A stretch of DNA of 29,496 nucleotides from a virus: positions 1 to 29,496 of the IMG/VR virus record IMGVR_UViG_3300027965_000015. One strand, given 5' to 3'. Numbering within the stretch: position 1 is the first letter of the stretch; the number at the start of each line of letters is the position of its first letter. A model generated the notes under the pieces. That model ran no database searches, was not told the origin of the DNA, and saw nothing but the letters and a program-made list of their open reading frames with translations. This document shows positions 1 to 29,496 of the stretch, one piece after another. The position numbers and the translations under genes are program-made.

Positions 1-1431
1 GACCGATTCCGGTTCAAGCGCACTGTCTATGGCGGCGCTGGTGAGGTTGGCCAAGGCGGTACCTGTGTCCCACCAAGCTCTCGGATGGAGGCCAAGGGAA
101 TATAACACGTTCCCGGCTTGCCGCTCCCGTGCCTCAAGCGGCGTTTCATCGCGCCGGACTCCGGCCTCTGCAGGGTTTGTTATGGCGTCGTAAACTGCAT
201 AGCCGCCCAAAGCAGGGCCGAGGACGCCCACAGGAACCGGAAGGCGCACACGCCCGCGCGATGCTGCGGCCTTTGCGAAAAAGTCATCGAGCGCCATTCG
301 CAGCTTGCCTGGCGACATGGTCGCATCGATATCCGGAAGCTGCTTGGCAAAGCTGTATAACTTGTCATTAGCGACCTTTGGCAGGTGATCGCGCAGCTCC
401 TCAAATTGGCCGGCTTTCGTACCAGACTTTAATTTGATGCCCCAGTGATCGGCGGCTACGCGCGGTAATTCGTAGTTGCGCAACCCCCTTAGCGACTGTG
501 CTTCTTCCGCCGCAACCGCCTCTTGTGCCGGTGAAACCGGCTGTGGCTCCGCATTCGATCGAGGCAAAGCCTGTTGCGGAGCGCCCTCCGGCACCGTGGC
601 CGTCTCGCTTAGCGGCTGCACACGGCCGTGTGCGCCCGCTGGGCGGCGATCCATCCCTTCTTTAACAGCGTCCGCAGTTGGACCGGCCAGCACAACATTT
701 TCCGGGACTGCGTTAAGGTTGCCGCCGCCCAAAATCGCGTCGTGAATTTTCGCCATAGCCACGGCATCTGCGGCTGGCACGGCTGACGTGTCCTGGAAGA
801 TCTTCTGGCCAAGCATCCCGGCACCGAACCCAATCTCAGCAGACCCAAGGCCGCGTGCAGATTCTTGTCCTGTTTCATTTGAAATCTGCGGAGCGGCAGC
901 ACGAGTGCCTAAGCCCATTGCAATGAATGCCGCCGGCACCAGATAGGGCGGCCATGCGCCTCGACCGCCGCTAAGTAATCCCAGACTCTTTGCGGTCTTG
1001 CTGATCGCTTCCGGGCTTAAATTCTCAAGCTGAGAAGCTAACGCACTCGCTTGCTGTGCTCTGTAAAGCGCACGGGCGTCTAACCGCTTATCCAGCGCAT
1101 TCGCGCTACTATGTCCTAAGAGGTAGCCGAGGCCAGCGGGTACAGCATTGATGCCGATCTGACGGAACTGCTCATAAGGGGATTGCGCCGAGATCTGACT
1201 ATCTATGCGGCCGATCTCATCGAGGATCGCCCTTCGCCTGTCTTGTGCCTTGCCACGCTCGATAACGCGCGCATTTATCGTTGCGCGACCGGCATCGATA
1301 TCCGGCTGGCTGTACCGCCCGCGCATAATCTGGTCTTGTTCCGCCTTCGTGTACAGCTCCGGTACAACGATGCTGTCATACTCTTTTTGGAGGTCAGCTT
1401 TTCGCTTTAGAAGGTCCGCCGTGTCTGTCAT
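1..1431 (-). CDS. Large internal virion / DNA-ejection protein, partial (runs off left edge)
   Basis: The frame from ATG at 1431 is open through 477 codons to base 1 without a stop, so the gene is truncated by the window. An in-frame TAA lies four codons upstream of the ATG, making it the first possible ATG. The N-terminus (about residues 1-90) is charged and helical. Gly/Ala-rich hydrophobic stretches follow near residues 92-106, 160-179, 199-210 and 395-415, separated by a Pro/Ala/Gln-rich linker around 260-315. Such alternation is typical of P22-like ejection proteins, which leave the capsid and insert into or across the host envelope. It is the last gene of the left-hand series of ejection genes. 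I recognise no specific family. The role is inferred from position, size and composition. It is separated from the preceding ejection gene by an oppositely oriented small gene. Confidence 0.8.
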   Translation of the reverse strand, partial: MTDTADLLKRKADLQKEYDSIVVPELYTKAEQDQIMRGRYSQPDIDAGRATINARVIERGKAQDRRRAILDEIGRIDSQISAQSPYEQFRQIGINAVPAGLGYLLGHSSANALDKRLDARALYRAQQASALASQLENLSPEAISKTAKSLGLLSGGRGAWPPYLVPAAFIAMGLGTRAAAPQISNETGQESARGLGSAEIGFGAGMLGQKIFQDTSAVPAADAVAMAKIHDAILGGGNLNAVPENVVLAGPTADAVKEGMDRRPAGAHGRVQPLSETATVPEGAPQQALPRSNAEPQPVSPAQEAVAAEEAQSLRGLRNYELPRVAADHWGIKLKSGTKAGQFEELRDHLPKVANDKLYSFAKQLPDIDATMSPGKLRMALDDFFAKAAASRGRVRLPVPVGVLGPALGGYAVYDAITNPAEAGVRRDETPLEARERQAGNVLYSLGLHPRAWWDTGTALANLTSAAIDSALEPESV

Positions 1432-1455
1432 AGCAGTGTCTTAGTTTGGATTCAA

Positions 1456-1470
1456 GAACAAATGTAGAAC
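1456..1470. promoter_or_regulatory. GAAC-N7-GAAC site (alphaproteobacterial LexA-box type)
   Basis: GAAC at 1456-1459 and GAAC at 1467-1470 are 11 bp apart; on the other strand this reads GTTC-N7-GTTC with a T-rich centre. GTTC-N7-GTTC is the established LexA (SOS) operator of Alphaproteobacteria. The site lies in the 119-bp gap between the minus-strand ejection gene (start 1431) and the plus-strand 52-aa gene (start 1551). It is 24 bp upstream of that gene's -35 box. About one such 8-base match is expected by chance in a window of this size, so on its own it is only suggestive. Confidence 0.4.
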
Positions 1471-1493
1471 AAGAGCTTAGCCCAAAATTAGAG

Positions 1494-1524
1494 TTGACCG
1501 TTAGCCGCTTTTGAGGTGTATTAT
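1494..1524 (+). promoter_or_regulatory. Sigma70-like promoter for the 52-aa plus-strand gene
   Basis: A TTGACC box (1494-1499) and a TATTAT box (1519-1524) are separated by 19 bp, slightly longer than the optimum of 17. The surrounding DNA is AT-rich compared with the flanking genes. The gene start at 1551 follows about 26 bp after the -10 box, with the Shine-Dalgarno GAGGAG between them. All other genes run the opposite way, so the plus-strand gene needs its own promoter. Confidence 0.55.
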
Positions 1525-1550
1525 TCTGACGTTTTTGAGGAGCCGGTTAA

Positions 1551-1709
1551 ATGATTGAAATGGTCGAGATCCGTCCTGGAGAGTGGGTCGAGCCTGGAGA
1601 GTGGATCGCCCGCAAGAAGCCGTCAATCATCGATGAAATTGCCATTCATTTTGGAATTCTGAACACGATAGCATGCGCCATCGTGATCTTATGGGCGCTT
1701 TTTGGCTAA
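1551..1709 (+). CDS. 52-aa single-pass membrane protein, opposite strand
   Basis: ATG at 1551 is preceded by the strong ribosome binding site GAGGAG and by a plausible promoter. The protein begins with an acidic segment holding a short internal duplication (PGEWV then PGEWI, about residues 9-19). A basic RKK follows near residue 21, then a hydrophobic C-terminal segment of about 20 residues (33-52) ending in ALFG. This suggests a single C-terminal membrane anchor with the short N-terminus in the cytoplasm. Its TAA (1707-1709) overlaps the TAG (1706-1708) of the converging minus-strand ejection gene. No family is recognised. It is the only well-supported plus-strand gene here and may be a moron-type gene. 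A lysis or superinfection-related membrane function is possible, but that is inference only. Confidence 0.75.
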   Translation: MIEMVEIRPGEWVEPGEWIARKKPSIIDEIAIHFGILNTIACAIVILWALFG

Positions 1710-4048
1710 TCCCCAACCACCAGCCCGCCAAGTTCGGGCGAATAACGCACCTTGGCCTTGGGGCTTATGCTGTTCACGATTTCACGGGCGCTGCGGGGTT
1801 TATCGCTGTCCTTATTGCCGGCGGTGCCGCTAGGCACAATGCCAGCTCCCAGCAGCGGGCCGGGGCGCATTTCCCAAGGCGAGCGTGCTGCGCGGACATC
1901 GGCTAGCCAATTCTGCCGCGCCGAGGCGGTCTGCGCATAGCGGTCCATCTTATTCAGCATCGGCAGTAATTCCGATGGCGTGGTTTCGGTCACGGCCTGT
2001 GCAGCATATTGCGCTTGTTTCTGCCCCATTTGATAGGCCAGGCGCTGCTGGACATGGTCGAGCATCTTCCACCAGCGCCCGGTGGCGGTATCGGCCGCCA
2101 TGCGCATGGCCAGCATGGCATTATCCATGTCATTGCTCATCTCGGCCGTGCGCGAGCCGCCGGTGGTGAGGAAATTGGCGTTGCGGGTTGTAAGCCCCTC
2201 TGTCTTTAACCTATCGATTAAATGCTCGGCAATGCCTGGCACTTCGCGCTCCGGGAAAATGCGCCGGATCATGGCGTGCACATTCGGCGAGTTGAACTGC
2301 GCCACGGCGCTGGTGCCGTATTTCGGATCACCAACTTTCGAGGATAAGTTTTCAACGAAGCCTAAGCGGAACAGCGCGCGCTGCGTCGGCGACATTTGGT
2401 TATATTCCGCCAGGGTGTCGCGTGCGTTCGATGAGCCGAGCTTCGCAACCATATTGCGGCCAGCCTCCAACGCCTCGCTGCCGCCGTAACTGCCGCGCAC
2501 CGAGGTGGTAATGCCGCGAAAATCCGGCACCAGTGGCTGTTGCGTTGGGCTGGGATTGGCCGGATCGAGCACCTCGAACAGGCGCCGGCGGATATTGCTC
2601 AGCGCTGTGCCTAACGTGCCATCGCTATTGAAGGCGGATTTCGCGCTAAGGCGCAACGACCGCTGGAAATAGTCCAACGCCTTCACTGGCAGCAGCACCG
2701 CATTCACATCTGGCGGCGTTGCGTCCGGGATCTGTTCTGGCTGGACAAGCTCGCCTTGCTTTGTGAGGCCGATTCCGCCGCGCGGGCGCGTGCCGAAGGT
2801 AAGCCCCAGCTCTTCGAAGGTGGGGATGCGCTCGCCTTCGCTTTCGGCCAGCATGCGCGCCTTTTCCCATTGGGCGCGCACCAGGGGCTGCGATAGGATT
2901 TCGGCAAGCTCCGAGTCTGGGGTTACGATGACGTCTGGCTGGCTGTAGAGTTTTTTGTAAAAGGCGCGGCGTTCCGCTCCCGCCTGCGTCAATAGGCGGT
3001 CAAGCGTGGCCTCGTAATTGCCAGGTTGCGCCGTTGACAAAATTGAAACGGCGCGGCCAGGCTGATCGAGCTGGCGATCGATAAGGGTTTGCCGCGCGGT
3101 GCCGTCCTCGGTAAGGGCCATGGCGGCGCGCCCGAAACGCGCCAAGGGCTGCGCTTTGCCTTCTCCTGCGATCTTGGCCGTGACGTCAAGCATGTTGAGC
3201 GGTGTCGGATTCTGTTCGCGGTATTTTGACACATAATCACGAACGGTTTGCGGGTGCAGGCCATAGTCTTTGGCGATATCGGTCGCCGCCTCGCCGCGAA
3301 GACCGCGGCTGATAATGTCCGCCAGATCCTCATCCGTAAAGCCGCGTCCGGAGAGATTGGCGCTTTTGGGCGGCGTGATTTCGGCACGGATGTCGGCTGG
3401 AGTTACGCCTGTGGCCAGCAACTTATCAGTGGCCTTGCGCAGCGCCGCCTCCTTCATGGCCGCTTCGCTGGCATTGTCGGTGAGTGCCTCATATCCGTAT
3501 TTTAGCCCCTGACTGACGGCACCGCCAGTCCGGCCTAGCGCAGACGCAACGGCGGGAGCGCTAAAGGCCCCAGCAAGTCCGGCGATGGTTTCGCCAACCG
3601 GACCGGCGCCATGTTCACGGGCGAATTCCGTACCGGCGCCTGCGCCGGAGGAGGCAAGAGCATGTCCTAGCAGTTTGGGAGCCAATAGACCGGCGCGCAT
3701 AAGAGCGCCCGTGGGCAACACATTGGCGCCAAACTGCTCACCAATTGCGCCGGCATAGCGCCCTGCGCCCGTGGATGGCTGTTCGCCTTCCGGCGTGCCG
3801 CCAATATTAAAGCGCGTGGCCAATGGCGGCGTTGCCAGTAGCGGCTCGTAGCCAGCCGCTTGCGCTATCGCATTGACGATGTGGTTGGGCAGGTAATAGA
3901 AGCTGTCAAGGCCGCGATTAAACCCCTGCGCCGCCTGGATGGCGATGTCGGCCGCTACGCTGCGTCCGCCCGGTTTTGCGTGTAAATGCGCGAATGGATC
4001 GCTATCGTCCGTGGTTTTGTAGAGGTGCGCGAAGGGATCGTCGGCCAT
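1706..4048 (-). CDS. Large ejection / internal virion protein with embedded HTH
   Basis: This is a 780-aa protein beginning with two short DPFAHL motifs (residues 4-9 and 17-22). A long Ala/Gly-rich region with hydrophobic patches follows (about 100-185). A segment at about 238-279 is predicted as helix-turn-helix (a DEDLADII helix, then a helix ending before YGLHPQTVRDYV). The remainder is charged and alpha-helical. Its position after two other ejection-type genes, its size and its composition match the DNA-transfer proteins of P22-like phages (the gp16/gp20 role), which are expelled with the genome to build a conduit across the envelope. The family is not identified by sequence. The HTH is unusual for a pilot protein and could bind the leading end of the genome. 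Its stop overlaps the stop of the converging plus-strand gene. Confidence 0.85.
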   Translation of the reverse strand: MADDPFAHLYKTTDDSDPFAHLHAKPGGRSVAADIAIQAAQGFNRGLDSFYYLPNHIVNAIAQAAGYEPLLATPPLATRFNIGGTPEGEQPSTGAGRYAGAIGEQFGANVLPTGALMRAGLLAPKLLGHALASSGAGAGTEFAREHGAGPVGETIAGLAGAFSAPAVASALGRTGGAVSQGLKYGYEALTDNASEAAMKEAALRKATDKLLATGVTPADIRAEITPPKSANLSGRGFTDEDLADIISRGLRGEAATDIAKDYGLHPQTVRDYVSKYREQNPTPLNMLDVTAKIAGEGKAQPLARFGRAAMALTEDGTARQTLIDRQLDQPGRAVSILSTAQPGNYEATLDRLLTQAGAERRAFYKKLYSQPDVIVTPDSELAEILSQPLVRAQWEKARMLAESEGERIPTFEELGLTFGTRPRGGIGLTKQGELVQPEQIPDATPPDVNAVLLPVKALDYFQRSLRLSAKSAFNSDGTLGTALSNIRRRLFEVLDPANPSPTQQPLVPDFRGITTSVRGSYGGSEALEAGRNMVAKLGSSNARDTLAEYNQMSPTQRALFRLGFVENLSSKVGDPKYGTSAVAQFNSPNVHAMIRRIFPEREVPGIAEHLIDRLKTEGLTTRNANFLTTGGSRTAEMSNDMDNAMLAMRMAADTATGRWWKMLDHVQQRLAYQMGQKQAQYAAQAVTETTPSELLPMLNKMDRYAQTASARQNWLADVRAARSPWEMRPGPLLGAGIVPSGTAGNKDSDKPRSAREIVNSISPKAKVRYSPELGGLVVGD

Positions 4049-4063
4049 ATCTGCCCTAGCCCC

Positions 4064-5500
4064 TTAGAACACTGGTGGCCGGGAATTCGCTTGCGCAGCG
4101 TAGGGATCCTCCAAAGGCTTTACGCCCCAGGCTTTCAACTGCTCGTTAATGGTCGGTAAATCGACATTGCCGCTAGCGACGGATTTCTGTGCGCGCGCCC
4201 GCAACTCCTCGTCGGAATAGCCAGCAGGGCGCTCTTTTTTGATCTGCGGCGCAGAAGCGCTCTCCGGTGCCCCTTCAGGCGGTTCGACCAAATCTGCGGT
4301 GCGCGGGTCGCGGCTAAGGCGCGCATATCTATCGGCCTTGGTCTTTGGGTCCGGCTCGGCCGCGAAAATCTTGCGAATGATATTGCGTTCTTTGTCATTG
4401 AGCGATTCTGGCGGCGTCAGTCTACCTCCTGTAGCCTTGCGGTACTGCCCTTCGAAAGCGAGCATCTTCCCTAGCATCAACTCAACATTGGCGGCGTTGC
4501 CGGCGCGAATTGCCGATTTTGGTAACGAAGAGCTAACGTTCTCGCGTGCTTTCATGCGCTCTGCACCGGTGCCGACGCCGCCAACGAACGCCTTATCTAA
4601 CTCGTTGCCAAGAGCATCCGCGTGGGTTTCGAATGATTTCAACGCTTCATTGCCGCCCCAGCGCTGCAAAAGATGATAAAGTGAGTTAGTTGGGATTGTG
4701 CCGGTATCTGTAACGGAGTCCAGAATGTCATTCAGCCCTTCGGCATGCTCTAGGGCTGTCTCGAAAGCGTTGAGCGACCTCTGCACGAATTTATTCGGAT
4801 TTATGTATTCTTGATGGTACTTATACCACCCGGCATTGTATTGAGGTTCCAGTTCGCGCACCTTCTTCTGCACCGCGAGCGCCTCCGTGTCGCCGCGTGT
4901 GGCATTCGGCCACGGCTCCAGTCCGGCCGCGATGCGCTTGGCGCGCTCCGTTATAGCGTCTTCATCGGCTTTGCGCTTGGTTAGGGTATCGTTATACTCC
5001 TTGATCTTGCCGGCATAGGCCGCCATCAGCGCAGGTCCGGTCTTCGGATCTTCGAACATGGCCGTATCGAAGCCGTCGCGTTTGGCGGTATCAATAAATT
5101 GCTTCCATTGTTCCGGCTGCAGGTTCGGAATCTGCGCGATCTGTGCGCCGATTCCGTACAGCGAATTGATATCGTTGATATGGTCCTGCGTGAACCGGCG
5201 CGCCTGCGCATAATAGCCGTTCTTCAGCATGGTGTCGGCTGCAGCGTCATAGTCGCCATTGGCGATATGATTGCCGGCCTCGATATTCACATGCTTCTCG
5301 CGCATGGCATCGGCTTGCGCGTTCATGCCAGCGGATCGGTAATATTGCTCGGCAAGCAGATAGTCGCCATTCGCGATGGCGTTAGCAGCGGCCATGTTGG
5401 CTTCGTTCTGCTGCTGCCTCTGCATCAAGCCCTGAATGGTCTGCAACGCATAGGCGTTGGAGAGCACGTTGGGCAGGTATGGGTTCGCATAATCTGGCAT
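4064..5500 (-). CDS. Ejection / internal virion protein with TPR-like N-terminus
   Basis: A 478-aa hydrophilic, helical protein with an ATG start. The N-terminus contains a repeated helical unit: IANGDY occurs at residues 42-47 and again at 79-84, each followed by alternating small and aromatic residues as in TPR/Sel1-like helical hairpins. The middle (about 160-320) is rich in charged residues. The C-terminus is Pro/Glu/Ala-rich and probably flexible. It lies 6 bp downstream of a gp7-like gene and 15 bp upstream of the next ejection gene, with all three co-oriented. In P22-like phages this position belongs to the gp20/gp16 DNA-transfer proteins, packed in the capsid and injected with the DNA. 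The role is inferred from context; no catalytic motif is visible. Confidence 0.85.
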   Translation of the reverse strand: MPDYANPYLPNVLSNAYALQTIQGLMQRQQQNEANMAAANAIANGDYLLAEQYYRSAGMNAQADAMREKHVNIEAGNHIANGDYDAAADTMLKNGYYAQARRFTQDHINDINSLYGIGAQIAQIPNLQPEQWKQFIDTAKRDGFDTAMFEDPKTGPALMAAYAGKIKEYNDTLTKRKADEDAITERAKRIAAGLEPWPNATRGDTEALAVQKKVRELEPQYNAGWYKYHQEYINPNKFVQRSLNAFETALEHAEGLNDILDSVTDTGTIPTNSLYHLLQRWGGNEALKSFETHADALGNELDKAFVGGVGTGAERMKARENVSSSLPKSAIRAGNAANVELMLGKMLAFEGQYRKATGGRLTPPESLNDKERNIIRKIFAAEPDPKTKADRYARLSRDPRTADLVEPPEGAPESASAPQIKKERPAGYSDEELRARAQKSVASGNVDLPTINEQLKAWGVKPLEDPYAAQANSRPPVF

Positions 5501-5506
5501 TGCCGT

Positions 5507-6202
5507 TTACGCAACCGATGTTATCCAGGAGCCGCCCATTGCGCCGTTTATCGGGTCGACACCTGCTGTATTCACAGAGCCTAGCCCTCCGGACGGGCCA
5601 AGCGTGCTCAAGGTGTAGTAAAGCCCGGCGTTGTTGATTGCATTACCCAGCGCATTGCCTGCGCCCATAATGCCGGCGCCCTGAGCCGCGCCTGCGGCAG
5701 ACAAGAAATTTCCGGCGTTGCTCGCGGCCTGCATGCCCTGTCCCGCTAAAGCGGTTCCGGCCGAGAGTCCGCGATTGGCGGCATTGCCAATATAGCCGAT
5801 CTGCTGGTTTAGATAATTATCATATAGGTTCGCATTCTGAGCGTAGAGCGCATTTAGGGCATTGCCGCTAATACCGGCACCATATCTCCCAGCCGCCGCT
5901 AGAGTTTGCTGATTTGCGGCATTCTGAATGCTCGCCATAAACGGGTCTTGCGCCAGATTGGCAAGCGCTGCCGCCTGCGCCGAGGCGCCGTTGGCGCCAG
6001 ACAGATCCGCATATCGGTTATTGGCGGATGTGCCCGTGCTTATGAAAGGCTGCAGAAGGTTAACGTTGTTCTGATACTGCTTATATTGGAGGTCTGCGGC
6101 ATATTTCGCCGCATCCGCCTGTGCCTTTGCGCCTTCATACGCGCCGATGCCGGATACGGCTCCCCCGATGAGACCGCCGATAGCGGAACCGATGAAACTC
6201 AC
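5507..6202 (-). CDS. Small DNA-ejection protein (P22 gp7-like)
   Basis: A 231-aa protein with a GTG start at 6202. It opens with a Gly/Ala-rich hydrophobic helix (about residues 3-25), then a Gln/Ala-rich helical segment ending in a Leu-Gln-Pro-Phe pattern near residue 50. The rest is low-complexity Ala/Asn/Gly/Gln sequence. This layout (glycine zipper-like N-terminus, KAQADAAKYAADLQ-type helix, Ala/Gly tail) is typical of small DNA-transfer proteins in podovirus genomes. These are internal virion proteins that enter the host envelope first. It follows the acetyltransferase gene by 2 bp and precedes two larger ejection genes. Assignment is by composition and order; moderate to high confidence. 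Confidence 0.85.
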   Translation of the reverse strand: MSFIGSAIGGLIGGAVSGIGAYEGAKAQADAAKYAADLQYKQYQNNVNLLQPFISTGTSANNRYADLSGANGASAQAAALANLAQDPFMASIQNAANQQTLAAAGRYGAGISGNALNALYAQNANLYDNYLNQQIGYIGNAANRGLSAGTALAGQGMQAASNAGNFLSAAGAAQGAGIMGAGNALGNAINNAGLYYTLSTLGPSGGLGSVNTAGVDPINGAMGGSWITSVA

Positions 6203-6204
6203 AC

Positions 6205-6639
6205 CTATACTACCTTTTCGAAGTGCTTTTCAGTTTCGTAGTAGCCAGAAAGACTCAACAATTTTTCAGTACGGCTGTCGAAGCAGCTCATCAGGTAACG
6301 GCGCACACCTTTTGAGTGCCACCATTCCTCTGCCGCTTTCAGCACTTTGCGGCCATGGCCGGCCATACCAGGATGCGCACACCAGATGACCTTCGAGCCA
6401 ACCAACTCGCCTGTAAGATAATGCTGTTGAACCATGCAGAATATGAAAGCGCATAGCAGGCAAGATTCGTCAGATAACAGTACTGTGCGGCTATTGTCCT
6501 TCCCAGCGATGAACCTCTCGGCAAACCCGGTAAACGTCTGCTCGTTGAAGAGGATCTGTTTATTCCGGAGCTTCGGAAAATGCAGTTTTGTCAGTGCCAC
6601 GATCTGTGGCACGTCGTCCAGTGTGGCTGCTCGGATCAT
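6205..6639 (-). CDS. GNAT-family N-acetyltransferase
   Basis: A 144-aa protein beginning MIRAATLDDVPQIVAL, the beta1-alpha1 signature of the GNAT fold. The acetyl-CoA-binding region is near residues 90-105, with H-P-G-M-A-G-H-G-R replacing the common Q/R-x-x-G-x-G/A loop, followed by an alpha helix (KVLKAAEEWWHSKGV). It ends with a typical GNAT C-terminus: a serine-rich strand, then a GYYETEKHFEKVV tail. GNAT enzymes transfer acetyl groups from acetyl-CoA to amines on proteins, tRNA or small molecules. Its start overlaps the stop of the preceding virion gene as ATGA (6636-6639), so it is translated with the tail and ejection genes. The substrate is unknown; a virion protein or host target is possible. 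Confidence 0.88.
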   Translation of the reverse strand: MIRAATLDDVPQIVALTKLHFPKLRNKQILFNEQTFTGFAERFIAGKDNSRTVLLSDESCLLCAFIFCMVQQHYLTGELVGSKVIWCAHPGMAGHGRKVLKAAEEWWHSKGVRRYLMSCFDSRTEKLLSLSGYYETEKHFEKVV

Positions 6640-6989
6640 CCTATAATTGTGTAAGCGAAGATTTCTGTACCAGCAGCACTCGCACCGCTGGCGGTACTCA
6701 CAGTAAAACTTACCCCAGCAGTACGGGCCGAAACATAGAGCTTACGGGCACTCCCTTCCAAGGTTGCTGCGGCGGCGTTGGCTGGTATAAATGCAATGAC
6801 CGAGGAGGACGTGACGCGCCTATCGGAAACCGTCGTTGACGCAGCAGCGGACAGCTGGAAAGTGGAAACGTTCTCAAGATTGTTGAGCGCCACCTGCACA
6901 TCATTGAAAAACTTGTCCCACTCAAGCGAAAGTTGTCCGCTATTCGGATCGAGAATGGCCTTGTTAAGCGGCCGTGTGATGGTTGTCAT
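6636..6989 (-). CDS. Small virion-associated (tail/fibre-type) protein
   Basis: A 117-aa protein. The first half (about 1-45) is helical and contains FNDVQVALNNLENV. The second half is a Ser/Thr/Ala-rich beta domain ending in EIFAYTIIG. This resembles small beta-rich modules found at the ends of phage fibre or tail-needle-associated proteins, but I do not identify a family. It overlaps the upstream gp10-like gene by ATGA (6986-6989) and the downstream acetyltransferase by ATGA (6636-6639), which indicates translational coupling within the tail operon. The position after gp10 corresponds to that of the tail-needle gene in P22, but this protein lacks a long trimeric coiled coil and is much shorter than gp26. 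Equivalence is therefore not claimed. Confidence 0.8.
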   Translation of the reverse strand: MTTITRPLNKAILDPNSGQLSLEWDKFFNDVQVALNNLENVSTFQLSAAASTTVSDRRVTSSSVIAFIPANAAAATLEGSARKLYVSARTAGVSFTVSTASGASAAGTEIFAYTIIG

Positions 6990-8431
6990 GCGTTACAGGG
7001 GCGTCCGGTGAGCGAAGCCTGCATGATGCCGCGCATAATGCGAGGCGAGGCGCGGAAACGCCAGATGCGCCCCTTTTGCGATACACGGCCCCAATTGTTC
7101 AGGCGCACCATCTGCGTATATTGCCCGGTTTGCCCAAGCGACGCCGCGCGCTCACCGCGAAAATTTTTGCCGCCATCATCGCTGTAATCCACCAGAAGCT
7201 GGGGGGACAATTCGTCTTGCGTGGTGCTTTGGCCCGGAGCCAGCCCCTGCCCGGAAATGATATCGATATCGAGACGGTCCACGATCATGCCGTCCGGGAA
7301 ACGGTGTGAGTTGGGGCACCATAGCTCCATCACATATTCCACGCCGTCCTCGGAGAAATTGGCCGTGTCGAGCGTGTAGAGGTTGCCGTTTGCGTAGTTC
7401 GATACAACATAATGGCCGTTGAAGGCGATTGCATTGTTGCCGATCCACCGCGTGAGGCCCAATGACGCTCGCTGGAACCACCGCTGCATACCGATATCGT
7501 AGCACCACGTCCACTCACTGGGAGCGCTTATCTGGTAGCATTCGTGCCCCTCCCACGTCACGATATGTCCAACGATATTCTGGCGATCTGTGTCGCCGGC
7601 CAGCTCTATGGCGCGCTCGACGGTGTGTGTGGAGATGCGCAAGGCGCCTCCATCGCGGCCGTAGCGCACAATGCCCTTGTGATCGATCCAGAACATGCCG
7701 CGCTCATTCTCTGCCAGAGAAAATTTCGCAAGCAGCCCTAGCGGCACATATTGCTGCACCGGCGCAAAGGCGAATGGCGAGGTGCCGGCGTTCTGCCATA
7801 TCTCCAGGCTCTTCGATTTAAACACATAGAGAAAGCCGGCATGGGCGTAGACGCGCACAATGGTATCGGAACTGGCCGAGGCATAGCCGAATGCCAGAGC
7901 GCTAATGCCGGTGGCCAGGTCAAGCGGCGGCGTGTGAAAAATGCGATTGGTGCCATCACCAATGCCGAACACGAAATAGCCGCCGAGATAGGTTATCGAG
8001 TTAGGCGCAGGCAGATTCGGCTCGGTGGGCAGCGTTAACGTACCGCCCTGCAAATAGTAATATTGCCCTGTAGAATTTACGATGCCGATCTGCGGCGTTG
8101 AATTCAGGTTGCGCGCCATGGTTAGGCGGTCGCTGCCGGCAAGATTCGCTAGCACGCTCGAAGCACCGGCCGTGGTGAATTGCACCACCTGCACTCCGAG
8201 CACGGCTATCAGGTGTGAATCGTCCAGCAGGATCATGCCGCGCTCGGCGCCAGTAAACGATGTCTGGTTAAAGCGCGTAAGTCCCGGCACAGGATAGGTC
8301 GTAAACGCAGCCTTGCCGTCACGATCTGCGCCATGCGCCTCGGCATAGGCGTTTATAAGACGTGTATTAGCCTCCTGGCCATCCCGGCCGATCGTCGACT
8401 CGGCCGGCAGACGTAGCGGAATTGGCTGCAT
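6986..8431 (-). CDS. P22 gp10-like packaged-DNA stabilisation protein (tail hub plug)
   Basis: A 481-aa protein, close to the 472 aa of P22 gp10. Family hallmarks are an N-terminal RLINAYAE motif (about residues 24-31) and repeated beta-propeller-like strands. These include LDDSHLIAVLG, GYFVFGIG, FLYVFKSKSLEIW, HYVVSNYANGNLYTLD and a C-terminal VDYSDDGGKNF blade. In P22, gp10 caps the gp4 ring under the portal, closes the filled head and prepares it for tail-needle and tailspike binding. The gene starts at ATG 8431, its A overlapping the TAA of the gp4-like gene, and is followed by ATGA overlap with the next gene. The gp4-gp10 order is conserved with P22-like phages. Confidence is high on family and context. 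Confidence 0.9.
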   Translation of the reverse strand: MQPIPLRLPAESTIGRDGQEANTRLINAYAEAHGADRDGKAAFTTYPVPGLTRFNQTSFTGAERGMILLDDSHLIAVLGVQVVQFTTAGASSVLANLAGSDRLTMARNLNSTPQIGIVNSTGQYYYLQGGTLTLPTEPNLPAPNSITYLGGYFVFGIGDGTNRIFHTPPLDLATGISALAFGYASASSDTIVRVYAHAGFLYVFKSKSLEIWQNAGTSPFAFAPVQQYVPLGLLAKFSLAENERGMFWIDHKGIVRYGRDGGALRISTHTVERAIELAGDTDRQNIVGHIVTWEGHECYQISAPSEWTWCYDIGMQRWFQRASLGLTRWIGNNAIAFNGHYVVSNYANGNLYTLDTANFSEDGVEYVMELWCPNSHRFPDGMIVDRLDIDIISGQGLAPGQSTTQDELSPQLLVDYSDDGGKNFRGERAASLGQTGQYTQMVRLNNWGRVSQKGRIWRFRASPRIMRGIMQASLTGRPCNA

Positions 8432-9120
8432 TAGGCCCTAGTGCGGTATCCAGGGAGAAATTGTACGAACGTTTCCCGGTCGAACTTCTTGGCCTCGGCA
8501 CGCAACGCTGCCGCCGTGCGCTCGATGCGTGCGGCCGCCTCGGCATCGATGCCGTAATTCGGCAGGTTCATCTCCGCAAGAGAGTAGCCAACCGTAAGCA
8601 GCCATTCCTGCGGAATGTCAAGACTATCCGTCAATTGCTGGCACATTTGAAAGCGCCGCTGAAACGTGTAGACCAACTGCTCCGTGGTAGGATTTGCAAG
8701 GATTGGCCACACATACAGCGTCTGCGAGGTCTCCTGCGGATCGAAATAGAACTGCGTTGAGTAGCCTTGGCTGTTTTTGAGCGGCAGCGTCATATATTGA
8801 ATGCGGCTCATCTCGATCAGCGGCATTTGGTGTCCGTCCGCATACTGGAACCGCACCTCCTCGATGCGCAGCGGGTTATCGGCGCTCAGCGAATAGCTTT
8901 GTGTGAGCGGCGTTATCGCCACGCTGCCTTGCGTTTTACGCCAAAGATGCGGACCGGTAGTTTCCCAGCCCTTAAGCATAATATTGAGGTCGCCCAACAT
9001 GGCCTCAACCTCATTCGTATTGGGCAACTGCCCAATCGGGACCACGCCTAATTTTCGCGCCGCAAAGTAAATGACGTCCTGCGCTACCAGCGGCAGGGCG
9101 GTTACACCGGAGGTGGTCAT
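8431..9120 (-). CDS. P22 gp4-like head completion / tail accessory factor
   Basis: A 229-aa protein with an ATG start at 9120. It shows the gp4-family arrangement. An N-terminal helical part carries AARKLGVV near residue 20, then EVEAMLGDLNIMLKGWE, matching the A-L-x-x-L-N-x-M-L-x-x-W pattern of the family. A beta region with PLRIEEVRF follows, then a C-terminal helical region with IPQEWLLTVGYSLAEMNLP and a long charged helix. P22 gp4 forms the dodecameric ring that extends the portal after packaging; this copy is somewhat longer than P22 gp4 (166 aa). The immediately downstream gene is gp10-like, overlapping by one base, which supports the assignment. Confidence 0.88.
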   Translation of the reverse strand: MTTSGVTALPLVAQDVIYFAARKLGVVPIGQLPNTNEVEAMLGDLNIMLKGWETTGPHLWRKTQGSVAITPLTQSYSLSADNPLRIEEVRFQYADGHQMPLIEMSRIQYMTLPLKNSQGYSTQFYFDPQETSQTLYVWPILANPTTEQLVYTFQRRFQMCQQLTDSLDIPQEWLLTVGYSLAEMNLPNYGIDAEAAARIERTAAALRAEAKKFDRETFVQFLPGYRTRA

Positions 9121-9145
9121 CTACAGAAGCAGCCGGCCGGGATGG

Positions 9146-10093
9146 TTACATAAAAGACAGTAAAGCATCCGATTGCCATGGCGTGTAGGAAAGGACCAGT
9201 AGCCCAGGCTGCGCAGTACCTGGAGACCCGACAGATGATCCGCTAATTATACCGCCGCCGCCACCGCTGCCAGAACCGTAGCCGCCGCCATTCCCGCCAG
9301 CGCCACCACCGCCGGTTGTGCTAGAATTATCGCCACCACCGCCAGCGCCGCCGCCGCCGGGGCCGTGAGTCCCATCTCCGTACACATTGTCGAGAGCACC
9401 CCGGCCACCATTGCCTGCCAATGCGTTGGTCACCCCATTACCGCCAGCACCGCCGCCACCTAAATTGGCTGTTGCGTTCCCGCCAGAGGGGCTTCCGCCA
9501 CCTGAGCCACCCCGGCCGTTTCCGCCGGCGCCGCCAGCTCCGTTTGAATTATTACCGTTGCTCCCAGCCGTGCCACCATTCGCGCCGCCACCGCCGCCGC
9601 CGCCGCCGCCGGAACTTCCACCGTTTGCACCGTTTGCACCGTTTCCGTTAGGTCCGGCCGCGCCGCCACCGCCGCCGCCGCCGCCGCCGACGCCGGAGCC
9701 ACCGCCGCTCCCGCCGTTTCCGCCAGAAAACACAGTCTGCCCAATACTCGCAGCCGATGCCCCGCCGGTTGTCCCGGCAGCCCCCTTCGCACCAACGGAA
9801 ACGCTTACACCATTAGCGATCGCGTTCGCTAAAGATGTCGCATTGAACCAGGTATCTGTCACCCCTCCTGGCGTCCCTATACCAATATTAACCGCTGTAC
9901 CAGCAGCAACATTAAGATTTGATGTGGCTGCGTAGGCACCGCCACCACCTCCGCTTCCGGCGGTGCCGGTGCCGCTTGTGCCGGAAGCGCCGGATGCATA
10001 ACATTCGACGAGATTACAGTAAGGATTCCAGTCGGTTGGGAGTGTTATACTTGTGCCAGACGTAAAAAACAACTGCTTGAGGTAGACAGTCAT
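9146..10093 (-). CDS. Glycine-rich fibre tip / adhesin
   Basis: A 315-aa protein. The N-terminal part (about 1-55) reads like an attachment domain, with LPTDWNPYCNLVECYASG. The centre (about 55-290) is extremely rich in Gly, Ala, Asn and Ser, with runs of 7-9 glycines. The C-terminus ends in a hydrophobic LLVLSYTP strand. Gly-rich stretches interrupted by aromatic or hydrophobic residues resemble phage adhesins that pack polyglycine-II helices (for example the tip adhesin of T-even phage S16). That similarity of type is inferred from composition only. The gene is downstream of another fibre-type gene and upstream of the gp4-like gene. Two (CCG)7 tracts on the plus strand encode the longest Gly runs and could change length in frame. 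Confidence 0.85.
   Translation of the reverse strand: MTVYLKQLFFTSGTSITLPTDWNPYCNLVECYASGASGTSGTGTAGSGGGGGAYAATSNLNVAAGTAVNIGIGTPGGVTDTWFNATSLANAIANGVSVSVGAKGAAGTTGGASAASIGQTVFSGGNGGSGGGSGVGGGGGGGGGAAGPNGNGANGANGGSSGGGGGGGGGANGGTAGSNGNNSNGAGGAGGNGRGGSGGGSPSGGNATANLGGGGAGGNGVTNALAGNGGRGALDNVYGDGTHGPGGGGAGGGGDNSSTTGGGGAGGNGGGYGSGSGGGGGIISGSSVGSPGTAQPGLLVLSYTPWQSDALLSFM
9591..9611. repeat. (CCG)7 triplet tract inside the Gly-rich adhesin gene
   Basis: Seven perfect CCG units lie on the plus strand, encoding a polyglycine run in the minus-strand adhesin gene. Triplet units let slippage add or remove glycines without breaking the frame. Confidence 0.9.
9669..9689. repeat. Second (CCG)7 triplet tract inside the Gly-rich adhesin gene
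   Basis: Seven perfect CCG units lie 57 bp from the first tract and in the same reading frame. The pair could also recombine with each other, deleting the intervening 78 bp (26 codons) in frame. Confidence 0.9.
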
Positions 10094-10096
10094 GCC

Positions 10097-11161
10097 TTAG
10101 TGCAGGTTTTGTGCAATTATGTATCCACGGAAGTTATTGCCGCCATCGCTAGAGGTGAGCAAGTAAGTATCTTTCGCTCCGGCGCCGCTGGTTACATTAG
10201 GCGCTGTGCCATTGGGCCATATAGTGCTTCCTGGCCATGAAGTGATATTAAAAGAACCGTTGTTTGTAACTTCGATAACGAGACGCCCAAAAATACCGGC
10301 TACTGGCCAATTGATAACCGAAAAGCTCGTAATGGTAGCATTTAACGTGAGCGCGAGCATTCCGCCCTGACTCACATCTATAACAATTGACGAGGTGTTG
10401 TTAGTAAGAGACTGCTTGTTGACAAAATTCAAACCGAGTGCGGTTTGAGCGCCTGCAATAGTCGATGCTCCAGTGCCTCCCTGGCTAACGGATAACGGAG
10501 TCGATAGCGCAGACAGGCTAGTGATATCGGCATTCGGTCCTGAAGCTGCTGCGCCGAGTCCTGCGCGCGCTAAAGCGGGCGTGCCGGCACCTGTGCCGCC
10601 ATTTGCGACAGCCAGAGTACCTCCCATTGTTAATGTTCCGATGGTTGTTATCGGGCCACCGGAAAATGTGAGGCCGGTAGATCCGCCACTGGCATCAATG
10701 GACGTGACCGTACCCGTCCCTGGCGGAAATTGGTAGGACGGAACGGCACCAGGCCCTTGGGATGTAAGCACGGAGTTGACTGGCCCTGGCGTGAGTACGG
10801 CCCAGCCTGCTGCGCTCCTGTAAAGGATCGCACCGATACTGTTACCAAGGACGGCGTCGATAAGCTGACTTAGCGTTACATCACTAGGCGATGCGGTTGC
10901 GCCGCTAATATTCGCCTTAATTGTGCCATTGGCTACCTGCGCGAGAAAAGCGTTACTGATCGGCGTTGCGTTCCAGACACCTGTGGTAACGGTGCCGAGT
11001 GTGCTGATGACTGGAAGCCCCCCGGAGACAAGCAGACTTGCTGGCGCAGCAAGAAGCTGCCCAGCTTGCCATATCCATATCAGATCGCTTGGGTTGACGA
11101 CGCTGGCAAGCGGTGTGGTCCCAATGGTCTTTTTGAGCGCCGGGACGCCTGTGACTGGCAT
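10097..11161 (-). CDS. Tail fibre-type protein with GGTG repeats
   Basis: A 354-aa protein. The N-terminus (about 1-60) contains a PSDLIWIWQAGQL segment typical of fibre attachment domains. The central part has the TVTSIDASGGSTGLTFSGG motif and repeated VANGGTGA and VSQGGTGA units, each followed by A-x(4-6)-A-x-x-x-LG. This is the recurring element of phage tail-fibre stalks. The C-terminal part (about 255-354) is a beta domain with an NWPVAGIFGRLVIEV strand and an ITSWPGSTIWPNGTAP loop, likely the distal binding or trimerisation head. It lies 3 bp upstream of the glycine-rich adhesin gene, suggesting a fibre plus tip-adhesin pair. The receptor is unknown. Confidence 0.86.
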   Translation of the reverse strand: MPVTGVPALKKTIGTTPLASVVNPSDLIWIWQAGQLLAAPASLLVSGGLPVISTLGTVTTGVWNATPISNAFLAQVANGTIKANISGATASPSDVTLSQLIDAVLGNSIGAILYRSAAGWAVLTPGPVNSVLTSQGPGAVPSYQFPPGTGTVTSIDASGGSTGLTFSGGPITTIGTLTMGGTLAVANGGTGAGTPALARAGLGAAASGPNADITSLSALSTPLSVSQGGTGASTIAGAQTALGLNFVNKQSLTNNTSSIVIDVSQGGMLALTLNATITSFSVINWPVAGIFGRLVIEVTNNGSFNITSWPGSTIWPNGTAPNVTSGAGAKDTYLLTSSDGGNNFRGYIIAQNLH

Positions 11162-11184
11162 TTGGTTAGCCGCTACGGCACGTG

Positions 11185-11817
11185 CTAGGCTGGTAGCTCA
11201 GCCCACGTTAGGGATGCGTTGACCACATGCGACGTCCCGGCAGCGGTCGCCGCAAGCGCTATCATTTGTCCCGGTTGACAAATGATAGAGCCAGCCGGTT
11301 CATCGAATGCCGGGAAGGTGCCGCCTGTAGATGCTACGGCCGAAATGTTCGCTGCAATATCGAACGGAAGACCGGCCGTGGAACCGGTAGTGGCGACGTT
11401 ATTGAACAATTTAACAACGCTGTTCGCGGACGGATTTAGGAGGCCAGGATAAATCGTGCCGCCAGGCGCTGCGGTAATGTTCTGGTTATTCATCCAGTTC
11501 CAGAGAATTGGACCTCCCGGTGTACCGGACGTTGTGGCTATCGCCAGACGCAGTACAATAACATTCTTGTTGGTTCCTTGTGGATTCCAAAGACCGATGA
11601 TGGGCGTGCCTGTACCGGCGGCCAGCGGCGATACATGCGTGGAGGCGATTGTCACGCCTGTTATTACGGAGCGGAACAGCACACCGCGATAAGCATAAGT
11701 ATAGTAGCGGCCATGCAGCTCGCTAACATACACATCATTTTGACGCCCCATACCGAAATTGGGGTTAGCGCCGTCCACAGAAGTCGAAAAGCCGACCGTG
11801 CCTTGTACTTGGGTCAT
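11185..11817 (-). CDS. Virion structural protein of unknown role
   Basis: A 210-aa, Gly/Thr/Ala/Ser-rich beta-type protein. The N-terminus has DVYVSELHGRYYTYAYRG, followed by SPLAAGTGTPIIGLWNPQG and a series of hydrophobic strands. It ends HVVNASLTWAELPA. Composition and context, inside the tail/fibre cluster with no enzymatic motifs, indicate a capsid- or tail-associated structural protein. Similar motifs occur in conserved hypothetical proteins of podovirus genomes, but I cannot name a family. Downstream is the GGTG-repeat fibre (start 11161), upstream the 163-aa virion protein. Function is inferred only as virion component. Confidence 0.82.
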   Translation of the reverse strand: MTQVQGTVGFSTSVDGANPNFGMGRQNDVYVSELHGRYYTYAYRGVLFRSVITGVTIASTHVSPLAAGTGTPIIGLWNPQGTNKNVIVLRLAIATTSGTPGGPILWNWMNNQNITAAPGGTIYPGLLNPSANSVVKLFNNVATTGSTAGLPFDIAANISAVASTGGTFPAFDEPAGSIICQPGQMIALAATAAGTSHVVNASLTWAELPA

Positions 11818-11832
11818 AATTGTTCCTGTTTG

Positions 11833-12324
11833 TCAGATCTGGTCGTCGATGGCGAAGGAGACGCGAAGCGTATCTGGGTCATCGGACGAGGTTGGATTGT
11901 AGATGTTGTATAGATAAAAATTTGTGATCTTATGTTCTCTCAAAATCAGATGCAGTAAATCCTCTACCGTTCGCGACCGGACCATTAAGGCACCAGGTAG
12001 GACAGTTTTAGCCGCAGAATCAACATTACCCTGTGCAGCGGTCCAGAGGCTGGCCAAATTCGGCGCGCCGTCATCGTAGAGGACCGCCAACTGATCCGTC
12101 GCATTCATTCCAGCAGTGCTGGTTTGTAAGGTCAGAACGTTGCCAGCGCTATTAAGGGTTGCACCATTTCCAGGGACGCCAAGTGCGTAAAGGATCTGGT
12201 TGCCGCTGGTAATATTAATGACTGCAAAGAGAAACTCAATATTAAAAGCTGCGTATCCAGAAAAGTCTAACGTCCCAGCTACTGGGTTAAAAACTGGATT
12301 TATAGTCGCTGCGGAATATTTCAC
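11833..12324 (-). CDS. Virion-associated protein, unknown; start uncertain
   Basis: From GTG at 12324 this encodes 163 aa and begins 5 bp after the stop of the DUF2793 gene. The frame is also open upstream to a TTG at 12390 (185 aa), which would overlap the DUF2793 gene by 61 bp. Neither start has a convincing Shine-Dalgarno. The N-terminal part is beta-rich (DFSGYAAFNIEFLFAVINI). The C-terminal part contains a helix (VEDLLHLILREHKI) and an acidic tail ending in DDQI. The partner gene ends abruptly after its conserved domain, so a single longer protein split by a frameshift is possible. No family is recognised. It belongs to the tail cluster by position. Confidence 0.7.
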   Translation of the reverse strand: MKYSAATINPVFNPVAGTLDFSGYAAFNIEFLFAVINITSGNQILYALGVPGNGATLNSAGNVLTLQTSTAGMNATDQLAVLYDDGAPNLASLWTAAQGNVDSAAKTVLPGALMVRSRTVEDLLHLILREHKITNFYLYNIYNPTSSDDPDTLRVSFAIDDQI

Positions 12325-12329
12325 TTGAC

Positions 12330-12866
12330 TCAACCGAATATCATTGCCATAGCCACGGTATTGGTTTGCGCGATTGTCTTTGCGCTCCAAGAGGAGCCGT
12401 TTCCAACCAATATTGTGTTATTCGCAGGTGTGAGCAAGCCAATAGTCACTAAACTAGCTGCCTGTGCAGGCGTTAACGCCGAAAGCGCCGTCAGTGCCCC
12501 GTTGAGCGGCTGTAAGACCCCGAACTCAGTAGCCCAGCCATTGCTGCCGGTATATGTGTAAAGCGCATTGTCTGCCTGGCTCCATACGGTCCATCCGGGC
12601 TGCGGCGGCAGAAACATCCAGGTGCCGAGCGAGGTCATGTAGACGGCCAGATTATTCGTTTGCCCACTCCATATCCCAGCAGCGTTGGCTGGTACGATGT
12701 ACATGTCTTCGTTATTCGGCGATGCCGGCGGCGTTGTAAGTGTACGCGAAATCACTGACGCCTGTACTAATGCGTCTAGTTGCGTCAGTGCTTGATTGAT
12801 AGTAACGTCTTTTTGCGCTTGATTGCTGTAAAGCAGCGGAAGTTGCAGTTTTTGAGTATTAGCCAC
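12330..12866 (-). CDS. DUF2793 domain protein (tail/fibre component)
   Basis: A 178-aa protein with a GTG start at 12866. It shows the DUF2793 signature: KLQLPLLYSNQAQKDVTINQ at the N-terminus, a DALVQ motif, then PPASPNNEDMYIV, AAGIWSGQTNNLAVYM and a W-rich PPQPGWTVWSQAD segment. DUF2793 proteins are common in alphaproteobacterial prophages and gene transfer agents, where they sit near tail fibre genes. Their exact role is unknown. The last part (about 115-178) is Ala/Leu/Thr-rich, with a typical fibre repeat (LVGNGSSWSAKTIAQ). It begins immediately after the zinc-ribbon/tail-hub gene (stop at 12868). It is one of the best clues to the host group. Confidence 0.88.
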   Translation of the reverse strand: MANTQKLQLPLLYSNQAQKDVTINQALTQLDALVQASVISRTLTTPPASPNNEDMYIVPANAAGIWSGQTNNLAVYMTSLGTWMFLPPQPGWTVWSQADNALYTYTGSNGWATEFGVLQPLNGALTALSALTPAQAASLVTIGLLTPANNTILVGNGSSWSAKTIAQTNTVAMAMIFG

Positions 12867-12867
12867 T

Positions 12868-13923
12868 TTACGATACTAATCCGTAGCCGTTGGCATCAAC
12901 TAGGGTCTCTGCAAGACCGTCCGCAAGATCATCGAATGATGTAAGTGTGGCCATAACCGCAATCGCTTGACGCGGCGGTGAGCGCCCATCGTTTATTGTG
13001 AACCTGTCAGGCGATACTTGGTACACATTGATTGTGTAAGCCGGCTGCTGTGTCCCAAAATCGTACAGTTGCGCGGATAGAGGGTAGGTCACAGACGGCG
13101 TTCCGTCTGCGTAGAGTGTACGTATGACCGCACCTGCATTAATAATATCGGCCTCATAGCGTTCAGCGCTTTCACCAATAGGGTCACTAATCATCGGATC
13201 AAAATCATCCTGGTCAAGGCGCGGTATGCGGGATCGTCGTGTCCATGTTATAATTAAATCGCCGTTATCTGTATAAAACATGACATTGCAGACGCTGAAC
13301 GGGTAAAGGCCGGCGCCTAGATATTGCCCCATCTGATCGTAAACGCTCGCCGATGACTGCCCCAAAAACACAAACGGCGATCCGGCCGGAAAACTACCCG
13401 CCATCGCCTGTTCGGTGCCGGCACGCCCGCGCAATAGGCGGCTTAGCGTATATTTGCCGGCGCCGGTAAGCGTGGCATTTACAAACTGCACTACCTCCCA
13501 CGCGCCGGAGGCGTTCATTACGGCGCACATATTCGCGCCGTTCAGTACACCGAGGTCCGTTGAGGAGGATAGCGCGCCGCCGCTAATTTGCACCTGCAGC
13601 GTGTTCACGCCATCCCATAGATTTTCAGGACCGGCCGCGAACGGCGCTGTGGTAAGCCCGGTGACAGGCAGGTCGACCAGCGGAATAATCTGATCCGGAG
13701 ATTCCGGCGCGGCAAACGGCACGGCTTGCCTGTCGGCAATTCCACGCACCAAGTCTTGCGGCTGCCGCTCATCATAGCACTGCGGACAGGTCCACAAGCC
13801 GTCCCACTCCTTGCGCGCCTTGGAGGATTTGATCTTGCGGCCGCACCTTTGACAATAGACGTTCCACTCGCCGGGCGCATACCATTGCCCATAGCGTTTT
13901 TGCACGCGGCGGTCATCAGACAC
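12868..13923 (-). CDS. Zinc-ribbon protein fused to GTA/siphovirus-like tail-hub domain
   Basis: A 351-aa protein with a GTG start at 13923 preceded by GAGG. Residues 24-49 form a zinc-ribbon (C24-x2-C27 and C46-x2-C49) after a YGQWYAPGEWNVYC lead-in. Residues from about 100 resemble the C-terminal domain of gene-transfer-agent/lambda-type tail-tip (host-specificity) proteins. Diagnostic stretches are VQFVNATLTGAGKYTLSRLLRGRAGTE, FPAGSPFVFL, ITWTRRSRIPR and IGESAERYEADI, then an LYDFGTQQPAYTINVYQVS stretch. In GTAs this domain is at the tip of a long non-contractile tail. Here it sits among P22-like head-completion and fibre genes. It may bind the tail hub or host surface. Domain assignments rest on pattern recognition; the fusion is visible in one uninterrupted frame. 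Confidence 0.85.
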   Translation of the reverse strand: MSDDRRVQKRYGQWYAPGEWNVYCQRCGRKIKSSKARKEWDGLWTCPQCYDERQPQDLVRGIADRQAVPFAAPESPDQIIPLVDLPVTGLTTAPFAAGPENLWDGVNTLQVQISGGALSSSTDLGVLNGANMCAVMNASGAWEVVQFVNATLTGAGKYTLSRLLRGRAGTEQAMAGSFPAGSPFVFLGQSSASVYDQMGQYLGAGLYPFSVCNVMFYTDNGDLIITWTRRSRIPRLDQDDFDPMISDPIGESAERYEADIINAGAVIRTLYADGTPSVTYPLSAQLYDFGTQQPAYTINVYQVSPDRFTINDGRSPPRQAIAVMATLTSFDDLADGLAETLVDANGYGLVS

Positions 13924-13941
13924 GGCGTTGCAGCCTCGGCA

Positions 13942-14373
13942 TTAGCTGTACTTCTTGCGGAAGTGCAGGATTATATCGTAAAAGGCGTCCGATTCAGTGC
14001 CACCGGCAATTTCCGTGGTCAATAGAACGTTGCCAGTAATACCGGCCCCAGCATTGTTGGAGACGCCACCGAATTCCTGGTAGTGGCGCTTGGAATAGGC
14101 GGCATTCGGGCCGAACACCTCGAATATAACTGGAGTGCTGGCCTCCCACAAAAGACGCACGAGCAGATTCGACGTGGAGAACACGGAGCGCAACAGAACT
14201 AACCTTTTGCATGGCTGCGCAAGCGGACCTGACCCGGAGTCACTCGCCAGCGTTGTGACGTCGATCTTCTTTACCGCTGTCTCGGCGTCGGTATTCGCCA
14301 TAGAAGCGTTGAGATGGACCACAAGATTATGCGGTCCATCCACAAGCTTCTGAACGGTTGCAACGACCGTCAT
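13942..14373 (-). CDS. Virion protein of unknown function
   Basis: From ATG at 14373 (GGAAGG about 12 bp upstream) this encodes 143 aa. A longer in-frame start at 14427 would overlap the upstream beta-helix gene. The sequence is beta-rich, opening TVVATVQKLVDGPHNLVVHL. A KKIDVTTL strand follows, then CKRLVLLRSVF and an FDIILHFRKKYS-type C-terminus (residues DIILHFRKKYS). It is hydrophilic, without signal peptide or membrane segment. Conserved hypothetical proteins of this type occur between capsid and tail genes in related podoviruses. I recognise no catalytic or named domain. It follows the beta-helix protein gene and precedes the zinc-ribbon/tail-hub gene. Probably a structural or accessory virion protein. 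Confidence 0.8.
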   Translation of the reverse strand: MTVVATVQKLVDGPHNLVVHLNASMANTDAETAVKKIDVTTLASDSGSGPLAQPCKRLVLLRSVFSTSNLLVRLLWEASTPVIFEVFGPNAAYSKRHYQEFGGVSNNAGAGITGNVLLTTEIAGGTESDAFYDIILHFRKKYS

Positions 14374-14398
14374 GGTAAAATCAGCCCTTCCAGGAGGA

Positions 14399-15682
14399 TT
14401 AGAGAGCGCCGCCGGTTGCCGCCACAACGGTCGACCCGATTGTAATCGGGCGCCATAGCGCGTTAAAGGCGATACTGCCGCCAGTCAAAGCAGCAGTGCC
14501 AACCGTATAGCCGATGTTGTTCGGCGAAGAGGTGACAATATGCAGCGCGCCGATGGTCGATCCGCCGACATAAGATGAGACCGGCGTGGTGGCGGACCAG
14601 ATGAGGTTGGCGGTGAGCGCCGTGTAGTTTGTCGACGCGACCAGAATGTTAGTGGTCGTGGTATCGCCTAGCGTAAGCGTGGCGCCGCCGCTGGAGGTGA
14701 GTGATCCGGTTACAACCGGCGTGAGATACATCTCCACAAGACCGGAGGTGGTAAATACCCGGTGTGCCCCGATCGTGTTCCAGGCTGACTGCGTAAAGTT
14801 CGCCGTAACCGTAAGCGGACGGAAATTCTGCAGGTCAGGCGTGCTCAGGCCGTTCGCGCTGGAACCATCGACCCAGAGGCCGGAGGTGACCTCATAGATT
14901 TGCAAAAACCAGTTCGAACCACCAGCCGAATCCACCACAATAGCGCTGAAATTCGAGGAGGCTGCGTTCTGGCTGCGGCCGTTCACCTGAATATTCGAGC
15001 AGGCCGTGGTGTTCAGCTCCACAACCGCTGTACTGGCGTTGCCGAAGTAATCAATATTGATACGGCAACCGGAAACGCCAATAAGGCGGATGCCGTTCAC
15101 CCCGGCCGTGCCGGCCAAGAACCCTTTATAAAGCAGGTTGATATTCAGGTTCGAGGCGCTCGCATTGGCGAGGATAGCCCGAACCGCGCCCTGCGCGGCC
15201 GAAACGTCGCGCCACTCAATATCGAGCGTGCAATCGGCCGCCTGTATGTTGAACGGGTTGGTAAGCGCATTAATGCCGGCGATGCCGATAATATTGCCGA
15301 TGGTGCAGCCTGCAGCGCTCACCAGCACCGAGGCGCCGGTCGAGGTGGAAAAAGTGATCTGCGGACGCTCGGAGCCTACGCCCAGACCCAGAATGCGTAC
15401 TCCGGTATTCGAGATGGTCCAGCCGCCAGCCGCTGATATGGTCTCGGTGTGACCGGACTTGATCATGATGGTGACGTTATTCTGCGTCGCCGGAATCGCA
15501 GCGAGTGCTGCCGCAACCGTTAGAAACGGGCGTGCATAAGTGCCTTTATAGGTGCCGCCAGGACCGTTGGAATCGACCCAGTAAACCGGACCGCTATAGG
15601 TGTTGAGAATAGGGAGGTTGCGCAGGGTCACGCCATTGTTGAAGCCCTGCGGAAAATTGGTCAACGGAATAAGAGTGGTCAC
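14399..15682 (-). CDS. Beta-helix virion protein (pectate-lyase-like fold)
   Basis: A 427-aa protein with a GTG start at 15682 preceded by AAGGG. After a short N-terminal arm it has GTYARPFLTVAAALAAIP (about residues 47-64), the conserved entry of right-handed parallel beta-helix domains in phage fibres. Many short repeated strands follow (about 65-285), rich in Asn, Ile, Gly and Ser. The C-terminal domain (about 290-427) is Thr/Ser-rich with beta strands and ends ATGGAL. No catalytic residues can be assigned by eye. It follows the major capsid gene after a hairpin, so it could be a head fibre or decoration rather than a tailspike. In either case it is a virion surface protein. Confidence 0.84.
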   Translation of the reverse strand: MTTLIPLTNFPQGFNNGVTLRNLPILNTYSGPVYWVDSNGPGGTYKGTYARPFLTVAAALAAIPATQNNVTIMIKSGHTETISAAGGWTISNTGVRILGLGVGSERPQITFSTSTGASVLVSAAGCTIGNIIGIAGINALTNPFNIQAADCTLDIEWRDVSAAQGAVRAILANASASNLNINLLYKGFLAGTAGVNGIRLIGVSGCRINIDYFGNASTAVVELNTTACSNIQVNGRSQNAASSNFSAIVVDSAGGSNWFLQIYEVTSGLWVDGSSANGLSTPDLQNFRPLTVTANFTQSAWNTIGAHRVFTTSGLVEMYLTPVVTGSLTSSGGATLTLGDTTTTNILVASTNYTALTANLIWSATTPVSSYVGGSTIGALHIVTSSPNNIGYTVGTAALTGGSIAFNALWRPITIGSTVVAATGGAL

Positions 15683-15751
15683 AAAGAATTACCCTTGTGG
15701 GGTTCCTTTCATTGGGGTTAGGGCGCTTTGCGGGCGCAATTCAGTGAGGAA

Positions 15752-15775
15752 ACAGGCGGCTCCAATACCGCCTGT
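15752..15775 (-). terminator. Hairpin after the major capsid gene (probable attenuator/terminator)
   Basis: A perfect 8-bp stem ACAGGCGG / CCGCCTGT has an 8-nt loop. In minus-strand transcripts it is followed by UUUCCUC. It lies 18 bp after the capsid stop and 69 bp before the next start. The U-tract is short, so partial termination or transcript stabilisation is more likely than full stop. Confidence 0.55.
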
Positions 15776-15793
15776 ATTTACAATAGAGCGAGA

Positions 15794-16705
15794 TTAGACA
15801 CCCTGATTGCCAAATACCTGCCGCCACTCGCCGCAGCCGAACACATAGCGCTCGAACGCTTTGGCCTTGGCGTTCAGCGTATCGCCGTCATTGTCCTGCA
15901 TGAAGCGATACTTTTCACGCTGGAACAGCGTGAGTCCGTTTGGCAGCTCGGTCAGAATGAACCAGGAAGGCGGTGCCGTATTAAGGTAGTGGTTCACTAT
16001 GTAATCACGCGGAAACGCCTTCAAATGCCGGATGGCATTGATGTCGTTATTGCCGGTCCCGCTCTGCAGCGGCGAGTGCAGGATGCGTGCAATGTTGAAC
16101 TGATCCTGAGCGCTTACCACCACACATTTAGGCGGATTGGCGATACGGTTTCCGCGGTTATCGGTGGTCAGGCTGATTTGCACCAGCAAGTCCTCGACCG
16201 ATGCCTCGGATATATCCGCTGCGTTCGCCGCCACGTTGCTTTGGAGACCAGAAACAGTCGGATGAGAGCTGGAGCAAAGCGCAACACCATCCGCAAACGG
16301 GTGCCCGGAGGCATCGAAGGCGAAGTTCAGGAAGTTGGCGGCGTTGATCTCCTTGGTAATATGCAGGCTATACGCCAGCATCTTTGCCCGGTCAAAGCTC
16401 TTTTTCAGGTACTTATTATCCTGCACCTCTTCATAGGTTACAATGTATCCGAGGCCCCACAGAGTGTGATAAAATCGGGAAATGTACCCCTGCTGGTGCG
16501 AGTCATAGTAAAAGCCTGCCCCCTGCGGCTTCGCCTGCGCGAGGCCAAAGGCGGTAGACTCCACCATCTCTTCATAGGCCAGTTCCGAGGCGTTCTCCTC
16601 GAAAATATGCGGGTATTCTTTGGGGAGACGTTCGTACTCGTTACCAAAGAATGTGTGCACCCCAGGCCATAATGCCTTCGGGTGCGAACCAGTGTTAATG
16701 GGCAT
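15794..16705 (-). CDS. Major capsid protein
   Basis: A 303-aa protein with an ATG at 16705 and AAGGG upstream. It begins MPINTGSHPKALWPGV, with FFGNEYERLPKEYPHIF near residue 20, a pattern seen in capsid proteins of Mu gpT-like HK97-fold phages. A helical spine-like segment (DRAKMLAYSLHITKEINAANFLNFAF), a central SSSHPTVSGLQSN loop and a LPNGLTLFQREKYRFMQDND strand fit the core fold. Position supports it: downstream of scaffold and decoration genes, and followed by a hairpin typical of highly expressed capsid genes. It assembles the icosahedral head shell. A long open frame exists antisense to it at 15728-16672, but this is considered a shadow. Confidence 0.9.
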   Translation of the reverse strand: MPINTGSHPKALWPGVHTFFGNEYERLPKEYPHIFEENASELAYEEMVESTAFGLAQAKPQGAGFYYDSHQQGYISRFYHTLWGLGYIVTYEEVQDNKYLKKSFDRAKMLAYSLHITKEINAANFLNFAFDASGHPFADGVALCSSSHPTVSGLQSNVAANAADISEASVEDLLVQISLTTDNRGNRIANPPKCVVVSAQDQFNIARILHSPLQSGTGNNDINAIRHLKAFPRDYIVNHYLNTAPPSWFILTELPNGLTLFQREKYRFMQDNDGDTLNAKAKAFERYVFGCGEWRQVFGNQGV

Positions 16706-16721
16706 ACTGTACTATTATCCC

Positions 16722-17324
16722 TTAAACGTTAGCAGCATTCGCCAGGCGGTAGTTGTGATTGTTGATCATCACGCGCCAGATGGCGTTGGTGCCTAGAGCA
16801 ATGTTCGGCTGCATAATCATTCCAAGGATATGCAGTTGCGAGGCGGCGCTGGAACTGAGCGTGGTGTTCATGGTGGCCCCGGATACGCCGCTTGCGGTAC
16901 TGCCGCTATAAGTGGAAATATCCAGATTTGCGGAGCGGCCGACTGCTGCGTGCCCTAGCGCGGCAACGCCATTGTCCATGATCTCGAATTCAAGCTCCGG
17001 GTCGTCGGCAATATAGACGCCGCGCACCGTCGAGGGCAGGCTATAGATCGTGCTGGTAGCCTGTTCCGGGAAAAAGGAGACCACGCTCCCCAGCACGGGA
17101 TTGCCGTCACCGGCCGTTATGGGCGCCACGGTCGGCAGCGTTCCGGGCGCATAGCCCTGATAGATTGCAGTATTGGAATCGCCGCCAAGCGTTACAGGGT
17201 CGCCAATGAATAGATTTGTGGCGACCGATGCCGGCACGATATACAGGTTGCCCCCGCCGTTAAACGGCGCGCCATTACGATGACGCACAGGGCGCAACCC
17301 GAAAGGCGCATTAGGATTGGCCAT
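16722..17324 (-). CDS. Capsid decoration / head-associated structural protein
   Basis: A 200-aa protein. It starts MANPNAPFGLRPVRHRNGAPFNGGG, a pattern widespread in small head-associated proteins encoded next to capsid genes. The body is beta-rich with no charged clusters: LYIVPASVATNLFIGDPVTL, ITAGDGNPVLGSVVSF and VRGVYIADDPELEFEIMDNG. The C-terminus is AIWRVMINNHNYRLANAANV. Length and composition match head decoration or head-stabilising proteins. It precedes the capsid gene by 16 bp in the transcription direction, with shared operon orientation. The exact role (cement protein or accessory shell protein) cannot be decided from sequence. Confidence 0.84.
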   Translation of the reverse strand: MANPNAPFGLRPVRHRNGAPFNGGGNLYIVPASVATNLFIGDPVTLGGDSNTAIYQGYAPGTLPTVAPITAGDGNPVLGSVVSFFPEQATSTIYSLPSTVRGVYIADDPELEFEIMDNGVAALGHAAVGRSANLDISTYSGSTASGVSGATMNTTLSSSAASQLHILGMIMQPNIALGTNAIWRVMINNHNYRLANAANV

Positions 17325-17365
17325 CGGTTTGTGAAAGTCCTAAAAAGTTGATGGAAAAGGGCGTT

Positions 17366-17887
17366 TTAGGCCCGCTTGATCTTCGGCATCGACGTATCGA
17401 TTTCTCGCGGCACATAAGCATGCCGCGGATCGCCGGACATGATGCCGGAGCCGCTGCCGTCATCCTGGGTCTCGCGCAATCGCCTGCTGCGCGCGTCCAG
17501 TCTCGCTAGCAATTCGGCTTGGTCTTTTTCGTAATAATCTCGCCGTTTCTTGAGAAGGATGGCACGGATGGGCTCCCCATCGCGGCCACGGCCTACTGTT
17601 CGCTCCAAGCGCGTGCCGCCGCCTTTATTGCGGGAATCTTTACAGGCATCGCGGTCCTCGACTATATCCCAATCATCCTGCTCGGTTAGATACTGAATGC
17701 GACCCTTGTCGTCATTCGCCCAATAATAGGCATAATTGTCTTCGCTATTCTCGCCTGCCTTAATGTGGGGAGGCACCCCTAAATGAAGTTGCACGCCGTT
17801 CATCGGGTCATCGCTTTGGCGGCGCCTGCGCTCCAAACGAGCTTCTCTGGCGCGCGCTGAGACCGGCGCGGGAATATCGGTGGTCAT
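17366..17887 (-). CDS. Head-module protein of unknown function
   Basis: From ATG at 17887 (GAAGG about 10 bp upstream) this encodes 173 aa, 1 bp after the scaffold stop. A longer in-frame start at 17971 would overlap the scaffold gene. The protein is highly charged: a basic N-terminal helix (AREARLERRRRQ), a conserved-looking centre (NYAYYWANDDKGRIQYLTEQ then DDWDIVED), a long basic helix (ILLKKRRDYYEKDQAELLARL) and a Gly/Ser-rich tail. Proteins with this YYWANDDKGRI-type core are found between scaffold and capsid genes in related podoviruses, without assigned function. No Cys or membrane segments dominate. It may be a scaffold partner or minor head protein; this is inference from position. 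Confidence 0.8.
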   Translation of the reverse strand: MTTDIPAPVSARAREARLERRRRQSDDPMNGVQLHLGVPPHIKAGENSEDNYAYYWANDDKGRIQYLTEQDDWDIVEDRDACKDSRNKGGGTRLERTVGRGRDGEPIRAILLKKRRDYYEKDQAELLARLDARSRRLRETQDDGSGSGIMSGDPRHAYVPREIDTSMPKIKRA

Positions 17888-17888
17888 T

Positions 17889-18869
17889 CTAGCCTTCGGG
17901 GTATTGCGACCAATAGGCGGCTGCAGCTCTGGCCTGGACTTTAGCCAAGCCCTCCTTGTCGGGATCGCCATATAGGCCCTGGTTGATAAATGTAGCCGTC
18001 ATAATCTCCCGTTCGGCGGCCGGGATATCGCGCCAGCCCTTTGTGGCCGCATTGCGCGATACAGATCGCCCGCTCGACTGGCCCTCCACAGAGGAAGGAC
18101 GCTGTCTTTCGCTGCGCGGCGGAGGTGCCTCGCCATCTGCATCATCGCCGTTGCCGGGATCGCTGAGGCGGGGCGGCTGATAGGCCGTCTCAGGGTTTAC
18201 AATATGCGGGTAGCGCGCAGCCATACGCCGTGTCACCTCTTCGAGGTTCTCTTTCAGCGGCACACCTTGCTGGTTGAGCATCATGTGGATCGCCTCCGCT
18301 TCTTGCGCGATCGGTGAGTTGGCTTGCTTTAGCGCGTAAAACCAACTGTTGCGCACGCCCCAATCCAGTACTTCTTGCGGTGTATCGGCCAACGGAGGTG
18401 CTGCATGCCGCGTCTCCTGATCGCGCTTTGCGTCTTCCTCGCGAAACTGTTTTAGAATTTCCTGCTCTGCGCGAGTGATATGCTCAAACTGTTGCGCGCG
18501 CTGCTCCGGGGTTGCCGGCGATACCGCAATCCGGCGGCGCTCTAACTCAAGTTCGGTAAGGTACTGTTCGCGCTGGCGCCGGATAGCCTCCTGCGCCATG
18601 TTTCCGGTTGCCTGCAGACGGCGATCGAACTCCTGCCGTAGCGCCGCAACCTCGCGCTTGAATTGCTCGCGCTCACGTTTGCGCTCTTCCCGCTCCTTGT
18701 TCAGAAGGCCCTGCACAATAGGCAGGTGCTCCCGCCCGCGGCGCAGATATTCTTTGGCATCCACCCATTGGTCCGGGTCGCCACGCCATTTATCGCGCGG
18801 GGACCAGCCCATAGAAGCGGCTTCACTCTCGATTTTTGCGTCGTCTAACTCTTCGGTTTCACTACTCAT
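17889..18869 (-). CDS. Capsid scaffolding protein
   Basis: A 326-aa acidic and strongly helical protein. The N-terminus has MGWSPRDKWRGDPDQWVDAKEYLRRG (about 20-45), a signature found at the start of scaffolds in podovirus genomes. It is followed by a long coiled coil (about 55-160, dense in Glu, Arg and Gln). The middle contains a Trp-rich VLDWGVRNSWFYALKQAN segment. A Pro/Ser/Gly linker (about 230-275) joins a C-terminal helix that probably contacts the capsid protein. Its start overlaps the GroES-like gene stop as ATGA (18866-18869). The scaffold organises procapsid assembly and is lost or recycled before DNA packaging. No protease signature is visible. Confidence 0.86.
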   Translation of the reverse strand: MSSETEELDDAKIESEAASMGWSPRDKWRGDPDQWVDAKEYLRRGREHLPIVQGLLNKEREERKREREQFKREVAALRQEFDRRLQATGNMAQEAIRRQREQYLTELELERRRIAVSPATPEQRAQQFEHITRAEQEILKQFREEDAKRDQETRHAAPPLADTPQEVLDWGVRNSWFYALKQANSPIAQEAEAIHMMLNQQGVPLKENLEEVTRRMAARYPHIVNPETAYQPPRLSDPGNGDDADGEAPPPRSERQRPSSVEGQSSGRSVSRNAATKGWRDIPAAEREIMTATFINQGLYGDPDKEGLAKVQARAAAAYWSQYPEG

Positions 18870-19210
18870 CGTGGAAAATCCAGAATGGCAAACACGTCCT
18901 TGTCGTTCATGAGGCGATATTCTTTGCCGTTTTTCGCTGTCACGTTGCGTCCTGCATATTTTGTGCAGAATACGCGCTCGCCCGGCTTTGGCAATTTTCT
19001 CTTGTCCATGCCGTCGAGATAATCCCAGGCAAGGGGAGAAGCGGCAATAAAAGTGCCGGTAGTAACGTCTTCCCTGTGCGCTTCTGGAATAATAATGCTG
19101 CCGATGCGGCTTATTGGCTCATCCAGCTCGACCAGCACTTTGTAGTCAAGGAGGCGGATACCAAGTTCTTTTTGATCGGGCACCTTTGCCAGACCGGATG
19201 GTTCCTTCAT
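18866..19210 (-). CDS. GroES-like co-chaperonin (Cpn10 fold)
   Basis: A 114-aa protein, slightly longer than E. coli GroES (97 aa). It matches the Cpn10 layout. GIRLLDYKVLVELDE (about 17-31) is the first strand and SRIGSIIIPEAHRE (about 34-47) is the mobile loop with its hydrophobic IxxIII-like edge. TGTFIAASP follows, then LPKPGERVFCTKYAG, and a C-terminal YRLMNDKDVFAILDF strand. Phage Cpn10s (T4 gp31 is the best known) replace host GroES on GroEL so that the phage capsid protein can fold. It is encoded directly before the scaffold and overlaps both neighbours by ATGA, tying its expression to capsid assembly. Assignment is by motif; confidence is good although overall identity is low. Confidence 0.82.
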   Translation of the reverse strand: MKEPSGLAKVPDQKELGIRLLDYKVLVELDEPISRIGSIIIPEAHREDVTTGTFIAASPLAWDYLDGMDKRKLPKPGERVFCTKYAGRNVTAKNGKEYRLMNDKDVFAILDFPR

Positions 19211-19449
19211 GTTTCGAATTCCGCTTTCATATCTTCGTAGCTCATATTAACTATTTGCGTGCAAAGACTGTTATGCACGCGCAGTTTGGTAAGCAGTATC
19301 ATATCGATGCTGCTTGGCGGCTTTGCAGAGAACGACTCTGTGAGCCATTGTTTCTTTGCGTTTTCGGCTATTTTCTCAAGCTTGCGGAATAGGGCCTGCG
19401 TGATAGGATCAGCACGCCACTGCTCGAAGTCGTCGCGTTCTATTTTCAG
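19207..19449 (-). CDS. Small conserved phage protein, apparent CTG start
   Basis: This frame encodes 80 aa from CTG at 19449 and ends in TGA overlapping the GroES-like ATG as ATGA. The sequence is clearly coding: after the start come KIERDDFEQWRADPITQALF, LEKIAENAKKQWLTESF and a C-terminal VNMSYEDMKAEFET. This resembles the many small phage proteins that begin M-x-x-x-R-x-x-F-E-x-W and end in YEDL-type motifs; their function is unknown. No ATG, GTG or TTG lies between the upstream in-frame stop and residue 50. AAGGA sits 10 bp before the CTG. The CTG also overlaps the TGA of a six-codon ORF (19465-19445), which could deliver ribosomes to it. A sequencing error or -1 frameshift from that ORF is the alternative. 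Confidence 0.72.
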   Translation of the reverse strand: MKIERDDFEQWRADPITQALFRKLEKIAENAKKQWLTESFSAKPPSSIDMILLTKLRVHNSLCTQIVNMSYEDMKAEFET

Positions 19450-19466
19450 ATATTACTATCCTTCAT

Positions 19467-19542
19467 TGGAGCGGCCGGCGAGAATCGAACCCATGGCCTC
19501 TTGCCTGACATGCAAGCGCTCTGCCGGTTGAGTTACATCCGC
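19467..19542 (-). tRNA. tRNA-Asp(GTC)-like gene, degenerate
   Basis: This 76-nt element fits the canonical numbering: T8, A14, G18-G19, A21, a perfect 5-bp anticodon stem (CTTGC/GCAAG), T33, and a T-loop TTCGATT. It carries an encoded CCA end. The anticodon is GTC at 19507-19509. Pairing is imperfect: acceptor mismatch A5-G68 with a T6-G67 wobble, D-stem A10-C25, and a T-stem with an A-C mismatch plus G-T pairs. The discriminator is T rather than the G expected for tRNA-Asp. It lies between the polyvalent gene (stop 19557) and the CTG-start gene. It may be a phage tRNA that is still functional, a decaying one, or a processing element in the late transcript. Confidence 0.7.
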
Positions 19543-19556
19543 CTTGTTATATATAG

Positions 19557-21665
19557 TTACTCCTCTTCGCCGCCGCCATAGCCAAAACTGGCCCCGGCAA
19601 TGGCGAGCGGTGCTAAACCGAAGAGTTTGTTTCCGTTCTCGATCACAGATTGGCGGATCTTGTCATTGATCGGAAAAACGGTAAATCCTTTGCCTTTCGC
19701 GCCAGACGGCGTAATCAACTTTTCGTGATATTCCGGCGGCGGTGCGGTTTTGTCGTGCTCGCGCAGTACCTCTTTCATCGTATTTGGAACGATCCGATCA
19801 TAAAAGGATTGCATGCCGTGCTCTTTGCCTGGATTGTAGGAAAGCACGGTTTTTCCTGACGGGATCGCGATGTAATCCGCGCCCGATTCAATGGCTTGCC
19901 TTAAGGCCCGGCGCAGGACCGTACTCACCCATTGACCTGTTGTGTTGACAAGAGGATTGCTGGGAGCGGCGGCTTCGGCGGTGCGGAGTTCGGCGTTAAG
20001 CCGCTCAAGTTCTTGTGCTTGACCAATACGGTTATTTAGTTCTATAAGCTTTTGTTTTTCTGCTGCGGAAAAATTGCCAGCTTCTCTATCCAAGAGAGAC
20101 GATATAGCGTAAATAACATCGCTATCTCTCCTAAGTTCGCCAAAGCGTTTTAATGGCGGTCCTCCGCCTGATGGGACAAAAGTCAGCCCGCCTAGAAAAT
20201 CTCTGCCCTCGTTGATAGCGTTCTTTACACTTTGAGTTATATTGTCAATCTCACGCCTCAACTCCGCAATCTTAGCTTCGTCTCGAACCCCCTTATCTCT
20301 TAACCTTTGCCCCCAATCTGATTGAATTTGGTCGATATTATAGACTGTTCTTCCCTCTTTATCTTTTACGAGGGAGGTCATGAGGTGACCGACGATATTG
20401 GGTTCTGGGAAATGGCCGGAGCGGAAATTCACATCGCTGTCTCGCGCGGACGGTTGCTCTCTTTCCGGCAAATGCAGCACTGTCTCCCTATATGTAGGAT
20501 TGTGCGGATCTAGGGAGTAGGAGGAATATCGTGTCGGATCGTTTGGCTCGATTCGCTCCCTAAGCAGCATCTCTTGCTCTGCTTCCTCCGCGGGTGTGAG
20601 GAGATGGTTGCGTACATAAGCTTGCCCTTCATCATTTAGCTCATCGATCGCCACCGTCTTTGATGGAAATCTCCTTTCGTAACCGCCGTATTCCGTAATA
20701 GCAAGCGCCTCTCCGTCAGGGGCCTCGATGATGACGTGCATCCCATCATGATCAGACCAGACCGGAACTTCACCGATCTCGATTTTTGCGCCAGCCTTGG
20801 CAAACGCTTCCTGCGGGTTGAGAGACAACAAATCGCGATCAACCTTAACGCCTTTACTCTCTAAAAAATTTACCGCCTTAGTAATTCCATCTCCGTCATA
20901 CCATCTCTCCTCCAGAGACCGGCTTACAGGCTGGAAGCGCCCCTGATCCAAAATCTCTTGGCGCCACTCCTCCATCTGTTTGGCAAATTCGGAGTTGAAA
21001 TGTTCATCTCTTGCGTAATCGGATTCCCTCAGACGAACTCTATTTTCATCAAGGTATTTTATTATATCTTCGCGGGTGACGGAATTTTTGCCTTCGAGGA
21101 ACTTATCAAGCCCTGTCGCTTGGATCTCCGCGTCTGTCACCCCACCCGCATTTTTCAGCGTCCTTAGCATTTGCTCTGGCGGGCCTTTGGCTTGTTTTAT
21201 GCCCCTGGCTGCCTCCAAGGCCGCGGAGTAATAGCCAAGCGGGTCAATGTCGCGCTTCCCGAACGCTCCCCCGCCAACTACACCAAGCAACGGGAGTGCC
21301 GTTTCGCCCAAAGTGCCGCGCAGCAACTGCATACCATTCCACAAGCCTTGGAGGCTGTTATCGACCGGCCCAGTATTCGGAGGATCAGCCGTTGCGGCGT
21401 TATAGGCATCCCTTGCCGAGAGCGGAATTCCGGCGGGAGTGAAATATAAAAGACCGCCGCCTAGGGCATTAAAAAGGCGGTTTCCATAGTCTTTGACGCT
21501 ATCCCAATCTCTAATGTCGAACGTGTATGGAACCGTTGCGCCTGGAAAATAATAGCGTGCATGGCGATCTGTATCATGAAGCGCCGCAAGCAAATTCTCG
21601 TAAGGAAAATCCGCATCCTTGGCCGGGATGCCCCAATAGGCCAAGGCGTTATCAGCATTATCCAT
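19557..21665 (-). CDS. Polyvalent-type protein with large polyvalent-protein-associated domains
   Basis: A 702-aa protein with an ATG at 21665 and AGGT upstream. Residues about 165-210 (QMLRTLKNAGGVTDAEIQ, GLDKFLEGKNSVTREDI, KYLDENRV) match the first recurring segment of polyvalent proteins. Residues about 390-455 (YRETVLHLP, FRSGHFPEPNIVGHLMT, YNIDQIQSDWGQ) and 590-630 (GADYIAIPSGKTVLSY, PGKEHGMQSFYDRIVP) match the second. It is interrupted by a coiled coil (about 460-570). Such domains occur in very long phage and plasmid proteins thought to be delivered into the new host with the DNA. Here the module is a compact single protein encoded between portal and scaffold. Its tail ends in a hydrophobic Gly-rich helix. 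The biochemical activity is unknown. Confidence 0.8.
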   Translation of the reverse strand: MDNADNALAYWGIPAKDADFPYENLLAALHDTDRHARYYFPGATVPYTFDIRDWDSVKDYGNRLFNALGGGLLYFTPAGIPLSARDAYNAATADPPNTGPVDNSLQGLWNGMQLLRGTLGETALPLLGVVGGGAFGKRDIDPLGYYSAALEAARGIKQAKGPPEQMLRTLKNAGGVTDAEIQATGLDKFLEGKNSVTREDIIKYLDENRVRLRESDYARDEHFNSEFAKQMEEWRQEILDQGRFQPVSRSLEERWYDGDGITKAVNFLESKGVKVDRDLLSLNPQEAFAKAGAKIEIGEVPVWSDHDGMHVIIEAPDGEALAITEYGGYERRFPSKTVAIDELNDEGQAYVRNHLLTPAEEAEQEMLLRERIEPNDPTRYSSYSLDPHNPTYRETVLHLPEREQPSARDSDVNFRSGHFPEPNIVGHLMTSLVKDKEGRTVYNIDQIQSDWGQRLRDKGVRDEAKIAELRREIDNITQSVKNAINEGRDFLGGLTFVPSGGGPPLKRFGELRRDSDVIYAISSLLDREAGNFSAAEKQKLIELNNRIGQAQELERLNAELRTAEAAAPSNPLVNTTGQWVSTVLRRALRQAIESGADYIAIPSGKTVLSYNPGKEHGMQSFYDRIVPNTMKEVLREHDKTAPPPEYHEKLITPSGAKGKGFTVFPINDKIRQSVIENGNKLFGLAPLAIAGASFGYGGGEEE

Positions 21666-21679
21666 AATCTACCTATGAA

Positions 21680-23656
21680 CTATGCCGGCGGGTTTTTGAA
21701 GAAGTCCGGGCGCGGACCAGCGATCTCAGAGGCCGCCTTGGCGCTATAATGGTCGGCCTGCGCCATCTCTTTGGCAGCCAGAGCGCGATTGTGCATGGCG
21801 CTCGATTGCGCCAGCTCCACCTGCGCTCTTGCCTGTGCCATCTGCAGCATGTCGGCTGGCGACGGCTGTCCTGGCTTCTTTAGCACCTCGGCAACATTGT
21901 CGATCTCCGCCGCTTGCAGCACGCGCATCAATATGGGCATAGGTTCGAGCAGTCCTTGGAATGCTGGCTGCATCAGCAGAGATGACAAAAATTGCGCCTT
22001 GGTGATGCGCTGCGTTTCCGTAACTTCGCCGGGATCGGCAACCGGATTTACAATGCAGCCATCGTCGGCAAAGTCAGCCTGCACAGAGGCGGGTTGACCT
22101 AAATACTCAGAATAAGTCTTATCGTCTAGGTAACGGCGATTCAGCTCGTACTGAATGCGGAACTCATCCGAAAGCGCTACAAACACCCGTTTGTAGATAG
22201 CCGTGAAGACCTTCATGCCCTGGTCGATTAGGGCCATGAGTGTAGTTGGCTGGATATCGGCAGAGGTGGTAGCGCCTGTTAGAATGTCCTGTATAGCCAC
22301 CATCTGGCGAGCATCTTCCTTGATCGAGCCGAGCAACTGGAAGAGCACCATGGACGGACCGGCGAAATTCTTGTCGACTATCGATTCGCGGATAGTACCG
22401 CCCGGCGCATCGACGGAAAAATATTTCCCAGGCTCGAAGCGGAACTCAGATGTCTTAAAATTCAGTTCGCTGCCGACAAAACCGCCGCCTGCATTTTGTA
22501 GATGCCCAGCGTCCAGCATCTGATTAAACGAAGTGTCGATGACTTCGTTGATGCTCTCCAGCAGCTGACCGAATCCCATCCCGTAAAAACCGCCGCGGAT
22601 ATTTGGCAGAAAACGGAAATGTGTGAAATAATTGTCGCGCGGGATCGAGGTTATGCCCCGGCGGTCATAGCGTATATCCTGCGGATCGAATCCGGGTCTT
22701 ATCCGCACCAGCTTGCCGGATGACTCCTGCACCGTGACGATCCATGGCTCTACGAAGCCGTCCTCATCGAGGTCGTAAAAACAATGCTGCTCAACAAAGG
22801 TTAATGGCGATTGCTCGTCCATCGCCTCGGCCATCTCGGCATCCAAATCGATGTCAAGAAAGATGCCGTTGCGCTGACGGTCGTCTACCTCATACGGGTA
22901 CAGATCGAACACGTGGCTTATGCGCGGACAGCTCGTCAGATGCTTGGTGCGCTGGTTCACCACCAAGTCGAAGGCCGACACCCACATGGTCTGCGGCCGC
23001 GTAAACTCGAAGTCCCAGAAGGTTTTTTTGAACGAGCTGCCGATCACCGGCAATTGCATCAAAAGCGCATCCATATCGGCCTGCCAAGACGGCATGCCAT
23101 CAAGGATCTGCGAATTCTGGAATGATGCAACACGCTGCGCGCGGGCTGCTTTAGTGCCGTCCGGATCGGCACCGCCAACGCGCGCCTTGCAGATGCTGCG
23201 CCCCTGCACGATAGCAGGAAATGCCCGTGCATTGAATTGCAGGGCTGCCTCGGCAAGCAGCGGGTATTTGACATTGGCGCTATTCGGAAACGGATAATTT
23301 TTCGGCTCGCGCTTTTGCTCTGCCGTATCGACGGCACGCTCGGCCATTTCGAGCCAGTCTGATCGGCTATGGTTGTCGATCTCATAGCCTTCATGTACGC
23401 GCTGGCCTAACGCCTGCAGCTCGCTATCTGCGATAGCCGGGTCTTCTGCCACGTTGGGCATCTCGGCCCACCGGAACAGACGTTCCACCGCTTCCGGCAA
23501 CCGGATAATATACGGTGCTGGAAATGGCGTGACATTACTGGCGGCCGCGCCCTGCGGCCCTTGGGGGCCTTGCGGCGACGCCACCTGCTGCGGCGGGGGA
23601 ACCAGCTGTGTTGTCTGCTGCGGGCCTCCGGGAATTGGCCCGGCCGGGTCTGGCAT
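21680..23656 (-). CDS. P22-like portal protein
   Basis: From ATG at 23656 this encodes 658 aa; the upstream in-frame codons overlap the preceding 58-aa gene, so this later start is preferred although its Shine-Dalgarno is weak. The first about 40 residues are Pro/Gln-rich. The body then shows KNYPFPNSANVKYPLLAEAA (about 115-135), a P22-portal-family landmark. Typical aromatic-rich segments follow (FKKTFWDFEF, HVFDLYPYEVDD, FVEQHCFYDLDEDGF), with FLPNIRGGFYGMGFGQLLE and SFNQMLDAGHLQNAGGGFVG in the stem and crown-contact region. The C-terminus is a long Ala/Gln-rich helix, comparable to the barrel helix of P22. The portal forms the dodecameric ring through which the terminase pumps DNA. It lies near TerL. 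Confidence 0.88.
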   Translation of the reverse strand: MPDPAGPIPGGPQQTTQLVPPPQQVASPQGPQGPQGAAASNVTPFPAPYIIRLPEAVERLFRWAEMPNVAEDPAIADSELQALGQRVHEGYEIDNHSRSDWLEMAERAVDTAEQKREPKNYPFPNSANVKYPLLAEAALQFNARAFPAIVQGRSICKARVGGADPDGTKAARAQRVASFQNSQILDGMPSWQADMDALLMQLPVIGSSFKKTFWDFEFTRPQTMWVSAFDLVVNQRTKHLTSCPRISHVFDLYPYEVDDRQRNGIFLDIDLDAEMAEAMDEQSPLTFVEQHCFYDLDEDGFVEPWIVTVQESSGKLVRIRPGFDPQDIRYDRRGITSIPRDNYFTHFRFLPNIRGGFYGMGFGQLLESINEVIDTSFNQMLDAGHLQNAGGGFVGSELNFKTSEFRFEPGKYFSVDAPGGTIRESIVDKNFAGPSMVLFQLLGSIKEDARQMVAIQDILTGATTSADIQPTTLMALIDQGMKVFTAIYKRVFVALSDEFRIQYELNRRYLDDKTYSEYLGQPASVQADFADDGCIVNPVADPGEVTETQRITKAQFLSSLLMQPAFQGLLEPMPILMRVLQAAEIDNVAEVLKKPGQPSPADMLQMAQARAQVELAQSSAMHNRALAAKEMAQADHYSAKAASEIAGPRPDFFKNPPA

Positions 23657-23669
23657 CTGCACCAGACTA

Positions 23670-23846
23670 TTATTCCACGTAACCCTGCGGCTTGCGGGCC
23701 TCCGGCAAAGCACAGTCCTGGCACAGGGCTATAGACATGGCCAACCGTTTTGGCACCAATTGCGTCTCCTCAATCCGGTATGCTTTTTCGGCAAGGCTCG
23801 CCGAGTCCTTTGCCTGGCGCGCACGCCGTCTGCGTTCGCTTTTCAT
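23670..23846 (-). CDS. 58-aa basic protein, unknown
   Basis: ATG at 23846 has GGGG 6 bp upstream. The 58-aa product is basic at its N-terminus (MKSERRRRARQAKD), has a helical middle, and holds a CQDC motif (residues 42-45) near the C-terminus. It ends 13 bp before the portal start. A single CxxC pair is too little to call a metal site. No family is recognised; it is supported by tight spacing and start signal. Confidence 0.6.
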   Translation of the reverse strand: MKSERRRRARQAKDSASLAEKAYRIEETQLVPKRLAMSIALCQDCALPEARKPQGYVE

Positions 23847-23970
23847 TCAGTACCCCATACTAAAAAACGCCGCCGCGTATGATTACATTGATTCGGCTGC
23901 GGCTGGCATTGTTGTCATGTTCTTGTCGCGTAGTGCCTAGTGCCCTGGTATCTGATAGCGGAAGGCCTGC
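23847..23970. other. Short intergenic spacer upstream of the 58-aa gene
   Basis: These 124 bp separate the 71-aa and 58-aa genes. They hold only an 11-codon minus-strand ORF (start near 23916) and a T6 run after a GC-rich stretch, without a clear hairpin. No promoter or gene is convincing. Confidence 0.4.
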
Positions 23971-24186
23971 TTACGCCTGGGCGGCAAAGGCCGCTTTGGC
24001 ATGGTTTAGCGTGCTGCAAAATTCGGAAAATGCCTCAAGCTCATTGCGTGAATGGATACGGCTTTCAATGCCACGTTCGATTAGCGGACAAACATCGTAA
24101 AGAAGGCGCACGGGCACGCTAACGGTCGCGTCCTTCGGAATACGCTCGCGCAGCATCCTGTGTAAATGCCGCATTTCGGCGTTCAT
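23971..24186 (-). CDS. 71-aa helical protein, unknown
   Basis: ATG at 24186 overlaps the TGA of the upstream 59-aa gene (ATGA), implying translational coupling. The product is entirely helical and charged (MNAEMRHLHRMLRERIPKD, then ATVSVPVRLLYDVCPLIERG, then a helix ending FAAQA). It has no membrane segment. No family is recognised. Lying between terminase and portal, it may be an accessory packaging or regulatory protein. Confidence 0.72.
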   Translation of the reverse strand: MNAEMRHLHRMLRERIPKDATVSVPVRLLYDVCPLIERGIESRIHSRNELEAFSEFCSTLNHAKAAFAAQA

Positions 24187-24362
24187 GTGTTTATCCGGCG
24201 CAGCGTCATGGCAAGATTCGCCTGTCTGCGCGTGCGCAAATCCTTAGAATGCGCTGCCCTTTTCAACTTGGCTACTGGGATCTTCTGCCCCTTCTTAACA
24301 CCAAGTTTTTTTCGCAGTGCGCCTGGATGCTTAATCGCTCCAGCGATCCAATTCTTAGGCAT
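24183..24362 (-). CDS. 59-aa basic phage protein (KHPGALRKKL-type)
   Basis: This is a 59-aa protein whose ATG follows the stop of the 31-aa gene by 2 bp. It starts MPKNWIAGAIKHPGALRKKL and continues GVKKGQKIPVAKLKRAAHSK, ending in a basic helix. The W-I-x-x-A-I/V-K-H-P-G-A-L core with a downstream G-x-x-I-P is a recurring motif of small proteins in the packaging or head region of many phages. It has no known function and is probably nucleic-acid or virion associated because it is strongly basic. Its stop overlaps the next ATG. Confidence 0.78.
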   Translation of the reverse strand: MPKNWIAGAIKHPGALRKKLGVKKGQKIPVAKLKRAAHSKDLRTRRQANLAMTLRRINT

Positions 24363-24364
24363 GC

Positions 24365-24460
24365 CTACTTCTTCTTATGAGAAGCTTTTTTGGCGCGCTC
24401 ATTATGTTCCTCATTGCGTTCCTTGCGCTCTTCTTTTTTGCTTTCGTGTTTCTTGACCAT
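24365..24460 (-). CDS. 31-aa highly charged mini-protein
   Basis: From ATG at 24460 (AAGGA upstream) this encodes 31 residues made almost only of Lys, Glu, Arg, His, Asn and Ala. It begins MVKKHESKKEERKERNEEHN and ends SHKKK. It sits in the gap between TerL (stop 24478) and the 59-aa gene, with 2-bp spacing to the latter. Its composition resembles that of the partial protein at the right window edge. It is probably a disordered or helical nucleic-acid-binding peptide; function unknown. Confidence 0.62.
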   Translation of the reverse strand: MVKKHESKKEERKERNEEHNERAKKASHKKK

Positions 24461-24477
24461 GTGTCATGTCCTTCTGG

Positions 24478-25878
24478 TTAATACCCGGTATGCAACGACC
24501 GCCCAGTTATTCTGGATATTGCTGGCAGAGGTTCGTAATCGACACCATCCTCATCCCACTCCACACGTTTAACAATACGCGGAAATAGTTCCGTAAAGCC
24601 CCACACCAGCGCATCCACGCGGTCGGCCGTGGAGTTCCCTATAATGCCGAATGGCGTGAACAGAACCATCTGGTCCTCGAGCGTCGGGAAGCTGCCTATG
24701 TGGCGAATTCTGTCCTGCGCGTAAAGTGCGGAGATAGGCTCGGCGCGCGTGACTTTACCGCGAGCAGCTCGCACTTTCACAATCTTGACGTCGCGGCGGT
24801 GGGCGCGGATCACACTTTCCACCATATCGCCGCCCTGGTTCACCTCGGCGACAATGGCGTCAGCCTCGAAACGGTCATATACAGCAAGCGCCGTTTTTGC
24901 CCAGCCCTCCGGGTTCATGCGGCAGCTTGCATCCCAGATGAGATAACCCTTGCCGTCCGTGCCAAGCCCTACGCATACAATTCCGGTCTCGGCCGTATCG
25001 TCGTGGTCGATGCTTTGTTTGCCGGCCGGATCGATCGCCACGATAACCCGGCGCATCGACGGCACCTCATCGCGCTTACCAAGCTTGCAGCTATCAAGCA
25101 TGCTGCGAGTCCACAGCGCACCAGGGACGTCGTCGCAGATCTCGCCGTAAAGCTCCTGCCTGCCAAGACGCGTGCCTTCATAGCGCTCCGCAATCGTCTT
25201 AATGAACTTAGGAGGCAGATTGAGACGGTTGTCGAAAGTACTCCCGCGCGTCACTACAGTGCCGGGATCATTCATGATCTCTTTGATCTTCGGCAGCGGC
25301 CGCGGCGTCGTGGTTATAACCTGACGCGGATGATCGCCAAGGCGCAAACCAAATTGCAGCATGTCCCAGGTCTCCTCCAGGAACTGCCACTTGGCCAACT
25401 CATCACAATACGCTGCGTCGAATTGTGGACCGCGGAGCTGGTCCGGCTCGGTTGCGTTAAACAGGCTCGCTACAGCGCCGTTGGGCCATGTTAGACGCCG
25501 CTTTGATGGTTCATACAGCGGGCGGAAATCCTTCGGATGCACTGCTAGGATGCCAGATACACCCTCGACAAGCACGTCCCGGCAGTCCGATGTAGTCTCA
25601 CCCACTATTGCAATGCGGCTGCATCTACCCTTGGCGAGGGGCGTGTCTCCACATACGATCGAGCGTACCCACTCCGATCCAAGACGGGTCTTCCCAAACC
25701 CGCGGCCCGACAGCACGAGCCAGATATTCCAATCGCCTTGCGGCGGTAATTGTTCCGGGCGCGCCCAGAAGTCCCAACGGTATAAAAGCTGCTCGGCGCC
25801 GTCCTCGCCCAGCTCGGCGAGCATCGCCTTGCGCTGCTCCTCCGGTAATTGGGAGAAGCGCTCTGCAAGAGAGGACAA
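24478..25878 (-). CDS. terL: Terminase large subunit (ATPase/nuclease)
   Basis: A 466-aa DNA-packaging motor. Walker A is SGRGFGKT (57-64, catalytic K63) and Walker B is FDAAYCDE (153-160, D159/E160). A TTTPRPLPKIKE segment near 190 contributes the coupling motif. The RNase H-like nuclease shows acidic residues at D283 (AIDPAG), E345 (VAEVNQGG) and D422 (RVDALVW). The protein translocates DNA into the procapsid through the portal and cuts headful or unit lengths. The start is TTG at 25878: an in-frame TAG lies four codons upstream, no ATG is available before it, and AGGA is 7 bp upstream. It belongs to the Terminase_6 type. Motifs and context make this the most certain gene here. Confidence 0.96.
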   Translation of the reverse strand: MSSLAERFSQLPEEQRKAMLAELGEDGAEQLLYRWDFWARPEQLPPQGDWNIWLVLSGRGFGKTRLGSEWVRSIVCGDTPLAKGRCSRIAIVGETTSDCRDVLVEGVSGILAVHPKDFRPLYEPSKRRLTWPNGAVASLFNATEPDQLRGPQFDAAYCDELAKWQFLEETWDMLQFGLRLGDHPRQVITTTPRPLPKIKEIMNDPGTVVTRGSTFDNRLNLPPKFIKTIAERYEGTRLGRQELYGEICDDVPGALWTRSMLDSCKLGKRDEVPSMRRVIVAIDPAGKQSIDHDDTAETGIVCVGLGTDGKGYLIWDASCRMNPEGWAKTALAVYDRFEADAIVAEVNQGGDMVESVIRAHRRDVKIVKVRAARGKVTRAEPISALYAQDRIRHIGSFPTLEDQMVLFTPFGIIGNSTADRVDALVWGFTELFPRIVKRVEWDEDGVDYEPLPAISRITGRSLHTGY

Positions 25879-25906
25879 GTGGCTGTCCTATTTTCCGAAA
25901 GAGAAC

Positions 25907-26128
25907 CTAATTCGCCTTCTCTAAAGCGCGAATTTTGTTGCGCAGGTCTTCGGCCTTCGCGGCGAGCACCTGCACATCGCCGAAGAGTTTGTCAGCGTCA
26001 GCGAGCAGCTTCGTTTGGAGCTGCTGATATTTAAGCCCGCTTGCTATCTGCGAAGACCGGCTTACGCTGAGCGTCAAAATAACAATAGAGGCGCAAATGA
26101 CGTAGCCTGTTGCAAGTAGTAATTCCAT
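25907..26128 (-). CDS. 73-aa membrane-anchored coiled-coil protein (spanin-like candidate)
   Basis: The N-terminal hydrophobic segment (about 4-22) is followed by a basic-polar turn and a C-terminal coiled coil (about 33-71, LQTKLLADADKLF, VQVLAAKAEDLRNKIRALEK). One N-terminal membrane anchor plus a periplasmic coiled coil is the layout of inner-membrane spanins (Rz), although those are usually longer. It lies between unknown small genes and the TTG start of TerL, near a holin candidate, so a lysis function is possible. No overlapping Rz1 lipoprotein frame was identified. Function remains inferred. Confidence 0.7.
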   Translation of the reverse strand: MELLLATGYVICASIVILTLSVSRSSQIASGLKYQQLQTKLLADADKLFGDVQVLAAKAEDLRNKIRALEKAN

Positions 26129-26185
26129 CTAGGTTGTGTCACCCTCGCGATAAGCGACGCCGCGGATGATCCCACCTCGTGGCAT
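26129..26185 (-). CDS. Possible 18-codon mini-ORF
   Basis: ATG at 26185 begins 2 bp after the stop of the 104-aa gene, and its stop touches the ATG at 26128 of the spanin-like gene. It would encode 18 residues (MPRGGIIRGVAYREGDTT). The exact packing suggests a coupling peptide, but it has no Shine-Dalgarno and could be chance. Confidence 0.35.
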   Translation of the reverse strand: MPRGGIIRGVAYREGDTT

Positions 26186-26187
26186 TG

Positions 26188-26502
26188 CTATTTTGATTGT
26201 TGCGTGGCCCGTGTAAGCTCGGCAGCAAGCATTTCTAGCTCACGTATCGCGCGTTTGTACTCGGCCTTTAAGCCGTCGAATATGTTCAATGGCTCAATTT
26301 TCCGCCGCAACTCGGCAAGGCGTGCCTCAATTAGCGCAAGCGCAATCGATCCGTCCGGTGTGCCGGATCCGTCCGGCGCTTGAGCGACCTTCTCAGTCAC
26401 ATAGAGAGGCCCAGTCATATTGAGAGTAATGACAGACGAATTCCAAGGGTCGGCCCCTGTTCGCACAGCAATATTGGTGCTGCCTGGCGGTGATACAAAC
26501 AT
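26188..26502 (-). CDS. 104-aa protein with C-terminal helical bundle, unknown
   Basis: ATG at 26502 has the strong site GGAGG 8 bp upstream. Residues 1-50 are beta-type and Gly/Pro/Thr-rich (TNIAVRTGADPWNSSVITL); about residues 55-100 form a helical segment (LALIEARLAELRRKIEPL, then YKRAIRELEMLAAELTRA). It has no signal peptide or membrane segment. No family is recognised. It belongs to the small-gene run before TerL. Confidence 0.75.
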   Translation of the reverse strand: MFVSPPGSTNIAVRTGADPWNSSVITLNMTGPLYVTEKVAQAPDGSGTPDGSIALALIEARLAELRRKIEPLNIFDGLKAEYKRAIRELEMLAAELTRATQQSK

Positions 26503-26505
26503 TCA

Positions 26506-26751
26506 CTATCCTCCATTGCGGGACCTGCCGGCGGCGTCATCATTGCTTGCATCTGCCGGCGCAACGGCCGTGACTATCATTTCAGGATCGATGAGAACGG
26601 TCACCTCGTCGCCTGACACAACGTCTCTGCCGTATTGCTTATCGCGCCAGACCCTAAGTCCGCGGACTGCAATGCGGCCGTCGTCTAAACGATAAACCGC
26701 AGGGCATTGGCCGAGCCCGCAGCGATATTCCTTCGGGGTAATATCCTTCAT
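26506..26751 (-). CDS. 81-aa protein with Cys-rich N-terminus, unknown
   Basis: From ATG at 26751, which overlaps the TGA of the 46-aa gene (ATGA), this encodes 81 aa. The first part PKEYRCGLGQCPAVYRLDDG holds a CxxxxC pair, followed by beta-rich VRGLRVWRDKQYGRDVV and GDEVTVLIDPEMIV. The PKEYRCGxGxCPAVF-type start occurs in other phage small proteins of unknown function. The last 20 residues are Asp/Ala/Gly-rich. An upstream in-frame start at 26814 is less likely because it lies inside the coupled gene. A 22-bp repeat shared with that gene lies at 26549-26570. Confidence 0.72.
   Translation of the reverse strand: MKDITPKEYRCGLGQCPAVYRLDDGRIAVRGLRVWRDKQYGRDVVSGDEVTVLIDPEMIVTAVAPADASNDDAAGRSRNGG
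26549..26570. repeat. 22-bp direct repeat, copy 1
   Basis: Identical over 22 bases to 26842-26863, same orientation, 293 bp apart. In both genes it is read in the same frame (AVAPADA). Confidence 0.85.
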
Positions 26752-26888
26752 TGCTTTCGCCCTGGGGTTTCCATCACGCGGCCCTCGAAATTGGCGACGA
26801 GAACACAAAGCCATAGCCGGGCGACGCCTTGCCGAAGGCGCGCATCTGCCGGCGCAACGGCCGGCTCAATCGGCATGGGATGGCTCAT
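26748..26888 (-). CDS. 46-aa coupled small protein
   Basis: ATG at 26888 overlaps the holin-candidate stop (ATGA) and its TGA overlaps the next ATG (ATGA). The product has an N-terminal Pro/Ala-rich part (MSHPMPIEPAVAPADARL), a short moderately hydrophobic segment (VARLWLCVLVANF) and a basic end. It could be a small membrane-associated or signal-like peptide. The double overlap is good evidence for translation; function unknown. Confidence 0.58.
   Translation of the reverse strand: MSHPMPIEPAVAPADARLRQGVARLWLCVLVANFEGRVMETPGRKQ
26842..26863. repeat. 22-bp direct repeat, copy 2
   Basis: Perfect partner of 26549-26570; lies in the 46-aa gene. Confidence 0.85.
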
Positions 26889-27355
26889 AACAGGTCCTCT
26901 TTCTCGCCGGCGAGCATCAGAACGCCTGCAGCAAAATTGCCCAAGACGAAGGCGCCAAGAATTTCCGCTGTCGTGTATTCACCGAGAGCCAGCGCGAAAA
27001 GAGCACCCCAAAAAGCCGCACCAAGCGCGACGATCCAGGTCACCCCGAGCGCCGCTAATGCACGGCGCGTCAGCCGAATTTGCGGGCGTAACAGTTCAGG
27101 GTGCGCCGTTGCAACCTTCACGGCGTCTTTGAGGATGCGCGTCGCCTCGGACATCTTCTCGCGCGACGATCTTGGATCGAGAAAACCATCAAGCTCGTTG
27201 ATTGCGTAAAAGATCGCCCTGCGCAGCCGCGGCGCTTCGCCTGGCTGTTCTGCAAAGCCGAGCTTGGTGTCGATTCGCTTCAGCCATCCGAGGATCTCGT
27301 TGCCAAGCTCACCATGTTCTGTTGCGCCTGCTTCCATCAATCGCCCTTCCACCAT
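26885..27355 (-). CDS. 156-aa membrane protein, holin candidate
   Basis: ATG at 27355 has GGAG 7 bp upstream; a TTG at 27382 is the longer alternative. The first about 95 residues are soluble and helical (LGWLKRIDTKLGF, AIFYAINELDGFLD, EKMSEATRILKDAVK). Two hydrophobic segments follow (about 105-125 and 132-150), separated by a short acidic turn (LGEYTT). The protein ends in EKEDLL. A soluble N-terminus plus two C-terminal helices near terminase genes fits small phage membrane proteins, including class II-type holins, but no holin family is recognised. No endolysin is visible nearby, so the lysis role is tentative. Confidence 0.75.
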   Translation of the reverse strand: MVEGRLMEAGATEHGELGNEILGWLKRIDTKLGFAEQPGEAPRLRRAIFYAINELDGFLDPRSSREKMSEATRILKDAVKVATAHPELLRPQIRLTRRALAALGVTWIVALGAAFWGALFALALGEYTTAEILGAFVLGNFAAGVLMLAGEKEDLL

Positions 27356-27425
27356 TAATCGTCTCCATATCGCTTGAGCCAATCACCGTTGGCGCGCCTT
27401 TGCCGATCCAGTAATAAAAGACGAT

Positions 27426-27677
27426 TTACCTCGCATCGGGGGCGGCCTCGACGGAAACAGCAGGCATTTGGTAAATACCTTCAATGCCGCCCCAAATGCG
27501 CAAACGCAGGATTACCGAGCTGAGATTGGCCGGCGACATATTGAGCCGTTCCGCAATCTCGATATTAGATGGAATGCAGCCGTTATTAGCTGCAGCGTAA
27601 TCCTTAAGGAAGCCATATACCCTAGCCTGGCTTCTGCACAGCCGCCGCTGTGGTTGCCCGAATACAATTCGCCTCAT
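27426..27677 (-). CDS. 83-aa winged-helix DNA-binding protein
   Basis: ATG at 27677 is preceded by GGAGGAG, the strongest ribosome-binding site in this region. Residues 15-70 form a winged helix: RSQARVYGFLKDYAAANNGC (helix 1), IPSNIEIAERLNMSPANLSS (helix-turn-helix) and VILRLRIWGGIEGIYQ (recognition end and wing). Spacing and key residues resemble the LexA N-terminal DNA-binding domain and other wHTH regulators. There is no peptidase or ligand domain. It is probably a transcriptional regulator of the late genes or a host-directed regulator. A possible promoter lies about 78 bp upstream (27755-27784). Confidence 0.8.
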   Translation of the reverse strand: MRRIVFGQPQRRLCRSQARVYGFLKDYAAANNGCIPSNIEIAERLNMSPANLSSVILRLRIWGGIEGIYQMPAVSVEAAPDAR

Positions 27678-27754
27678 CAGATGCTCCTCCGCGAATCAAT
27701 GCACACACATACTGCCTCAACACAGCATGTATAGGCAAGCGGCCAGCGTGTAGA

Positions 27755-27784
27755 TTTATACGCCAACGGTAAAGGATTACGTAA
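27755..27784 (-). promoter_or_regulatory. Possible sigma70 promoter upstream of the wHTH gene
   Basis: TTACGT (27784-27779) and TATAAA (27760-27755) are separated by 18 bp on the minus strand. The -35 box is a weak match, so this is a candidate only. Confidence 0.35.
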
Positions 27785-27790
27785 GCGGGA

Positions 27791-27861
27791 GCGGGGACGG
27801 CCCCAACATGGAGCGACGGAGGAACTTGGGCGGCTCGCGCCAAGTTAAGGGCCATCCCCGC
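27791..27861. other. Nested inverted repeat, possible structured RNA
   Basis: The outer arms at 27791-27803 and 27849-27861 pair over 13 positions, with one G-U or C-A position depending on strand. Inside them AACTTGG (27823-27829) pairs with CCAAGTT (27840-27846) over 7 bp with a 10-nt loop. The two stems are separated by an asymmetric internal loop (18 nt on one side, 2 on the other). It lies in the non-coding 27678-27925 interval between the 63-aa gene and the wHTH gene. No convincing gene lies in that interval. Function unknown: leader RNA, attenuator or protein-binding site. Confidence 0.6.
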
Positions 27862-27925
27862 AGACCTGCACGCTAGGGGAGGACTAGACGAGCAGGAAAG
27901 ACGTTCTTCTGTGGCTAGTTCAATT

Positions 27926-28117
27926 CTAATCCTGCTGCTTGCAGGAATTACCAGGTGCGCCCTGGCTTTCCCCTTGGAGCTGCTTTAGGGTCTCTGTATA
28001 GGCTTGCGCGCCAGTGCGCTTTAGACGCATTCCAAAAAGGCGCCTGATAGCGTTGTCCATGTACTGCGCAAAACGCTCGCGCTCGGCTGCACATTGCACA
28101 CAACCTGTATAGCGCAT
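27926..28117 (-). CDS. 63-aa CxxC protein, unknown
   Basis: ATG at 28117 has CGGAGG 6 bp upstream. The product opens MRYTGCVQCAAERERFAQY (C6 and C9 form CxxC), continues with a helix (MDNAIRRLFGMRLKRTG) and ends in a Gln/Asn-rich tail (LKQLQGESQGAPGNSCKQQD). It resembles small phage zinc-knuckle-like proteins, though one CxxC plus a lone C-terminal Cys is not enough to assign metal binding. It is the first gene after the long intergenic region in the transcription direction. Function unknown. Confidence 0.68.
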   Translation of the reverse strand: MRYTGCVQCAAERERFAQYMDNAIRRLFGMRLKRTGAQAYTETLKQLQGESQGAPGNSCKQQD

Positions 28118-28470
28118 AAAGCCTCCGGATACCCTAGCAAAAAGGTAAGTCTGCCGGCCCTTATCCGAACACCGTGACGCCCCAGTCCATCAGCGTAAGG
28201 CGCCACAGCCCTAAGCACCGGCATTAGCACATGTATAGATCGTTGCGCACACAGAGGCTAGCAGCTCGAAATTGTATTTTGCGTCATTTGCACAGGTTTT
28301 GTTCTGTTAATTAAATTTTAACTTTTTAAAAAATTTTAATAGTCTGTTTGGCCGCTACCTGGGCCGATATGGAGAATCCCTAGGCCCCCCCTCCCCGACC
28401 ATGCCCCCCCCCTTAAAGCCCTAAGGTTTGGGACCCGGATGTTGGCGGCCGGTGGGGCAGCAAGATAAAG

Positions 28471-28613
28471 CCAAGCGGCCAAATTTGGCCCGTGGCGGCT
28501 GAAACGGATAGAGCCGCTAGGGGGGTAGCGACAAGAGAACCTGGCCCTGTACTGGCTTCTTTTGGCTTTTAAGGACGGCTCACCCTAAGGACGGCCAAAT
28601 TTTGGCCGCTTGG
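28471..28613. repeat. 13-bp inverted repeat with central GGCCAAA/TTTGGCC palindromes
   Basis: CCAAGCGGCCAAA at 28471-28483 is the exact reverse complement of TTTGGCCGCTTGG at 28601-28613. Each arm also carries its own palindrome: GGCCAAATTTGGCC (28477-28490) and GGCCAAA-T-TTTGGCC (28593-28607). Confidence 0.8.
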
Positions 28614-28762
28614 CATGGCTGGTAATACGTTAATTGCGGCTAGAGGTTTCCTCCGCATTTTCGTGCGCCCTGGCTTAGACTAATAGAGGTAACTCATTAC
28701 AATATCTAGCCTTTTTTTGGTACGCGCATCATGTGTCCAACAAGATGCTCCGCCAATATCCA

Positions 28763-28806
28763 GAACATTTATGGAACGAAATAAGAACATTTAGGGAACA
28801 AAATAA
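28763..28806. repeat. Tandem 22-bp repeat forming four phased GAAC half-sites
   Basis: Two 22-bp units (28763-28784 and 28785-28806) differ at two positions. They place GAAC at 28763, 28774, 28785 and 28796, exactly 11 bp apart. Any neighbouring pair is GAAC-N7-GAAC (GTTC-N7-GTTC on the other strand), the alphaproteobacterial LexA operator. Iterons of a replication initiator are the alternative. Confidence 0.75.
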
Positions 28807-28816
28807 GGCTAAACTA

Positions 28817-28834
28817 GGGCGGTTTCCGCCGCCC
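28817..28834 (-). terminator. Weak hairpin downstream of the TerS candidate
   Basis: GGGCGG and CCGCCC form a 6-bp stem with a 6-nt loop, followed on the minus strand by an imperfect U-rich stretch (UAGUUUAGCCUUAUUUU). It lies 29 bp after the TerS-like stop. The interrupted U-tract makes this uncertain. Confidence 0.35.
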
Positions 28835-28862
28835 CGCACTTCGCACTCGGCCGCGCGTCCGC

Positions 28863-29354
28863 CTAGCCAGCGTCACTTGAAATTGGTTCATGCTCGATCG
28901 TTAATATCGCCTGCTCCCTCTCCTTGGCGTATTCATTCTCTCGCTTCGCGAGCGCCTCCAGCCGATGGATGAGGCTGTCGACCGCAGAGGTGACACGCAC
29001 ATTAACATCTCCATCGATCTCAACCTGTTTGGGAATAATCTGAGCCAGGACGCTGATAAATTTGGCTGGCTCCTTTTTCATCACAGCCTCGATAGCTGCC
29101 GCTCCGCCCTTCTCATAGGCGGAAAGCATCCCATCGAGAAAAGCCTCTGCAAGCTTCTGGCGGGCGCCTTTGGGCCTGCCGGCCGGATTACCTGATTGGC
29201 CAGGCTTCCATGCATACTGCTTTAGACGATCCGCGCTGCTGCGGCGCTGTTGCAGCACTGCTGCAGGCTGCTGCTCCGGTGTTCTTTCAACTGATTGCGC
29301 TTGGAGCTTGGGCTTGTCCGGTAGCGGCGGAGTACTAACAGACTCCGTCTGCAT
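28863..29354 (-). CDS. DUF5681-type protein, probable terminase small subunit
   Basis: A 163-aa protein with an ATG at 29354 and AAGGGGGG upstream. The N-terminal third is Pro/Gln-rich. Residues about 49-65 carry WKPGQSGNPAGRPKGAR, the DUF5681 hallmark. It is followed by a helical region (QKLAEAFLDGMLSAYEKGG, AIEAVMKKEPAKFISVLAQIIPKQVEID) like those of small terminase-related phage proteins. The C-terminus is a coiled coil (SLIHRLEALAKRENEYAKEREQ). Such proteins lie near the large terminase and recognise viral DNA for packaging. Here TerL is about 3 kb further along the same strand, separated by a non-coding region and small genes, so the assignment is plausible but not certain. Confidence 0.75.
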   Translation of the reverse strand: MQTESVSTPPLPDKPKLQAQSVERTPEQQPAAVLQQRRSSADRLKQYAWKPGQSGNPAGRPKGARQKLAEAFLDGMLSAYEKGGAAAIEAVMKKEPAKFISVLAQIIPKQVEIDGDVNVRVTSAVDSLIHRLEALAKRENEYAKEREQAILTIEHEPISSDAG

Positions 29355-29387
29355 TCAACCCCCCCTTATGCGGACCGGCACAAGCAC

Positions 29388-29495
29388 TTAGTAGTGGGCG
29401 GCCTTTTTACTGCCCTTCTTACGGGCAGCAGCCCGTCCAGCCTTTACGTGCTCTTTGTGCGATTCGTGATCAGTGTGCTTGCCATGAGCATTATG
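29388..29495 (-). CDS. Small basic His/Lys-rich protein, partial at right edge
   Basis: The frame is open from the window edge to TAA at 29388-29390. At least 35 residues are rich in His, Lys, Ala, Gly and Glu (GKHTDHESHKEHVKAG, then RAAARKKGSKKAAHY). The start is outside the window. The composition recalls the 31-aa protein at 24365-24460 and other small His/Lys-rich phage proteins of unknown function. Because the tail is so basic, nucleic-acid binding is plausible. Confidence 0.55.
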   Translation of the reverse strand, partial: HNAHGKHTDHESHKEHVKAGRAAARKKGSKKAAHY

Positions 29496-29496
29496 G

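Follow-up and report, generated by a model that had tools for sequence, protein, structure and literature searches.

How should four evenly spaced GAAC tetranucleotides be read when they lie in a non-coding gap next to the packaging genes of a phage? The question is raised by a 29.5-kb IMG/VR virus record, which carries a run of minus-strand genes and is here called the window, meaning the whole stretch of 29,496 nucleotides that was analysed. Our preferred reading, held tentatively, is that the array represents two side-by-side candidate LexA boxes of the alphaproteobacterial type GTTC-N7-GTTC, that is, a doubled operator. Judged from its sequence, the array is a plausible regulatory site of an already known kind.

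Composition of the array and of the surrounding gap

The four GAAC start at 28763, 28774, 28785 and 28796, and the exact 11-bp phasing that had been noted was confirmed, as were the three overlapping GAAC-N7-GAAC sites that they form (GTTC-N7-GTTC on the minus strand). The array (28762..28805, plus strand) is composed of two tandem 22-bp units, AGAACATTTATGGAACGAAATA (28762-28783) and AGAACATTTAGGGAACAAAATA (28784-28805), which are indeed near-identical, with 20 of 22 positions the same. Its 11-mers alternate in the order A-B-A-B (AGAACATTTAT, GGAACGAAATA, AGAACATTTAG and GGAACAAAATA), which is most naturally read as two boxes and an extra one at the junction. On the plus strand, the candidate outer LexA-type boxes are GAACATTTATGGAAC at 28763..28777 (GTTCCATAAATGTTC on the minus strand) and GAACATTTAGGGAAC at 28785..28799, the latter having the weakest matrix fit, and the candidate middle box GAACGAAATAAGAAC (28774..28788) overlaps both and is made at the junction of the two units.

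The array is the top-scoring tandem repeat of the window (TRF score 78) and the only site in the window at which any non-trivial 4-mer occurs four times at one spacing between 7 and 40 bp; a four-fold 4-mer at 11 bp was found in 0 of 100 mononucleotide shuffles. Dinucleotide shuffles of the window contain 0.59 GAAC-N7-GAAC on average and the window itself five, a count that none of 100 shuffles reached. A chance origin had been called very unlikely, which holds only in part: the shuffles never match the count, but the tandem duplication of one 22-bp segment with a single GAAC-N7-GAAC yields all four GAAC and would account for the multiplicity, and the four GAAC should not be counted as independent events. 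Under a neutral explanation, in which a 22-bp segment of non-coding DNA was recently duplicated in tandem and has no function, only that duplication and one chance GAAC-N7-GAAC (0.59 are expected per window) would be needed. We nevertheless regard this explanation as quite unlikely, because the window has no other tandem duplication of 13-40 bp whose copies are at least 90% identical, the 22-bp length preserves the exact register, and both differences between the units spare the GAAC cores, the last being a weak point with a probability of about 0.4 by chance. Two further single GAAC-N7-GAAC sites are present at 1456 and 21519. The first, GAACAAATGTAGAAC (1456..1470, plus strand), lies between the diverging ORFs 1-1431 (minus) and 1551-1709 (plus) and has the highest LexA-matrix score of the window. 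A TTGACC-N19-TATTAT match that could serve the 52-aa ORF 1551-1709 follows 24 bp downstream of this site.

The array, which had been suggested to be a control point for late gene expression, replication or packaging, is located at the start of the packaging and structural gene run. On the minus strand the gene order is a DUF5681 protein gene (28863..29354), with 64 bp between its stop codon and the final GAAC of the array, a 63-aa ORF (27926..28117), an 83-aa winged-helix protein (27426..27677), small ORFs, the terminase large subunit (24478..25878) at the head of the packaging and structural genes, the SU10-like portal (21680-23713) and structural genes. The 63-aa ORF is preceded by the Shine-Dalgarno sequence GGAGG; no start of this kind lies closer downstream of the array on this strand, and the nearest credible start codon is about 650 bp away. 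The gene of the winged-helix protein, whose modelled fold ranks closest to the LexA DNA-binding domain, is preceded by GGAGGAG. The intergenic position that had been claimed was borne out, as the gap at 28118-28862 contains no ORF with a convincing start. The only ORF covering the array, a 79-aa GTG ORF at 28733-28972 on the plus strand, was rejected; it has no Pfam match and no Shine-Dalgarno sequence and is antisense to the DUF5681 gene.

The gap also holds the AT-rich block that had been described (28304..28340; 29% GC in 28250-28349), 420 bp from the array. One CtrA-type TTAA-N7-TTAA site (28307-28321) lies inside this block, as compared to 0.26 expected. CtrA sites in the gaps of alphaproteobacterial phages likewise combine a large gap with repeats of an N7-spaced host-regulator motif (PMC9437464), but 12 are found in the gap of phage Delta and only one in that of the window. 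A 24-nt inverted repeat built on GGCCAAATTTGGCC palindromes, with 97 nt between its arms (28470..28614, minus strand), folds far better than shuffles (z = -3.4), and the C-runs CCCCCCCTCCCC and CCCCCCCCC are found at 28384-28412. A blastn comparison of the gap with phages returned no relatives, and an Rfam scan of the region gave one sub-threshold match only.

Relatives of the phage and LexA operators of the probable host group

The relatives of the terminase large subunit (TerL) include a Chelatococcus caeni prophage (57%), a Rhizobiales MAG (55%) and Brevundimonas phages (52%), together with a Verrucomicrobia MAG (55%), and those of the portal include Roseobacter, Pelagibacter and Caulobacter phages. 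These similarities suggest that the host is likely an alphaproteobacterium. The closest relative contig is collinear with the window (TerL 87%, portal 82%, DUF5681 50%). Conservation of the array in relatives, a point named in the original prediction, was not observed: no GAAC-N7-GAAC is present in 40 kb of this contig, an absence that would also suit a neutral duplication, and the box was not enriched among 19 terminase relatives. In the equivalent gap of the closest relative (L086), perfect 45-bp direct repeats (6812-6856 and 7517-7561) enclose a small HTH gene, and AT-rich sequence is present as well. The repeats flank two small genes, one of them HTH_31-like, and this pair looks like an exchangeable cassette.

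The second-closest relative (G179, TerL 64%) carries four GTTC at 11-bp steps (L280 2386-2422) in a place that is not equivalent to that of the window array. They are flanked by a lysis-type gene and by a tRNA-like 3' end with an integrase, and are a candidate for either integrase arm sites or a LexA array. This neighbourhood, and the position of the window array close to DUF5681 at the packaging cluster, bring in the explanation that the array serves as recognition repeats for packaging by a small terminase or as integrase arm sites. Such a role is very improbable, given that no integrase or complete tRNA was seen in the window, that the assignment of DUF5681 as a small terminase is putative, and that the closest relative has DUF5681 but lacks the array.

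The array has been predicted to be a high-affinity SOS/LexA operator. The three overlapping sites are exact GTTC-N7-GTTC cores. When lexA loci were scored for GAAC-N7-GAAC within 350 bp upstream, the motif was found at 25 of 26 Rhizobiales loci and in 1 of 26 control stretches; for recA, 15 of 30 alphaproteobacterial loci had it upstream and the control never did. These counts agree with the published LexA motif of Caulobacter, GTTC-N7-GTTC (PMC12700426). The array has the same half-site, orientation and 11-bp spacing as the LexA box of Caulobacter and of Rhizobiales SOS genes; it differs in having four half-sites, in having T instead of A at matrix positions 7 and 8 of the outer boxes, and in lying far from a start codon. 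The lexA and recA boxes have a consensus of approximately GAACAYAWNWRGAAC, against which the window boxes show A or G after GAAC and A or G before the second GAAC, and the 9-mer GAACATTTA is common to a window box and one recA box (L264). The format of the Rhizobiales lexA and recA box was thus recovered, and the spacers fit moderately, but the high-affinity part of the claim is unsupported because the fit to the LexA matrix is only moderate: A dominates at the two positions that are T in the outer sites, and a search of 289 alphaproteobacterial genomes showed no enrichment of GAACATTTANGGAAC (7 genomes matched, as compared to 7 control matches).

Three GAAC at 11-bp steps were found in Rhizobiales upstream of lexA (G015/L216 and G384/L405), recA (G010/L433) and UvrD/PcrA-type helicases (G423/L440 and G083/L441). 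From these intergenic examples, phased multi-half-site LexA operators very probably exist in Rhizobiales, even though such triples show no overall excess over the reversed control in 121 Rhizobiales genomes. Four-copy arrays are not a chromosomal format, as alphaproteobacterial chromosomes gave 2 matches, below the reversed control.

Phased arrays in phage genomes and the replication-origin explanation

The array had alternatively been proposed to be an iteron set. In this explanation the repeats are iterons of a phage replication origin, at which an initiator would attach to the direct repeats and open the AT-rich block at 28304-28340. Four GAAC at 11-bp steps were found in at least 120 phage contigs. 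Among the matches listed, 85 of 120 contigs have the array within an ORF of 130 aa or more, and the array-bearing ORFs belong mainly to DnaD-like, O-like or replication-initiation PHROG families, one DnaD-like helicase-loader family alone accounting for 36 of those listed. The reversed motif CAAG gave 71 in-ORF arrays (69 scanned) in the same replication families. The association is therefore with the 11-bp phasing and not with GAAC, and a GAAC-specific link to replication genes was rejected. The 11-bp-phased arrays (L088-L207 and L281-L400), being mainly inside replication-initiator genes, might serve as a general origin finder. As a general caution, tetranucleotide arrays with 11-bp phasing in phage DNA are, for both motifs tested (GAAC and CAAG), replication iterons in most cases.

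The part of the iteron proposal that stands is this typical role of phased phage arrays, and the tandem motif at 11-bp steps is shared with the origin iterons of DnaD-like and O-like initiator genes. The gap with its AT-rich block and inverted repeat would suit an origin, AT-rich sequence recurs in the equivalent gap of the closest relative, and in one contig (L201) the arrays adjoin an HTH_36-like gene, HTH_36 being the best Pfam match of the small winged helix of the window. The part that does not carry over is the location and the spacers: those iterons are inside initiator genes, whereas the window array is outside any such gene, with the small HTH_36-like winged helix 1.1 kb away, and has LexA-like spacers that differ from those of in-ORF arrays. 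In addition, the AT-rich block is at a distance from the array, the CAAG control returns the same genes, and SSB- and primase/VapE-like genes are found about 4-9 kb upstream in the collinear relative. An origin is a possible but rather unlikely explanation of the array.

The spacers of the window favoured the LexA model over the in-ORF phage array spacers by 5.9 bits of log-likelihood, and this score or more was reached by 1.5% of the in-ORF phage arrays among the matches listed. Of random LexA triples, 14% scored below the window spacers, and in LexA likeness the window ranked 9th of 122 four-copy arrays among the matches listed. The comparison is modest evidence because of the small size of the LexA matrix and its preference for AT-rich spacers; individually, the window spacers were barely above AT-rich random spacers (p 0.09 to 0.30).

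The winged-helix protein and a possible control of late genes

The 83-aa winged helix is probably a real gene in view of its Shine-Dalgarno sequence. A single-sequence AlphaFold2 model has a confident core (pLDDT 81-92, residues 11-60). LexA chains ranked first in both Foldseek (E 0.035) and VIA-align (Z 8.1-8.3), with Lrp-type winged helices nearly tied (Z 7.7); in Pfam, HTH_36 and LexA_DNA_bind matched below their cut-offs. No relatives were found by homology search. In an alignment with 11 Rhizobiales LexA sequences, the protein lacks the recognition helix SKSG[IV]HRLI that these share; recognition of GTTC is therefore not predicted, and the protein was rejected as a direct reader of this motif.

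The array could also be the operator of a phage-specific regulator that activates or represses the late operon at its start; this LexA-fold protein, encoded 1.1 kb away, would be one candidate. A precedent is provided by phage GIL01, whose late promoter P3 has tandem boxes bound by LexA and is activated by gp6, a truncated homologue of LexA (PMC6182141). The probable gene with its LexA-like fold and a weak minus-strand -35-like TTGGCG (28756), 7 bp from the end of the array and followed 17 bp on by CATGAT, are in line with such an operator. The promoter match adjoining the array is at chance level, however, the Z scores are nearly tied with Lrp/MarR winged helices, and no relative of the protein was found in which co-occurrence with the array could be seen. 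This explanation is considered unlikely.

Under the doubled LexA operator that we prefer, each of the outer boxes (28763-28777 and 28785-28799) would be occupied by one LexA dimer, the two dimers being neighbours on the same face of the DNA, and the middle box would offer an alternative register that arose with the 22-bp duplication. While bound, LexA would restrain minus-strand transcription across the gap into the downstream small genes and the packaging genes, and upon DNA damage LexA would be cleaved and the array released. The LexA-fold protein of the phage may join or compete, as gp6 does in GIL01. Like GIL01 (PMC6182141), the window has candidate tandem LexA boxes near the start of packaging and late genes and encodes a protein with a LexA-like DNA-binding fold but no peptidase domain. 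Unlike in GIL01, the boxes overlap in direct-repeat phase and the recognition helix lacks the alphaproteobacterial LexA residues; the two phages are unrelated and probably infect different host phyla, and the switch proposed for the window is a prediction from sequence. An independent GIL01-like switch in an alphaproteobacterial phage, where host-LexA boxes gate the late and packaging genes, a non-cleavable phage protein with a LexA DNA-binding domain modulates them, and the four-half-site array lets LexA choose registers, is a speculative and decidedly improbable extension.

If LexA binds the array, the DNA-damage response of the host would control the late genes in a phage group that appears to be alphaproteobacterial, and would do so without a classical phage repressor at this site. 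The occupancy of phased, overlapping LexA half-sites could then also be examined on a natural example.
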